A DNA stretch of 64,000 nucleotides, taken from NCBI RefSeq assembly GCF_000215955.2, contig NZ_AFNV02000021.1, positions 1 to 64,000 of the forward strand, read 5' to 3'. Below, in pieces: positions 1-64,000 of the stretch (positions are counted from its first letter, which is position 1; every line of letters begins with the position of its first letter). The stretch is from Salinisphaera shabanensis E1L3A. GTDB lineage: Bacteria > Pseudomonadota > Gammaproteobacteria > Nevskiales > Salinisphaeraceae. The translations under genes and the position numbers were made by a program. The notes beneath the pieces were generated by a model that saw only the letters and a program-made list of their open reading frames with translations, did not search any database and was not told the origin of the DNA.

Positions 1-105
1 AACAACCTACTGAAAGATCACAGTTAGGCTACGTAGTGTCCGTTATTCAATCGCGGGCTAAATACTGTTTTACTGCTTTAATTGCCTGTGGAATTTAAAC
101 GGCCG

Positions 106-1107
106 ATGATCGACCTTGAGCTTTTGCAGCATGCGGTGATGGATTCACGCGATGGCATAGCCATCGCGGATGCGCGTGCTGAAGATCTGCCCCTGATATT
201 CGTCAACCCCGCCTTCGAGCGCATGACCGGCTATAGCCATGACGAAGTACTTGGGCGCAACTGTCGTTTTTTGCAGAACGGGCGCATTGACCCGGAATCC
301 AGGGCGGAAATGCGAGCGGCGTTGCGCAAGGGGCAGGGCTTTTCGAAGGTCGTCACCAACTACCGAAAGGACGACACGCCGTTCTGGAACGAATTGAGTA
401 TTTCGCCGATTCACACTGAGCGTGGAGCGGTGACTCACTTCATCGGCTTTCAGAAGGATGTAACCCAGCGCTTGCTCGTCGATGAAGAACTGCGTGCGCG
501 CAATCGCGACCTTGAATCGGCGAAAAAGGCCCTGGAAGAACTGGTGACGCTGGATGCGCTCACGGGTGTCTACAACCGCCGTCATTTCGACGATCGTATG
601 GAATCGCTGTGGAAAATTTCCAGCCGCACCGGCGAATCCATGGCGATCTTTTTCATCGATATCGACTATTTCAAGACGTTCAACGATCACTTCGGGCATC
701 AGGCGGGCGACGAAGCGCTCATCCAGGTTGCCCAGACGCTGGCTGAAAGCTTTCAGCGCGGATCGGATTTTCTGGCGCGCTACGGCGGAGAGGAGTTCGT
801 GGTCGTCGCTTGTGGGATGGATCAAGAGCCCGCCCGCTATTTTGCCGAGCGTTTATGCGAGCGCGTACGTGAACTCGATTTCGACAACCCCGATACCGAA
901 AGTGGCCGACTGACGATCAGTGTTGGCTATACGGTGGTAACGCCTCACGGCGGGCTGAACGCGCAAACCGTTATCGAACGGGCCGACCAGGCGTTGTTCG
1001 AAGCCAAAAAAGCAGGCCGCGATCGGGCCTGCGAAGCGACCGGCTCCACTCACGGCTGGGCGCCTGCGCGGCGTTCTTACGAGGTGTCGCGGCGGTCCAA
1101 CTCGTAG
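106..1107 (+). CDS. LOV-domain GGDEF diguanylate cyclase
   Basis: Predicted cytoplasmic blue-light-responsive enzyme that makes cyclic di-GMP from two GTP. The N-terminal PAS domain carries the LOV flavin motif GRNCRFLQ with the photoactive cysteine (Cys53 from the ATG at 106). A short linker leads to a GGDEF domain with FIDID, the catalytic GGEEF at about 227-231, and an inhibitory RxxD site (RGSD) exactly five residues before it, so product inhibition is likely. No membrane segment is seen. The frame extends upstream to a TTG at 82, with a GTG at 88; none of these starts has a clear ribosome site, and I chose the ATG just before the PAS domain. The gene stands alone. The domain calls are firm; light sensing is inferred from the intact cysteine. 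Confidence 0.9.
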   Translation: MIDLELLQHAVMDSRDGIAIADARAEDLPLIFVNPAFERMTGYSHDEVLGRNCRFLQNGRIDPESRAEMRAALRKGQGFSKVVTNYRKDDTPFWNELSISPIHTERGAVTHFIGFQKDVTQRLLVDEELRARNRDLESAKKALEELVTLDALTGVYNRRHFDDRMESLWKISSRTGESMAIFFIDIDYFKTFNDHFGHQAGDEALIQVAQTLAESFQRGSDFLARYGGEEFVVVACGMDQEPARYFAERLCERVRELDFDNPDTESGRLTISVGYTVVTPHGGLNAQTVIERADQALFEAKKAGRDRACEATGSTHGWAPARRSYEVSRRSNS

Positions 1108-1156
1108 CGCGACGCTGCCGGGACGTCATAGAGGACAGCCCGCAGAGGACACGATC

Positions 1157-2125
1157 TCAACGAAACTCGTCGGTGGCCTCGAGCAGGGCGTGACGGTTGC
1201 CGGGTTCGAATGCGGAATGACCGGCATCGGGTGTGATACGTAGATCGGCCTGCGGCCAGGCGCGATGCAAATCCCAGGCGTTGGCCAGCGGACAGACCAC
1301 GTCATAGCGCCCGTGTACGATCACGCACGGAATATCGCGAATTCGATCGATGCCGTCCAATAGCTGGTGATCGGTCTCGAAAAAACCACCGTGTACGAAG
1401 TAGTGGCATTCGATACGCGCGAAAGCGAGCGCAAACCGGCTCGCAGTGGTCGTGTTCATATGGTCGCGGCTGGGTTTGAGATAGCTCGTTGCGCCTTCCC
1501 AGCCGGACCAGCGCCGCGCGGCCTCCAGCCGGGTACGTTCATCATCGCTGGTTAGGCGGCGATAGTAGGCGCTGATCAGATCGCCCCGTTCGCCGACGGG
1601 TATATGGTCGCGATAGGGTTCGAAGGCATCCGGGAACAACGCGCTGGCGCCCTGCTGATAGAACCAGAGCATTTCGGCGCGGCGCAGCATGAAAATGCCG
1701 CGCAATACCAGTTCGGTGACGCGCTCTGGATGCGTCTGGGCATAGGTCAGCGCCAGCGTGGAGCCCCAGGAGCCGCCAAACACCTGCCAGCGGTCGATCG
1801 TCAGATGCTCGCGCAGACGCTCGATATCGGCGACCAGATGCCAGGTCGTGTTGTCGACGAGATCGGCGTGTGGCGTGGATCGCCCGCAGCCACGCTGGTC
1901 GAACAGTACGATTCGATAATGGGCCGGATCGAAGAACCGCCGACTGCTGGGTCCGGCGCCGCCGCCGGGCCCGCCGTGCAGAAACACCACCGGCTTGCCG
2001 TTCGGATCGCCGCATTGTTCGTAATACAGCGTATGCCGCGTGTCGACGGCGAGATAGCCGCTGTCATAGGGCTCGATCTCGGGGTATAGCGTGCGATAGT
2101 CGCTCGGGCTGTCTGTTTCGGTCAT
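1157..2125 (-). CDS. pip: prolyl iminopeptidase (alpha/beta hydrolase)
   Basis: Serine peptidase that removes N-terminal proline from peptides, probably in the cytoplasm since no signal peptide is seen. The 322-aa product has the family's oxyanion motif HGGPGGG near residue 50, the nucleophile elbow GGSWGS (Ser119), and late Asp (HGRYD) and His (AGHSAFE) motifs that complete the catalytic triad. The length is normal for the S33 family. It starts at an ATG at 2125. A short gap separates it from the membrane protein gene upstream on the same strand, so the two may be cotranscribed, but no functional link is evident. Confidence 0.93.
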   Translation of the reverse strand: MTETDSPSDYRTLYPEIEPYDSGYLAVDTRHTLYYEQCGDPNGKPVVFLHGGPGGGAGPSSRRFFDPAHYRIVLFDQRGCGRSTPHADLVDNTTWHLVADIERLREHLTIDRWQVFGGSWGSTLALTYAQTHPERVTELVLRGIFMLRRAEMLWFYQQGASALFPDAFEPYRDHIPVGERGDLISAYYRRLTSDDERTRLEAARRWSGWEGATSYLKPSRDHMNTTTASRFALAFARIECHYFVHGGFFETDHQLLDGIDRIRDIPCVIVHGRYDVVCPLANAWDLHRAWPQADLRITPDAGHSAFEPGNRHALLEATDEFR

Positions 2126-2180
2126 CGTGCGCGCCGCGCTGAATCAGGCGCACAGGCTATCATCGGTATCGCCGGATCGA

Positions 2181-3509
2181 TCAGTCCATCAGCACGACGG
2201 TGGTTGCTGCCGCGAGCGAGGACGCCACAGCCAGCGCGATCAGCGACAGCTTCAGACTCCAGCCGATGGTGGCGCGCCAGTTGTCGTAGCCGGTCAGACG
2301 CTGCACGAGCAGCGCATTGGCCGAATAGGGCGTGCCGGCGATCGTTAGCCCCCATCCCGACACCATGGCGATCGCGAGCCCCAGGCCTGCGGACTCGGGC
2401 CAGAGCCGGCTCGAAAGCCCGCCCGCCATGGTGACCAGGATCAGCGGGTTCATTCCGACCAGGCCGCCGGCGAAAAGTACCCAGGGTAGCCCGAAGGCGG
2501 TGACCGGAAAAGCCCAGACCGGCAAGTCGAAATCGGTGTCGAGGCCGGCGGCGACGAACGCGCTGAGTGTGGCGCCGAGAAAAGCCGAACCGCAGATGAT
2601 CGCCAGTTCGTTGCTGATATTATCCATGCGCGGCAGACGACGCTCGCCCGGGCTGGCCACCAGGCCGATGGCGACGACGAGCAGGCAGCTACAGGTCACC
2701 GCCTGCGCATAGGCCAGACCGAAAAACGCGCGCGACAGGAACGTGCAAAGACAGATCAGACCGATACAGGCGCCGAAGAACAGCCACGATGGCAATACCC
2801 TTGGCGGCCGAACACGAGCTTGTGCATCGACTGCGACAGGCTCGGGCTCGCGAAAGACGGTGCCCATGAGCAGATAGCCGGCCGCCAACGGAAAGGTCAG
2901 ACTCAGCAATTGCCAGCCGTGCAAGCCGGGCACGAGGGTGAGCGTCAGTACCACTGCGATCGATAGCGGCGAACATACAGACGCCGAGCCGAACCCGCGC
3001 AGCACCCCCCGTGCGGCGTTGCGAGCGCCGCCGGAATCGCCGTTATTTTCGATTTCGCGCCCGATCAGCGTTGAGACCACGCTGACCGAGCCGAAATTCA
3101 GCGGCATGGCGAGAAACAGCGTCCCGAAAGTGATGCTGAGATAGCGTGTAAGCGCCCGCCCGGAAAACAGATGCTCGGAAATCACCGACAGATGATGCGA
3201 GCGCCCGAGCGCGTGTGAGAGCAGCATCACCGCGACCACCAGCGCTGCCAGTCGCGTAATCGTCATCAGACCTGCAGTGAGCAAACCTGGATCGACAACC
3301 AGGGCGGTGGCGATAGCCAAGAGTACCGCCGAGGCGATGACCCGGGGTATACGGTTCAGGTTCGGCCAGGCGAGAACGATCGCGAGCACCACCGCCGGCG
3401 CGCCGACGAACCAGGCCAGCCAGGGGATTCCGACGACGCCAGCGACCAGGGTCAGATAGACCAGGCCGCTGCGTAGCGTGTCGATCGGTCGGTTATCCAC
3501 TACCGGCAA
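2181..3509 (-). CDS. polytopic inner-membrane protein, putative transporter
   Basis: A 442-aa, very hydrophobic protein with roughly ten to twelve membrane-spanning stretches and two halves of similar character. It has small-residue loops such as GSASVCSPLS in the first half and GTPYSANALL near the C-terminus. These loops are reminiscent of ion-transporter-superfamily carriers (ArsB/NhaD/dicarboxylate type), but I do not recognise the family and name no substrate. The open frame begins at a TTG without a visible ribosome site; a GTG three codons later is equally possible. Its neighbours are pip downstream and the CoA-transferase operon upstream, which ends 46 bases away, so it could be read as the last part of that operon. 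Confidence 0.6.
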   Translation of the reverse strand: MPVVDNRPIDTLRSGLVYLTLVAGVVGIPWLAWFVGAPAVVLAIVLAWPNLNRIPRVIASAVLLAIATALVVDPGLLTAGLMTITRLAALVVAVMLLSHALGRSHHLSVISEHLFSGRALTRYLSITFGTLFLAMPLNFGSVSVVSTLIGREIENNGDSGGARNAARGVLRGFGSASVCSPLSIAVVLTLTLVPGLHGWQLLSLTFPLAAGYLLMGTVFREPEPVAVDAQARVRPPRVLPSWLFFGACIGLICLCTFLSRAFFGLAYAQAVTCSCLLVVAIGLVASPGERRLPRMDNISNELAIICGSAFLGATLSAFVAAGLDTDFDLPVWAFPVTAFGLPWVLFAGGLVGMNPLILVTMAGGLSSRLWPESAGLGLAIAMVSGWGLTIAGTPYSANALLVQRLTGYDNWRATIGWSLKLSLIALAVASSLAAATTVVLMD

Positions 3510-3555
3510 GCGCGCCGCGCGCTTCGCGGCACATGAGTCCGGCGATCATAGCCGC

Positions 3556-4200
3556 TCACGCCGCCGGCGGAAGCAGACGGGTGCCGGTCACGGCCTGCAC
3601 ATCCTCGAAGCTGTTGTCGCCAAACAACTCGACGACCCGCGGCCCGTTTTCGGTGATTTCTATAACGGCGAGGTCGGTATAGATACGGCTGACCACACCG
3701 GTGCCGGTGAGCGGGTAGGTACAGGTATCGAGAATCTTGGGTTCACCATCCTTCGTGGTATGGCGCATGAGCACGTATACGGTTTTCGCGCCCACCGACA
3801 GATCCATCGCGCCGCCTACGGCCGGCGGATATTTTTCGTTGTCGGTCGCCCAGTTGGCGAGGTTGCCGTCGGCCGACACCTGAAAGCCACCAAGCACGGC
3901 GATATCCAGATGGCCGCCGCGCATCATCGCGAACGAGTCGGCGGTATCGAAATAACAGCCGCCCTTGATGAGCGTCACGTATTGCTTGGCCGCATTGATC
4001 AGATCCGGATCTTCAGTGCCGGGTTCGGGCGTCGGGCCGACGCCAAGGATGCCGTTTTCGCTGTGATAGATTACCTCGCGGCCTTCGGGCACGTAGTTGG
4101 CCACCATGACCGGCATGCCGATGCCGAGGTTCACATAGCTGCCATCCGGGATGTCCTGCGCGAGGCGTTCTGCCATTTGTGCGGGTTCGAGACGGGTCAT
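3556..4200 (-). CDS. scoB: 3-oxoacid CoA-transferase subunit B
   Basis: Beta subunit of a two-subunit CoA-transferase that moves CoA between succinyl-CoA (or a similar donor) and a 3-oxoacid such as acetoacetate or 3-oxoadipate. The 214-aa protein has the conserved start NLGIGMPVMVANYV and the SENGILGVGP motif whose Glu forms the glutamyl-CoA thioester. The GGAMDLSVGAK and late LTGTGVVSRIYTDLAVIE motifs are also typical. The reading frame is open further upstream, but the ATG at 4200 overlaps the stop of subunit A by four bases (ATGA), which fixes the start and indicates translational coupling. Scot, Ato and Pca variants cannot be separated from sequence alone. Confidence 0.9.
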   Translation of the reverse strand: MTRLEPAQMAERLAQDIPDGSYVNLGIGMPVMVANYVPEGREVIYHSENGILGVGPTPEPGTEDPDLINAAKQYVTLIKGGCYFDTADSFAMMRGGHLDIAVLGGFQVSADGNLANWATDNEKYPPAVGGAMDLSVGAKTVYVLMRHTTKDGEPKILDTCTYPLTGTGVVSRIYTDLAVIEITENGPRVVELFGDNSFEDVQAVTGTRLLPPAA

Positions 4201-4868
4201 ACGATGCCCTCCTGTGCGACAACGCGATCGACGAAGATGCCGGGCGTGGCAACGCTTTCCGGATCGAGTTCGCCAAGTTCCACGATATGTTCGACTTCGG
4301 CGACGGTCAGATCGGCTGCCATTGCCATGACCGGATTGAAATTGCGACCGGCCGTGTTGTAAGCGAGGTTGCCCCACTTATCGGCTTTGTGGGCCTTGAT
4401 TAAAGCCACGTCTGCCTTGAGCGGCGGTTCGAGCACGTAGCCGACGCCGTCGATCTCGCGTGTTTCCTTGCCATCGGCGAGCTTGGTGCCGTAACCGGTT
4501 GGCGTGAAGAAACCACCCAGACCGGCACCGGCCGCGCGCATGCGTTCGGCGAAGGTGCCCTGGGGCATCAGCTCGAGTTCGATAGCGCCTTCCTCGTAGA
4601 GTTTTTCGAACCAGACCGAACCCTGCGAGCGTGGATAGGTGCACACGACCTTGCGTACCAGCCGATCCCGCAACAGCGTAGCAATACCGATTTCATGCGA
4701 ACCGGCATTATTGGAAATGATGGTGAGATCGTCGGCGCCGTGCAGGCGAAGTGCTTCGATAAGTTCGAATGGAATGCCCGAGCTGCCGAAACCGCCGATC
4801 ATCACGGCATCGCCGCTTTTAATGCCGGCGATCGCTTCGCCCAGAGACGCGACTCGCTTGTCTATCAT
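4197..4868 (-). CDS. scoA: 3-oxoacid CoA-transferase subunit A
   Basis: Alpha subunit of the same CoA-transferase (223 aa). The N-terminus has the glycine-rich MIGGFGSSGIP motif followed by the NNAG segment, and GGFFTPTGYGT and TAGRNFNPVMAMAAD lie further on; all are hallmarks of the family. The ATG at 4868 is preferred because it begins the conserved domain; upstream in-frame codons read into the end of the transporter gene. Only 13 bases separate it from the TRAP permease stop, so transporter and enzyme are surely cotranscribed. This suggests that the imported substrate is a short organic acid activated by CoA transfer, which is an inference. Confidence 0.9.
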   Translation of the reverse strand: MIDKRVASLGEAIAGIKSGDAVMIGGFGSSGIPFELIEALRLHGADDLTIISNNAGSHEIGIATLLRDRLVRKVVCTYPRSQGSVWFEKLYEEGAIELELMPQGTFAERMRAAGAGLGGFFTPTGYGTKLADGKETREIDGVGYVLEPPLKADVALIKAHKADKWGNLAYNTAGRNFNPVMAMAADLTVAEVEHIVELGELDPESVATPGIFVDRVVAQEGIV

Positions 4869-4881
4869 GATCTCATACCTT

Positions 4882-6885
4882 TTAAGAAGAAGCTTTCGCC
4901 TGCTGCGCGGCCTGTTCTGCCTGTTTGGCACGGGCAAGGCGCTGGGCGTCCTTCGAGCCCAGCCGACCGCCGAGCGCGGCATCCGCGACATAGACCGAGA
5001 CGATGATCGCGACGCCGACCACGTCCGAAATACGCTCCGGATAGATCAGACCCGCGCCGGCAGCAAGCACGATCAGGCGCATGATCGGGTTGATCGCGCC
5101 GACCCGGTACAGATAACCCTCGAGCGCGGCGGCAACCAGCCAGATCGCGGCAACCGCGGTTACGGTCGATAGCAGGATATGGGCGAGATCGCCCTGCAGA
5201 ATCAATGCCGGATTGGTCACGAACAAGAACGGCAACACGAACAGAATGCTGCCCAGGCGCATGGCATAGACACCGGTACGACCTGCGTTGGAACCCGCCA
5301 CGCCGGATGCGGTGATTGCGGCCAGCGCTACCGGCGGCGTGATGTAGGACAGCATGCCCCAGTAGAGGATGAACAGATGGCTCGCCAGCGGGTTCAGGCC
5401 TGCCTCTACCAGCGCTGGCGCCAATAGAATCGACAGGAAGATGTAACAGGCGCTGACCGTCATGCCCATGCCGAGTACGAAGCTGGTGATCGCACCCGCG
5501 CCGAGCATCAGCGGAATGCTGCCGTCGGCATAGAGCAGCAGTTCACGCGAGAACGCGCCGGCCACACCGGTATAGGACAACCCGCCAACCACCAGGCCGA
5601 TGCCGGCCAGAATCGAAACCAGACTGGCGACGCTGCTGGTCAGGTTGAGCACCAGATACTGCAACCGCGACCAGTTCAGCCGATGGCTGCGTTTGAATAC
5701 CGCGATGACCAGCAGAATGATGGTGGCGTAATAGGGCGCATAGGCGTCCAGACGCATCACCAGCAGCATGTAGATAAGCATGGCCAGGCTGAATAGATAC
5801 GGCCAGCCTTGCTTGAGGGTATCGATGACGCGCGGAATCTCGGATTCCGGCAGGCCGATCAGGCCGCGTCGTGCCGCATAGGCATCGACCTGGAACAATA
5901 GCGCAAGATAGAACAACAAAGCCGGCAGAAAGGCTGCCACCATGACTTCGGCGTACGGCACGTTTAGAAACGAGGCCATGATGAAGGCCACCGCACCCAT
6001 GACTGGCGGCATGAGCGTACCGCCGGTCGAGGCACAGGCCTCGATCGCACCCGCATAGTGGGGCGGATAGCCCGACTTCTTCATGGTGGGGATCGTGATC
6101 GGGCCGGTCGTGAGAATATTCGAGATCACGCTACCCGACAGGCTGCCCATGATGCCGCTGGATACGACAGCGACCTTGGCGGGGCCGCCACGGCTGCGGC
6201 CCATCAGGGCCATGGCGAAATCCATGAAGAAGTCGCCGCCGCCGGTCACGGTAAGAGCCGCGCCGAAGACCACGAAGCCAATAATCAGATTGGCCACCAC
6301 CTGCATCGGAATACCGATGACCGATTCCACGCCAAGCACGTGGGCGCGCAGCGTTTCGCCGAAGCCGTACTGCGTGCCCCAGAGAAAGCCGGGCATATGA
6401 TCCGCGAATAGCGGATAGCAACCGAACAGCAGGGCGACGACGACAAGGATCAGGCCGCCACAACGGCGTGTGCCTTCCAGAATGAGTAGCAGCATCACAC
6501 CCGAGGCTACGGTTGCCTCGATCGGTGCGCTGAAATCCCAGCCTTGCTGGATGATTTCGAGTCCGTGATAGCCCAGATAGATCGCGGGCACCAGGGCCAC
6601 TGCGGCGAGTACCCAGTCGTAGAACGGTACGCCGTGTTTTGCGCCCGACCAGGCGGGGTAGTAGAGAAAGGTCGCCGCGAGGAACAGGCCGATCAGGTAA
6701 TAGAGAAAGGCGTTGCCCAGCGGCTGAAAGCCCAACAGGCCGAGGGTAAAGGTCTGGTTGATGGTCAGCAGCAGACCGAGCGTGCCCAGCGCCATGACGG
6801 TCCAGTAGGACACACCGCGCAGGCGGCTGGCTTCCTTGTCTGTTTCCAGGCTGATCTCGGTGGCCGAAGGCGTGTTTGTGGCCAT
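4882..6885 (-). CDS. TRAP transporter fused permease (4TM-12TM)
   Basis: Membrane component of a TAXI-type TRAP carrier, which uses an ion gradient and a periplasmic receptor to import organic acids. The 667-aa protein is long enough to hold the small (DctQ-like) and large (DctM-like) subunits in one chain, as usual for the TAXI class. The TRAP signature region is visible as GSVISNILTTGPITIPTMKKSGYPPHYAGAI split over residues about 240-275, with many hydrophobic helices before and after. The ATG at 6885 follows a GAGG ribosome site; an in-frame ATG at 6906 is less likely. It lies between the receptor gene and the CoA-transferase genes in one operon. Confidence 0.93.
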   Translation of the reverse strand: MATNTPSATEISLETDKEASRLRGVSYWTVMALGTLGLLLTINQTFTLGLLGFQPLGNAFLYYLIGLFLAATFLYYPAWSGAKHGVPFYDWVLAAVALVPAIYLGYHGLEIIQQGWDFSAPIEATVASGVMLLLILEGTRRCGGLILVVVALLFGCYPLFADHMPGFLWGTQYGFGETLRAHVLGVESVIGIPMQVVANLIIGFVVFGAALTVTGGGDFFMDFAMALMGRSRGGPAKVAVVSSGIMGSLSGSVISNILTTGPITIPTMKKSGYPPHYAGAIEACASTGGTLMPPVMGAVAFIMASFLNVPYAEVMVAAFLPALLFYLALLFQVDAYAARRGLIGLPESEIPRVIDTLKQGWPYLFSLAMLIYMLLVMRLDAYAPYYATIILLVIAVFKRSHRLNWSRLQYLVLNLTSSVASLVSILAGIGLVVGGLSYTGVAGAFSRELLLYADGSIPLMLGAGAITSFVLGMGMTVSACYIFLSILLAPALVEAGLNPLASHLFILYWGMLSYITPPVALAAITASGVAGSNAGRTGVYAMRLGSILFVLPFLFVTNPALILQGDLAHILLSTVTAVAAIWLVAAALEGYLYRVGAINPIMRLIVLAAGAGLIYPERISDVVGVAIIVSVYVADAALGGRLGSKDAQRLARAKQAEQAAQQAKASS

Positions 6886-6971
6886 GACGACCTCTTCGAG
6901 TTTCAATGAACGTGAAACGAAAATCCGGCCGGCGTTTCAAGGCCGGCCGGTTTCAGACTACGAGCGCTGAA

Positions 6972-8129
6972 CTACAGCGAATCGATTGCTTGCTGACGGT
7001 GCTTCGCCCAGATTTCGGCGAAGGCGTCGTCACTCTTGCCTTCACCTTCGGCGACCGCGTCTTTCCATGCGGCCTGCAAGGCTTCGAGGCGGGCCAGACG
7101 CTTGTCGTTCCAGCTCTGCATTTCGTCGGTCCAGATGCCTTTTTCCTTCAGGTACTTGATGGCACCCGGGTGAAACGGCACGTCGATCGGCGGGGTGCCG
7201 GCCTTATCGAGTTTCCAGCGACTCATCACCGCCGTACCGTCCTTGTACATCGGGTAGGTTTCGTCGAACGCCTTGAGGTAGTTGTAGACGAAGTCCTCGT
7301 CCTGATCGGCTCTGACGGTGATTACCGGATAGCGATAGGCGAAGATGTCGACGGCATTGTCTTCGCTCAGCCCAGCGCCGACGGTTTCGCGATACGGCTG
7401 CAGGAACGGTGCGATCTGACGCAGACGATCCCAGGCTTGCTCGTCGTCCGGATCGACTTCCAGCCAGTGGATACCGCGCGGCGATTCGGCCAGTTCGTAG
7501 AGCTGGCTAGGCGTGGTCGAGGTGCAGGACGCGTCGGCCTGGCCCTGGGCCAGCGAACTCATCGTGGCGTTGTAGGTCGGGAACATGCGTGCATCGACAT
7601 CGTCACGCGTCATGCCGGCGGCGCCAAGTAGCGCATCGCACTTCAGATTGATCGACGGGTTACCGGCGACATAGGCAAAACGCTTGCCTTTGAGATCTTC
7701 CATCGAGCGGATATTGGCGTCCGCGGCGGTGAAAATCCCGAACGAGGACGGACGCCCGGCCAGCGCACGCAGATCCTGTGGGCCCCAGCGGCGATCGGCG
7801 AAATCCGCCACGCCTTCGGAGGCAAAGAAGGCTTCGGTAGCCAGGTAGGCGACTTCAGAACGTTTCTTCAACAATGGCTGAAGTCGGCCGATCGAGGAAC
7901 CCGAGGGCTGGATACGCACGCGCGTACCGTATTTGCGGCCAAACGCATCGGCAATCGCGGATGCTTCCGCATAGCCGGCTGAACCGACGTCGTACGACGA
8001 CCAGGTCATCGAACGCGGCAGATCCGGCGCACTGTCATCGGCGGCGATCGCGCCGCTTGCATGCGTCAGACCGAGAGCCGCGGTCATGAGCAGGGGTGAG
8101 AACGCGCGAAGCGTGGATTTCAGGCGCAT
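6972..8129 (-). CDS. TRAP transporter TAXI-family substrate-binding protein
   Basis: Periplasmic receptor that hands its ligand to the fused TRAP permease encoded next. The 385-aa precursor starts with a Sec signal peptide (basic MRLKST, hydrophobic core, cleavage near ASGAIAADD). The mature part shows the TAXI pattern: a WSSYDVGSAGYAEA ligand-site segment, a PSGSSIGRL segment, and the LKGKRFAYVAGNPS hinge motif. The ATG at 8129 has a GGAGAA ribosome site. It is the first gene of the transporter/CoA-transferase operon. Known TAXI receptors bind acids such as glutamate or 2-oxoglutarate; the ligand here is unknown. Confidence 0.92.
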   Translation of the reverse strand: MRLKSTLRAFSPLLMTAALGLTHASGAIAADDSAPDLPRSMTWSSYDVGSAGYAEASAIADAFGRKYGTRVRIQPSGSSIGRLQPLLKKRSEVAYLATEAFFASEGVADFADRRWGPQDLRALAGRPSSFGIFTAADANIRSMEDLKGKRFAYVAGNPSINLKCDALLGAAGMTRDDVDARMFPTYNATMSSLAQGQADASCTSTTPSQLYELAESPRGIHWLEVDPDDEQAWDRLRQIAPFLQPYRETVGAGLSEDNAVDIFAYRYPVITVRADQDEDFVYNYLKAFDETYPMYKDGTAVMSRWKLDKAGTPPIDVPFHPGAIKYLKEKGIWTDEMQSWNDKRLARLEALQAAWKDAVAEGEGKSDDAFAEIWAKHRQQAIDSL

Positions 8130-8700
8130 GTAGTTTCTCCACTGATTATTGTTTCGTTCGCACGCGGCTCAGTCGTCGACCGAATCGCTGTGCGTGCTCG
8201 ATGCGACTGCATAGCGAACAACTGGTCGCAAAGCGTATGCGTGCGTCCGCGCGTGGTCAACGCGAACCTGAGATGGAGCGTGTAACCCACTCAGGACAAA
8301 ATGACGAAATACAGGTTTGCGGACGTGCCCTGGTCGAATCGTCGATCGCAGTTGCTGTAAGCGCGCTAAAGGCCCGAGATGATTGGCCATGGTGGGGTTA
8401 AAGGCGGGAGCGATTGTCCACGTCGGAGGGCCGGTTCTATTGCTTAAATCATAGTTCTGTATAGGCAAGCACTATCTTCGCGACGAACATGCAGTTTATC
8501 GAAACGCAATTTTACTCTAGCGAACGAAGTCTTTGTCGGACCAAGTATTCACAGCAAACACAGGCTTTGCCGGCGGTGGCGGCGATGAATTTATAGGTGC
8601 TTCCGGGGGTGGAAGGTTATACCTTGGTATGAATTGGCCGATGCAATGGACCAGACAGGTCCAGCGCGCTAAACAGCGGGTCGCAGGTCGGCGACGATGG
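8130..8700. other. intergenic region, no gene seen
   Basis: This 571-base gap lies between the TAXI receptor start and the end of the sugar dehydrogenase gene. It must contain the promoter of the transporter operon, but I could not pick a convincing -35/-10 pair. An open frame on the plus strand beginning near 8533 runs antisense into the dehydrogenase gene and has no ribosome site. Base composition is somewhat lower in GC around 8420-8660 than in the neighbouring genes. No repeat or RNA gene was recognised. Confidence 0.5.
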
Positions 8701-10047
8701 TTACGGCGCGGGATTTGCGGCACCACTTCGCGACACGCGCCAGACCGTATTGCCCACGTCGTCGGCCACCAGCAGGTCACCGGCCGTATCGATCACGACC
8801 CCGACCGGCCGACCTTTGGCCTCGTCGTTCTGTATGAAGCCATCGAGAACGACCCGTGGCGCGCCGGCCGGTGCGCCGTTGTCGAATGGTACGAAGATCA
8901 CGCGATAGCCACTACGCGGTTTGCGGTTCCAGGAACCGTGTTGGCCGACAAACATACCGTTGGCGAAGTCGCCTCCAAGCGCGTTGTCGCGGCTGTAATA
9001 AAGGCCCAGCGACGCCGTATGTGGCCCGAGCGCGTAGTCCGGTTTGATCGCCTTTGCAACGCGTTCCGGCTTTTGCGGCGCGACGCGGGCGTCGACGTTA
9101 TCGCCAAAGTAGCTGTACGGCCAGCCGTAGAAGCCGCCGTCCTCGACCGAAGTCATATAGTCCGGAACCAGGTCGCTGCCGATTTCGTCGCGCTCATTGA
9201 CCACGGTCCATAACCTGTACTGACCGCCAGGCTGTGGAACGAAGGCCAAGCCATTGGGGTTACGCAGCCCGGTGGCATAAATGCCCTGGTCACCACTGTC
9301 GGGGTCGATCTCCCAGATCGCAGCGCGACCTTGCTCGGCTGCCATGCCGTTTTCGCCGATATTGCTGTTGGAACCCACGGTTGCATACAGCGTTGCGCCA
9401 TCCGGGCTGGCGATAACGTTCTTGGTCCAATGGTGATTGATCGGTCCGGCCGGCAGTTTGACCAGTTCACGCCCCGGGGCGTCGATGCGGTCGGCACCGT
9501 CGGTGTAGTCGAAGGCCACCACTGCGTCGGTATTGGCGACATAGAGAGTGTGGTCGATAACGGTCATGCCGAACGGCGAAAACAGGTCGTCGAGGAATAC
9601 GTGCTGCTCGTCTGCGCGGCCGTCGCCGTCGGTATCGCGCAGTAACGTGATTCGATCGGCACTGGGCACGCCGGCGCCGGCGCGTGCCATGACCTTCTTC
9701 TTCACCCAGCCGGTAAGCCCGGTGGCATCCTGCGGGCGTTTGGGTGCATTGCTTTCGGCGACCAGCACATCGCCATTTGGAAGTACGTAGAGCCAGCGTG
9801 GGTGGTCCAGCCCCTCGGCAAAGGCATTGACCGTCAGTCCAGGGCCGGGATTCGGTTTTTCGCCTTCGGCCCAGCGGTTGGCCTTAGCAATATTGACCGT
9901 CGGAATGAACGAACTTTCGGGCTCGGGCAGCGTGGGGTTCGGGCCCATGCCTTCTTCGACCGACAGGCGGGCTTCATGCCCGCAACCTGCGGCGACCAGG
10001 GTGGCGAAAGCGGCGATAAAAATACGGGAAAGCGCGGTGCGGGCCAT
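8701..10047 (-). CDS. PQQ-dependent sugar (sorbosone-type) dehydrogenase, lipoprotein
   Basis: A 448-aa exported protein with a lipoprotein signal (LVAAGC, lipidated Cys22), so it should sit on a membrane facing the periplasm. The body is a six-bladed propeller of the glucose/sorbosone dehydrogenase family: [65 protein letters not shown] and the late [10 protein letters not shown] motif are recognisable. The family oxidises aldoses or similar compounds with pyrroloquinoline quinone; the substrate is not predictable, and no PQQ synthesis gene is in the window. It is a single gene with an ATG start at 10047. Confidence 0.85.
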
Positions 10048-10116
10048 GGCGTTACAGCGGCGAGGGTAACCGTCGTACTCTAGCGCAAGACCGCACCGAC
10101 CGTATCGGCTTGGAGC

Positions 10117-10884
10117 CTATTTCGGCTGCATGCGAATCCCGCCGTCCAAACGGATGGTGCTGCCGTTGAGCATGGTGTTTTCGATGATGTCGCGAGCCAG
10201 CCGTGCATATTCTTCCGGTTGGCCGAGGCGGGGCGGGAACGGCACCATCTTGCCCAGCGAATCGCGTACCTCCTCAGGCAGCTCGGCCATCATTGGGGTG
10301 TCGAAAATACCGGGCGCGATGGTCATCACACGAATGCCATGACGGGCGAGCTCGCGTGCGATCGGCAGGGTCATGCTGACGATACCGCCCTTGGACGCAG
10401 AGTATGACGCCTGGCCAATCTGGCCCTCGAAGGCCGCGACCGAGGCGGTATTGATGATCACGCCGCGTTCGTCGTCGGCCTGGGCTTCGCCGGCGGCCAT
10501 CGCTTCGGATGCCAGACGAATCATATTGAAGCTGCCGATCAGATTGATCTGGATGACCTTGGAAAAAGTCTCTAGATCGTGCGGGCCGTTCTTGCCGAGC
10601 ACCTTCGACGGAATACCGATACCGGCACAGTTGAGCAGCCCGTGCAACGCGCCGCCGTGCTGGCGCGCGGCGGTTACCGCCGCCTTGCCATCTTCTTCGC
10701 GGGTGACATCGCAGTGAACGAAGCGTGCGGCATCGCCCAGCGCCTCGGCGGTTTGGTGCCCGGCGTTCGTATTGACGTCGGCAAGCACGACACGCGCACC
10801 GGCTTCAACCAGCATGCGCGCACTTGCTGCGCCCAGCCCGGAACCGCCGCCGGTGATCAGAAAACAGCGCTCGGTAATCTGCAT
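10117..10884 (-). CDS. short-chain dehydrogenase, 3-hydroxyacyl-CoA dehydrogenase type II-like
   Basis: A 255-aa NAD-dependent short-chain dehydrogenase. The cofactor loop [14 protein letters not shown] and the following LADVN acidic residue favour NAD over NADP. The catalytic set is seen as [23 protein letters not shown] (Ser, YxxxK), and the C-terminus [12 protein letters not shown] is typical. Resemblance to the HSD10/3-hydroxyacyl-CoA dehydrogenase subgroup suggests a role in beta-oxidation of short or branched acyl-CoA. The ATG at 10884 precedes the Rossmann fold directly; in-frame codons upstream to 10962 look non-coding. No partner gene is adjacent, though a thiolase lies 3 kb away. 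Confidence 0.85.
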
Positions 10885-11094
10885 GGCTTCTCCTCTCGAG
10901 TTGTTCTGGTTCGATGTTCTCGCACGAAAGCCTACCACCGGGCCAGCTGGTGGGTGCCACACCCCGGCAAGGTCACGCTGTTATCGCGGGTGCGTGCGCA
11001 TATTCCCTGAGCGAAGGATTGCGGATAGCACCTCTTGATTGCCGGTGGTCCACTGAGTCGGCCGATTCGTCGTTTCCCTACACACAAGGATCTC

Positions 11095-13236
11095 ATGAGC
11101 AAGAATCCACACACCGAGTCCAATCGCGGTCCCGCAAGCGCCAACCCCGAGCTCAAGCGCGATTCTAAGAGCAAGGACCTGGCACGCGACCGCATGGATG
11201 CCACCGATCAGGATCTGCGTACCAACCAGGGTGTACGCATCGCCGATAACCATAATCAGCTCAAGGCGGGCGAACGTGGTCCGACGTTGATGGAAGACTT
11301 CATCTTTCGCGAAAAGATGAACCACTTCGACAACGAGCGAATCCCCGAGCGTATCGTGCATGCACGCGGTGCCGCCGCTCACGGTTACTTCGAGCCTTAC
11401 GAGAATGCCGCGCGGTACTCCAAGGCCGCGGTGTTTCGCGATGCCGTTACACCCGTGTTCACCCGCTTTTCCACCGTTCAAGGCTCACGCGGCTCGAACG
11501 ATACGGTTCGGGATGTGCGTGGTTTCGCCACCAAGTTCTATACCTCGGAAGGCAACTGGGACCTGGTTGGCAACAACATGCCGGTATTCTTCATCCAGGA
11601 CGCGATGAAGTTTCCCGACTTCGTGCATGCGGTCAAACCCGAGCCGCATAACGAAATCCCGCAGGGCCAGTCCGCGCACGACACGCTCTGGGATTTCGTC
11701 TCGCTCATGCCGGAAACCGCGCACATGATTCTGTGGACGATGTCCGACCGCGCGTTTCCGCGACATTATCGCTTCATGGAAGGCTTCGGCGTGCATACCT
11801 TCCGACTGGTCGATGCCGAGGGCAAATCACGCTTCGTCAAATTCCATTGGAAACCGATCGCCGGCACTTGTTCGTTGATCTGGGACGAAGCCCAGTTGCT
11901 CTGGGGGCGCGACCCGGACTTCAACCGGCGCGAGATGTGGAAGGACATCCAGAACGGCGACGTGCTCGAATGGGAGCTCGGCATTCAGGTAGTCGAGGAA
12001 GAAGACGAGATGAGCTTCGACTACGACATACTCGATGCCACCAAGATCATTCCCGAGGAAGAAGTGCCGGTCGAGATGATTGGCAAACTCACCCTCAACC
12101 GCAACCCGGACAACTATTTCGCCGAAACCGAACAGGTAGCGTTCTCGCCCGGGCATATCGTGCCGGGTATCGATTTCAGCAACGACCCACTGTTACAGGG
12201 GCGTCTGTTCTCGTATCTGGATACCCAGATGCTGCGTCTGGGCGGCCCGAACTTCCACGAAATTCCGATCAACCGTCCGGTCTGTCCGTTCGCCAACAAC
12301 CAGCGCGATTCGATGCATCGCCAGACCATCAATACCGGTCAGGCCTCCTACGAGCCGAACTCGATCGATGGCGGGCATCCGAGCGAAACCGCGCCCGGCC
12401 CGGAACGTGGTGGTTTCGAATCGGTGAACGAAAAGGTCGATGCGCACAAGATTCGCGGGCGCAGTGATTCGTTCCAGGATCATTACTCGCAGGCACGCCT
12501 GTTCTGGAACAGCCAGACGGATGTGGAGAAGGAACATATCATCGAGGCGTATACCTTCGAACTGTCCAAGGTCGAGCGTCCTTATATCCGCGAGCGCATC
12601 ATTCAGTGGATGCTGCCCAATATCTCCATGGATCTCGCCCAGGCCGTCGGCGAAATGCACGGCGTGGAAGTGCCGGACGGTCCCACTGCCTCGGAAGAGG
12701 AATATGGGCGTGGCCGTACCGAAAAATCCGAACCACTGAGTCTGATGGCGCGTCTTCCGGGCGATATCAAGCACCGGAAGGTTGCGATTCTTGCCGCCGA
12801 CGGCGTGGATGCCGGCGAAATCACCGAGCTGAAGGACAAGCTCACCGAGGGCGGCGCGATGGCTTTCGTGATTGCCCCGAGCATGGCACCGCTCAAGGCC
12901 GCCAACGGCGAAACCATCGAGTCGGACGCGATGCTCAACGGCTTGCCGTCGGTGACCATGGATGCCGTGATCGTCGCGGGTGGCGAGGAAAGCATCAAGC
13001 GCCTGCGCAAATCGGGCTTGAGCCTGTATTACCTGCAAGAGGCCTACAAGCATCTCAAGGTGATTGCGGCCGTATCGCAGGGCAGTGAACTGATGGAAGC
13101 CGCCGGGCTCGATAGCAGCGAAGAAGGCGTCATCGTCGGCGAGCGCGTCGAGGATGTCTTTGGTGAGTTCTGCGAATACCTCGGCCAGCATCGCGTATGG
13201 GCACGCAACGACAAGGCCAACGAAATGCCGGCCTGA
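11095..13236 (+). CDS. katE: large-subunit heme catalase with C-terminal flavodoxin-like domain (HPII type)
   Basis: Cytoplasmic clade II catalase that splits hydrogen peroxide into water and oxygen. At 713 aa it has the size of E. coli HPII. Visible are the distal-side segment [18 protein letters not shown] with the essential His, the [17 protein letters not shown] segment with the Asn, and the proximal heme motif [14 protein letters not shown] with the Tyr ligand. After about residue 570 comes the DJ-1/amidotransferase-like domain beginning [17 protein letters not shown]. The ATG at 11095 is preceded by AAGGA. The gene is single, with a terminator just downstream. No regulator site was recognised. 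Confidence 0.95.
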
Positions 13237-13265
13237 TCGAACGTGCGTTGGACGATGTAAAGCAA

Positions 13266-13297
13266 GGTCCCGGTGGTTTTCTGCCGGGCCTTTTTTT
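13266..13297 (+). terminator. rho-independent terminator after katE
   Basis: A hairpin built from GGTCCCGG and CCGGGCC with a short loop is followed by seven T residues, 30 bases after the catalase stop. It should end the katE transcript. The convergent alkyltransferase-like gene ends at 13303. Confidence 0.85.
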
Positions 13298-13302
13298 GGC
13301 TG

Positions 13303-13638
13303 TCAGTCCCGGTCTGGCCAGCCGAAGCGGTCGAGATCCACCTTGCCGCCGATAAAAACCACCCCTTCTTCTTCGAGTCGCCGCCGCTGTGCCAGCGCGG
13401 CCGTGCTGGCAGCGGGCAACGAAATACGTCCCTGGGCGTTGATGACACGATGCCAGGGCAGACCCGAGGGGCATCGATGCATGGCGTAACCGACCTGTCG
13501 CGCCGCACGCGGGCGGCCGATCAAACGCGCGATACGTCCATAAGTGGTCACGCGGCCCGCTGGAATACGGCGTACCGCGTCGAACACGGCAGCGTAGGTA
13601 TTGTCGGCGCCGGCTTGGCGGTCGTGTGAATGGGGCAT
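13303..13638 (-). CDS. atl: alkyltransferase-like protein (MGMT family without active cysteine)
   Basis: A 111-aa protein of the O6-alkylguanine-DNA alkyltransferase-like group, which binds alkylated guanine and flags it for nucleotide excision repair instead of removing the alkyl group. The helix-turn-helix region VFDAVRRIPAGRVTTYGRIARLIG and the arginine-finger segment RAARQVGYAMHRCP are present. The usual PCHR active-site motif reads PWHRVI, so the acceptor cysteine is replaced by Trp as in known ATL proteins. The ATG at 13638 starts the conserved part; the longer open frame upstream has no support. Confidence 0.9.
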   Translation of the reverse strand: MPHSHDRQAGADNTYAAVFDAVRRIPAGRVTTYGRIARLIGRPRAARQVGYAMHRCPSGLPWHRVINAQGRISLPAASTAALAQRRRLEEEGVVFIGGKVDLDRFGWPDRD

Positions 13639-13724
13639 ATCAGTCGCGTGCGTCGGCTTTACAGGGTAGCGGCAGAGTGGCACAAAGACAGGAGTCCTTG
13701 ACCAGATAACCACGAGCCCTGCTT

Positions 13725-14903
13725 ATGAGTGAAGCCTATATCGTATCCGCGCTGCGTACTGCCGGCGGCCGCCGCGGTGGTCGATTGGCGGGTTGGCATC
13801 CGGTCGATCTGGCAGCCACGCTGATCGACGGTCTGGTCGCGCGTACCAAGGCGTCGCCCGAGACGGTAGACGACGTGATTCTGGGCTGTGTGGGCCAGGT
13901 GGGCGAACAGGCGGCCAATGTCGCCCGAAACGCCGTTCTCGCCTCGAGCCTGCCCGAGTCCGTGCCAGGCACGAGCGTGGATCGCCAGTGTGGCTCGTCC
14001 CAGCAGGCGCTGCATTTTGCGGCCCAGGCGGTTATGTCCGGTTCGATGGATATTGTGATTGCCGGGGGCGTGGAAAGCATGACGCGTGTGCCGATGGGGT
14101 CGCCGCTGACGCTGGCCAAGAAAGCCGATATGGGCATTTATATGAGTTCGGGGATTCGCCAACGCTATCCCCAAACCGAACTGTTCAGTCAGTTCGAGGG
14201 CGCGGAGATGGTCGCTGCGAAATATGGCATCGAGCGTGGCGCGCTGGACGAGTTCGCTCTGGAAAGCCACCAGCGTGCGATTCGCGCGACGCAGACAGGC
14301 GCGTTCGATGACGAGATTCTGCCGGTATCGGTGCTCGATCCGGACTCCGGGGAACAGATCGTCCATACCGTCGATGAAGGGATCCGTTTCGATGCAACGC
14401 TGGACTCGATCGCCAGCGTGAAACTGCTGGCCGAAAACGGACGCATTTCGGCGGCCACGGCCAGTCAGATCTGTGACGGGGCGAGCGGCATGATGGTGGT
14501 CAGCGAAGCCGGGCTCAAACGTCTGGGCGTCGAACCGTTGGCGCGTATTCATCATATGAGCGTGATGGGGCACGACCCGGTGATCATGCTCGAAGCGCCG
14601 TTGCCGGCGACCCATCGTGCGCTCGACCGCGCAGGGATGACGATTGACGATATCGATCTGTTCGAGGTCAATGAGGCGTTCGCGCCCATTCCCCTGGCGT
14701 GGCTGCAGTCGACTGGGGCCGATCCGGAGCGTATGAACGTCAATGGTGGCGCGATTGCGCTCGGACACCCGCTGGGCGCTTCGGGGACCAAACTCATGAC
14801 CACGCTCGTACACGGTCTCAAAGCACGGGGCGGGCGCTACGGGCTACAGACGATGTGTGAAGGCGGCGGCATGGCCAACGTAACCATTATCGAACGGCTC
14901 TAG
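13725..14903 (+). CDS. acetyl-CoA acetyltransferase (thiolase)
   Basis: A 392-aa thiolase that cleaves or condenses 3-oxoacyl-CoA. Catalytic residues are visible: Cys89 in DRQCGSSQQ, His348 in GHPLGASG, and Cys378 in MCEGGGMANV. The NEAFA motif lies in between. Its length and motifs fit the acetyl-CoA C-acyltransferase group of biosynthetic or degradative thiolases; the chain-length preference is not readable. The ATG at 13725 follows weak GC-rich sequence. It stands alone, divergent from the atl gene, and ends about 60 bases before the FNR-type box of nnrS. Confidence 0.92.
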   Translation: MSEAYIVSALRTAGGRRGGRLAGWHPVDLAATLIDGLVARTKASPETVDDVILGCVGQVGEQAANVARNAVLASSLPESVPGTSVDRQCGSSQQALHFAAQAVMSGSMDIVIAGGVESMTRVPMGSPLTLAKKADMGIYMSSGIRQRYPQTELFSQFEGAEMVAAKYGIERGALDEFALESHQRAIRATQTGAFDDEILPVSVLDPDSGEQIVHTVDEGIRFDATLDSIASVKLLAENGRISAATASQICDGASGMMVVSEAGLKRLGVEPLARIHHMSVMGHDPVIMLEAPLPATHRALDRAGMTIDDIDLFEVNEAFAPIPLAWLQSTGADPERMNVNGGAIALGHPLGASGTKLMTTLVHGLKARGGRYGLQTMCEGGGMANVTIIERL

Positions 14904-14965
14904 ATAAAGCCGAGTCCGCGTTCGTCCATTACATTTGCGTACGACTGTGTCGTGCTCTGGGCTTA

Positions 14966-14979
14966 TTGATTTCCGTCAA
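14966..14979 (+). promoter_or_regulatory. FNR/DNR-type operator upstream of nnrS
   Basis: The 14-base site TTGATTTCCGTCAA matches the FNR/ANR/DNR consensus TTGAT-N4-ATCAA in nine of ten half-site positions. If it activates from -41.5, transcription would begin near 15014, with CATAGT at about 15002 as -10 and 27 bases of leader before the ATG at 15041. It overlaps a TTG that would extend the nnrS frame, which argues against that start. Confidence 0.8.
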
Positions 14980-15040
14980 TGCCCACGCGGGGCGCGAGCG
15001 GCATAGTTCACGCTATCTATTGGGTGTGGAGCAGGGCGTG

Positions 15041-16264
15041 ATGCCGGGTTCGGTATTCGAGGCCATGCGGTGCTTGATACGCGCGCCGCATCGGCTGTTT
15101 TTCATGGGCGGGTTGTGCGCGCTTGTCGTAGGCATGCTGTGGTGGGCGCCCGTTCTGATCATGCGCTGGGCCGGCGTTGCAAGCGCTTATCCGGTGCCGG
15201 CGGTCTGGTTGCATGCCTGGCTGATGACACTGGGCGTTTTTCCTTTTTTCGTTTTTGGTTTCTTGCTGACCGCCCTGCCTCGCTGGGTAGGCGCGCCCCC
15301 GGTGAGCGCGCTGTTCTACCGAAGCATGGCCGGTGTACTGTATGCCGGTTATACGCTGACCGTCGTCGGTACACTCGCCGGGCGAGATTGCCTAATCGCA
15401 GGGCTGGCCCTTACTGGCGTCGCCTGGGCATTGGGCCTGGTCGCACTCATCCGTTGTCTTCTTCTTGCGCGCGCCGCCTCTCTGTTGCACGCACGTTGGT
15501 CGATTATCGTTGCCGCGGTGGGATGCATCGGTGTACTCGTCGGGGTGGGCGCCATATCGGACGATCAATGGGCGCTCTTCGCGGCGATGCCGTCGCTCGC
15601 GCTCTGGGGCTTCGTGGGGCCGATCGTGTTCGTGGTGGCGCATCGCATGCTGCCGTTCTTTTCCGAACCGATGATTGCGAACTACCGACGCTACCAGCCG
15701 GTCTGGAGCCCCCCGCTAGTGGTGGTTCTCTCACTGGGCCACGGCGTGCTCGCATTCAATGGACACGACGACTGGCTTTTCATGGCCGACTTGCCGCTGG
15801 CATTCATTACCGCTTGGCATGCAATTCGCTGGCGGGGCTGGGCCGCATCGCACGTACCCTTGCTCTGGTCGCTGCATATATCTTTTGCCTGGCTGCCGGT
15901 CGCCGCATTGTTGTCGGCGACCCAGAGTCTGGCGCTGTTCGCCGGGTATGGTGCAGTACTGGGCCTGGCGCCCGCCCATGCGTTGGGTATGGGGCTCGCC
16001 ACGAGCATGGTGTTTGCCATGGTCACACGCGTGAGCCTTGGCCATTCGGGCCGCCAGCTGGAAATGGATAACCTCAGCGTACTCTGTTTCTTGATTCTTC
16101 AGCTGGCCGTGGTGGCACGCCTTATAGCCGCCGTCACCGCCGGCAATGCGCGCTGGTTGTTCCTGTTCGTCGCCATAGGCGCATGGTTCGAAGCGATATT
16201 GCCTTGGGCGATTCGTTATGGCCGTATCTATTGCCGCCCGCGGGCCGACGGCCAGCCCGGCTGA
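15041..16264 (+). CDS. nnrS: NnrS family heme-copper membrane protein
   Basis: Polytopic inner-membrane protein of the NnrS family, which protects against nitrosative stress and is usually part of NO-responsive regulons. The 407-aa product has about twelve hydrophobic helices, several with conserved His or aromatic residues (APHRLFFMGG near the start, VAHRMLPFFSEPM, ALGMGLATSMVFAMVTRVSLGHSGR near the end). These motifs are characteristic. The open frame begins at a TTG inside the FNR-type box, so I chose the ATG at 15041, which leaves the box in the promoter; ATG 15065 is an alternative. It is followed 12 bases later by the sirB2-like gene, probably in one operon. Confidence 0.85.
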   Translation: MPGSVFEAMRCLIRAPHRLFFMGGLCALVVGMLWWAPVLIMRWAGVASAYPVPAVWLHAWLMTLGVFPFFVFGFLLTALPRWVGAPPVSALFYRSMAGVLYAGYTLTVVGTLAGRDCLIAGLALTGVAWALGLVALIRCLLLARAASLLHARWSIIVAAVGCIGVLVGVGAISDDQWALFAAMPSLALWGFVGPIVFVVAHRMLPFFSEPMIANYRRYQPVWSPPLVVVLSLGHGVLAFNGHDDWLFMADLPLAFITAWHAIRWRGWAASHVPLLWSLHISFAWLPVAALLSATQSLALFAGYGAVLGLAPAHALGMGLATSMVFAMVTRVSLGHSGRQLEMDNLSVLCFLILQLAVVARLIAAVTAGNARWLFLFVAIGAWFEAILPWAIRYGRIYCRPRADGQPG

Positions 16265-16276
16265 GCGAGTAGAAGC

Positions 16277-16672
16277 ATGTCCGTGGCGACTTTGTACGTT
16301 GTATTGAAAGCGCTGCATGTGGGCAGCGTCGCCGTGACGCTGGGATTGTTCGTGCTGCGCGCGGGCTGGATGGTGTTTGCGCCGGCGCGGCTCGAACGAC
16401 GCTGGGTCCGTGTGCTTCCGCACTGTATCGATACGGTGCTGCTGCTCAGCGCAATGGGACTGGTTTTGCTGCTCGGCCCGTATCCCGGCATTCAGCCGTG
16501 GTTGACGGCCAAGGTCGTAGCGCTGCTTGTCTATATCGTACTCGGTACGATCGGGCTCAAACGCGGGCCGACAAAAACGATACGTATCGCCGCCTGTATC
16601 GCTGCGCTTCTGGTCTTCGCCTATATCGTGAGTGTGGCACTTAGCCATAACCCGTACGGCCTGTTCGCCTGA
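16277..16672 (+). CDS. SirB2-like integral membrane protein
   Basis: A 131-aa protein with four predicted membrane helices. The pattern, starting YVVLKALHVGSVAVTLGLFVLRAGWM, continuing with HCIDTVLLLSAMGLVL and ending SHNPYGLFA, matches the SirB2 family, whose biochemical function is unknown. The gene lies 12 bases after nnrS with the same orientation, so it should share the FNR-type promoter. Similar small membrane genes often travel with denitrification or NO-defence genes, so a helper role for NnrS is possible but unproven. Confidence 0.8.
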   Translation: MSVATLYVVLKALHVGSVAVTLGLFVLRAGWMVFAPARLERRWVRVLPHCIDTVLLLSAMGLVLLLGPYPGIQPWLTAKVVALLVYIVLGTIGLKRGPTKTIRIAACIAALLVFAYIVSVALSHNPYGLFA

Positions 16673-17089
16673 GCTAAATAGCACTTCCTATCCCGTGGAC
16701 GGAGCGTTGTGCGCGCCGTTCTTACGACTTGCACTCGCCGCGCCGGATGGCGGATATCGAATCGTCGGGGATATCTTCGGGGCGCGAACGAGCTACGGCC
16801 CGACCCAGGGTTAGCTTTGCCGAAGATCGGGGTAAACAAAAGCCTGCTAGCCCGGTACACCGACCACGTTGCTGAACTCGTCAGTACAGCACGCTGATGA
16901 GAGGCGCGTAAGTTTGCGAAATAGAGTCGAATAAAATGCGGCGGTCCCGAGGCATTTTTAAAATAATAAAAACTTTTGATTTAGGTCAATGAGAGCGCCT
17001 GCTCCGACGAATTAATTTGGCGCGGCTCGGCACGCATTATTGGCTATGCCGGGCACGATAAAAGCCATTTATTCATCCCGGGGCAGGTC
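16673..17089 (+). other. intergenic leader of the nor cluster
   Basis: This 417-base region separates sirB2 from the nor cluster. Bases 16950-17020 are clearly AT-rich and hold the FNR-type box described separately. With activation from -41.5 the transcript would start near 17024, where ATTAAT at 17011-17016 could be the -10 element, leaving about 65 bases of leader before the 43-codon gene. In 16680-16910 only short open frames without ribosome sites are present and I see no function there. Confidence 0.6.
16976..16989 (+). promoter_or_regulatory. FNR/DNR-type operator upstream of the nor cluster
   Basis: TTGATTTAGGTCAA matches the FNR/DNR consensus in nine of ten half-site positions and lies in an AT-rich stretch, 107 bases before the first small gene and 280 before norC. 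The predicted outcome is induction of nor transcription under low oxygen and/or NO. Confidence 0.8.
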
Positions 17090-17221
17090 ATGCGTCAATC
17101 AACCCTTCCGTGGTTTCTTCTTATCAAGTCGCTGGGTCTGGCGATGGCCGCAGCCTTGCTCGTGACCATCGCGTATGCCGGTGTGGCAGTCATCCGCTAT
17201 TGGAATCTCATCGGTGTTTGA
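17090..17221 (+). CDS. 43-aa single-span membrane protein heading the nor cluster
   Basis: A short gene not previously named here: ATG at 17090, TGA at 17219, 43 codons. The product is basic at the N-terminus (MRQSTLPWF..K) and then has one hydrophobic span, SLGLAMAAALLVTIAYAGVAV, ending IRYWNLIGV. A GGCAGG sequence sits four bases upstream as a modest ribosome site. It lies between the FNR-type box and norC (42 bases before it), so it should be the first cistron of the NO reductase transcript. It is not NorE or NorF by length. I do not recognise a family; a small subunit or assembly factor of NOR is a hypothesis only. Confidence 0.6.
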   Translation: MRQSTLPWFLLIKSLGLAMAAALLVTIAYAGVAVIRYWNLIGV

Positions 17222-17263
17222 GATCTATCTGTTCGGCGTTTTGGCGAACGCCTGGGAGGCTGT

Positions 17264-18091
17264 ATGACCAAAAGACAGAGTCGGCTGTTTTTCCTCGTCA
17301 GCACGGCGTGCTTCTCGCTCGTCTTCCTGGCTCTTACGCTGCATAGCCATACCCGATTCGGCGAGCTCACGAACGCCGACAAGATGGATGCGCAAGTGAT
17401 TGCCGGCAAGGATGTGTGGCACAGCAATAACTGTATTAACTGTCATACGCTGCTCGGCGAGGGCGCTTACTATGCGCCAGATTTGACAAAAATAACGCAA
17501 CAGCGTGGCGAAGCCTATTTGGCTGCATTTCTTTCAAATCCGTCGAAGTTCTACTCCGAGCAGCGGCACCGCCGGATTATGCCTAATCCCGAGCTCAGTG
17601 AAACGGAAATCGACGATGTGATCGCGTTTCTCGACTGGGTTTCGCAGATCGATAATCAGGGGTGGCCGCCGCGCCCGATTCTTGTGTCCGGCGCGACCTT
17701 TCCGGGTACCAACACTCAGAAGGCGTCCGGCGTTGCTTCGTCAGAGCAAGCGCCGCCCGCGGCCGCGGCTGCGGGAGAGCAGCTGTTCAGTGACGCCGCG
17801 ACCGGGTGCAGCGGCTGCCATTCGATAGCGCCGGGCGTGGATCTGGCCGGGCCGTCACTGGCCGGTGTCGGTGAGCGAGCACGTCGGACCGTTACCGATG
17901 ATGGCTATACCGGCAGCGCCGACACGGCGGCGGGCTATCTGCGCGAATCGATTGTTGCGCCGAGTGCGCATCTTGTGGGCGGCGATCGGTTTTCAGCGAA
18001 CGGCACTTCGTTCATGCCGACCAATTACGGCACGGACCTCGATGCCGATCAGATCGACGCGTTGGTCGATTACCTCAGCACTCTGAAGTAG
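17264..18091 (+). CDS. norC: nitric oxide reductase cytochrome c subunit with extra cytochrome c domain
   Basis: Membrane-anchored electron-entry subunit of the cNOR complex on the periplasmic side. One N-terminal anchor (about residues 9-26) is followed by a NorC domain with heme motif C57-I-N-C-H61 and likely Met106 ligand (RRIMPNP). Usual NorC is about 150 residues. Here a Pro/Ala-rich linker (about 150-170) leads to a second c-type domain with C182-S-G-C-H186 and Met251 (SFMPTNYG), giving 275 aa and two hemes. The added domain could replace or extend the soluble donor. It is followed by norB after 10 bases. The NorC identification is firm; the role of the second heme is inference. Confidence 0.92.
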   Translation: MTKRQSRLFFLVSTACFSLVFLALTLHSHTRFGELTNADKMDAQVIAGKDVWHSNNCINCHTLLGEGAYYAPDLTKITQQRGEAYLAAFLSNPSKFYSEQRHRRIMPNPELSETEIDDVIAFLDWVSQIDNQGWPPRPILVSGATFPGTNTQKASGVASSEQAPPAAAAAGEQLFSDAATGCSGCHSIAPGVDLAGPSLAGVGERARRTVTDDGYTGSADTAAGYLRESIVAPSAHLVGGDRFSANGTSFMPTNYGTDLDADQIDALVDYLSTLK

Positions 18092-18101
18092 GAGAGATTT
18101 C

Positions 18102-19472
18102 ATGCGTTTTCGTACTCAACGCGTGGCGTACTGGTATTTCGCCGTCGCGCTCAGCCTGTTCGGGTTGCAGCTGGTCATGGGGCTGCTCATGGCAGCCAAG
18201 TATCTCGGGCCGGATCCGCTTATCGATCTGCTGCCGTTCGATGTCGCCAAAGCGATGCACACGAATCTTCTTATCGTGTGGGTATTGGCTGGTTTCATGG
18301 GCGGTACGTACTACGTGGTCGCCGAAGAGTCACGTACCGAGCTCTATAGCGAACGCCTGGCCTATATACAGCTCGTGGCCTGGACCCTCATGGGGGCGAC
18401 GGCGATTGTGGGATACATGCTCGGCTGGACCGCGGGTATCAAGATGCTCGAACAGCCGTATCCACTGAAGCTCGTGATCGTCGCGGTCATGCTGCTGTTC
18501 TTCTTCAATATCTTCATGACGATCCGCCAGGCCGGACGTTGGACACTGACCGAGGGCGTGCTGATCGCCGGTCTCGTATTGGCTGCCTTGCTCTATTTGC
18601 CGGCGCTGCTGCCGTACGACAACTACACGGTCGAAACCTTCTATCGCTGGTGGACAATCCACCTGTGGGTCGAAGGCGTATGGGAAATGATTCAAGGTTC
18701 GATGCTCGCGTTCCTGCTCGTACGCCTATCCGGTGCGGATCGTGAGGTCATGGAGAAATGGCTGTACGTGATCGTGGGTCTGGTGTTCATGGCCGGTATT
18801 CTCGGCACCGCGCACCATTACTACTGGACGGGCGTGCCCGGTTACTGGCTACCGATTGGCGGTTTCTTCAGCGCGCTCGAACCGGTTGCACTCGTCGGTA
18901 TGGCGATTTATGCCTATGCCGCGATTCGCCGTTCCGGGGCCGCGCATCCCAATACGCTGGCTGTGCACTGGACGATTGGCAGTGCTGTGTTCACGCTTTT
19001 CGGCGCCGGTCTGCTGGGCCTGGCGCACACCTGGCCGGCGATCAATAAATGGACACACGGTACGCTGATTACCGCCATGCACGGCCATGCGGCCTTTTAC
19101 GGCGCGTACGCGATGATCGTATTGGCGATGATCAGTTATACCCGCCCATATTTGACAAGCAACCGCCCCGAGCGCGGGCAAAGCCTGGGTTACTGGGCAT
19201 TCTGGCTTCAGGTCGCCGGCATGTTCGGGATGACGCTGTCGTTCGCGACTGCCGGCATCGGGCAAGTCTATCTGGAACGCGTCATGGGCCTGGGATATCT
19301 CGATACCCAGTTGAAGATACAAATCCACTTCGTGATGCTCGTCGCGACAGGCTCGCTGTTCGCCGTCGGGGTCATTCTCTATATCGTGGATTTCTTCCGC
19401 TTCGCGCCGCTTCGCGTCGCTGCGCCTCATGATGAGGGCGCTGCGCCCAGGCACGCGCCGGGCACGGTATGA
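18102..19472 (+). CDS. norB: nitric oxide reductase large subunit
   Basis: Catalytic subunit of the cytochrome bc-type NO reductase, which reduces 2 NO to N2O at a heme b3/FeB centre in the inner membrane. At 456 aa with about twelve hydrophobic helices, it has normal NorB size. The early AMHTNLLIVW (low-spin heme His), WWTIHLWVEGVWE (FeB-region His and the conserved Glu), HHYYWTGVP (FeB histidines) and HGHAAFYGAYAM (heme histidines) motifs are all intact. Its stop overlaps the norQ start by four bases. Expression should follow the FNR-type box at 16976. Confidence 0.95.
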   Translation: MRFRTQRVAYWYFAVALSLFGLQLVMGLLMAAKYLGPDPLIDLLPFDVAKAMHTNLLIVWVLAGFMGGTYYVVAEESRTELYSERLAYIQLVAWTLMGATAIVGYMLGWTAGIKMLEQPYPLKLVIVAVMLLFFFNIFMTIRQAGRWTLTEGVLIAGLVLAALLYLPALLPYDNYTVETFYRWWTIHLWVEGVWEMIQGSMLAFLLVRLSGADREVMEKWLYVIVGLVFMAGILGTAHHYYWTGVPGYWLPIGGFFSALEPVALVGMAIYAYAAIRRSGAAHPNTLAVHWTIGSAVFTLFGAGLLGLAHTWPAINKWTHGTLITAMHGHAAFYGAYAMIVLAMISYTRPYLTSNRPERGQSLGYWAFWLQVAGMFGMTLSFATAGIGQVYLERVMGLGYLDTQLKIQIHFVMLVATGSLFAVGVILYIVDFFRFAPLRVAAPHDEGAAPRHAPGTV

Positions 19473-20272
19473 GTCGGGCTCGGATGGCCGCAGATACGCC
19501 AGCGCCTTACTACGCCGCCTCGGCGGAAGAGATCGCGCTCTTCGAGCATTGTCATGCGCAGGAATTGGCAGTGATGATCAAAGGGCCCACGGGGTGCGGC
19601 AAAACGCGTTTTGTCGAACACATGGCCTGGCGTTTGGATCGTCCACTGATTACGGTCGCTTGCCACGACGATCTGTCGGTAAGCGATCTGGTCGGCCGAT
19701 TTCTAGTGCGGGACGATACGACGGTCTGGCAGGACGGCCCGTTGACCCGCGCCGTGCGCGAAGGCGCGATCTGTTATCTCGATGAGATCGTCGAGGCACG
19801 ACAGGACACGGTCGTGGTCATTCATTCGCTGACCGATCACCGGCGGCTGTTGCCCATCGACAAGACCGGCGAGACATTGACCGCCGCCCCGGGTTTCCAA
19901 CTCGTGGTGTCTTACAACCCCGGCTACCAGCATGCGCTGAAGGATTTCAAACCCAGTACCCGCCAGCGCTTTGTCGCACTCGAATTCGATTTTCCAACGT
20001 TCGAACGAGAAACCGAGATCGTGGCATACGAGGCCGATGTGCCACGCGCGACTGCACACGGACTGGTGGAACTGGCCTGGCGCATGCGCCGGCTTGAGGA
20101 TCGTGGTCTTGCCGAAGTACCGAGTACTCGGCTGCTGGTAGCCACGGCACGATTGATTGCATGCGGCGTCGAGGCGCGCCAGGCATGCCGCGTGGCGCTG
20201 ATCGCGCCCCTGACCGACGACCCCGAGGTCGCGGGTGCGCTTGCGGATCTGGTGGATGTCGCACTTGTATAA
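19469..20272 (+). CDS. norQ: NorQ/CbbQ-type AAA+ ATPase
   Basis: A 267-aa MoxR-class AAA+ ATPase that works with NorD to insert the FeB iron of NO reductase. The Walker A motif GPTGCGKT is at residues 39-46, Walker B is in GAICYLDEIVEA, and the sensor region VVSYNPGYQHALKDFKPSTRQRFVALEF is typical of CbbQ/NorQ. The ATG overlaps the norB stop (ATGA), so the two are translationally coupled. An ATG five codons later is an alternative start. norD follows after 15 bases. Confidence 0.94.
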   Translation: MSRARMAADTPAPYYAASAEEIALFEHCHAQELAVMIKGPTGCGKTRFVEHMAWRLDRPLITVACHDDLSVSDLVGRFLVRDDTTVWQDGPLTRAVREGAICYLDEIVEARQDTVVVIHSLTDHRRLLPIDKTGETLTAAPGFQLVVSYNPGYQHALKDFKPSTRQRFVALEFDFPTFERETEIVAYEADVPRATAHGLVELAWRMRRLEDRGLAEVPSTRLLVATARLIACGVEARQACRVALIAPLTDDPEVAGALADLVDVALV

Positions 20273-20287
20273 GCGGCGGCTCGCGTA

Positions 20288-22267
20288 ATGGCGGAACCTG
20301 AAGGCGTACTTATCGATGCAGCGCGGTGGTTGGTCGACCGCCTGCGACCGGAACGTGCGCCCGTTGAAGTTCCCTGCGTTGAACTGCTCGCAACTCATCG
20401 GCGGCGTCTGGAGCTATTGCTCGAAAGCGTATTCGCCATCGAGTTGCCGATACGCGTAGCCCAGCCGCCAGCGCCGCCCAGGCTCATGGAGCGCGCCGTA
20501 CGCCGGCTGCCGAAAGCGCATATCGATACGCGTGCGTTGCCTGGAACGGATGGGTGCGCTGTCCATCTTCCGTACTGTCTTGGCGGGTACGGCCAGCGCT
20601 CGCAACGCCTGTATCGCGTGATGGCACTGCACCAGGCCGTCAGAGCGGCGCGGTTGGCGCAGTGGACGCCGCCGTGTGCCAGTGCCTTGCAGAAGGATCT
20701 TTTCTGCCTCTATGAAGCCGCCGCCGCGGACGTGGTGTTGTGCACCAGCCTGCCCGGGACGGTGCGCGATCTGGAACTGCTGCATGCCTGTGCCAACGAG
20801 CAACGCCAGGGGCTGCATTATCGCTATGACACGCAACAGCGTATGGAGGCTTTGCGTACGCAGGCTCGCTCACTTCTCACAAAGCATGGGACGCGTTCGA
20901 TGCCGGGCGCATCCGAGTCGTGGGCGCGGGCGCAGGATCACGCCAAACGCCTCGCGACCGAACGGGAGGGGTATCAGCCTTTGCCACGCGATTTCTGGTG
21001 GGGGCGTTTGCTTGCCGCATCGAATATAGCCGGCGCCGTAGGGGCGACCGATGCAAATACGCCAGCGGGCAGCGAACGGGTGGCGACGCTCGAGCGAACG
21101 CCGGAGATACGCACATCGGACGAAGACGAGGACGACACGCAGGTCGGCCCGTGGATGATCCAGACTGACGACCCGCACGAACACGCCGAAGATCCACAAG
21201 GCTTGCGACGGCCTGCGGATAACGACGACGACAGCGAGCCAGAAGCGTTGTCGGAATCGGTGGCCGAACTGCCGCGCGCCAGCCAGGTCACGAGCCCGGA
21301 TCCCGTACGCGAAATTCTTCTGGCCGAGGAATCGACAGCGCCACGTAAAAAGCCCTCGTCGGCGCCGTGCGCCCGCCCCGATGGCAGACCATACCCGGAA
21401 TGGGATTATCGCGTCGGGCGCTACCGTGAAAACGCGGTCACGGTACACAGCGGCGATGTCGAGTTCGGCGATGCGGCCTGGGCACGGGCCCTCATGCGTC
21501 GGCGCCATACGTTGATCAGCGATGTGCGACGCCAGTTCCAGAAATTACGCGCCCAACGACAATGGCGACGGCGCCAGCCCGATGGCGAGACGGTCGATAT
21601 CGATGCGCTGGTTCTAGCGTATGGCGAGCGCAGGGCCGGCACGGTTGCCGATGATCATGTCTATCAACATTCGGTCCCGGCCCGCCGCGATGTCGCGATC
21701 ATGTTGCTCGTCGATATCAGCGGCTCGACCGACGCCTGGGTCGATGCCGACATGCGCATCATCGATGTCGAGAAAGAAGCGCTGCTCGTGGTTTCCGAGG
21801 CGTTACAAGCGCTTGGCGATGCGCATGCCATTTTCGTATTTTCCGGCGAGACGGCATCGCGGGTTTGTGTCGACCGGGTGCGCGGGTTCGACGACCGTGA
21901 AAGCGAGCCGTGTCGACGGCGTATCGCGGCTTTGGCGCCCCAGCGATTCACGCGCACAGGCGCGGCCATACGTCATGCGTCGACGCTGCTCGCCGCGCGT
22001 CCGGAACGCAAACGCCTGCTGCTGGTGATCTCCGACGGCAAGCCCAACGATGCGGACGGTTACGAAGGCCGCTACGGCGTCGAAGATACGCGTCAGGCAG
22101 TCCGCGAGGCACGCGACGACAATATCGAGAGCTTCTGTATCACGGTTGATCGACAAGCCCCGGTCTACATGCCGGCCGTGTTCGGCGCTAACGGCTATAC
22201 CGTACTGCGAAACCCGGCGAACCTCGCCGCTCGGCTCGTGCATGTGTTGCGTCGAATGCTCGAATGA
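20288..22267 (+). CDS. norD: NorD, von Willebrand factor A domain activation protein
   Basis: A 659-aa cytoplasmic partner of NorQ needed for active NO reductase. The N-terminal 260 residues are helical; a strongly acidic, low-complexity linker (about 275-345, rich in Asp/Glu) follows. The C-terminal VWA domain carries the MIDAS motif DISGS at about residue 476 (LLVDISGSTDAW), TGAAIRHAS and VISDGKPND. This order is normal for NorD. The acidic linker fits the halophile impression. It is the last gene of the nor cluster; nirK follows 116 bases later with its own FNR-type box. Confidence 0.93.
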   Translation: MAEPEGVLIDAARWLVDRLRPERAPVEVPCVELLATHRRRLELLLESVFAIELPIRVAQPPAPPRLMERAVRRLPKAHIDTRALPGTDGCAVHLPYCLGGYGQRSQRLYRVMALHQAVRAARLAQWTPPCASALQKDLFCLYEAAAADVVLCTSLPGTVRDLELLHACANEQRQGLHYRYDTQQRMEALRTQARSLLTKHGTRSMPGASESWARAQDHAKRLATEREGYQPLPRDFWWGRLLAASNIAGAVGATDANTPAGSERVATLERTPEIRTSDEDEDDTQVGPWMIQTDDPHEHAEDPQGLRRPADNDDDSEPEALSESVAELPRASQVTSPDPVREILLAEESTAPRKKPSSAPCARPDGRPYPEWDYRVGRYRENAVTVHSGDVEFGDAAWARALMRRRHTLISDVRRQFQKLRAQRQWRRRQPDGETVDIDALVLAYGERRAGTVADDHVYQHSVPARRDVAIMLLVDISGSTDAWVDADMRIIDVEKEALLVVSEALQALGDAHAIFVFSGETASRVCVDRVRGFDDRESEPCRRRIAALAPQRFTRTGAAIRHASTLLAARPERKRLLLVISDGKPNDADGYEGRYGVEDTRQAVREARDDNIESFCITVDRQAPVYMPAVFGANGYTVLRNPANLAARLVHVLRRMLE

Positions 22268-22306
22268 CCGCTCGATCACGACGATTCCTGAAAAACATGT
22301 TTTGTC

Positions 22307-22320
22307 TTGACCGACATCAA
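22307..22320 (+). promoter_or_regulatory. FNR/DNR-type operator upstream of nirK
   Basis: TTGACCGACATCAA matches the FNR/DNR consensus in nine of ten half-site positions. Activation from -41.5 predicts a start near 22355 with TATTCT at 22343-22348 as -10 and a 29-base leader to the nirK ATG. The geometry is therefore good for a class II activator site. Confidence 0.82.
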
Positions 22321-22383
22321 AGCCCGCCTGTTTTCCACTGCCTATTCTCCAGCTATCGATAACGGTAGCCAGGGAGAGCTCCA

Positions 22384-23757
22384 ATGAAAATAAGGCGTTG
22401 GGTCAACGCGTTAGGGGTGTTGTTGCTAGGGGCCAGTGTGTCCGTCGCAAGCGCAACACAAACAAATATCGCCGACGGCGTCAGCTTGAAGCCGGATGTC
22501 TCGATCACGTTGAAAACGGGAATCGGCGAAGAGGGTATGTACTTTCAAGGGGTCGGGGGCAAGATCGACGGGCGTATCAACCCTGAGATCAAGGTGCCCG
22601 AAGGCGCGGTTGTTCAGCTGACACTGATCAACGGTGATGGCGCGATGCACGATGTGGCCATTCCTGACCTGCATGTAAAATCCGATGGAGTGGTCGGACG
22701 GGATTCGAGTTCGGTATTCGTCTTCCGTGCCAACGAGGCCGGCCAGTTCGATTACTTCTGCACCATTCCCGGTCATCGGGCGGCCGGCATGGAAGGCACG
22801 CTGGTAATCGGAGAGACCGAAGCCAGCGACTTAACCGGCACACTCGACGATATCAGTCGCGATCCTGCGGATGTGCCCGCGGCGATCGGCGACCGTGATC
22901 CCAAGACGGTTAGTGTGGCAATGAAAACCGTTGAAAAGCAGGCGCGGCTTGCCGACGGGACCAGCTATCGTTACTGGACGTTCGACGGTCAAGTGCCGGG
23001 TCCGCTACTGCGTGTGCGTGAGGGCGATACGGTCGACCTGACGCTTAGCAACGCCGAGGACAGCACGATGATCCACTCGGTGGACTTTCATGCGGTCACG
23101 GGCCCGGGCGGCGGTGCGGCCGTACTTCAAGTACCGCCGGGTTCGGAAAAAAGTCTGTCGTTCAAGGCCATCAAACCCGGACTGTATGTCTACCACTGCG
23201 CCACGCCAATGGTCGCCCACCATATCGCCAACGGCATGTACGGCATGATTCTGGTGGAGCCGGAAGGCGGCCTGCCGCCGGTCGACCACGAGTTCTATGT
23301 GATGCAGGGCGAGATATACACCACGCAGGCCTATGGCCAGCATGGCGAGCAATCGTTCGATGTGCGCAAACTGCTTGATGAAAAACCGGAATACTATGTA
23401 TTCAATGGTTCCGTCGGGGCGCTGACCGACAAGCATCCGCTGACCGCGAAGGTCGGCGAGACGGTACGCATCTACTTCGGTGTCGGCGGGCCGAACGCCA
23501 CATCTTCTTTTCATGTGATTGGCGAGATGTTCGACAAGGCCTACGAATGGGGCGGCACGAGCAGTGCGCCGGCCGAGCATATCCAGACCATCAGCGTGCC
23601 GCCGGGCGGCGCCACGATCGTGGATTTCGAACTCGAAGTGCCCGGCAAGTACGTGCTTGTCGACCATGCGCTTAGCCGTATGGAGCGCGGGCTGGCCGGC
23701 TTCTTGAAAGTCGAAGGTGAAGACGCACCGGAGATCTATAACCCGGGCGGTGGCTAA
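22384..23757 (+). CDS. nirK: copper nitrite reductase with N-terminal cupredoxin domain
   Basis: Periplasmic enzyme reducing nitrite to NO. A signal peptide (cleavage near SVASA) precedes an extra type-1 copper domain with ligands His89, Cys126, His131 and Met136, then the two-domain NirK core. In the core the type-1 set is His231, Cys272, His280 and Met285; type-2 ligands are His236, His271 and His377; and catalytic Asp234 and His351 are present. The compact HCATPMVAHHIANGM spacing is that of class II NirK. N-terminal cupredoxin fusions are known, for example in Hyphomicrobium NirK. At 457 aa it is about one domain longer than ordinary NirK. A GGGAG ribosome site precedes the ATG, and a terminator follows. 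Confidence 0.95.
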   Translation: MKIRRWVNALGVLLLGASVSVASATQTNIADGVSLKPDVSITLKTGIGEEGMYFQGVGGKIDGRINPEIKVPEGAVVQLTLINGDGAMHDVAIPDLHVKSDGVVGRDSSSVFVFRANEAGQFDYFCTIPGHRAAGMEGTLVIGETEASDLTGTLDDISRDPADVPAAIGDRDPKTVSVAMKTVEKQARLADGTSYRYWTFDGQVPGPLLRVREGDTVDLTLSNAEDSTMIHSVDFHAVTGPGGGAAVLQVPPGSEKSLSFKAIKPGLYVYHCATPMVAHHIANGMYGMILVEPEGGLPPVDHEFYVMQGEIYTTQAYGQHGEQSFDVRKLLDEKPEYYVFNGSVGALTDKHPLTAKVGETVRIYFGVGGPNATSSFHVIGEMFDKAYEWGGTSSAPAEHIQTISVPPGGATIVDFELEVPGKYVLVDHALSRMERGLAGFLKVEGEDAPEIYNPGGG

Positions 23758-23780
23758 GCACGCAGGTGCTCAAGCACGAA

Positions 23781-23810
23781 AGCCGGCGCCTAGTGCGCCG
23801 GCTTTTTTTT
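23781..23810 (+). terminator. rho-independent terminator after nirK
   Basis: The nine-base stem AGCCGGCGC/GCGCCGGCT with loop CTAGT is followed by eight T residues, 24 bases after the nirK stop. It separates nirK from the convergent DUF3565 gene. Confidence 0.93.
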
Positions 23811-23829
23811 GCGTCGCTGCGGGCGGTTT

Positions 23830-24285
23830 TCAGATCAGTCGATACGACCGGATACGTCCGCGTACCGTCGTCAGCGCTAGCAGATGAAACGCCAGCGTGG
23901 GTGGTATTGCGGTAACTGAGCCAGGGCAGAGCGATCGTTCGATCTGCAACGTGTCGATGAAGAGCATCGCACGGCCGGATTCGATCTCGATCTTTTGCCA
24001 GTAGCGGTTCGGAGCGCCGCTACGAGGAAGTTCGTCGTTGCAGTCGAGGTTGAACACCTCGTCCGGTGGTCGATGCTCGAGTATCCGCACAGGCCATTCC
24101 AGCCGGTCGCAGCGCAAACAATCGAACGATCGGCCCAACCAGGATGCACGCCCGGCCGCATGTATGACCCAAGGCCGGTTGATGAACGGTGGGCGGTGGC
24201 GAACGTGTCGGTTATGCCCGCAGGCCAGGCGGGCGGCCCAATCGCCTTCAGCGTCACGGCCGAAGCCTAGAATGGTTCGCTGCAT
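23830..24285 (-). CDS. DUF3565-domain protein
   Basis: A 151-aa soluble protein of unknown function. The N-terminal half, ILGFGRDAEGDWAARLACGHNRHVRHRPPFINRPWV, is the conserved core of the DUF3565 family with its CGHxxHxRH cluster and a later CLRC pair, suggesting metal binding. The second half, from about residue 75, does not match anything I recognise and may be lineage-specific. It starts 12 bases after the azurin terminator, so it is probably read by limited read-through or its own promoter. Members of this family often lie near nitrosative-stress and denitrification genes, as here; that is context, not function. Confidence 0.75.
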   Translation of the reverse strand: MQRTILGFGRDAEGDWAARLACGHNRHVRHRPPFINRPWVIHAAGRASWLGRSFDCLRCDRLEWPVRILEHRPPDEVFNLDCNDELPRSGAPNRYWQKIEIESGRAMLFIDTLQIERSLCPGSVTAIPPTLAFHLLALTTVRGRIRSYRLI

Positions 24286-24296
24286 GCGGATTCCAT

Positions 24297-24328
24297 AAAA
24301 AAGGCCACGCAGCGGATGCCGCGCGGCC
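24297..24328 (-). terminator. rho-independent terminator after azurin gene
   Basis: On the minus strand the stem GGCCGCGC/GCGTGGCC (one G-T pair) with a ten-base loop is followed by six T residues, 20 bases after the azurin stop. It marks the end of the long cco-azurin transcript. Confidence 0.85.
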
Positions 24329-24348
24329 TCGAAACCAAACCGTGTCGT

Positions 24349-24810
24349 CTACTTGACGACCAGTTTGCCGTGCATCATCGAGCTGTGGCCCGGGAAGGTG
24401 CAGTAGTAGCTGTAGTCACCCCCGGCTTTGAGGTCCGCGGTGCTGAACGTGACGCTCGACGATTCGCCGCCGCCGATCAGATCGGTATGGGCGATGATCT
24501 TGTCGTCGTCGGGTAGATATTCGTTGTCGAGGCCGGCCTGCATGCCTTCGGATGTGATGGCCTGCTTGTCGGCTTCTTTGGACAGCACCCAGTTGTGACC
24601 CATCTGAGCCACCGGCATCTTGCCGGTATGCTCAAGGGTGAGCGTGACTTCGTCGCAGTCGGCAGGGACCACGAGTTCGGATTTGTTGAACTGCATCTGG
24701 TCGTTACCGCTGATCGACAGCTCGCAGCTATCGGCGGCGGCCGCCGGGCCGGCCATGAATACGGCACCGACCGCGGTCAGCGCACTTGCAGCCAGAAATT
24801 TCTTCATCAT
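24349..24810 (-). CDS. azu: azurin
   Basis: Periplasmic type-1 blue copper protein that carries electrons to nitrite reductase, NO reductase or cytochrome oxidase. A signal peptide (MMKKFLAAS...GPAAAA) precedes the mature domain beginning DSCELSISGNDQMQF. Copper ligands are His72 (MGHNW), Cys137, His142 and Met146 in YYCTFPGHSSMM; the Cys29-Cys52 disulphide pair is also present. Two adjacent ATG codons follow an AGGAAA ribosome site. It sits 63 bases after the TauE/SafE-like gene on the same strand, so it may be the distal cistron of the cbb3 operon. No separate FNR box was seen in front. Confidence 0.95.
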   Translation of the reverse strand: MMKKFLAASALTAVGAVFMAGPAAAADSCELSISGNDQMQFNKSELVVPADCDEVTLTLEHTGKMPVAQMGHNWVLSKEADKQAITSEGMQAGLDNEYLPDDDKIIAHTDLIGGGESSSVTFSTADLKAGGDYSYYCTFPGHSSMMHGKLVVK

Positions 24811-24873
24811 TGTCGTTTCCTTTTTACAGGTTGGGTGACAGGTGTAGCCGTCGGGTAAATGCCGAACATAAGG

Positions 24874-25608
24874 CTAGAGTATGGTTTCGCCCGGTCCGCA
24901 GAGGCCGAGCATGTTGAGATAACCGCCGGCCGGCGCGTGATGCATGAGCCAGGGCATGAGTGCGGTCAGCACACCCAGCAACACGACGAATGCGCCGCCG
25001 GCGCGTCGGAAGGATGGCCGTCGGGTGAGCCGCTGCAGACGCGACGCCGCCGTGCCAGTCGCAATGAGTGCAGGTGCGGTGCCCAACCCGAAGGCCAGCA
25101 TGAGCGCGGCACCCTGGACACTGCCGCCGCTGAAGGTAGCCGCCACCAGAATCGAATAGACGAGGCCGCACGGCAGCCAGCCCCAGAGGCCGCCAAGCAA
25201 TAAGGCGGGCAGCGCGCCGCGCCGGCCGATCAAGGCACGGGCGGCAGGCGAAATGCGATGCCAGAGCCGGAAGCCGAGATTCTCGATCGGCCGCAGCAAG
25301 CGCCAGTTCAGCGCAATCTGCAAACCGATGGCGACAAGCATCGCTCCGGCTATTGCACGCAAAATCACGATCAACAGTTGTGGGTCGAGAAGCTGGCCAA
25401 GACCAACGCCCACGCCGCCGGCCAGGGCGCCGGCGATCGTATAGCTGGTAATCCGGCCGGTGTTGTAAAGCAGTGCGGATACGATGGGCCGGCGGCGGCT
25501 TTGCGCACCGAAGGCAATCGCAATGCCACCGCACATGGCAATACAGTGCGAGCTGCCAACCAGCCCGGCAATCAGTGCGGCGGCAAACGTCAGCCCGTCT
25601 GCGTTCAC
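24874..25608 (-). CDS. TauE/SafE-like (DsbD-type) membrane protein of the cbb3 cluster
   Basis: A 244-aa inner-membrane protein with about six helices. The start GLVGSSHCIAMCGGIAIAFG is the signature of the sulfite-exporter/DsbD_2-like proteins that regularly close ccoGHIS clusters; WGWLPCGLVYSIL and FGLGTAPALIATG are also conserved. In this setting the family is linked to copper handling or assembly of the cbb3 oxidase, by association. It starts at a GTG that overlaps the ccoS stop by four bases (GTGA), so it is translationally coupled. The azurin gene follows. Confidence 0.85.
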   Translation of the reverse strand: MNADGLTFAAALIAGLVGSSHCIAMCGGIAIAFGAQSRRRPIVSALLYNTGRITSYTIAGALAGGVGVGLGQLLDPQLLIVILRAIAGAMLVAIGLQIALNWRLLRPIENLGFRLWHRISPAARALIGRRGALPALLLGGLWGWLPCGLVYSILVAATFSGGSVQGAALMLAFGLGTAPALIATGTAASRLQRLTRRPSFRRAGGAFVVLLGVLTALMPWLMHHAPAGGYLNMLGLCGPGETIL

Positions 25609-25853
25609 CGGGGCGGCTCCGTCGAGTGATCGTCGTCGTTCGTTTCTCGCTCGCTAGCGTGGGCTGCACTCGCATCCGCCGAAGGTTTGCGACCTTCTGG
25701 CGCGGAGGGCCAGTCATCGTCATCGAGCAGAATGCGATAGGCAGGGCTGTCCATATCGTCGAACTGGCCGTCCCCGACCGCCCAGAAAAACGCCCATACG
25801 GCGACGCCGACCAGTAAGAGCGTCAAAGGCAGGAGCACGAGTACGATCGTCAT
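25605..25853 (-). CDS. ccoS: cbb3-type oxidase assembly protein CcoS
   Basis: A small (82 aa) membrane protein needed for heme and copper incorporation into the cbb3 oxidase. One N-terminal helix (about residues 4-24) is followed by the hallmark FFWAVGDGQFDDMDSPAYRILLDDD. The C-terminal 30 residues are a variable acidic, Ser/Ala-rich tail longer than in most homologues. It overlaps ccoI upstream and the TauE/SafE-like gene downstream by four bases each. Confidence 0.93.
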   Translation of the reverse strand: MTIVLVLLPLTLLLVGVAVWAFFWAVGDGQFDDMDSPAYRILLDDDDWPSAPEGRKPSADASAAHASERETNDDDHSTEPPR

Positions 25854-28315
25854 GTCGACACCACGGGCGTGGGCGACGGGCCAAGCGGCGTGCCTGCGAC
25901 TATCGGTTCGTAATGGTCGGCGCGGGCAAGACGGGCCGCGTTGGCCACGACCAGCAACGAACTCGCCGACATGCCCAGGGCCGCCATCCAGGGTTGGACG
26001 AGGCCGCCCGCCGCCAGCGGCAGCGCCACCAGGTTGTAGCAGGCGGCCCAGGCCAGATTCTGATGGATAACGCGCATCGTACGCCGGGCCATGCGTACGC
26101 CGGAAGCGAGATCAGCGAGCTGGGCGCGGGTGAGCAGCATGTCTGCCTGAGCCTGGGCAAGCACGGAACCGCTGCCCATGGCGACCGACACGTCGGCGCC
26201 GCCCAGCACGGGCGCGTCGTTGATGCCATCCCCAACCATGACCACGCGCTTGCCTTCACTCTGGAGTGCGCGCAGCCGGGCAAGCTTGTCTTCCGGTGTC
26301 ATGCGCGCGCGCCAGTCGTCGACGCCCATACGCCTGGCCAGTGCTTCCACCGCGCCGGGGCTATCGCCGCTGGCAATTTCCAGCGTCAGGCCGAGCTCGC
26401 GCAGCGCAGCCAGCGACGCTTCGGCCTGTGGTCGTGGCGTATCCTGAAGCACGAAGCGGGCGACGGGCCGGGCGTCGATCTCGAGAACCACAGGCGTACC
26501 GCCGTCGGTCGTGTTTTCGCTCACGCCAAGCCAGGCCGGTTGCCCCAGCCGTAGATGATGACCTTCCAGGCTGCCTTCGATGCCTTGGCCGGCGTGCTCG
26601 TGTACGTCGGTGGCCGTGAGTGTGTCGTCGGCATCGTCGCGAAATGCCTGGGCGATGGGGTGCGCCGAATGTGTCTGCAGCGCGGCGGCCATTCGTCGGC
26701 AGGTGTCGCGATCATAATCCGGTGTCAGACATTCGACGCGTTCAATACCCAGGCGTGCCTGGGTGAGCGTGCCGGTCTTGTCGAGAATCAGGTGATCGGC
26801 GTTGGCCAGCGTCTGTAGCGATCCGGCACGGGCCACGAGCAGCCCGCGGCGTGCCAGCGAGGCCGTGCCGGCAACAAACGCGGTCGGCGTGGCAAGCGAT
26901 AAGGCGCAAGGGCACGTGACTACAAGGACAGCGAGTACGATCGGCAGGGTTTGTTCCGGCGCGACCTGCCACCAATAGAAGCCGGTCACGGTGGCCAGTA
27001 CGAGTACCGCCGAGACGAATATGCCGGCGATCCGGTCGGCGAGCAGGGCCAGACGCGGGCGTTCACTCTGGGCCCGTTCGAGCAAACGGACGATGCCCGC
27101 GACCAGCGTGTTCTGGCCGATACGCTCGATTTCGATATCGACGCTCGATGTCAGGTTGAGACTGCCTGCGATCGCGTTTTCAGCGGTACCGTGGGCCGCC
27201 GGCATGAACTCGCCGGACAAAAGCGATTCGTCGAAGGTACTTTCGCCGGCGATGATTCGGCCATCGCCGGGTACGATCGTGCCTGCAGGTACGCGCACGT
27301 GATCGCCGGCCCTCAATTCTGCAAGGGCGACCGTTTCGGTCTCGCCGTGCGTGGTGATACGGCGGGCGGTGGCTGGCAGCGCACGTGCGCTATCGCCGGT
27401 CGCCAGCGCGGCACGATGCCGCGAACTCATTTCGAGAAACCGTGCTGTGGTGAGGAAGAACACGAACATTGTGACGGAGTCGAAATAGATTTCGCCGCCG
27501 GTAAAGAAGTGGTAGACGCTCGCGACATAGGCACCGCCGATCGCCAGACTCACCGGCACATCCATGCCGGGCCGGCGCGCGCGCAGGTCACGCCAGGCAC
27601 CGCGTAGAAAGGGGGTGCCCGAATACAGCAGCACCGGGGTGGCCACGAGCAGGCTCACACCGCGCAGGAACAGCGCGATGTCGGCATCCATATCGTCGTA
27701 GATCGCCCCGGCATAGAGGGCAACCGCATACATCATCACCTGCATCATGCCCAGGCCGGCGACGATCAGACGCTTGAGAGCGGCACGCCGCTCGCGGGTG
27801 AACATCGGGACAGCTTGATCGGCGCCGAGCAGGTGTGGTCGGTAGCCCAGTTGGGCAATACGACGCAGGAGGGTGGACAGAGCGGTTTCGTCTGCACGCC
27901 AGCGCAGGATCGCGCGGCCGGTTGCAGGGTTGACCTGAATATGGTCAACGCCTTCGTCGTCTATGAGTACGCGCTCGATCAACCAGCTGCAGGCCGCGCA
28001 GGTGATGTTTTCCAGCAGGAGCACGGCTTCGGACGTGCTGTCGCTAACCTGGCGTACGTAGCTTTCGAGAACGCTGTCGCGATCGTAGGCGTTCCATTCA
28101 TCGTCGTGGGCGGCCAGCTGGGCATCGGGCGTGGGCGCGTATTCGCTGCGAAAACGGTAAAACTCGCCCAATCCGCCTTCATCGATCAGCCGGGCGACCG
28201 CTTCACAGCCGGCACAACACATGGGTTGTTCGACGCCGGCGATCATGACGCGGCGTACAGGTCCCTTTGGCAACGCCTCGCCGCAGTGATAGCACTGGCC
28301 AGCCGCGTCGCTCAT
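25850..28315 (-). CDS. ccoI: copper-translocating P-type ATPase CcoI
   Basis: An 821-aa P1B-type ATPase that exports copper for maturation of the cbb3 oxidase. The N-terminus has a cysteine-rich segment (CYHCGEAL, MCCAGCEAV) and a heavy-metal domain with ITCAACSWLIE. Eight helices flank the CPCALSLATP metal-path motif; the phosphorylation site is in DKTGTLTQ and the hinge is VMVGDGINDAPVLGGADV. This layout is that of FixI/CcoI rather than generic CopA. It starts three bases after the ccoH stop and overlaps ccoS by four bases. Confidence 0.95.
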   Translation of the reverse strand: MSDAAGQCYHCGEALPKGPVRRVMIAGVEQPMCCAGCEAVARLIDEGGLGEFYRFRSEYAPTPDAQLAAHDDEWNAYDRDSVLESYVRQVSDSTSEAVLLLENITCAACSWLIERVLIDDEGVDHIQVNPATGRAILRWRADETALSTLLRRIAQLGYRPHLLGADQAVPMFTRERRAALKRLIVAGLGMMQVMMYAVALYAGAIYDDMDADIALFLRGVSLLVATPVLLYSGTPFLRGAWRDLRARRPGMDVPVSLAIGGAYVASVYHFFTGGEIYFDSVTMFVFFLTTARFLEMSSRHRAALATGDSARALPATARRITTHGETETVALAELRAGDHVRVPAGTIVPGDGRIIAGESTFDESLLSGEFMPAAHGTAENAIAGSLNLTSSVDIEIERIGQNTLVAGIVRLLERAQSERPRLALLADRIAGIFVSAVLVLATVTGFYWWQVAPEQTLPIVLAVLVVTCPCALSLATPTAFVAGTASLARRGLLVARAGSLQTLANADHLILDKTGTLTQARLGIERVECLTPDYDRDTCRRMAAALQTHSAHPIAQAFRDDADDTLTATDVHEHAGQGIEGSLEGHHLRLGQPAWLGVSENTTDGGTPVVLEIDARPVARFVLQDTPRPQAEASLAALRELGLTLEIASGDSPGAVEALARRMGVDDWRARMTPEDKLARLRALQSEGKRVVMVGDGINDAPVLGGADVSVAMGSGSVLAQAQADMLLTRAQLADLASGVRMARRTMRVIHQNLAWAACYNLVALPLAAGGLVQPWMAALGMSASSLLVVANAARLARADHYEPIVAGTPLGPSPTPVVST

Positions 28316-28318
28316 GGG

Positions 28319-28834
28319 TTATTTGTTCCGTGCGCGGGGCGCGAGCGCAACGCTCGCCTGTGGGCCAATCAGGCGCCCGGTGATCGTCCACGAACCATCG
28401 GCAGGAGACAGCCGCAATTCGCGTGCGCCGACAATGCGCGTTGGGGTGTTGCCACGATAGATGCCGGCGCTGTTGCGCTTTAACTCGATGACATGATCAG
28501 CGGTGGCCTGCGTCGCGTGCACCAGGGCCAGCCGAAGCGTTTCAGGCGCCGAGTCGAAGCCGTCCACGCGAACGCTGACAGCGCCCGTATCGCGATCGAC
28601 ATGCGCATTTGCGCTGATGCCCAGGCGTTCGGCTGCGTGGCGTGCGCTCTGATCTTCGGTGTAGGTCAGGCCTACCTTGGCATAGTCTTCTACCACCAAA
28701 TCCGGCGGGCCGGCCATGGTGGTGATGATGACCGCCCAGAACACCACCGACGCGGCCGGGGGCGCCATCAGGGCCCAGGGCCAGACGTGGCGATACCAGG
28801 GGCGAACGGTTTGCGTCATCGACATGGTATTCAC
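28319..28834 (-). CDS. ccoH: cbb3 assembly protein CcoH (FixH family)
   Basis: A 171-aa single-span protein of the FixH family that assists assembly of the cbb3 oxidase. The membrane helix PWALMAPPAASVVFWAVIIT is followed by PPDLVVEDYAKVGLTYTED, a family hallmark, and a periplasmic beta domain. The chosen GTG at 28834 overlaps the ccoG stop (GTGA); ATG codons at 28825 and 28819 are possible starts. It stands in the standard position between ccoG and ccoI. Confidence 0.9.
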   Translation of the reverse strand: MNTMSMTQTVRPWYRHVWPWALMAPPAASVVFWAVIITTMAGPPDLVVEDYAKVGLTYTEDQSARHAAERLGISANAHVDRDTGAVSVRVDGFDSAPETLRLALVHATQATADHVIELKRNSAGIYRGNTPTRIVGARELRLSPADGSWTITGRLIGPQASVALAPRARNK

Positions 28835-30261
28835 CGGTTGATCGGCATATGAAAGCGGGTTGTCTCGGTCACCGATGTGCTGCCATCGACACTGTAGGCG
28901 CGCAGCACGATATCGTGGCCGCCGCCTTGGACTTTGCGGCTGTCGACGCTAACACGCGCCGGCAGGTTGCGGACTTCGCCGGGCGCGACACGGACGCGTT
29001 CCGGGTCGGTCTCGATGGAATATGCGTTATTGTTGGCGACTTCCACACGGAATACACGAGGCTCCTGGCTCATGTTCATGAGCTTGATTCCGTAGACGTT
29101 TTCGACATGGGTATCGTCGATTACCCGATACAGCGCGTTGCGGTCGGGTAGGATATCCATACGCAGCGAGCTGCGCATTCCGATGCCGAGCACGAACGCT
29201 GCGGCCAGCACGACCAGCAGGGCGGCATAGATGAGCACGCGCGGGCGAAGCAGCGAGGAGCGCTTGCCTTCGAGTGCGTTTTCGCTGGTATAGCGAATGA
29301 GTCCGCGCGGATAGTTCATGCGATCCATAACGGTATCGCAGGCGTCGGCACAAGCACCGCAGTTGATGCACTCGTATTGCAGGCCGTCGCGGATATCGAT
29401 ACCGGTGGGGCAGACTTGGACGCACATCGTGCAGTCGATACAGTCGCCCATGCCGAGCGCGCTCGGGTCGGCGCCGCGCTTGCGCGGGCCACGCGGTTCC
29501 CCGCGGTTCGGATCGTAGGCCACCGTATAGGTATCCCGATCGAACATCGCGCTCTGAAAGCGCGCATACGGGCACATGTAGAGACAGACGTTTTCACGCA
29601 GAAAGCCGGCATTGCCCCAGGTCGCGAAACCGTAGAACAGCGTCCAGAACACTTCCCAGCCGCCGACGTCCAAGGTTAGAAAACGCGCGCCTAGATCGGT
29701 AATGGGCGTGAAAAAACCGACAAAGGTGAAGCCCGTCCATAGCCCGAGCAGGACCCAAATCGTGTGCTTCGCGCTCTTGCGCCATATCTTGTTGGCGTTC
29801 CAAGGACCGCGATCGAGCTTGATACGGCGCATGCGGTCGCCTTCGATCTTGCTTTCGACCCAGAGGAACACTTCGGTCCAGACCGTCTGGGGGCAGGCAT
29901 AGCCGCACCACACGCGGCCGACCACGGCGGTCACGAAGAATAGACCCAAAGCGCAGATTACGAGCAGCAGGGTCAGGTAAATGAAATCCTGGGGCCAGAA
30001 CGTCAGGCCAACGATATGGAACTGACGTGCTGGCAGATCGAACAGGACGGCTTGGCGTCCGTTCCAGGAGATCCACGGCAACAGATAGAACAGGCCCAGC
30101 AGTACGAAGACCGCAATCGTGCGCAGACGCTGGTAGAAGCCGTTGATCTCGCGCGGATAGGTCTTCGCACGCGACTGGTACATGCTGATGGGCTGTACCG
30201 GCGCGGCTTCGGCCGATGCGCCTTTACGGTGGCTGCGATGCGTCTGCTGGCGACTAGTCAT
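28831..30261 (-). CDS. ccoG: cbb3 accessory iron-sulfur protein CcoG
   Basis: A 476-aa membrane protein with four to five helices and two [4Fe-4S] motifs (CIDCTMCVQVCP and CINCGACADACD), plus a C-terminal Ig-like periplasmic domain. CcoG is a cupric reductase that supplies Cu(I) for cbb3 oxidase. The helix-one tail FYLLPWISWNGRQAVLFDLPARQF and the CGYACPQTVW heme/iron-sulfur region are typical. The ATG at 30261 overlaps the stop of the small upstream gene by four bases. Confidence 0.94.
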   Translation of the reverse strand: MTSRQQTHRSHRKGASAEAAPVQPISMYQSRAKTYPREINGFYQRLRTIAVFVLLGLFYLLPWISWNGRQAVLFDLPARQFHIVGLTFWPQDFIYLTLLLVICALGLFFVTAVVGRVWCGYACPQTVWTEVFLWVESKIEGDRMRRIKLDRGPWNANKIWRKSAKHTIWVLLGLWTGFTFVGFFTPITDLGARFLTLDVGGWEVFWTLFYGFATWGNAGFLRENVCLYMCPYARFQSAMFDRDTYTVAYDPNRGEPRGPRKRGADPSALGMGDCIDCTMCVQVCPTGIDIRDGLQYECINCGACADACDTVMDRMNYPRGLIRYTSENALEGKRSSLLRPRVLIYAALLVVLAAAFVLGIGMRSSLRMDILPDRNALYRVIDDTHVENVYGIKLMNMSQEPRVFRVEVANNNAYSIETDPERVRVAPGEVRNLPARVSVDSRKVQGGGHDIVLRAYSVDGSTSVTETTRFHMPINR

Positions 30262-30557
30262 TTCGTATCACGTGGGGTGGGGTCGGGGCGTGGCGTCCTG
30301 GGGCGACGCAGCAGCAGTGTGGTCAGCGCACTGGAGGCTACGCCAATAGCCCAGAACATAAGAAAGCCGATCGCATAACCGGCTTCACGGTTGAGCTGCA
30401 TATCCGGCAACGTCTGCATGCGCAGCGTTGCCGGATCGATGTTGGCGAAGAACACGATCGAACCGATGCCGGCCACAAGAAACGCTGGCCAGAGTGTCGC
30501 CCCCCACACATGTATACGGCGGCGGGTGTCACGTTTGTAGTACGTCGTATTCTTCAT
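30258..30557 (-). CDS. small two-span membrane protein between ccoP and ccoG
   Basis: A 99-aa protein with a basic N-terminus (MKNTTYYKRDTRRRIHVWG), two predicted membrane helices separated by a loop of about 35 residues, and a Pro/Arg-rich tail (RRPRTPRPDPTPRD). The ATG at 30557 lies seven bases after the ccoP stop and the gene overlaps ccoG by four bases, so it is firmly embedded in the cbb3 operon. I do not recognise a named family. By position it could be an assembly or stability factor of the oxidase. The longer open frame upstream overlaps ccoP and is not supported. Confidence 0.7.
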   Translation of the reverse strand: MKNTTYYKRDTRRRIHVWGATLWPAFLVAGIGSIVFFANIDPATLRMQTLPDMQLNREAGYAIGFLMFWAIGVASSALTTLLLRRPRTPRPDPTPRDTK

Positions 30558-30564
30558 GGCATCC

Positions 30565-31497
30565 CTATTGGCTTTCGTTGGCGCCAGGCGTAGCCGCAGC
30601 GCCGTCCGGGTGCGATAGGCTGTAGACATAAGCCGCAAGCACGTGCACTCGATCCTCTCCCAGCAGGTCGGCGTGCGCCGGCATCTGGTTGGTTCGACCG
30701 TTGGCGACGATGTCGCGGATATTCTCTATCGAACCACCGTGCAGCCAGGTCTCGTCAGTGAGATTGGGTGCGCCGATCGCCTGATTGCCGGTGCCATCCA
30801 TGCCATGACAGCCGACGCAGGTTGCTGCAAAGCGTTCCTTGCCGGCTTCGACGAGGTCCGGGTTCGGCGACGTGCGGCCGTTGAGCTGATAGACGTAGGC
30901 AGCAACTTCCTTGACACCGTCTTCGCCGAGTACCGGTTTCCAGCCCGGCATCATGCCGTTACGACCAGCCATGATGGTGCGCTCGATGTTTTCGGGTTCC
31001 CCTCCGTAAAGCCAGTCGTTGTCGGCCAGGTTCGGATAACCGGTGGCACCGCGCGCATCCGAGCCGTGACAGACCGCGCAGTTATTCGCGAACAGGCGGC
31101 GGCCGGTGTCCATCGCGTCGCTGTTCTCGGCGAGTTGCGGGATGGGCGTCGCTGCATAATCGGCGAACAATGGCGCGACCCGTTCTTCGGCCGCGGCGAC
31201 CTCTTGCTCGTAGGCATCGTACTGGCTCCAACCGAGCACACCGGCGAACTTGCCCAGACCCGGGTAGAGCACCAGATAGCCCAGCGCGAAGATGATGGTC
31301 AGGTAGAACAGCCACAGCCACCAGCGCGGCATGGGCTTGTTGTACTCGGTCAGGTCACCGTCCCAGACATGGCCGGTCGTTTCCTCGGCTGACGCCTCGC
31401 CGGGCCGCGGTTTGGCGGTCCAGCGAATCAGCAGCCAGCAACCGGCGATATTCGCCAGCGCCAGAACGATGATGAACAGACTCCAGAAATTATTCAT
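30565..31497 (-). CDS. ccoP: cbb3 oxidase diheme cytochrome c subunit
   Basis: A 310-aa subunit III of the cbb3 oxidase that receives electrons from soluble cytochromes and passes them to CcoO. Two N-terminal helices are followed by two c-type heme motifs, CAVCH and CVGCH, each in a NAVCHG/CVGCHGMDG-like context with downstream Met segments (NGMMPGWKPVL, NQMPAHADLL). The start at 31497 overlaps the ccoQ stop by four bases. Confidence 0.95.
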   Translation of the reverse strand: MNNFWSLFIIVLALANIAGCWLLIRWTAKPRPGEASAEETTGHVWDGDLTEYNKPMPRWWLWLFYLTIIFALGYLVLYPGLGKFAGVLGWSQYDAYEQEVAAAEERVAPLFADYAATPIPQLAENSDAMDTGRRLFANNCAVCHGSDARGATGYPNLADNDWLYGGEPENIERTIMAGRNGMMPGWKPVLGEDGVKEVAAYVYQLNGRTSPNPDLVEAGKERFAATCVGCHGMDGTGNQAIGAPNLTDETWLHGGSIENIRDIVANGRTNQMPAHADLLGEDRVHVLAAYVYSLSHPDGAAATPGANESQ

Positions 31498-31664
31498 GAC
31501 CGACGCTCCCCGTGCTGGCGGTCATCGCCAATATCGTTAAGAGGTAGACGCGAGGCTTCATCGAAGTCCGCACGACGGCGGCTGCTGTAAGCCCACACGA
31601 CGATTCCCAGGAACATCACGAAAAAGACCAGCGTGACGATTCCCATCAATGTGCCGACGGTCAT
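31494..31664 (-). CDS. ccoQ: cbb3 oxidase small subunit CcoQ
   Basis: A 56-codon gene, easily missed by length filters. The product has one membrane helix (GTLMGIVTLVFFVMFLGIVVWAY split at its ends) followed by SSRRRADFDEASRLPLND, the classical CcoQ pattern. It lies directly after ccoO, whose stop is one base away, and overlaps ccoP by four bases. CcoQ stabilises the CcoP interaction in the complex. Confidence 0.92.
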   Translation of the reverse strand: MTVGTLMGIVTLVFFVMFLGIVVWAYSSRRRADFDEASRLPLNDIGDDRQHGERRS

Positions 31665-31665
31665 G

Positions 31666-32283
31666 CTATTTCTCCTGCGCCGAGAAATCGGTGCCCAGGT
31701 GCTGCAGATAGGCGATGACGGCCTGCATTTCGGTCTTGCCTTCTAGCTTCGCCGCGGCTTCGTCGAGCTGGGCGTCGGTATAGGGCACGTTCAGCCAGTC
31801 CTTCTGCACCCGCATGCGGGTCACCACGGTCTCCGGGTCGACTTCATTATCCGCAAGCCACGGAAAAGCTGGCATATTCGATTGCGGTACCACGTCACGC
31901 GGGTTCATCAAATGGGCCCGATGCCATTCGTCGCTATAGCGGCCACCAATACGGGCAAGGTCCGGCCCGGTACGCTTGGAACCCCACTGGAACGGGCGGT
32001 CGTAGACGAACTCGCCGGCCACGGAGTAGTGGCCATAACGCTCGGTTTCGGCCCGGAAGGGGCGGATCATCTGCGAGTGGCAGTTGTAGCAACCTTCACG
32101 CACGTAGATATCGCGGCCGGCGAGTTCGAGCGCGCCGTAGGGCTCAATGCCTTCGGCGGGTTCGGTTGTCGATGCAGAGAAGAATAGCGGCACGATTTCC
32201 ACCAGCCCGCCGATACTCACGACGATGACGATGAGAATGGCCATCAGACCGATGTTCTTCTCGACTACTTCATGCGATGCCAT
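31666..32283 (-). CDS. ccoO: cbb3 oxidase monoheme cytochrome c subunit
   Basis: A 205-aa membrane-anchored c-type cytochrome, subunit II of the cbb3 oxidase. One N-terminal helix ([20 protein letters not shown]) precedes the motif [15 protein letters not shown] and the later SNMPAFPWL Met segment. A GGAGA ribosome site precedes the ATG at 32283; the frame is open further upstream only because of read-through into the ccoN end. It follows ccoN after 17 bases. Confidence 0.95.
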
Positions 32284-32300
32284 GAACGGATCTCCCTGAA

Positions 32301-33722
32301 TTAAGCCGTGGCCGCTGCGGTCTGTGCGACCGGTCGCGGGCCAGAAATCGTGCGCCAGGTGTTCCAGGCCATGATCACCATGCCGGCCAGGAACAAAATG
32401 CCGCCCAGCAGACGCACTGCGTAGTAGGGGTAGGTCGCCTGCAGCGCCTGAATGAAGCTGTAGGTCAGCGTCCCGTCCGGGTTGCTGGCACGCCACATCA
32501 AGCCCTGCATCACGCCCGAGATCCACATCGCGGCGATATAGAGCACGACGCCGATTGTTGCGACCCAGAAGTGCAGGCTGATGGCCTTGACGCTATACAT
32601 CTGCGTCTTGCCATAAAGACGCGGGATCAACGCATACAGCGAGCCGATCGTGATGAAGGCAACCCAGCCGAGCGCGCCGGCGTGGACGTGGCCGATCGTC
32701 CAGTCGGTGTAATGCGAGAGTGCATTCACCGTCTTGATCGACATCATCGGGCCTTCGAAGGTCGCCATGCCGTAGAACGACAGGGAGACGATCAGGAAAC
32801 GGATGATCGGATCGTCGCGCAGCTTATGCCAGGCGCCCGAGAGCGTCATGATGCCGTTGATCATGCCGCCCCAGGACGGTGCCAGCAGGATCAGCGAGAA
32901 CGCCATGCCCAGCGACTGTGCCCATTCCGGCAGCGACGTGTAGTGCAGGTGATGCGGGCCCGCCCACATATAGATCGAGATCAGCGCCCAGAAGTGCACC
33001 ACCGACAGACGGTAGGAGTAGATCGGGCGCTCGGCCTGCTTGGGCACGAAGTAATACATCATGCCCAGGAAGCCCGCCGTCAGGAAAAAGCCGACGGCGT
33101 TATGCCCGTACCACCACTGCACCATCGCATCGACCGCGCCCGAATAGACCGGGTAGGAATGCGTCCATGACGTCGGGATCTGGATGCTGTTGATAATGTG
33201 CAGGAGGGCGACAGTCAGCACATAGGCGCCAAAGAACCAGTTGGCGACATAAATGTGCTTGGCCTTGCGCTTGACGATCGTGCCGAAGAACACGATTGCG
33301 TAGACCACCCAGACCACTGCGATCAGGATATCGAGCGGCCAGATCAGTTCCGCGTATTCCTTACTCTGGGTCAGACCCATCGGGAGCGTAATTACCGCAC
33401 CAACGATGACGGCCTGCCAGCCCCAGAAAGTGAATGCGGCGAGCTTGAAGCGGTCGCCGAATAGGCCGGTATGACAGGTTCGTTGTACGACGTAATAAGA
33501 CGTCGCAAACAGTCCCGAACCGCCAAACGCAAAGATCACCGCATTGGTATGCAGTGGGCGTAGACGGCTGTATGTCAGCCAGGGGACATCAAAATTAAGG
33601 GAAGGGAAGAGCAGTTGGGCGGCGATCAACACCCCCACAGCCATCCCGATAATCCCCCAAAATACGGTGACCAGCGTGAACTGGCGCACCACCTTTTCGT
33701 TATAGCGCGGGGTAGCGTCCAT
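32301..33722 (-). CDS. ccoN: cbb3-type cytochrome c oxidase subunit I
   Basis: Catalytic heme-copper subunit of the high-affinity cbb3 oxidase (473 aa, about twelve helices). Histidine ligands are seen in [15 protein letters not shown] (low-spin heme), [12 protein letters not shown] (CuB), [11 protein letters not shown] (CuB pair), and [19 protein letters not shown] (hemes). The ATG at 33722 starts the conserved [15 protein letters not shown]; a longer frame upstream overlaps the leader. It heads the operon ccoNOQP-small gene-ccoGHIS and has a perfect FNR box upstream, so it should be induced at low oxygen. Confidence 0.96.
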
Positions 33723-33844
33723 CGATCGTTCCAGCGGTTGCAAGACCAGACAACCCCCGGTTTTCGCTGCGATTTCGAATAATGCTCTCAGCGAGCCGGG
33801 GTACGGCGACGCGCAGATGCTAGACCCCGGGCCGGGCAAGCGAA

Positions 33845-33858
33845 TTGATCTAAATCAA
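33845..33858 (-). promoter_or_regulatory. perfect FNR box upstream of ccoN
   Basis: TTGATCTAAATCAA is a perfect match to TTGAT-N4-ATCAA. Read toward ccoN, activation from -41.5 predicts a start near 33810 with TAGCAT at 33822-33817 as -10, giving a leader of about 88 bases. The 250 bases on its far side, up to the tRNA-Asn terminator, show no gene. Confidence 0.9.
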
Positions 33859-34060
33859 ATTTGGCGGCGCACCGGAAAACGACGCCCGTATCGACGGGCG
33901 CGACGGTCCATCGGGGCGACTCGGGCCGCTGCGAGAAACGGCAGAAACGCATTGGCGCTGCGCGCTGCCGACCGGATCGCGCAGAAACGAGCAGCGGCGT
34001 AACGAGGGCCGCGACGACGGTTTGTGTGTGGGGAAGGGTGAGCGGAAGAAAACGTCGCCC

Positions 34061-34086
34061 ACAAAAAAAGCCGACATACGCCGGCC
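34061..34086 (-). terminator. rho-independent terminator after tRNA-Asn
   Basis: On the minus strand GCCGG and CCGGC-type arms (GCCG...CGGC around GCGTATGT) are followed by seven T residues, about 25 bases after the tRNA 3' end. Confidence 0.75.
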
Positions 34087-34109
34087 TGCATGGACTATCC
34101 GAATGGGGA

Positions 34110-34185
34110 TGGCTCCCCGGGACGGGCTCGAACCGCCGACCTAGTGATTAACAGTCACCCGCTCTACCAACTGAGCTACCGGGGA
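34110..34185 (-). tRNA. tRNA-Asn (anticodon GTT)
   Basis: A full cloverleaf can be folded on the minus strand: acceptor TCCCCGG/CCGGGGA, D arm GCTC, anticodon stem GGTGA/TCACT with loop CTGTTAA (anticodon GTT), T loop TTCGAGC. The discriminator is G, and the CCA end is encoded (34112-34110). The total is 76 bases. Confidence 0.96.
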
Positions 34186-34409
34186 TCGGATATCCGCTTG
34201 TGTTCGCCCTGTGGCGAAGGCCGCGTATGCTAGGGGACTGGCATGGATTTGGCAAGCATGAATCCGGATTTTTTATACGGTGCTCGGCTGTCGACCTTAC
34301 AGAGTGATTTGCGTCTCGGCCGAGGGTTCATGCGTAGGCATTCGAAACGCAATCGAGATCGTCTCGCACGGCGCTTGTTTTCAAGCCGATCGTGCCAATC
34401 GTGGGTGTC

Positions 34410-36431
34410 ATGAGCGAAAGCAGCTTCAAACTCAAAGCAGACTGGGCGCCGGCCGGCGACCAGCCGACGGCGATCACAGGGTTGGTCGAGGGCCTGGACG
34501 ACGGCTTGGCGCACCAGGTGTTGCTCGGTGTGACCGGTTCCGGCAAGACTTTCACCATGGCCAATGTGGCAATGCAGGCTGGCCGACCCATGCTGGTCAT
34601 GGCGCCCAACAAGACGCTGGCGGCCCAGCTTTACGGCGAAATGCGGGAGTTCTTTCCCGGCAACGCGGTCGAGTACTTCGTATCGTACTACGACTACTAT
34701 CAGCCGGAGGCTTATGTGCCGGCGTCCGATACCTTTATCGAGAAGGACTCCTCGGTCAACGAACATATCGAGCAGATGCGTCTGTCGGCGACCAAGGCGT
34801 TGATGGAGCGCCGCGATACGATCATCGTGGCGTCGGTATCCGCGATCTATGGTCTGGGTGACCCGGCCGCGTATTTCTCGATGGTGCTGCACCTGGACGA
34901 GGGCGATCGTATCGGCCAGCGCGATATCGTCACCCGGCTGACCGAATTGCAGTACAAGCGTAACGATGTCGCGCTCGAGCGCGGTTGTTACCGGGTGCGG
35001 GGCGAGATCATCGATGTGTTCCCCGCCGAAGCCGACGACGAAGCGGTCCGTATCGAGTTGTTCGACGACGAGGTCGAGCGCCTGTCGTATTTCGACCCAC
35101 TCACCGGCACCGTCAATCGGAAGGTTCCGCGGCTGACCATCTACCCGAAAACACATTATGTGACGCCACGCGAGCGCATGGTCGGGGCGATGGACTCGAT
35201 CAAGGCCGAGATGAAGGAGCGGGTCAAGCAGTTCGAGTCGCAGGGCAAACTGCTCGAAGCCCAGCGTATCGAACAGCGCACGTTGTTCGATCTCGAGATG
35301 ATTAACGAGATCGGCTTCTGTTCGGGTATCGAAAACTATTCGCGCTATCTGTCGGGCCGCGCGCCGGGCGAGCCGCCGCCGTGTCTGCTCGATTATCTGC
35401 CCGATGACGCCATCATGGTGCTCGACGAGTCGCATGTGACCGTTCCGCAGATCGGTGGCATGTACAAGGGCGATCGCGCTCGTAAGGAGACGCTTGTCGA
35501 ATACGGGTTCCGCCTGCCGTCGGCATTGGACAATCGCCCACTCAAGTTTGAAGAGTTCGAGCGGGTCGCGCCGCAGATGATCTATGTCTCGGCCACGCCG
35601 GGCACTTACGAGACCGAACACGCAGACAACACGGTCGAGCAGGTGGTACGCCCGACTGGTCTCGTCGATCCGGCGATCGAGATTCGGCCGGCAGAAAACC
35701 AGGTCGACGATCTGCTTTCCGAAATCAAGGAAGTGACGGTCAAGAACCAGAGGGTCTTGGTGACCACGCTGACCAAGCGCATGGCCGAAGACCTGACCGA
35801 ATATCTGCACGAGGCCGGGGTGTCGGTGCGGTATCTGCATTCGGATATCGATACGGTTGAGCGCAGCGAGATCATTCGTGATCTGCGCCTGGGCGAGTTC
35901 GACGTACTCGTGGGGATCAACCTGCTACGCGAGGGGCTGGATATTCCCGAGGTCGCGCTGGTGGGCATCCTCGACGCGGACAAGGAAGGCTTCCTGCGCG
36001 CCGAGCGCTCTCTCATTCAGACCATTGGTCGTGCAGCGCGTAACGTCGACGGCCGCGCGATTCTGTATGCCGATCAGATCACCGGCTCGATGCGGCGTGC
36101 GATTGACGAAACCGAGCGTCGCCGCGCCAAGCAGATCGCGTTCAATGAAGAACACGGTATTACGCCGAAGACGATCCAGAAGGCGGTGGCCGATGTCATG
36201 CGTCACGGCTACGAAGAGTACAGCGAGGTGAAGGAGCGTAAGAAGGTGGCCGAAGTGGGCGCCGACTATGCCCGCATGACGCCGAATCAGCTGGCCAAGG
36301 AAATCGAGAAGCTCGAAAAGCAGATGTTCAAGCACGCCGAGAATCTGGAGTTCGAGCAGGCCGGGGAGATTCGCGACCGGATCGGCAAACTGCGTGAGCA
36401 TGCCTTCGATCTGCCAGCGAAAGCGGGCTGA
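34410..36431 (+). CDS. uvrB: UvrABC excinuclease subunit B
   Basis: Central helicase-like subunit of nucleotide excision repair (673 aa). Walker A GVTGSGKT is at residues 40-47; the damage-probing beta-hairpin region [12 protein letters not shown], the DEAD-like VLDESHVT, the helicase motif [15 protein letters not shown] and QTIGRAARN all follow in order. A C-terminal UVR domain ([22 protein letters not shown]) contacts UvrC. The ATG at 34410 (MSESSF) is chosen; the frame opens at 34392. No SOS box was recognised with confidence in the 220-base upstream gap. The alkyltransferase-like protein at 13303 would feed lesions into this pathway. Confidence 0.97.
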
Positions 36432-36472
36432 ACGTCGCGCTTGTCTATTGTGGCAGCAAGTTCCGTCTAGAG

Positions 36473-36989
36473 ATGGTGCATGTTCTAGTGACCGGTGGCC
36501 CGGGTTCGGGTACGAGCACGCTTGCTGAAGTGCTCGCGCATCGCCTGAGCGCGGTTTGGATCGAGGCGGATGATTACTACTGGAAACCCAGCGATCCGCC
36601 GTTCCAGTACAAATACGAGGCGTCAGAGCGTGCCGAGCGGCTGCTTCAGGCATTGGGTAATACTCAGCGGGCCGTGGTGGCCGGCTCGGTCATGGGGTGG
36701 GGCGATGCGATCGAAACGGCCTTCGACCGCATCATTTTCCTCTATACCGATACGGCGACCCGTATGACGCGTCTGCGAGCGCGGACAATATCGCTACGGT
36801 CGAGCGAGGCCGGGTTTCCTTGAATGGGCGGCCGGCTACGATGCGGGCGAGCGTCCGGGACGCTCGCTGCCCCGGCATCAGGCCTGGCTCGCGCAACGCA
36901 CGGTACCGGTGCTGCGCCCCGACGGCGCCACCGAACTCGGCGAGATGACGGCGCAGGCGATATCGTTCTGTAATCCGCGTACGAAGTAA
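36473..36989 (+). pseudogene. P-loop kinase-like gene interrupted by a frameshift
   Basis: The first part (MVHVLVTGGPGSGTSTLAEVLA) has a GGPGSGTST P-loop and reads well to RMTRLRA near 36778; then the frame stops at 36821. In the +1 frame, from about 36777, the sequence continues convincingly as ERGQYRYGRARPGFLEW and onward, with AGERPGRSLPRHQAWLAQRT, to a stop at 36987. Restoring two bases near 36778 gives a 172-aa protein of the usual size for small adenylate-kinase-like P-loop proteins. Either the gene is broken by a dinucleotide loss or the assembly has an error here. The gene lies 42 bases after uvrB. Confidence 0.75.
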
Positions 36990-37027
36990 GCGAACGTACG
37001 GGAACACAAAAATGTTTCGGTAAAGGG

Positions 37028-37056
37028 TTGCCTCGGTCCGCCCACGCCGGTATTGT
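37028..37056 (+). promoter_or_regulatory. sigma-70 promoter of tRNA-Val
   Basis: TTGCCT (-35) and TATTGT (-10) are spaced 17 bases apart, with the tRNA beginning 14 bases after the -10. Confidence 0.55.
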
Positions 37057-37069
37057 TTCGCACCTCGAC

Positions 37070-37146
<77 letters not shown>

Positions 37147-37330
37147 GACTTGTTTGTTCTGGTTTTCATGTCGTGCTTCGATATCGATGGCGATCGACGG
37201 CATTTTCGCCACTGACCCTGCGGGTCGGGGTGTCAGCTTCCAGGCGAAGCCGATTTTGCGAGCTTGGTTTGGTCGCGTCCTCATGGTGTGAGGTTGTCGA
37301 ATGCGCGCGCGTTGCCGGAACAGATCGTTA

Positions 37331-37356
37331 AAGCCGCAGCCGGGTTCTCCCGCCCG
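37331..37356 (+). terminator. terminator between tRNA-Val and thrS
   Basis: GCCGC and GCGGC arms enclose a GC-rich partly paired loop and are followed by six T residues. It most likely ends the tRNA-Val transcript; a role as thrS leader attenuator is possible since it lies about 87 bases before the thrS start. The 180 bases between the tRNA and this hairpin hold no gene I can support. Confidence 0.7.
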
Positions 37357-37442
37357 CGGCTTTTTTGTTTAAGGCATTCGCCGAGCGGCGAATGACACGC
37401 ACGCGGCCTCTGGTATGGGCCGCCACTGACAAAAGGAATGCC

Positions 37443-39350
37443 ATGCCTGCCATTACTCTTCCCGACGGTTCCGTCAAGCAGTTCGACCAGCCGGTGACCG
37501 GCATGCAGGTCGCCGAGTCGATCGGCGCCGGACTGGCCAAAGCCACGCTGGCCGCCCGAATCGATGGCCGCCTGGCCGATGCCTGTGTCGAGATCGATCA
37601 CGACGCCGAGGTTGCGCTGATCACGGCACGTGATCGCGAAGGTCTCGATATCATCCGTCACTCCTGTGCGCATCTGCTGGGTCAGGCGCTCAAGACGATT
37701 TATCCGAATGTGCAGATGGCCATCGGGCCAGTCATCGACGATGGCTTTTATTACGATATCGCCATCGACCGCACGCTGACCCCCGAAGACCTGGAAAAGA
37801 TCGAGGCCCGCATGTACGAGCTGGCCGAGCGCGATCATGATGTGATTCGCGAAGTGGTCACGCGCGAAAAGGCGCTGGCCACGTTCGAGGCGCGTGACGA
37901 ACCCTATAAGCAGGAGATCGTGCGCGGTATCCCGGAGGGCGAAACCATCGCCCTGTATCACCATGAGGACTACACCGACATGTGTGTGGGTCCGCATGTG
38001 CCGAATTCGCGGCATCTGCGCGCGTTCAAGCTGACCAGTCTGGCCGGGGCTTACTGGCGCGGCGATGCGGACAACGAGATGCTCACCCGCATCTACGGCA
38101 CGGCTTGGGCGAACAAGAAGGACTTGAAAGCGCATCTCGCCCATATCGAAGAGGCCAAGAAACGCGACCATCGCTTGATCGGTCGTCGCCAGGAGCTTTT
38201 CCACATTCAGGAAGAAGCGCCGGGCATGGTGTTCTGGCATGACCGTGGCTGGCAGATCTATCTGCAGATTACCGACTATATTCGCGCCCGGCTTAAGCGG
38301 CAGGGCTATCGCGAAGTGCATACCCCGTCGCTGATCGATCTGTCGCTCTGGGAAAAATCGGGCCACGCGGACAAGTTCATGGAGAACATGTTCATCACCG
38401 GCTCCGAAGAGCGTCAGTTCGCGGTCAAGCCGATGAATTGCCCCGCTCATGTTCAGATCTACAACCGCGGCCTGAAAAGCTATCGCGATTTGCCGCTACG
38501 CTTGGCAGAGTTCGGCTCCTGCCATCGTAATGAAGCGTCCGGCACGTTACACGGCCTGATGCGGGTGCGCGGCTTTACCCAGGACGACGCCCACATCTTC
38601 TGTACCGAGGCGCAGATCGGCGAGGAAGTCGGTGCTTTCATCGATCTGCTTTATACCGTCTATCGAGACTTCGGCTTCGACGATGTATTGATCAAGCTAT
38701 CCACTCGGCCCGAAAAACGTGTGGGTTCGGACGCGGTGTGGGATAAGTCCGAAGCGGCGTTGCAGCAGTGTCTTGAAGACAAGGGGCTGGACTTCGAGCT
38801 TCAGCCAGGCGAGGGCGCGTTCTACGGTCCGAAAATCGAGTTCTCCCTGCGGGATTGCCTGAGCCGCGTCTGGCAGCTCGGCACGGTGCAGCTCGACTTC
38901 TCCATGCCAGCGCGCCTGGGCGCCGAATATGTTGATGAAAATGGCGATCGCCAGGTTCCGGTGATGATTCATCGGGCTATCCTGGGCTCGCTCGAGCGCT
39001 TTATCGGCATCCTGATCGAGCACTATGCAGGCTCGATGCCGGTCTGGCTTTCGCCGTCGCAGGCAGTGTTGCTCAACATCACCGATGCGCAAGCAGACTT
39101 TGTAACCGCCACCGCTCGACGGCTGCGTGACGGTGGATTGCGGGTCGATACGGACCTGCGTAACGAAAAAATCGGCTACAAGATTCGTGAACACACGATG
39201 CAGCGCGTACCCTTTCTTCTCGTGGTGGGCGATCGTGAAGTCGAGTCGGGCTCGGTTGCCGTGCGGACTCGCGAAGGCGAGGACCTCGGCACGATGAGCG
39301 TCGAAGCGTTTCTTGCGATGGCGCAAGAGCGCATTGATGCGAGAAATTAG
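37443..39350 (+). CDS. thrS: threonyl-tRNA synthetase
   Basis: Class II synthetase charging tRNA-Thr (635 aa). Domain order: N-terminal TGS domain ([11 protein letters not shown]), editing domain with [11 protein letters not shown] and [14 protein letters not shown], catalytic core with [28 protein letters not shown] and the zinc-site region, and C-terminal anticodon domain. An AAAAGGA ribosome site precedes the ATG at 37443; the upstream in-frame codons are leader. It heads the conserved thrS-infC-rpmI-rplT-pheS-pheT-ihfA block. Confidence 0.97.
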
Positions 39351-39380
39351 CCTTGAGAGGCTGGTTTGCCTGCAATCATC

Positions 39381-39389
39381 TGATATACT
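39381..39389 (+). promoter_or_regulatory. extended -10 promoter element before infC
   Basis: TGATATACT matches the extended -10 form TGnTATAAT closely. No good -35 is present at 17 bases. It could drive infC and downstream ribosomal genes separately from thrS, as internal promoters do in enteric bacteria. Confidence 0.45.
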
Positions 39390-39459
39390 CGCGCGCTTCG
39401 CGCAATTCGTGCGTGTAAAAGCGGTGCGAATATGCCGGTAATGCAAGGAGGACGCTGAA

Positions 39460-39999
39460 ATCGCTTCTGGACAAAAGGATCGTCGCAACGATGCAATAAC
39501 CGCGCGGGAAGTCCGCGTGATCGACCCCGACGGGGAACAAGTCGGCATCATGCGAATCGAGGATGCGCTTGAAAAAGCAGGCGAGTACTCGCTCGACTTG
39601 GTCGAAGTTTCGCCCAACGCCAATCCCCCGGTCACCCGGATCATGGATTACGGCAAGCACATCTTCGAGAAAAAGAAGACGCAGCAAGCTGGTAAGCAGA
39701 AGCAGAAGCAGACGCAGCTCAAGGAAGTGAAGTTCCGCCCGGGTACCGACAAGGGCGACTACAACATCAAGCTGCGTAAGCTTAAAGAGTTTCTGGAAGA
39801 CGGCGACAAGATCAAGATCACGCTGCGTTTTCGTGGTCGTGAGATGGCTCATCAGGAACTCGGCATGGAGTTGATGGACCGGGTTCGCGATGATCTCGAA
39901 GAACTGGCTGGTGTTGAGCAGCATCCGGAAATGCAGGGTCGTCTGATGACCATGGTCATGGCGCCGCTCAAGGGCGTGCCCAAGAACAGCAAAAAGTAA
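39460..39999 (+). CDS. infC: translation initiation factor IF-3 with AUC start
   Basis: IF-3 (179 aa) keeps 30S subunits free and checks start codons. The protein runs from [12 protein letters not shown] through [13 protein letters not shown], the [31 protein letters not shown] linker split across two helices, to [13 protein letters not shown]. No ATG, GTG or TTG exists in frame before the conserved part; the frame opens after a TAA at 39439. The perfect Shine-Dalgarno AAGGAGG at 39445-39451 points, with eight bases spacing, to ATC at 39460. IF-3 genes are known for rare starts (AUU in E. coli) that allow autoregulation. The length agrees with E. coli IF-3. Confidence 0.93.
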
Positions 40000-40041
40000 C
40001 GAACCCCGATTGCCGGGGACATGTCGATTTAGAGAGAAGTT

Positions 40042-40239
40042 ATGCCCAAGCTCAAGACGAACCGCGGTGCTGCGAAACGTTTCAAGCGTACTGGCAGCGG
40101 CAAGCTCCGTCGCCGTCGCGCTTTCGATAACCATATCCTGACCAAGAAGGCGCCCAAGCGTAAGCGTCGTCTGGCCCAGGGGGCGATGGTTGCGCATTGC
40201 GACCAGCCCGCGATGGATCGCTTGATTCCGTATAAGTAG
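40042..40239 (+). CDS. rpmI: 50S ribosomal protein L35
   Basis: A 65-aa, very basic protein. It begins [25 protein letters not shown] and contains [10 protein letters not shown], the standard L35 pattern. An AGAGAAG sequence precedes the ATG. It sits between infC and rplT as usual. Confidence 0.97.
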
Positions 40240-40349
40240 CGATTACGCGCTGCGTGCTCGCAGCGGTATTGCGTCAAAGTCCGGCTCGTCGGTATGCCAA
40301 GTGTATGCCGGCGTCATGTTTTAAACAGTTATAAACAGGAAACGCGAAA

Positions 40350-40706
40350 ATGGCACGAGTCAGTCGCGGCGTGACGGCCAAGGCCCGTCACAAAAAGGTG
40401 CTCAAACAGGCCAAGGGTTATTACGGCGCGCGCAGTCGCACGTATCGCGTTGCCCGCCAGGCCGTGTTCAAGGCGGGTCAGTACGCCTATCGAGATCGTC
40501 GCAACCGCAAGCGCGATTTTCGCGCGCTGTGGATCACGCGCATTAGCGCTGGCGCGAAAGAGTTGGGTATGTCGTACAGCAAGCTGATGAACGGACTCAA
40601 GAAGTCCGGCATCGAGCTGGATCGCAAGATTCTCGCGGATCTCGCGGTGCGCGACAAGGCGACCTTCGCGGCTATCGTCGAGCAGGCGAAGTCCGCACAG
40701 GCCTGA
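40350..40706 (+). CDS. rplT: 50S ribosomal protein L20
   Basis: A 118-aa basic RNA-binding protein needed for early 50S assembly. [33 protein letters not shown], interrupted only for reporting length, continues with the [20 protein letters not shown] and [10 protein letters not shown] segments that define L20. AGGAAA precedes the ATG. In E. coli L20 represses rpmI-rplT translation; whether the 110-base rpmI-rplT gap carries such a site is not visible by eye. Confidence 0.97.
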
Positions 40707-40788
40707 CCCGTTGACCCGGTTCCCAGGAATCGGGGGTATCTGGCTGGTCGGTATCGATTTTCGATATCGGCAACCGCTCGTGCATTCT

Positions 40789-40822
40789 ACGAAAGGGAAA
40801 GGCAGCTGCCTTTCCCTTTCGT
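40789..40822 (+). other. 34-base perfect palindrome upstream of pheS
   Basis: The two 17-base arms (ACGAAAGGGAAAGGCAG and its exact complement) meet at the centre between 40805 and 40806. As RNA this would be a long hairpin, with GTTTG following instead of a clean T run. It lies between rplT and pheS where E. coli has the pheM attenuator. It may terminate or process the transcript; a protein-binding site is also possible. A smaller palindromic element (TATCGATTTTCGATA) precedes it at about 40752. Confidence 0.85.
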
Positions 40823-40862
40823 GTTTGTGAGCGGTTCTTTTGTATTGCCGGTTGTCTTTTGA

Positions 40863-41891
<1,029 letters not shown>

Positions 41892-41948
41892 TACATGGGC
41901 GCGTTTCAGTGCGTCGGGCGTGACCGTTCTTTCGATATTGGCTGATGT

Positions 41949-44336
41949 ATGAAGATTAGCGAACAGTGGCTACGTGAGTGGGTCGATACGGCGTCACCCA
42001 TCGAGGTTCTTGCAGACAAGCTGACGATGGCGGGGCTTGAAGTCGATGACGTGCTCGACGGCGGCCCCGCGTTGGATGGCGTTGTTGTTGGCCGCATTCT
42101 CGAGTGTGAACCCCACCCGCAGGCCGATCGACTGCGACTGTGTAAGGTCGACGTCGGGGGCGCTTCACCACTGGCGATCGTTTGCGGTGCGCCCAATGCG
42201 GCCAAAGGTTTGGTTGTGCCTGTGGCGCTCGTCGGTGCGACTTTGCCGAACGGCACGCGTATCGAGCCTGCAAAAATCCGCGGTGAGGCATCCGCGGGTA
42301 TGCTTTGTAGTGCAAGCGAGCTCGGCCTGACCTCGGACGCGAGTGGTCTCTGGGCGCTCGCGGTTGATGCCCCGGTGGGTACCGCACTTGCCGATTATCT
42401 GGGTTTGCCGGATCGTATTCTGGATATTGATCTGACGCCCAACCGAGGCGACTGTCTTAGCGTGCGCGGTGTGGCGCGGGAAATCGCGGTCGCAGAAAAC
42501 GTGGTGGCCACGCTCCCCGTATTTGATTCACCGCCCGTTTCGATCGCAACCCAGCGCGAGGTGCATATCGATGCGCCTGATCGATGTGCCGCCTATGGGG
42601 CACGAACGATCGAAAACGTGCAGGCAAACGCGCCCACACCCGTATGGCTGGCGGAACGACTGCGTCGCGCCGGCATACGTCGTATCAGTTTGCCGGTGGA
42701 TATCGGCAACTACGTGATGCTCGAGTTCGGACAGCCGATGCATGCCTTCGACGCCGACAAGCTCGTGGGTGCGATTCACGTGCGCCTGGCAACAACCGGT
42801 GAACACGTCGTGACGCTCGATGGCGAAGATGTCGAGCTGGCATCGGACACGCTGGTCATTGCGGATGAACGCGGCCCGGTTGCGATTGCCGGCATGATCG
42901 GCGGTCAGCGCACCGCCGTGGATGAACATACCCGTAACGTCGTGTTCGAATCCGCATGTTTTACGCCAGCGGCGGTCGCAGGCCAAGGGCGTCGCTACAA
43001 GATCCATACGGATTCACTGCATCGGTTCGAACGTGGGGTCGATCCCGCCCTGTATCGGTTAGCGCTTGACCGCGCCTCGCAGTTGTTAACTGCACACGGC
43101 GGCGGTGTGGCGGGGCCGGTGAGTGTGGCCGAAGGGGCCCCGGTCTCGAATCAGCAACGCCGTATCGCACTGAGTGCCGGCCATATCGAACGACTTCTCG
43201 GCCAGCCGGTTGAAACAGCCTGGGTTGAAAAAGCGCTCCAAGCGCTCGGCATGGAAGTTGAAACCGAGGACAAGAATCACTGGATCGTGGTGCCACCGAG
43301 TTGGCGCTACGACATCGAGATCGAAGCCGACCTCATCGAGGAGGTCGCACGCGTGTATGGTTATGACCGACTCGAGACGAACGATCCTGGCGTGACCTTG
43401 CCGCCAGTGCCTGCCGACGGCGGATTCGACTCGGCTGGCCATACGGCCGCCGCGTTGCGTGAGCGCGGCTACAGCGAGGCGATAACGTATAGTTTCGTTG
43501 AGCCAGGCCTACATGCTGAACTCACCGGCGCTGAAGCCGCGGTGGTGCTCGATAATCCCATATCGGATCAGCTCGTGGAAATGCGGCGCACGCTCTGGGC
43601 GAGTCTGCTCCCCGGTTGGCATCACAACGTTCGTCGTCAGCAAACCACTATTCGGCTCTACGAGCGTGGGCTGAGGTTTCTGCCGGATGCCGACGCTGAG
43701 AATGGCATCGCCCAACGTGAAACGCTAGCAGGCCTGGCGAGTGGGTCGGCCGACGATACGCATTGGGACAGGCCGTTGCGGGCACTGGATTTTTTCGATA
43801 TTAAAGGTGACGTCGAAGCCTTGTTTGTAGGCGTGGCGGGACGTCTTACGTTCGAGGCAAGTCGCCATCCGGCGTTGCACCCCGGTCGCAGCGCGCAGAT
43901 CCTACTGGATGGCAATGTCGTGGGCTGGCTTGGTCAGCTCTCGCCGAAATTCGCCAAGCGTTATAAAAACATAGAGTTACCCTATCTTTTTGAAGTTGAT
44001 TATCGCGCACTTTCGAAGTCTCGCAATATTCGATTCGAGCCGCTTTCGGAGCAGCCGACTGTACGCCGTGACCTCGCGCTGGTCGTTGCCGATGATGTAG
44101 CCGTCGCGACGTTGATTGCGGCAATCGAGAGCGTTGACGCGGCTGAACTCAGGTCAATTCAAGTGTTTGATGTATTTCGAGGACAAGGCCTTGAGACTGG
44201 TTTCAAGAGCGTGGCTTTAGGCTTGATTTTCCAAGATAAAGCGAGCACGCTTACTGACGACCGGGTGGAAAAAATAATAGAACGCGTATTGGCTGCTCTA
44301 GATGAGCGCTGCGACGCGCGAATCAGGGGTGAATAA
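41949..44336 (+). CDS. pheT: phenylalanyl-tRNA synthetase beta subunit
   Basis: A 795-aa subunit with tRNA binding and editing functions. Domain order: an EMAP-like tRNA-binding domain (residues about 40-150, [23 protein letters not shown]), the B3/B4 editing domain with [17 protein letters not shown]5 (about 405-475), the inactive core-like part, and the C-terminal FDX-ACB domain ending in [17 protein letters not shown]. The length is typical. The gene ends two bases before the GTG of ihfA, so the genes are cotranscribed. Confidence 0.97.
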
Positions 44337-44338
44337 TC

Positions 44339-44638
44339 GTGGCATTGACCAAGGCCGATCTTACCGAGAGTCTGTTTGACCAGCTCGGTTTCAATAAGCG
44401 CGAGTCTAAAGAGTTTGTCGACTGCTTCTTTGAAGAGGTACGTCAAACTCTCGAAGAAGGTGAATACGTGAAGCTTTCCGGGTTCGGTAATTTCGAACTG
44501 CGTGACAAGAATCAGCGTCCGGGGCGTAACCCCAAGACCGGCGAAGAGATTCCGATCTCGGCACGTCGTGTTGTCAGTTTTAAACCGGGCCAGAAGATGC
44601 GCGCCCGCGTCGAGTCGAGCATTGACTCAAGTAGCTGA
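44339..44638 (+). CDS. ihfA: integration host factor alpha subunit
   Basis: A 99-aa DNA-bending protein that pairs with IhfB. It begins [28 protein letters not shown] and contains [31 protein letters not shown] split around residues 48-75, with the beta-arm Pro that intercalates DNA. The GTG start two bases after pheT's stop is the only start near the conserved N-terminus. The position after pheT is standard in Gammaproteobacteria. Confidence 0.97.
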
Positions 44639-44978
44639 AGAACTGCCGCGGATTCCGGACAAGCGCTACTTTACGATTGGTGAAGTCAGCGAGTTGTGCC
44701 GCGTCAAGCCGCATGTGTTGCGGTATTGGGAACAAGAGTTCACGCAGCTCAAGCCCGTAAAACGACGAGGCAATCGGCGTTATTACCAGCAACATGACGT
44801 GGTCATCGCGCGCGATATACGTATGCTGCTTTATGAGCAGGGCTTCACTATCCAAGGGGCTCGGCTTCAGCTGCGCGATAAAGGGCGTGTTCTGGCGTCG
44901 TTGCCCGTTGCGAGCGCGGCGGACTCGCTCGCCTCTATTCGCCAAGAACTCGAGTCGATCGCACAGCGTCTCGAATGA
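44622..44978 (+). CDS. MerR-family transcriptional regulator
   Basis: A 118-aa regulator with a MerR DNA-binding head ([26 protein letters not shown], then [13 protein letters not shown]) and a short C-terminal coiled-coil. There is no metal- or drug-binding tail. This gene regularly follows ihfA in gammaproteobacteria, and its target is unknown. The only start before the conserved part is a TTG at 44622 inside the last 17 bases of ihfA, so translation is probably coupled. The start call is therefore moderately certain. Confidence 0.85.
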
Positions 44979-45012
44979 GCGAGACGGGATTTACAAGGGT
45001 CGTGATTATCTC

Positions 45013-45040
45013 TCGACGTACAGCATATCTCTGGTAAGAT
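45013..45040 (+). promoter_or_regulatory. promoter of tRNA-Pro
   Basis: TCGACG (-35) and an extended -10 TGGTAAGAT are spaced 16 bases apart, ending ten bases before the tRNA. Confidence 0.55.
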
Positions 45041-45050
45041 ACGCATCTCT

Positions 45051-45127
45051 CGGGGTATGGCGCAGCTTGGTAGCGCGTCTGCATGGGGTGCAGAAGGTCG
45101 TAGGTTCAAATCCTGCTACCCCGACCA
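45051..45127 (+). tRNA. tRNA-Pro (anticodon GGG)
   Basis: Cloverleaf with acceptor CGGGGTA/TACCCCG, anticodon stem TCTGC/GCAGA with loop ATGGGGT (anticodon GGG), T loop TTCAAAT, discriminator A and encoded CCA. The total is 77 bases. It follows the MerR gene by 72 bases; the gap after it, up to gluQ, shows nothing further. Confidence 0.95.
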
Positions 45128-45266
45128 ACCTTTTCTCGTGGCACTTACCTTAGTGCACTAACGATACCGTGCCGGTGTTGCGGTACGGCTTGTTGTCCCT
45201 CGGCTCTGCGTCGCTCCGGCGCATGAGTACGCCCTCACGTATTTCGCTTTTCTTAGACTCTGCCTG

Positions 45267-46157
45267 ATGGTTGGTGTTATCGGTAGGTTTGCGCCTTCGC
45301 CTAGCGGAGCTCTGCATATGGGCTCGCTTGTTGCGGCGCTCGGCAGCTTTCTACAGGCACGCGCTCAGGGCGGAAAATGGCTGCTGCGGATCGATGACCT
45401 CGATATACCGCGAGTCGAGTCTGGCGCAATTAATAAAATCGTCGATACGTTAGAGTTCTTCGGATTACGCTGCGACGGTGAAGTCCTCTATCAGAGCGGT
45501 CGACGGGATGACTACGCGCGAGCCATTACTTATTTGAAAGCCGCCGGCTACGCATTCGACTGCGGTTGTACGCGTCGGGAGGCGCGCTCGGGGCGAGCCG
45601 GAATCGAGGGGCCGATCTACCCGGGCACTTGCCGACGAGGGTTGCCGGCTGGCCGCACAGCGCGATCGATACGACTGCGGGTGTCCGAAGCACCGATCGT
45701 GGTAACGGACGCGATCCAGGGCTGCTATACACAACGCCTGGACCGAGATATCGGTGATTTCGTGATCCGGCGCGCTGACGGAATTGTGGCGTACCAGCTA
45801 GCGACCGTGCTGGACGATGCTTATCAAGGGGTGACCGAAGTCGTGCGCGGCGCGGATCTTCTGTCATCGACGCCTCGTCAAATAGCTATTCAGCAGGCGC
45901 TTGGCTTGCATACGCCCCTCTACGCACACCTTCCAGTGGTCGTAGACGAAACGGGGGAAAAGCTCGGCAAAAGTACCGGCGCAATACCGTTGCGGCCCCG
46001 CAATGGGGCAGCTCAGCTATTCCAGTGCCTGCGATGGCTGGGACAGTCCCCGCCCGATACGCTTCACGACGTGAGCGTCAGCCGACTGTTAGAGTGGGGT
46101 TTAGACAATTGGTCGCTAAGTCGTGTGCCGAGCGCGCCGCAGCTAGGCGGGCGTTGA
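45267..46157 (+). CDS. gluQ: glutamyl-Q tRNA(Asp) synthetase
   Basis: A truncated GluRS-like enzyme (296 aa) that attaches glutamate to the queuosine base of tRNA-Asp. The nucleotide-binding head GRFAPSPSGALHMGSLVAALGS with the HMGS form of HIGH, the IDDLD motif, a zinc-binding segment starting CGCTRREA, and KLGKS in place of KMSKS identify the family. There is no anticodon-binding domain, as expected. ATG at 45267. It converges with the DUF6231-like gene with one base between stops. Confidence 0.93.
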   Translation: MVGVIGRFAPSPSGALHMGSLVAALGSFLQARAQGGKWLLRIDDLDIPRVESGAINKIVDTLEFFGLRCDGEVLYQSGRRDDYARAITYLKAAGYAFDCGCTRREARSGRAGIEGPIYPGTCRRGLPAGRTARSIRLRVSEAPIVVTDAIQGCYTQRLDRDIGDFVIRRADGIVAYQLATVLDDAYQGVTEVVRGADLLSSTPRQIAIQQALGLHTPLYAHLPVVVDETGEKLGKSTGAIPLRPRNGAAQLFQCLRWLGQSPPDTLHDVSVSRLLEWGLDNWSLSRVPSAPQLGGR

Positions 46158-46158
46158 G

Positions 46159-46671
46159 TTACCAGCGCTCCCGATCCCAGCGCTCGGGATTCGCCCAGTA
46201 GCGTGAATTAAGCCAATCGGGCGTCGTCTTGTAATCACGAATATCGTATCGATAGATTGAGATTTCAGTATTGATCTCGACGCTTTTCGGGCTACGCCTG
46301 AAGCCCAGAGCAATAAAGTCTCCGATGCGCCATTCGTTGCTGCTTGTCTCGTCGTTTCTGACGCAAACGATAACGGTATTGGCAAGCTGATCGCGTAGCC
46401 TGCTTATAAGCTGACGGCCCTGAGGCGGAGTCAGTTGAGTTAAGGCAGGCGGGAAAGTGATCGCCAGATCGAAGCGCGCCCCGGCCGTATCGCCGCTCAA
46501 CGAGTCATCGGCGTTCGATACCGCGCATTTGCATTCGATGCCGGCTACGCCTTGCAGCCGCTGCCGCGACGTATGGCACGGCTCGATCAGTAGCAGGCGC
46601 CCCGGTGCGTTTTTGCGCACAAGTTCCTCTAGATAAGAGAGTACGGGGTCAGCTGTGATCTCCATAGGCAC
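46159..46671 (-). CDS. DUF6231-like protein
   Basis: A 170-aa soluble protein whose fold resembles a small methyltransferase-like Rossmann domain (GRLLLIEPCH, FDLAITFPPALTQLTP, NTVIVCVRN). The ending DYKTTPDWLNSRYWANPERWDRERW, reported in part, resembles my memory of the DUF6231 family in pseudomonads. No S-adenosylmethionine motif is clear and no function is known. The ATG at 46671 is followed by a second at 46665. It is probably monocistronic. Confidence 0.65.
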   Translation of the reverse strand: MPMEITADPVLSYLEELVRKNAPGRLLLIEPCHTSRQRLQGVAGIECKCAVSNADDSLSGDTAGARFDLAITFPPALTQLTPPQGRQLISRLRDQLANTVIVCVRNDETSSNEWRIGDFIALGFRRSPKSVEINTEISIYRYDIRDYKTTPDWLNSRYWANPERWDRERW

Positions 46672-46800
46672 CTATTTATGTTGGCCACGAACGGCGAACG
46701 GACAATTTGTATTCTCAATACCCGCAGAATAGTTGAGCTAGTTTGCCAGCTCATCTAGCGAGTTGTGCGTTCGACTTCGACCATTGCACGAATATCAGAC

Positions 46801-46832
46801 AAAAAAAAGCCCGGCCTCCGAAGAGGCCGGGC
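46801..46832 (-). terminator. rho-independent terminator after the OmpA-family gene
   Basis: A perfect ten-base stem (GCCCGGCCTC/GAGGCCGGGC) with tetraloop is followed on the minus strand by eight T residues, about 30 bases after the gene's stop. Confidence 0.95.
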
Positions 46833-46862
46833 CCGACTTCAAACAGTCGGTCTACCTGATTG

Positions 46863-48002
46863 TTACTGCTCGGTAACGTTCAGTTCGACGCGACGGTTCT
46901 GAGCGCGGCCAGCGGCCGTCTCGTTGGTCGCAACCGGGTTGGACTCGCCATGACCCTGCGTGCCGGTGATACGGCTCGAGGAGATGCCATGCTCGATCAG
47001 GTACTGACGCACCGAATCGACACGACGCTGGGAGAGACCCTGGTTGTACTGCTCGGTACCGATGCTGTCGGTGTAGCCATCGACACGGAACTTGACTTCC
47101 GAGCTGGCCTGCAGCGCGTCGACAACGTTGTCGAGGCGATTTTCAGCCTGCATCGTCAGCTTGGACGAATCGAACTCGAAGGTGACACCCTTGAGTACGA
47201 TCGGAGCCTGCTTCTCGATCGGGCAACCGCGGGCATCGACTTCGGTGCCACGCGGGGTGCCGGGGCACTGGTCGTTGGCGTCGATGACACCATCGCCATC
47301 GCTATCCATCGGCTGGGCCGGAGCGGGCGCCGGAGCCGGCTCGGCTGCAGTCGGGGGCGCCCCCAGCGGGATCTGCAGACCCAGCGACAGGATGTGGTCG
47401 TCGAAGCGCTGATCTTCGTAACCGGCACCATAGATGTCCGCGGAATCCACGGTGGTGTAGCGGTAACGGTACTCAGCACGCACGGCCAGGCCGTAGTCGT
47501 TGAGCTGGTACATATAACCCAGACCGGCGTCCAGGAAGTCGGCGTCAGCATCGTCGCCCACGGCTACATCGTTAACTTCGCCGTAGCCGGGATCCATCTT
47601 GCCCCAGGACGCGCCCAGGATGCCGTAGACCGGCAGGGTGTCACGGGCCGGGAAGAACAGGGCGTCCAGACCAAAGCCGTACAGGTCGGCGTCGTTGGCG
47701 TCAGCGCCGTTGATCGACTGGTCGGGGTTGAAGTAGAAACCGAACAGTTCCAGGTTCAACCAGCTGTTGATCGGCTTACCGATCGCCAGCGTAGCGCCGA
47801 TGCTGTCGTCGTTATCGGTGTTCAGGTTACCGAGCGGTGCCGGGCCGCCGACGGCATCGTTATCGAAGAAGCCGTAGCTGACCATCGGCGCCACGTAGAA
47901 GCGCTTGTCCTGCGGGGCGTCCATCTGGGCCATGGCGCTGCTCGCGAAGGCGAGCCCCAGCGCGCCAGCAACACCTGCGGTAAGCGGTTGCTTGAATTTC
48001 AT
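46863..48002 (-). CDS. OmpA-family outer-membrane protein
   Basis: A 379-aa outer-membrane protein. The signal peptide is cleaved after AMA (residue 25); residues about 30-215 form an eight-stranded beta-barrel with alternating hydrophobic strands. A Pro/Ala linker and a calcium-binding thrombospondin-3-type repeat (DSDGDGVIDANDQCPGTP) follow. The C-terminal OmpA domain binds peptidoglycan (FEFDSSKL, VDGYTDSIGTEQYNQGLSQRR, GHGESNPVATNET). The layout is that of OprF-like proteins. The gene is single, with its own strong promoter and terminator, so high expression is expected. The acidic barrel loops fit a saline habitat. Confidence 0.93.
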   Translation of the reverse strand: MKFKQPLTAGVAGALGLAFASSAMAQMDAPQDKRFYVAPMVSYGFFDNDAVGGPAPLGNLNTDNDDSIGATLAIGKPINSWLNLELFGFYFNPDQSINGADANDADLYGFGLDALFFPARDTLPVYGILGASWGKMDPGYGEVNDVAVGDDADADFLDAGLGYMYQLNDYGLAVRAEYRYRYTTVDSADIYGAGYEDQRFDDHILSLGLQIPLGAPPTAAEPAPAPAPAQPMDSDGDGVIDANDQCPGTPRGTEVDARGCPIEKQAPIVLKGVTFEFDSSKLTMQAENRLDNVVDALQASSEVKFRVDGYTDSIGTEQYNQGLSQRRVDSVRQYLIEHGISSSRITGTQGHGESNPVATNETAAGRAQNRRVELNVTEQ

Positions 48003-48097
48003 AGTTCAAAACTCCCTTGAACGGGTTTAGGTTTGTTGTGCGGTCCCATTCACCGAACTGGCGAACAAGCGTTCCCAAACCGGTGACGTGCAACCAG

Positions 48098-48126
48098 ATT
48101 ATGGGGGTTATCGCTGGAATTAGCAA
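48098..48126 (-). promoter_or_regulatory. sigma-70 promoter of the OmpA-family gene
   Basis: On the minus strand TTGCTA (-35, 48126-48121) and CATAAT (-10, 48103-48098) are spaced exactly 17 bases apart. The start would be near 48091, leaving a leader of about 90 bases. Confidence 0.7.
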
Positions 48127-48206
48127 TTAATTCTCGCGCTTGTGCTACTAGTCTGAAGCTGCAATGATCCGCGCCCGCAACGCACCCTCCAGTACTAGGA
48201 ATGTCA

Positions 48207-49305
48207 ATGGATACCAACGCTGTGAACACTCGTATGCAGGAATTGCGCGCGCGTCTAGGCGACCTCAGGGGGTATCTTTGACTACGCTGAGAAAAAGGAT
48301 CGGCTAGACGAAATCGACGCGGAGCTCGCGCAAGGGGATATCTGGGCCAACGACCCGGACAAGGCGCAGGCATTCGGTCAGGAAAAAGCGCGCCTTGAAG
48401 AGGTCGTGCAGCCGATGGAGAGGTCGCTTTCCATTCTGGATGACAGTGCAGAACTGGTAGAGCTCGCAGAGGTTGAGGGCGACCAGTCGGTAATCGACGA
48501 TATCGTTGCCGAGCTGGACACTGTTGAAGCGCATTTGAAGAGCCTGGAATTCCAGCGCATGTTCTCCGGCGAAGCCGATGCGAGGAATGCGTTCGTGGAT
48601 ATTCAATCCGGGTCGGGCGGCACGGAAGCGCAAGATTGGGCGGAAATGCTGCTGCGAATGTACTTGCGTTGGTTCGAGCGGCGCGGGTTCGCGACCGAGG
48701 TAACCGAGTTGTCGCCGGGCGAAGTCGCCGGTATTAAGAGTGCGACCATTGCGGTAACTGGGAGCTATGCCTATGGGTGGCTGCGTACGGAGACCGGTGT
48801 GCACCGTCTGGTGCGCAAATCACCGTTCGACTCGGGTGCGCGCCGCCATACTTCTTTCGCCGCGGTATTTGTGGCGCCCGAAATCGACGATGAGATCTCG
48901 ATCGATATCGACCCGTCGGATCTGCGCGTCGACGTGTATCGAGCCAGCGGCGCAGGCGGCCAGCATGTCAACCGCACCGAGTCGGCCGTGCGAATCACGC
49001 ATAATCCGACGGGCATCGTCGTTCAGTGCCAAAACGATCGCTCGCAGCACAAGAATCGTGCGACTGCGATGAAGCAGCTGCAATCCAAATTGTACGAGCG
49101 TGAGTTGTCGGCTCGTCGCGCCCAGGCAGAGGCGACCGAAGCGGATAAATCCGATATCGGTTGGGGCAGCCAGATCCGGTCTTACGTGCTCGATCAGTCG
49201 CGTATCAAGGATCTGCGCACGGGCGTCGAAGTCGGCAACACCCAGGCGGTACTCGACGGCGATCTGGACGAGTTCGTTGAGGAAAGCCTCAAGCAGGGGC
49301 TATAG
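48207..49305 (+). CDS. prfB: peptide chain release factor 2, programmed +1 frameshift
   Basis: RF-2 recognises UAA and UGA and releases the peptide. The zero frame runs 24 codons from ATG 48207 to the in-frame TGA at 48279-48281; translation continues in the +1 frame from GAC at 48280 to the stop at 49305, giving 365 aa as in E. coli. The slippery site is CTTTGAC, with an internal AGGGGG Shine-Dalgarno three bases before it, exactly the classical arrangement. The recognition motif SPF (RKSPFDSG) and catalytic GGQ ([15 protein letters not shown]) are intact. The ATG at 48201 is too close to AGGA, so 48207 is used. Confidence 0.97.
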
Positions 49306-49360
49306 AGCGATACGTCGGGCACGAGCGCATAAGCCATTCTCTATATATGGACGCAACGAA

Positions 49361-50866
49361 ATGACTGAAACCGGTTCGAGCGATACCGACACCCATCGGC
49401 TGGTCGCTCAGCGCAAGGAAAAGCTGAAGGCCTGGCGCGAGCAGGGCGCGGCCTTCCCGAATGATTTTCGGCCCGATGCGCTGGCCGGCGAGTTGCAGCG
49501 CGCGCATGCGGATGACGACGCTGAGACTCTGGACGAGCGCGCGCAAGAGGTTGCGGTGGCCGGGCGGCTGCTCGCCAAGCGGGTCATGGGTAAGCTCAGC
49601 TTCGCGACACTTCAGGATCGCAGCGGGCGCATCCAGTTGTTCGTGCAGCGCGACTTGCTGGGCGAGGACGCATACAAGGCATTCAAGCAGCTCGACATCG
49701 GCGATATCGTCGGCGTACGTGGCGCATTGTCCCGCACCAATAAGGGTGAGCTGTCAGTTCGAGCGACCGAATTGCGTCTGTTGACCAAGTCACTGCGCCC
49801 GTTGCCGGAAAAATGGCACGGTTTGTCCGATACCGAAGCACGCTATCGTCAGAGATATGTCGATCTGATCATGCATCCTGACTCGCGTGCAGTGTTCATG
49901 GCGCGTAGCGCGATCGTGCGCGGCGTGCGCGATTTCTTCGAGTCGCGTGACTTTCTGGAAGTCGAAACACCGATGCTGCAGGCCATCCCCGGCGGTGCGG
50001 CGGCGCGGCCCTTCGTGACCCACTATAATGCGCTCGATCACGACTTCTATCTGCGGGTGGCGCCCGAGCTCTACCTCAAGCGTCTCGTGGTCGGCGGCCT
50101 GGAAAAGGTTTTCGAGTTGAACCGGAATTTTCGTAACGAAGGGGTGTCCACTCGCCACAATCCCGAGTTCACGATGCTTGAGTTCTACCAGGCCTACGCG
50201 GACTACCGCGATCTGATGGATTCGATTGAAGCACTGCTGCGAGAACTCTCGGATCGGGTCGCGGCAAATCATTCCCAGGCGTGCAATGAGGATGCGATAC
50301 GCTTCGATGCCCCGTTCGAGCGTCTTTCCATGCGCGATGCGGTCCTTAAGTATAACGACAGCGTTAGCCAACAAGACATTGAATCATTGGATGGATTATC
50401 CGAAGCAGCAGCCCGTCTCGGAGTAAAAGGCGAGGCGAGCTGGGGTTACGGAAAATGGCTTACCGAGCTGTTCGAACATACGGTCGAACATCGTTTGGAA
50501 AGTCCGACGTTTGTGACTGACTATCCCGCAGAAGTATCACCGCTGGCGCGTCGGCGCGACGATAACCCCGACGTGACAGAACGTTTCGAGCTGTTTGTTG
50601 CGGGCCGCGAAATCGCCAACGGGTTTTCCGAGCTTAACGATGCGGAAGACCAGGCCGAGCGCTTCGCGGCACAGGCCCATGCCATGGCTGCCGGCGACGA
50701 TGAAGCGATGTATTACGATGCCGACTATGTGAATGCGCTCGAGTATGGGTTGCCGCCTACGGCCGGCGCCGGGATCGGCATCGATCGACTGGTCATGCTG
50801 TTGACGGGCCGCTCGGCCATTCGCGATGTGCTGCTGTTCCCGCAATTGCGACCCCAGGGTCAGTAG
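49361..50866 (+). CDS. lysS: lysyl-tRNA synthetase (class II)
   Basis: A 501-aa class IIb synthetase. The N-terminal OB-fold anticodon domain ([29 protein letters not shown], in part) is followed by the catalytic motifs [58 protein letters not shown] and the late [13 protein letters not shown] motif 3. The ATG at 49361 begins the conserved chain; a long upstream open frame overlaps prfB and is spurious. prfB-lysS adjacency is common in bacteria. Confidence 0.97.
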
Positions 50867-50918
50867 CACGCTGTTTGCGGTTGGCAGGCCCACCCGCGTG
50901 CGGGCTTGCCGACGCGTT

Positions 50919-51794
50919 CTAACCAGGTGTCGGGTAGGGAAGTTCGCCCAATTCCAGTGTTGCATTCGTACTCGTAAGCAAGCCGCCGATCGCGCGCGTC
51001 TTTATAACAGCGAGCAAGGCGCCCTGATCAGGAGTGGCGTTTGGCGCGGCGCTGAGTACCGTCCCAGCCCGTTCGCCGTCGGCGTCTATCACGTCGCTGC
51101 CCGGCAACGGTTGCTCGCCATGCCAGAACAAGCGGAACATGCGGCGGGTTAGGGTGCCGCGATAGTGCAGTCGTGCAATGACCTCCTGGCCGGGGTAGCA
51201 CCCTTTGTCGAAATCGATTGCGCCCAGCCAGTGCAGGTTGAGCATCTGGGGTACAAACATGCCCTGCGTTGCCAAAGTCAGGGTCGGGATGCCTGCGTCG
51301 ATGTCCAGGGCCAGCCAGCGCGTGTCGTCGGTCGAGATCGACTGCGGTTCCGGCGGGCGGTCAGCGGAAACGATCTCGAGCGCGCGCGGTTCGCCTTCGC
51401 CGTTCGGGGCCAGGCCTAGGCGAATAACATCATCGCTATGACTGCTCTGGTTGGGGGCGGGCATATCGCCGCCTACGCGCGCAATAATGCGGAGCACGCC
51501 GCGACAATCGCTGAGTTTGACCGCGGCGCGCAGCACGAACATCTGCAAGCGCTTCATGACGCCATCGATCAGTTCTTCCGGCAATATCAGCAAGTAGCCA
51601 TCGTCGCGCTCGCATACTCGTGCGATCATTTGCGTACGCCCCTTGGCATCACACCACGCAGCCAGAAAATGGCGGTCATGGCCAAGGCGCATTACATCGT
51701 TGCTGAGCTGTGCACGTAGAAAATCGGCAGCGTCCGCGCCGCTCACGGCAATAGCGCCGAGCGCGGCCGGCGCAGTCGAAACAGAATCGGTCAT
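50919..51794 (-). CDS. ygfZ: YgfZ/GcvT-domain iron-sulfur cluster protein
   Basis: A 291-aa folate-dependent protein that supports maintenance of certain Fe-S enzymes. The hallmark KGCYPGQEVIAR (with the conserved Cys) is intact near residue 200, and the N-terminal GADAADFLRAQLSNDV is typical. I use the ATG at 51794; a TTG four codons earlier is possible. It lies divergent from the succinate dehydrogenase operon, which contains an Fe-S subunit, and is convergent with lysS. Confidence 0.92.
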   Translation of the reverse strand: MTDSVSTAPAALGAIAVSGADAADFLRAQLSNDVMRLGHDRHFLAAWCDAKGRTQMIARVCERDDGYLLILPEELIDGVMKRLQMFVLRAAVKLSDCRGVLRIIARVGGDMPAPNQSSHSDDVIRLGLAPNGEGEPRALEIVSADRPPEPQSISTDDTRWLALDIDAGIPTLTLATQGMFVPQMLNLHWLGAIDFDKGCYPGQEVIARLHYRGTLTRRMFRLFWHGEQPLPGSDVIDADGERAGTVLSAAPNATPDQGALLAVIKTRAIGGLLTSTNATLELGELPYPTPG

Positions 51795-51923
51795 GAGTGC
51801 ATCCAAGTCGTGTATGGCTCGTATTCTAGCCTTTGCGTAAAGCCGCTGTTATATGCATCTGAACCCGCCGGTTCAGCCGATGTTCACATTGCCAGAAACC
51901 CAACACAGGTTTAGAGTATCGCC

Positions 51924-52136
51924 ATGTCAGACGAACGTTTGTCGGCCTCGGACGAGTCCCAGGCAGGTGCCCCCGCCAGCTCTACCGAGCGTGAAGGCGC
52001 GCCACAGCCCTCCGAGCCCAATCCGCCCGCGAAGCCCAAGACGCTTGATCTTCCGCCCGAATACGGCGGCCGCAAGGGTCCTGAGCCTGTGCGCTATGGC
52101 GATTGGGAAAAAAACGGGCGTTGCATCGATTTCTGA
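51924..52136 (+). CDS. DUF1674 / SDHAF4-like succinate dehydrogenase assembly factor
   Basis: A 70-aa protein with a disordered, Pro/Ser-rich first half and the conserved DUF1674 end LPPEYGGRKGPEPVRYGDWEKNGRCIDF, reported in parts of the family pattern GGxxGPEPxRYGDWexxGxxxDF. This is the bacterial counterpart of eukaryotic SDHAF4, which binds flavinylated SdhA before complex assembly. Its place directly before sdhC supports the same role here. It has a separate ATG at 51924 with a weak ribosome site and is probably the first cistron of the sdh operon. Confidence 0.85.
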   Translation: MSDERLSASDESQAGAPASSTEREGAPQPSEPNPPAKPKTLDLPPEYGGRKGPEPVRYGDWEKNGRCIDF

Positions 52137-52177
52137 CCCTTTCTCCAGTTCGTTTTCATTGCCATTCGGGGACCCTC

Positions 52178-52564
52178 ATGAGTCAACAGGCTAACCGCCC
52201 GCTATCGCCGCATATCCAGATCTATCGCTGGCAGATTGCGATGCTTACATCGATCGCGCATCGCGCATCCGGCATCGTGCTCTCTCTCGGTAGCATCTTT
52301 CTTGCCGTCTGGTTGATATCTGCCGCCAGCGGCCCGGATGCATTCGCCAGCGTTAATGGCTTCGCGGCTTCCTGGTTCGGCCAGCTGCTGATGTTCGGCT
52401 GGTCCTTCGCACTGTTCTATCACCTGTGTAATGGCATCCGTCATCTGGTATGGGACGTCGGTATCGGCCTGGATTTGGAAACCGCGCGCATGACCGGCTA
52501 TGTCGCGATTGGCGTCGCCGCAGCGCTGACCCTGTTTGTCTGGATCTGGGCGTTCATCGCCTGA
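52178..52564 (+). CDS. sdhC: succinate dehydrogenase cytochrome b556 subunit
   Basis: A 128-aa membrane anchor with three helices that binds heme b and ubiquinone. RPLSPHIQIYRWQIAMLTSIAHRASGIVLSLG, in pieces, is the family start with the Ser and Arg of the quinone site; HLCNGIRHLVWD contains the heme His. A GGGG-rich ribosome site precedes the ATG at 52178. It is part of the SDHAF4-sdhCDAB operon. Confidence 0.95.
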   Translation: MSQQANRPLSPHIQIYRWQIAMLTSIAHRASGIVLSLGSIFLAVWLISAASGPDAFASVNGFAASWFGQLLMFGWSFALFYHLCNGIRHLVWDVGIGLDLETARMTGYVAIGVAAALTLFVWIWAFIA

Positions 52565-52595
52565 TCGACTCGATTTTGTGTTCCGGGAGATTTAA

Positions 52596-52982
52596 ATGAG
52601 CAGTATTCGTTCATCGCTCGCTAGCGCGCGCGGGTTGGGCAGTTCCAAGACAGGCGTATCCCATTGGTGGTTCCAGCGTGTGAGTGCGGTTGCGCTTGTG
52701 CCGCTAACGCTATGGTTCGTTGCTTGCCTGGCGTCGCAGCTCGGCGCCGATTATTTCAGCGTCACCGACTGGCTGTCTTCGCCGCTGCAGGCATCGCTGC
52801 TGGCGATCTACCTTGCCGCCATCTTTTTCCATTCGCAGCTAGGCCTGCAGACAATCATTGAGGATTACGTGCACCACGACGGCGCGAAGATGGCGCTTCT
52901 TATCGGGTTGCAGCTGCTCAATATCCTGCTGGCCGTTGCCGCTATCTTTTCCGTTATCATGATTCTAGTAGGAGCCGCCTGA
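52596..52982 (+). CDS. sdhD: succinate dehydrogenase hydrophobic anchor subunit
   Basis: A 128-aa, three-helix anchor. [16 protein letters not shown]-like residues near 12-25 and the [20 protein letters not shown] segment with heme-ligand His and quinone-site Asp-Tyr are characteristic. GGGAG precedes the ATG. Its stop overlaps the sdhA start by one base. Confidence 0.95.
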
Positions 52983-54772
52983 TGAGCGAGAGCTACGACA
53001 TCATCGACCACCAGCACGACGTCGTGGTGGTGGGCGCCGGTGGTTCCGGCCTGCGCGCCACGCGCGGCCTGGCAGACGCCGGCCTTTCCACCGCTTGTAT
53101 TACCAAAGTTTTCCCTACCCGAAGCCATACTGTGGCTGCGCAGGGCGGTATCGCCTCTGCTCTGGGCAACATGGGTGAAGACGATTGGCGCTGGCACGCC
53201 TATGACACCATCAAAGGTGGTGACTGGCTGGGCGATCAGGACGCTATCGAGTACCTGACCAAGGAAGCGATTCCAGCGATTATTGAGCTCGAGCATGACG
53301 GCGTGCCGTTCTCGCGCACCGAAGACGGCCGTATTTACCAGCGCCCGTTCGGCGGCATGACCACCCACTTCGGCGAAGGCACGGCACAGCGCACCTGTGC
53401 CGCGGCCGACCGTACCGGTCATGCGCTGTTGCATACGCTCTATCAGCAGTCGCTCAAGGCGCGCGCTGAATTCTTCATCGAATACTTCGCCATCGATCTG
53501 CTAATGACCGAAGACGGGGAATGCCGCGGCGTACTGGCCTGGGATCTGCAGGGCGGCCAGCTGCATCGTTTCCGCGCGCAGCAGGTCATCCTGGCGACCG
53601 GCGGCTACGGGCGTGCCTATTTCTCCTGCACCTCCGCGCATACCTGCACGGGCGACGGCATGGGCATGGCGCTACGCGCCGGCCTGCCTTTGCAGGATCC
53701 GGAGTTCGTGCAGTTCCATCCGACCGGCATCTACGGCGCGGGCTGCCTGATCACGGAAGGCGCGCGCGGCGAGGGTGGTTATCTGACCAACTCCGAAGGC
53801 GAGCGCTTCATGGAGCGCTACGCGCCCAACGCCAAGGATCTGGCCTCGCGCGACGTGGTCAGCCGTGCCGAGACCGTCGAAATCAATGAAGGCCGCGGTG
53901 TAGGCGAGAACAAGGACCACACGCTGCTGCATCTGGAACACCTCGGTCCGGAAGTGCTGCACGAGCGGCTCCCAGGTATCACCGAAACCGCGATGATCTT
54001 CTCTGGCGTGGATGCCACCAAGGAGCCGATTCCGGTGTTGCCCACGGTGCACTACAACATGGGCGGCGTGCCCACCAATGCTTTCGGCGAAGTGGTCACG
54101 CTCAAGGATGGCGATCCGGATTCGGTCGTACCGGGCCTGATGGCGGTCGGCGAAGCCGGCTGTGTGTCGGTCCACGGGGCCAACCGTCTGGGTTCCAACT
54201 CGTTGCTCGACCTCGTGGTGTTCGGCCGTGCGGCTGCGCATCGTTGCACAGAGGTCGTGCGCAAGGGCGCACCACACCGTGGTGATATCCATGCCTCCGA
54301 GCAGAAAGCGCTGGAGCGTTTCGATCGCCTGCGTTATGCCAAGGGCGATACACCAACCGCCGAGCTGCGGGCCAGCCTGCAGAACTCGATGCAGAAATAC
54401 GCTGCGGTGTTCCGCAATACGGAAAGCCTGAACACCGGCGCCGAGCAGATCAGTAAGGAAGTTGAAGCCTTCGCCAATGTCGGTGTGACCGACCGTTCCA
54501 TGACCTGGAACAGCGATCTGGTCGAAACAATGGAACTCGAAAACCTGCTCGGCTGCGCGATCACTACCATGCACGCCGCCGCCAACCGCAAGGAAAGCCG
54601 TGGCGCGCATGCGCACGAGGAATATACCGAGCGCGACGATGAGAACTGGATGAAGCACACGCTCATCTGGCACGACGGCGGTCCGGATACGCATATCGAC
54701 TACCGGCCCGTGCACATGAACCCCATGACCGAAGACATGGAACATGTGCCGCCGAAAAAGCGTACTTACTAA
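52982..54772 (+). CDS. sdhA: succinate dehydrogenase flavoprotein subunit
   Basis: A 596-aa catalytic subunit that oxidises succinate to fumarate. The FAD-binding motif [13 protein letters not shown], the covalent flavin site [10 protein letters not shown] (His), [13 protein letters not shown], the active-site [25 protein letters not shown] region and the late [13 protein letters not shown] motif are intact. Length is normal. It is followed by a stable intercistronic hairpin and then sdhB. SdhE and the SDHAF4-like protein encoded around it are its expected maturation partners. Confidence 0.97.
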
Positions 54773-54784
54773 CGCATAACATCA

Positions 54785-54810
54785 GCCGCCGGCCTTACGA
54801 GGTCGGCGGC
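54785..54810 (+). other. intercistronic hairpin between sdhA and sdhB
   Basis: An 11-base stem (GCCGCCGGCCT with AGGTCGGCGGC, one G-T pair) closes a TACG tetraloop. No T run follows, so it is more likely an RNA stability or processing element than a terminator. It lies 12 bases after the sdhA stop and 26 before the sdhB ATG. Confidence 0.75.
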
Positions 54811-54836
54811 CTGCCACTGAGTAATGGAGGCCTGTC

Positions 54837-55616
54837 ATGGCTGAATTTCGACTGCCGAAGAACTCGCGCGTTGCCAAGGGCAAGAAGTTCGATGCGCCCG
54901 AGGGCGCGAAGAACGTCAAGACGTTCCGTATTTATCGCTGGGAGCCCGAATCCGGCGAAAACCCGCGCGTGGATAGTTTTGCTATCGACCTCGACAAGTG
55001 CGGGCCGATGGTTCTCGATGCCGTTATCAAGATCAAGAACGAAATCGACCCCACGCTGACCTTCCGTCGCTCCTGCCGCGAAGGTATTTGCGGATCCTGT
55101 GCGTTCAATATCGACGGTAAGAACACACTGGCCTGCACCACGCGTATTACCGATATCGATGGCGACGTGCGTATTTATCCGCTGCCGCACATGCCGGTCG
55201 TCAAGGATCTGGTGCCCGACCTGACGCATTTTTATGCGCAGCTCGAGTCCATCGAGCCCTGGATCAAGACCGACACGCCCAAACCCACGCGTGAGCGGCT
55301 GCAAACACCCGAGGATCGGGCCAAGCTAGACGGGCTGTATGAGTGCATCCTGTGTGCCTGCTGTTCCACGGCATGCCCCAGCTATTGGTGGAACCCCGAG
55401 CGTTACCTGGGTCCGGCGGTACTGCTCCAGGCCTATCGCTGGATCGTCGATTCGCGCGACGAGGCCACCGGCGACCGGCTCGACGACCTGGAAGATCCCT
55501 TTAAGCTTTATCGGTGCCACACCATCATGAACTGCACCAATACCTGTCCGAAGGGACTGAACCCGGCCAAGGCGATTCAGGAAACCAAGAAGCTGCTTCT
55601 CGAACGCCGCGGCTGA
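54837..55616 (+). CDS. sdhB: succinate dehydrogenase iron-sulfur subunit
   Basis: A 259-aa electron-transfer subunit. The [2Fe-2S] motif [16 protein letters not shown], the [4Fe-4S] [16 protein letters not shown] and the [3Fe-4S] region [17 protein letters not shown] are all visible. TGGAGG is an excellent ribosome site before the ATG. It forms the complex with SdhA, SdhC and SdhD in the inner membrane. Confidence 0.97.
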
Positions 55617-55689
55617 TATCGATCCTGTGGCCCGCCAACTGGCGGGCCATATCTATTGGCCGATCGTTGTCGGCCCATTCGAGCCAATC

Positions 55690-55947
55690 ATGAGTGAAAA
55701 AGCGCGCATACGCTGGTTATGCCGGCGCGGAATGAAGGAGCTTGATGTGCTCCTCGAGCGTTTCGTAAGCATCGAGTACGACGATCTCGACGAACGTGAG
55801 CAGACTGGTCTGCGTGAGCTGGTCGAGATGGAAGATCCTGATCTCTATGCGCTGGTCATGGGGCGTATGGAGCCGGAGACGGCGGTCCACGCGGATCTGC
55901 TCTCGCGTATTCGGCAGTTCCAGCGGCCCCAGGGCACCGCCCGCTAG
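55690..55947 (+). CDS. sdhE: FAD assembly factor SdhE
   Basis: An 85-aa protein that promotes covalent attachment of FAD to SdhA. RIRWLCRRGMKELDVLLERF contains the RGxxE motif required for activity, and the following EREQTGLRELVEMEDPDLYALVMG is typical. The ATG at 55690 fits the family length; the frame upstream is open but not conserved. It follows sdhB by 73 bases and precedes the YgfX-like gene by three. Confidence 0.95.
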   Translation: MSEKARIRWLCRRGMKELDVLLERFVSIEYDDLDEREQTGLRELVEMEDPDLYALVMGRMEPETAVHADLLSRIRQFQRPQGTAR

Positions 55948-55950
55948 ACG

Positions 55951-56412
55951 ATGTCGAATCCGTTCGCCGATACGCTGCACCTGAGAGTGCGTGCGTCGGC
56001 GGCACATCGGGTGTTTATCGCGGTTTTGCATATTGCTGCGGCGGTGCTGATTACGCTCATGGGCATAGCGCGTCCATGGCTTTTCTTCTTGCTACCGGCC
56101 ATTGCGGTCGCTGGGCGGTATGCCTACCGGGATGCAAGCCTGGGTCGTCCAGGCAGCATCCACCATCTGCGCTGGCAGCACGACGGCCAGTGGCGTTGGC
56201 AAACAGCAAGCGGCGAGTGGGAGCGCGGTCGGCTGGTCGGCGTATTCACCGCAGGCGACTGGCTCGTCGTACTACGGCTGCGCGCAGAGCACCATCGGCT
56301 ACGCACGCGAACCTGTGTGTTGTTCCGTGACGCTCTACCGGTTCAAGCCCATCGTCATTTGCGCGCCCGCCTGACCATCGCACCCGCGCTGGATGCCCCC
56401 GACACGGCATGA
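55951..56412 (+). CDS. YgfX-like membrane protein
   Basis: A 153-aa protein with two hydrophobic helices (about residues 22-60) followed by a cytoplasmic beta-rich region with the WQHDGQWRWQTASGEW pattern. This is the architecture of YgfX (CptA), which is encoded next to sdhE in enteric bacteria and has been described both as a toxin acting on cell-division proteins and as a partner of SdhE. Identity rests on architecture and position more than on strict motifs. It begins three bases after the sdhE stop. Confidence 0.75.
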   Translation: MSNPFADTLHLRVRASAAHRVFIAVLHIAAAVLITLMGIARPWLFFLLPAIAVAGRYAYRDASLGRPGSIHHLRWQHDGQWRWQTASGEWERGRLVGVFTAGDWLVVLRLRAEHHRLRTRTCVLFRDALPVQAHRHLRARLTIAPALDAPDTA

Positions 56413-56419
56413 GCTTCAC

Positions 56420-57844
56420 ATGAGCCTTGCGCGCATGGCTTTCGCATTACTTGTGCTGGCCGTGGTAAGCGTGGCGTCGACGAGCCTAGCGCGCCCGAGC
56501 AATATCGACTGGACCTCGTGTCCTGAGATGCCGGCAGCGTTTAGCGCGGCACAGATGGAATGCGGGTGGCTCGATACGCGGGAAACGATACAGGGCCAGC
56601 CGATACGCCTACGCGTGGCGATACTTCGTGCGCGTCCGGATCGGCGCGATCCGTCTCCGGTGGTGTATGTCCCGGGCGGCCCCGGCGAGAGTGCGGGTCT
56701 CGATGCGCAATCGTTGAGAGGCTGGCAGCGTTGGCAGCAGCAGGCCGGCTGGCCCCACGATATCGTGCTTTTCGACCCGCGCGGTACGGGCGAAAGCCGG
56801 CCGCGGATACGCTGCGTGCCCGATACGACGGCTCCGCTGCGCCCGCTCACTTCAACGCAGTCCGTTGATTCGTTTGCGCATGAGGCGGCGGTCGTGCGCC
56901 GTTGTCTTCAACAGCTGGGCGAAGACGGCATGCAGGCGCTCGGTCCGCATGCGCAAATACGAGATATAGCGACACTGCTCGACGGTCTTCGCGTCGAGCG
57001 CGCCACGCTGTGGGGTGTGTCGTACGGCACGCGTATTGCCCGGCTTTTCGCGCAACGCTACCCGGAACACGTCGATACGCTCGTGCTCGATTCGATCGTG
57101 CCGTTCAACCAGAACGAGTTGGCGGCGCTACCAACGCAGATCGATCGCGCGATCGAGCAGCTAGCCCAGGTTTGTACTGCACACAGCCACTGCGCCACGC
57201 GATCGCCGCGGCGTGCGATCGCTGCCTTGCTGGCGCGCTTCGAACGCCGGCCTGCCGTCGTTGCGCTTGTGCCCTATCGTGGTTTGCCGCCGCTGTTCGA
57301 GATCACGCCGTATCGGCTCTTGTTGATGATCCTGTTCGCCGCCTACGACAGCGGCCAGGAACAGGATACGGTTGTACGTATCGAGCGCGCTCTGCGAGGT
57401 CAGCCCGCCGCACTGGTACCGTTGGCCGCACGGGTGGCAGCGCAGGCGAGCAGTGGGTCGCGTAGCACGGCCGTGTTCTGGGCAACACGCTGCGCCTTGC
57501 ACGATGAACACGCTGGCGGTTCGAACGCCTGGCAAGACGCGCTCGCCGAAGCGCCGATGATTGCCCGGTATATCGAACAAGCCCCTCAGGGATCGGTCTG
57601 CGATGATTGGCCACTCGCTCGATACAAGACCGGTGCGGGCAGACCGGTCGATAGGCCAATGCTGGTGCTTGGCGGTATGGCCGACGTGGTCACGCCGCCG
57701 CGTTGGGGGCTCGCTTTAGCCACGGGTCACGCGTCGGCGCACTGGGCACCGATCACGGCGGCCGGACACGCGTCAACGTTATCGAATCGCGCGGCGCAGC
57801 GCGCGGTTGCGGATTTCCTGACCGACCGCAGTCAGCGTGATTGA
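56420..57844 (+). CDS. secreted TAP-like alpha/beta hydrolase
   Basis: A 474-aa hydrolase resembling tripeptidyl aminopeptidases. From ATG 56420 it has a signal peptide (MSLARMAFALLVLAVVSVAST), then VYVPGGPGESAG (oxyanion region), the nucleophile motif GVSYGTR, a helical lid, and a C-terminal TAP-like segment with LVLGGMADVVTPP and AGHAST supplying Asp and His. Secretion to the periplasm or outside is expected; peptides are a likely but unproven substrate. An ATG at 56393 would extend it into the YgfX gene, and ATG 56435 is another option. It is probably cotranscribed with the genes before it by overlap. Confidence 0.82.
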   Translation: MSLARMAFALLVLAVVSVASTSLARPSNIDWTSCPEMPAAFSAAQMECGWLDTRETIQGQPIRLRVAILRARPDRRDPSPVVYVPGGPGESAGLDAQSLRGWQRWQQQAGWPHDIVLFDPRGTGESRPRIRCVPDTTAPLRPLTSTQSVDSFAHEAAVVRRCLQQLGEDGMQALGPHAQIRDIATLLDGLRVERATLWGVSYGTRIARLFAQRYPEHVDTLVLDSIVPFNQNELAALPTQIDRAIEQLAQVCTAHSHCATRSPRRAIAALLARFERRPAVVALVPYRGLPPLFEITPYRLLLMILFAAYDSGQEQDTVVRIERALRGQPAALVPLAARVAAQASSGSRSTAVFWATRCALHDEHAGGSNAWQDALAEAPMIARYIEQAPQGSVCDDWPLARYKTGAGRPVDRPMLVLGGMADVVTPPRWGLALATGHASAHWAPITAAGHASTLSNRAAQRAVADFLTDRSQRD

Positions 57845-57863
57845 AAGCGGGATCGGCGTCGCC

Positions 57864-59525
57864 TTAGAGTGGCCGGTAAGCCACCCCGGGGCCGATCTCG
57901 CGTGAACGCTCTGGCGATAGCACGGTATGCATCGCACGCGGTAGCGTGTGCGGAAAATCGCTGATGAAATGCAAGCCCCGGCTTTCGCGTCGATCGAGCG
58001 CACTGCGGATGATCAACTCGGCAACCTGAGCGAGGTTGCGGAGTTCCAGCAACCCCGGGGTCACCCGAAAACTGCCGTAATAGTCGTGGATTTCACGACG
58101 CAGCAGCTCGATACGATGTAGCGCGCGCTCCAGGCGCTTGGTCGTGCGCACGATGCCCACGTAGTCCCACATGAAGCGACGCAATTCCTGCCAGTTATGG
58201 GCAACGACCACTTCTTCGTCCGAATCGGTTACCCGCGATTCGTCCCAAGCCGGTAGTGCCACCGCGGATTCGACGCGGTCGTTGCGCGCTTCGATATCGG
58301 CAGCTGCAGAACTTGCGTAAACAATACATTCGAGCAGCGAATTGCTGGCCATACGATTGGCGCCATGCAGCCCCGTGAATGCGCATTCGCCGATCGCATA
58401 GACGCCAGCGATATCGGTTCGACCGGCCAGGTCGGTAATCACGCCGCCGCAGGTGTAATGGGCCGCGGGCACGACCGGCAGCGGCTCGACGCTCATGTCG
58501 AGGCCCAGTTCGAGACAGCGCGCGTTGATGGCCGGAAAATGTTTCTCAATGAACGCCTTGCCGGCATGCGTGATGTCCAGCCAGACATGCGGTTGGCCGG
58601 TACGCTTCATTTCCGCATCGATGGCCCGGGCAACGACGTCGCGTGGCGCGAGCTCGGCCCGTTCGTCGTGGCGCGGCATGAAGCGGCTGCCGTCGGCCAG
58701 GCGCAGAACCGCGCCTTCACCGCGTAGCGCTTCGCTGATCAGAAAAGAGTGTGCCTTGGGGTGGTACAGGCAGGTCGGATGAAACTGCATGAATTCCATG
58801 TTCGCGACCCGCGCGCCCGCGCGCCAGGCCATGGCGATTCCGTCGCCGCTCGCTGCATGCGGATTACTGCTATAGAGATAAGCCAGATTCGCGCCACCCG
58901 TGGCCAGCACCACCTGGTCGGCGGCAAACGTGTGCACGGTGTCGGCTTCGATATCAAGCACATAGACGCCGCGACAGCGCCCACTGGGCTCGTAGGCGTC
59001 GGCCATGACAATCAGCTCCACCGCCATATGATGTTCGAATATGGTGATCTGCTCGCTGGCGCGAGTGAGCCCTTCGAGCGTTGTCTCCACGGCACGCCCG
59101 GTGGCATCGTCGGCATGGATGATACGGCGATGGCTGTGGCCGCCTTCACGGTTGAGATGATAGGCATAGCCCGACTCGGCGTCACTTTCGTCAGCGCGTG
59201 TGAACGGCACGCCGCGCTCGATCAGCCACTCAATGGCTTCGCGCGAATGCGACACGGTATGCCGGACTGCGGCTTCATCGCACAGCCCGGCGCCGGCGGC
59301 GAGTGTATCGGCGACATGTGCCTCGACGCTGTCGCCTGCATCGAGCACGGCCGAGATGCCGCCCTGGGCATATAGCGTGCTGCCCTCGGCGAGCGCGCCC
59401 TTGGAAATCACGGCGATGCGCCGGCCGCTGCGAGCCAGCCGCAGCGCGAGCGTCAGGCCGGCCGCGCCGCTGCCTACAACGACGACATCGAAGCGTTTGC
59501 AAACCTGTGGATCGGTCGATTGCAT
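57864..59525 (-). CDS. nadB: L-aspartate oxidase
   Basis: A 553-aa FAD enzyme that oxidises L-aspartate to iminoaspartate, the first step of NAD synthesis. The FAD motif [29 protein letters not shown], the substrate region [47 protein letters not shown] and [13 protein letters not shown] are all typical. The related SdhA lacks this exact set, and the enzyme lacks the covalent flavin His. The ATG at 59525 is chosen; the open frame extends upstream without conservation. It is transcribed divergently from rpoE, a classical arrangement in pseudomonads and relatives. Confidence 0.95.
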
Positions 59526-59630
59526 GACGAAAGCAAGTTGCGTCGCTACACTGAGCACCTCGACGCAAAGCGTCTCATTCGGTTGTGTAGCAGAAAGATG
59601 ACGGCTGGCAGCATAGCGCAAAATCGTTGC

Positions 59631-59657
59631 GAACTTATTTGCGAATCCGCGGTCTAC
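59631..59657 (+). promoter_or_regulatory. RpoE/AlgU-type promoter upstream of rpoE
   Basis: GAACTT and TCTAC are spaced 16 bases apart, close to the sigma-E/AlgU consensus GAACTT-N16-TCTGA. The start would be about 90 bases before the rpoE ATG and predicts autoregulation of the operon. Confidence 0.75.
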
Positions 59658-59747
59658 GTGGATAACGGCGTCGCAGCACGCAACAACGAAGAGGTTAATT
59701 CGCGCATCGATTGCTCTGGCTTACCAGATGTCCGGCGCTGCAGATAG

Positions 59748-60323
59748 ATGACTGAAGATGTCAGCGACGAGCAACTGGTAGCCCGTGCCCAGTCCGGCGA
59801 CGATCGTGCCTTCGACTTGCTCATTCGCAAGTATCAGCACAAGGTCGTGAAGCTGGTCGCCCGCTACGTGAGTCCGGCAGATGCGCCGGACGTCGCGCAG
59901 GAAGCCTTCATCAAGGCCTACCGGGCGCTCAACGGATTCAAGGGCAATAGCGCGTTCTATACATGGCTCTACCGCATATCGATCAATACGGCGAAGAACT
60001 TTCTGGTGGCCCGTTCGCGGCGCCCGGCAAGTCAGGATATCGACATCGCCGATGCCGAAGCATTCGGCCATACCGATCGCTTTTCGGAGCAGGACACGCC
60101 GGAAGCGTTGCTGGAAAGCGAAGAGATACGGGACGCGGTGATCGGTGCCATTCGCGAGTTGCCGGAAGATTTGCGCACCGCGATCATGCTCCGCGAGTTG
60201 GATGGCATGAGCTACGAAGAGATTGCACAATCAATGGATTGCCCCGTGGGTACGGTACGTTCGCGTATCTTTCGTGCCCGTGCGGCAATCGAGCAGAAAT
60301 TGGTGTCCCTGTCGGACAAGTGA
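59748..60323 (+). CDS. rpoE: ECF sigma factor RpoE (AlgU)
   Basis: A 191-aa extracytoplasmic-function sigma factor for envelope stress. Region 2 (DLLIRKYQHKVVKLVARYVSPADAPDVAQEAFIKAYRAL, in parts) and region 4 (LPEDLRTAIMLRELDGMSYEEIAQSMDCPVGTVRSRIFRAR) are complete and very close to AlgU/RpoE. The ATG at 59748 begins MTEDVSDEQLV. It heads the rpoE-mucA-mucB-mucD order and has a matching promoter upstream. Confidence 0.97.
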   Translation: MTEDVSDEQLVARAQSGDDRAFDLLIRKYQHKVVKLVARYVSPADAPDVAQEAFIKAYRALNGFKGNSAFYTWLYRISINTAKNFLVARSRRPASQDIDIADAEAFGHTDRFSEQDTPEALLESEEIRDAVIGAIRELPEDLRTAIMLRELDGMSYEEIAQSMDCPVGTVRSRIFRARAAIEQKLVSLSDK

Positions 60324-60330
60324 GGTCAGC

Positions 60331-61023
60331 ATGAACGAGCAGTTTTCCGCATTTCTCGACGGCGAGGCCACACGCGACGAGACGGACGCGGTGATCAGCG
60401 CTTTGTTGCGCGACGATCAGTTGCGTCAAAGCTGGGGGCGCCAGCACTGGCTGCGCACCACGCTACGCGCCCACAACGGCGAAATGGCTGTGCCGCTGGA
60501 CTGTAATTTCTCGGACCGGGTTATGGCGGCTATCGCCGAAGACCGCCCGGAAACCTCTGCGGCGCGACCGATTGCGGTGCCGATGCGGGTGGCGGCACGA
60601 CGTCGCTGGCGCAGCATGGCCGGATTGGCTGCCGTCGCTTCGGCTGCCGGTATCGTGTTGCTGGTGAGCAATCCCCTGCAGCGTGAAGGCGCCGGGGGCG
60701 ATACGCTGGCCAGCGCGTCGGGCAATGGCACGACCGCGACGACCACTGTGGCCGCACAAGGCGACACGGCAGGCCTGGGTGATGCCGGCTCGATGGTCGC
60801 ATCGAATCAGCTATCGAGCGACATGCTTCGTCAGGCGGGTCCGAGTCAGGCTGCCGTACAGCGTGGCCCGGCCGATCACTGGTCGGTATCGGACCCGGCA
60901 CTCGAAGATGAGCTCAACGGCTATCTTGTCGAGCACAACGGTTTGGCTCGCGGCTATGGCATGTCGGGGACGACGCCCGGGTTCGTGCGTGTCGCCACTT
61001 ATGGGCAGGATACGCCGCAGTGA
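60331..61023 (+). CDS. mucA: anti-sigma factor RseA/MucA
   Basis: A 230-aa single-span inner-membrane protein that holds RpoE inactive. The cytoplasmic RseA-N domain starts MNEQFSAFLDGEATRDETDAVI and contains the RQHWLRTTLRAH segment; the membrane helix is about residues 90-110. The periplasmic part is Ala/Gly/Thr-rich and ends in the GYLVEHNGLARGYGMSG segment typical of MucA. Proteolysis by a DegS-like protease would release the sigma factor. TGAGGT precedes the ATG seven bases after rpoE. Confidence 0.92.
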   Translation: MNEQFSAFLDGEATRDETDAVISALLRDDQLRQSWGRQHWLRTTLRAHNGEMAVPLDCNFSDRVMAAIAEDRPETSAARPIAVPMRVAARRRWRSMAGLAAVASAAGIVLLVSNPLQREGAGGDTLASASGNGTTATTTVAAQGDTAGLGDAGSMVASNQLSSDMLRQAGPSQAAVQRGPADHWSVSDPALEDELNGYLVEHNGLARGYGMSGTTPGFVRVATYGQDTPQ

Positions 61024-62036
61024 CGAGAGCGCTTTCTGCGTTCCTACTGCTGTTCGTTCTAACGGCGCTATGCGCAGCCGCTCAGGCCGCCGAGGCCGAG
61101 GCATCCGGCAATTCGGATGACTCAATCAACGCGCTGCTTGGACAGGCCTCGCAAGCCGTGCGTAGCGAAACCTACCGCGGCATTCTTGTTTATCTGCGTG
61201 AAGGCCAGCTCGACACGCTGCGCGTGATCCATCGCATGCAGGGTGGGTTGGAGCAGGAGCGCCTTGTTTCCCTGACAGGTCAGCCGCGCGAGGTCATTCG
61301 CCGTGGTGGCGTAGTGACGTCGATTCTGCCCAATAGTGAAGTCGTGCTGATTTCACGGCGCAAGCATGACGGCCTGCTTGGTAGCGTCGTTCAGTTTTCG
61401 GCCGACCGCATGCGCGAACATTACCGCGTCAGCGATATGGGCCAGCGGCGGCTGTCCGATCGTGTCGGGCGACTCGTGAGTATCGAGCCGCTCGATGGTT
61501 ATCGTTACGGCTATCGCATGCTTATCGATGACAAGACGTATCTGCCGCTCAAGCTCGATCTGGTCAGCGATGGCAATGTGCTAGAACAGCTCATGTTCAC
61601 GCAGATCGAGTTTCCGGAATCGATCAACGACAGCGAATTCGAGCCGGGCTACGACATACACGGCTTTCGCGTGATCAAGCACGAAGCGGTGCAGGTCGAG
61701 GACAAGCCTGTGCCTGAAGATGCGTGGAAACCAACCGATCTACCGCCCGGGTTTGAATTGGCCGAAGATGGTGTGCGCCGGGTGACAGAAAGCGGTTATG
61801 TACGCCAGATGCTGTTTACCGATGGCGTGGCAACCGTGTCTGCATTTGTTGCCCCGGCCGGCCTGCGCAAACCGCTGCAGGGCGCGACGACGATGGGCGC
61901 GGTCAATGCCTATGGCCACGTGGTGGGCGAGACCCAGATCACGGTCGTCGGCGAAGTGCCGGCGCGCACGGTCAAACGCATTGCCGAAAATCTGGTGCGC
62001 GAAACCCAATCCGCAGACAGTAACGGTTCGCCCTGA
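61020..62036 (+). CDS. mucB: sigma-E regulatory protein RseB/MucB
   Basis: A 338-aa periplasmic protein that binds MucA and protects it until lipopolysaccharide or misfolded proteins are sensed. The signal peptide (LSAFLLLFVLTALCAAAQAAEA) precedes the MucB fold with YRGILVYLREGQLDTLRVIHRMQGG, split at its ends, and the C-terminal GAVNAYGHVVGETQITVVGEVPA. The GTG start overlaps the mucA stop by four bases (GTGA). Confidence 0.94.
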   Translation: MTRALSAFLLLFVLTALCAAAQAAEAEASGNSDDSINALLGQASQAVRSETYRGILVYLREGQLDTLRVIHRMQGGLEQERLVSLTGQPREVIRRGGVVTSILPNSEVVLISRRKHDGLLGSVVQFSADRMREHYRVSDMGQRRLSDRVGRLVSIEPLDGYRYGYRMLIDDKTYLPLKLDLVSDGNVLEQLMFTQIEFPESINDSEFEPGYDIHGFRVIKHEAVQVEDKPVPEDAWKPTDLPPGFELAEDGVRRVTESGYVRQMLFTDGVATVSAFVAPAGLRKPLQGATTMGAVNAYGHVVGETQITVVGEVPARTVKRIAENLVRETQSADSNGSP

Positions 62037-62142
62037 CCCCGGCGGCGGACTGCGCTAATCTTGCGAGGCTGCCGTCGTGCATCGTGATCGAACACGGCGT
62101 CATGCGCCGGCACCCCCAAAGCCCGATTGAAAGCGAGTCGCA

Positions 62143-63591
62143 ATGAATCCTCAAACCCGCGCCGCACATGTATTGCTGCTTTTGCTGGTGAGCCTCGTAA
62201 TGCTCGCCGGTTGTGGAGAGGACGAGCCGGCTCCCATTGCAAGTAACGGCCAGCTGCCGGATTTCACGGGGCTGGTGAAGCAGGTGTCGCCGGCTGTCGT
62301 GAATATCAGTGCGGCGCCGCCCAAGGATTCCGATGAGGCAGAAGGCGGCGACAACAACGCGCTTGAGGGTTGGTTGCGGCGCTTTTTCGAAGACGGTCAG
62401 CAGCCGGGCGAACAAGGCCCAGTGCCGCCTGCGCCGGGTGGCTCGTTGCATGCGTCGCTGGGTTCGGGCTTCATCATATCCGACGATGGTTACATTCTGA
62501 CCAATCGTCATGTCGTGGCCAACGCCGGCCAGATCGTGGTCAAGCTCAACGACAGGCGCCAGCTCGTCGCCGAAGTGGTCGGCCAGGACAGTTACAGCGA
62601 TCTGGCTGTACTCAAGGTGGATGCAACCGATCTGCCCACGGTAAAGACTGGGGACCCGGACAAACTGCCCGTGGGTTCCTGGGTGGTGGCGATCGGCTCG
62701 CCGTTCGGCTTCGAAACATCGGTGACGGCCGGCATTGTCTCGGCCAAACAGCGCAGTCTGGCCAGCGATCAGTACGTCCCGTTTTTGCAGACCGATGTGG
62801 CGATCAATCCCGGTAATTCGGGCGGGCCGTTATTCAATCTCGCCGGTGAGGTCGTCGGCATCAACTCGCAAATTTACAGCCAGACCGGCGGCTATCAGGG
62901 CGTGTCGTTCGCGATTCCGATCGATATCGCCATGGACGTGGCCAAACAGCTGCGTAACAGCGGCAGCGTGACCCGGGGCTGGCTGGGCGTGCAGATTCAG
63001 GATGTCGACCGCGAACTGGCCGAGTCGTTCAAGCTCAAGCGTCCTGAAGGGGCGCTGGTCGCACGCGTCATGCCCGACAGCCCGGCCGAAGCCGCGGGCT
63101 TGGAAGCCGGTGATGTGATTCTTTCGTTCAACGATCAGCCAGTCGACTCGGCGGCCTCGTTGCCACCGCTGGTCGGTACTGTCGCACCCGGCGAAAGCGC
63201 GAGCGTCACGGTATTGCGCGACGGCGAGCGCGAAGAAATCGATGTGGAAATCGAGAAACTGCCCAAGGATCTGGCGGCGGCGACCGCGCCGGCGGAAGAA
63301 GAAAAACCGTTAGAACAACCATATGGTTTGACGCTGGAATCGCTGGATACGGCAGCACGCCGGGAACTCGAACTCGACCAGGGCGGCGTGCGCGTTACCG
63401 ACGTCGCCGACGGCGCGGGCGCACAAGCCGGACTAGAGCCGGGGGATATCGTACTCGCGGTCGGCTCACGTCACGTCGAGGATGTTGCCGCGCTACGTAA
63501 CGCGCTCGACAACGCCGATGGGCCGGTGGCACTGCTGGTCTGGCGCGAGGGCACGCGCCTGTATCTGGCGATGCGCCCTAAAAACAAGTGA
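62143..63591 (+). CDS. mucD: DegP/MucD-type serine protease with lipoprotein signal
   Basis: A 482-aa HtrA-family protease/chaperone of the cell envelope. The catalytic triad is His123 (TNRHVVA), Asp153 (YSDLAVLKV) and Ser226 (NPGNSGGPL); two PDZ domains follow (about 265-360 and 385-480). The N-terminus ends in a lipobox (LAGC, Cys24), so it should be lipid-anchored, whereas most DegP/MucD proteins are soluble. Gly at +2 does not suggest retention in the inner membrane. It lies 106 bases after mucB, completing the envelope-stress operon. Confidence 0.92.
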   Translation: MNPQTRAAHVLLLLLVSLVMLAGCGEDEPAPIASNGQLPDFTGLVKQVSPAVVNISAAPPKDSDEAEGGDNNALEGWLRRFFEDGQQPGEQGPVPPAPGGSLHASLGSGFIISDDGYILTNRHVVANAGQIVVKLNDRRQLVAEVVGQDSYSDLAVLKVDATDLPTVKTGDPDKLPVGSWVVAIGSPFGFETSVTAGIVSAKQRSLASDQYVPFLQTDVAINPGNSGGPLFNLAGEVVGINSQIYSQTGGYQGVSFAIPIDIAMDVAKQLRNSGSVTRGWLGVQIQDVDRELAESFKLKRPEGALVARVMPDSPAEAAGLEAGDVILSFNDQPVDSAASLPPLVGTVAPGESASVTVLRDGEREEIDVEIEKLPKDLAAATAPAEEEKPLEQPYGLTLESLDTAARRELELDQGGVRVTDVADGAGAQAGLEPGDIVLAVGSRHVEDVAALRNALDNADGPVALLVWREGTRLYLAMRPKNK

Positions 63592-63650
63592 ACAGGGCGG
63601 CCTTCGGCTGAAACTCGCGTCGTTGAGCGCGTATACTCTAGCCTGATCGC

Positions 63651-63683
63651 ATCGCCCCGGTTTTCTGCCGGGGCGATTGTTTT
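63651..63683 (+). terminator. hairpin terminator between mucD and lepA
   Basis: A perfect ten-base stem (ATCGCCCCGG/CCGGGGCGAT) with a seven-base loop is followed by TGTTTTA. It lies about 60 bases after the mucD stop and 33 before lepA. The T run is short, so it may only attenuate into lepA. Confidence 0.7.
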
Positions 63684-63715
63684 ATGTCGCCATCGCGCGC
63701 TGCAATGAAGTCCTG

Positions 63716-64000
63716 ATGCAATCACGCATACGCAACTTTTCCATCATCGCCCATATCGACCACGGCAAGTCGACGCTCGCGGATTGTTTCATCAAGACCT
63801 GCCATGGCTTGACCGAACGCGAAATGGCCGAGCAGGTGCTCGACTCGATGGACCTCGAGCGCGAGCGTGGCATCACGATCAAAGCCCAGGCCGTGACGCT
63901 GGACTACGAAGCCGCGGACGGCGAAACCTATCACCTGAACTTCATCGATACGCCGGGACATGTGGACTTCTCCTACGAAGTCTCGCGCTCGCTGTTTGCC
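63716..64000 (+). CDS. lepA: elongation factor 4 (LepA), 5' part only
   Basis: Ribosomal back-translocase GTPase; the window ends after 95 codons. The G1 motif AHIDHGKST (about residues 12-20), the switch-I region [16 protein letters not shown] and the G3 motif [16 protein letters not shown] are intact, which is specific for LepA. ATG at 63716. In many gammaproteobacteria lepA follows the mucD/rseC end of this operon and precedes lepB; the rest lies beyond the window. Confidence 0.96.

Follow-up and report, generated by a model that had tools for sequence, protein, structure and literature searches.

A 43-codon open reading frame (ORF) directly upstream of the NO reductase genes of Salinisphaera shabanensis E1L3A is a real gene under protein-level selection, and it is strictly tied to one clade of cNOR enzymes in which NorC carries two haem c motifs. 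We propose, with a probability of about 0.6, that its product is a translated single-span micro-protein and an obligate third component of this two-haem cNOR clade, most likely a permanent and stabilising part of the complex. The role as a subunit, the physical association and the stabilisation are argued by analogy with known small subunits and from the anatomy of the gene and its product.

The ORF was studied in a window of 64,000 nucleotides, which is the whole stretch of DNA that was analysed. It starts with an ATG at 17090 and ends with a TGA at 17219-17221. The features of the region are:

16976..16989, no strand assigned: FNR/NNR-type box TTGATTTAGGTCAA, 5' of the micro-protein gene
17090..17221, + strand: micro-protein gene, 43 codons and 43 aa, MRQSTLPWFLLIKSLGLAMAAALLVTIAYAGVAVIRYWNLIGV (ORF, conservation, omega, helix prediction, charge bias)
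17264..18091, + strand: norC, two-haem type, 275 aa (Pfam, PDB sequence match, fold match)
18102..19472, + strand: norB, catalytic subunit of cNOR, 456 aa (3O0R_B at E 3e-107, clade-specific residues, tree)
19469..20272, + strand: norQ, MoxR-type AAA+ chaperone (AAA_5 and CbbQ_C)
20288..22267, + strand: norD, VWA-domain chaperone (VWA)
22384..23757, + strand: nirK, copper nitrite reductase, a neighbour (TIGR02376 at E 5e-111, Cupredoxin_1)

An earlier note on this DNA had described a complete small gene of 43 residues with one hydrophobic span, which was confirmed by the ORF call and by a helix predicted for residues 6-41. It had also placed the gene as first cistron between an FNR-type box and norC, and this agrees with the positions of the box and of the norC start. 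On the 5' side lie nnrS (14966-16264), a SirB-family gene (16277-16672) and a non-coding stretch with the box. The SirB-family gene encodes a membrane protein and directly follows nnrS (14966-16672), and the second Salinisphaera locus (L002) carries the same pair upstream. On the 3' side norC, norB, norQ, norD and nirK follow in the same orientation, and by this gene order the ORF is the first cistron past the box. NirK (22384-23757) was seen to have an extra N-terminal cupredoxin region ahead of the nitrite reductase domain. The box has a single mismatch to TTGAT-N4-ATCAA and is located 100 bp 5' of the ORF; in the second Salinisphaera locus (L038) a perfect box, TTGATTCAAATCAA, is found at an equal distance. 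Since an FNR-type box with 0-1 mismatch was detected in only 4 of 57 loci, it was rejected as a clade-wide trait, and regulation varies between hosts.

To describe the neighbouring enzyme, NorB and NorC were compared with solved structures. NorB matched the cNOR chain 3O0R_B, with the HLWVEGxxE and HH metal-site motifs aligned. Residues 1-137 of NorC correspond to a classical NorC, made up of a single N-terminal anchor plus a haem c domain (2-137 match 3O0R_C), and a second cytochrome c domain follows at about 155-275. With two cytochrome c domains and two CxxCH motifs (CINCH at 57-61, CSGCH at 182-186), the protein departs from the single haem c expected of a cNOR. An AlphaFold model of NorC alone was of moderate confidence (pLDDT 71) and matched the fold of 3O0R_C; a weaker match was to the caa3 cytochrome c domain 1W2L. 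In a tree of 86 NorB sequences, obtained by a quick maximum-likelihood search, the 59 from two-haem loci with a micro-protein ORF were separated from the rest by a fully supported branch, and Salinisphaera sp. NP40 was the closest relative of the window's NorB. Many positions are fixed differently in the clade and in the compared set of 27 loci. Lys114 of the window's NorB occupies the position of Glu135 of P. aeruginosa, and Lys is found there in place of the Ca2+ ligand in 59/59 clade members, against Glu in 25 of the 27 compared loci. Glu135 is described as coordinating a Ca2+ that links the two b haems and also joins NorB to NorC, and Glu was reported at this position in 88% and Lys in 9% (PMC4816578). 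The Lys of the clade is probably this 9%. As judged from these alignments and the tree, the enzyme next to the micro-protein is a distinct cNOR clade.

Several observations were made on related loci. Lys at the Glu135 position also occurs in a separate two-haem lineage (G271). One locus (L168, 631-1374 in G938) has a two-haem norC with an apparent frameshift in the second cytochrome c domain, reflecting either recent decay or a sequence error, and an intact micro-protein gene and norB. In automatic annotation (L131, L132 and many plasmid records) the cNOR NorB appears as 'cbb3-type cytochrome c oxidase subunit I', while this NorC is labelled just 'cytochrome c', and these labels hide NO reductases in gene counts.

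A NorC-alignment scan of 84,980 species genomes yielded 58 loci (L038-L095) with the same full-length NorC type, all from Gamma- or Betaproteobacteria. In 58/58 of them a homologous ORF precedes norC and ends with W-x-x-[IV]-x-V-stop just 5' of it. Two loci lie at a contig edge where the ORF start is missing, and 57 complete sequences, including that of the window, were therefore available. These homologues are 36-47 codons long and begin with ATG, GTG or TTG; a Shine-Dalgarno-like stretch is present in 50/57. Their distance to norC is usually 8-24 bp and extends from -4 bp, a 4-bp overlap in one locus (L072), to +75 bp. Within the genus Salinisphaera, this norC was found in 2 of 14 genomes, both of which have the ORF; the two are 60% identical, and their length and stop are alike. 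A codon model of 56 distinct sequences gave an omega of 0.131 and a lnL of -3397.7, compared with -3618.8 at omega=1 (~221 log units better, kappa being close to its optimum), and differences between 14 sister pairs were distributed as 34/19/76 over codon positions 1/2/3. The earlier note had proposed to look for conservation of the frame in relatives and for Ka/Ks-type selection on its codons: the reading frame is kept wherever this NorC type occurs, and the low omega supports constraint at the protein level. In the annotated plasmid records of Eleftheria terrae and Aquabacterium olei the ORF is present in the DNA and is not among the listed genes, in a gene table known to be incomplete. Gene callers overlook this 43-residue ORF, and a search of the open-licence literature, which did not extend to subscription papers, returned no description of the ORF or of the two-haem NorC.

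The micro-protein of the window has a single hydrophobic span at about residues 14-35, and AlphaFold2 predicted one helix from residue 6 to 41 (mean pLDDT 87). With positions numbered backwards from the C-terminus, Trp at -6 (W38) and Val at -1 (V43) are invariant; position -3 is Ile or Val, position -15 (residue 29) is Tyr or Trp, and position -31 is Lys or Arg in 54/57 sequences. The Val is the end of every micro-protein, no member extending beyond it. Small residues occupy -18, -14 and -10, i.e. every four positions, in nearly all members; these positions are predicted to share one helix face of the kind typical for close helix packing, from which we infer the packing itself. The N-terminal flank is more basic than the C-terminal one in 48 of the 57 sequences and the reverse was seen in none, a charge bias that by itself suggests an N-in, C-out topology. 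No convincing family match was obtained for 51 members in Pfam and NCBIfam, and a search of PDB chains with the micro-protein profile gave no match at a cutoff of E 10.

The distribution of the gene follows that of the enzyme. Among 41 Stutzerimonas genomes, 24 encode a two-haem NorC, and the ORF was found in the same 24 and in none of the other 17. In a sample of 218 Pseudomonadaceae, partly overlapping with the former, a strong adjacent match (E <= 3e-12) was present in exactly those 37 genomes that have a two-haem NorC, and credible matches were found in 0 of the 181 lacking it, the sole other match (E 5e-5) lying inside a 371-residue frame. Genomes with both NorC types hold a single copy of the gene, next to the two-haem norC only, and none of 27 loci with a one-haem or divergent NorC has the ORF. 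Credible matches in a 398-genome phylum sample were likewise confined to the vicinity of this norC; a weak match in G659 adjoins unrelated genes and was discounted, as were the remaining weak matches outside nor clusters, which are partial and mostly located within long reading frames. Because the genomes are related these counts are not independent events, and the occurrence in both Gamma- and Betaproteobacteria carries more weight.

The separate two-haem lineage G271 (L011, L167) lacks such an ORF in the 11 kb of sequence examined; in L167 (G271:C44), norC ends at about 3952, norB spans 3949-5304, NorC has about 239 aa, and a NorQ and a NorD-like gene are present. The idea that any two-haem NorC needs the micro-protein was therefore rejected: having a second haem is not enough to call for it, and the association is with this NorB/NorC clade rather than with the second haem as such. 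The suggestion of an unrecognised NOR subunit or assembly factor made in the earlier note holds as the best class of explanation, and the refutation proposed there, by loss or disruption of the frame in relatives, was tried and failed; its scope is narrowed from cNOR in general to the two-haem-NorC clade.

Other explanations for a short ORF at this position were weighed against these data. Frames of 43 codons are common by chance and many were among the listed ORFs, yet a chance ORF between promoter and norC is refuted by the frame conservation in 58/58 loci, the codon-position bias and the likelihood test, and its probability is practically negligible. Size and hydrophobicity alone would also fit a stress-type or type I toxin-like single-span peptide that is there by chance; this is highly improbable given a single-copy gene whose exact link to one enzyme clade holds in both Gamma- and Betaproteobacteria, and which stands in sense orientation within the operon with its own ribosome site. 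It is likewise very unlikely, if slightly less so, that the ORF is a regulatory leader whose translation controls norC initiation by coupling while the peptide has no job of its own. Its location immediately 5' of norC with small gaps, and the overlap in L072, would suit such a leader, but the amino acid sequence and an invariant C-terminal motif are conserved even though the distance to norC varies so widely, and the ORF contains no run of regulatory codons.

The main rival to a subunit is a dedicated assembly factor that would hold NorC or NorB during insertion of haem or FeB and be absent from the mature two-haem cNOR. This would give the same genomic pattern, with identical strict linkage, the gene shares its operon with norQ and norD, and CcoH shows that small proteins of such kind can be assembly factors (PMC7876108). 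NorQ and NorD insert FeB (PMC9976466, PMC13036017), but clusters without the micro-protein (L169, L167) also contain norQ and norD-like genes, so the general route of FeB insertion does not need it. The tight small-residue helix face and the fixed C-terminus suit a stable subunit at least equally, and we consider an assembly factor unlikely, though far more plausible than a leader.

Since the gene stands before norC in every examined genome of this enzyme type, its product is probably a small stabilising accessory subunit. Its N-terminus would be cytoplasmic and its short C-terminus (..YW..I.V-COOH) would lie at the periplasmic face, with the helix face formed by -18, -14 and -10 packing closely on a partner helix of NorC or NorB. 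The micro-protein would remain in the complex and keep the enlarged two-haem NorC stably attached to NorB, much as CcoQ and CcoM do in cbb3 oxidase. Covariation between residues of the micro-protein and those of NorB or NorC was unable to locate a binding site, as the effective number of sequences was about 21 and the top pairs were scattered. A further-reaching proposal is more tentative and somewhat doubtful: the clade may be a structurally distinct, obligate three-subunit NO reductase of micro-protein, two-haem-c NorC and NorB, in which Lys replaces the haem-bridging Ca2+ site and the micro-protein is part of this adaptation.

Most N2O of biological origin comes from NO reductase, and descriptions of cNOR generally give it two subunits. 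If a third gene is universally linked to this clade, whose hosts include Stutzerimonas, Pseudomonas, Nitrosospira, Polaromonas and Massilia, then heterologous expression, structures and annotation of its cNOR have missed a component. Were the micro-protein a stabiliser, biochemistry of the two-haem cNOR may not be feasible without it.

Small subunits are known from related enzymes. CcoQ stabilises the interaction of the two-haem CcoP with the CcoNO core of cbb3 oxidase (PMC8267372), and CcoM, a 36-residue single-span subunit of the Pseudomonas stutzeri cbb3 oxidase, is needed for stability of the complex (PMC8267372, PMC10433244). Like CcoQ (FixQ), the micro-protein is small, single-span and encoded with an enzyme of the haem-copper superfamily. 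Unlike CcoQ, it gave no Pfam FixQ match (E<=1 for the window's ORF, E<=0.1 for 51 members), its gene always lies directly before the two-haem norC and not between ccoO and ccoP, and the W..I.V conserved at its C-terminus lies on what is predicted to be the periplasmic side. With CcoM it shares the size class, the single span and overlapping host genera; it is, however, encoded with norCBQD and not with cco genes, and as no PDB chain was matched there is no detectable relation to the solved CcoM. The cNOR of Thermus thermophilus (norCBH) was described as heterotrimeric, with NorH (PMC7694296, PMC5748679), which like the micro-protein is a further product of a nor operon besides norC and norB. 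Thermus NorH, in contrast, has 98 aa, two hydrophobic stretches and a gene after norB, whereas the micro-protein gene precedes norC, and the micro-protein profile did not match NorH (bit score -1.7). The NorE-like ORF of a classical cluster (L169) is, at 198 aa and strongly hydrophobic, far from the 43 residues found here. By the sequence tests done the micro-protein is a member of none of the CcoQ, CcoM and NorH families, and at most it may work as they do.
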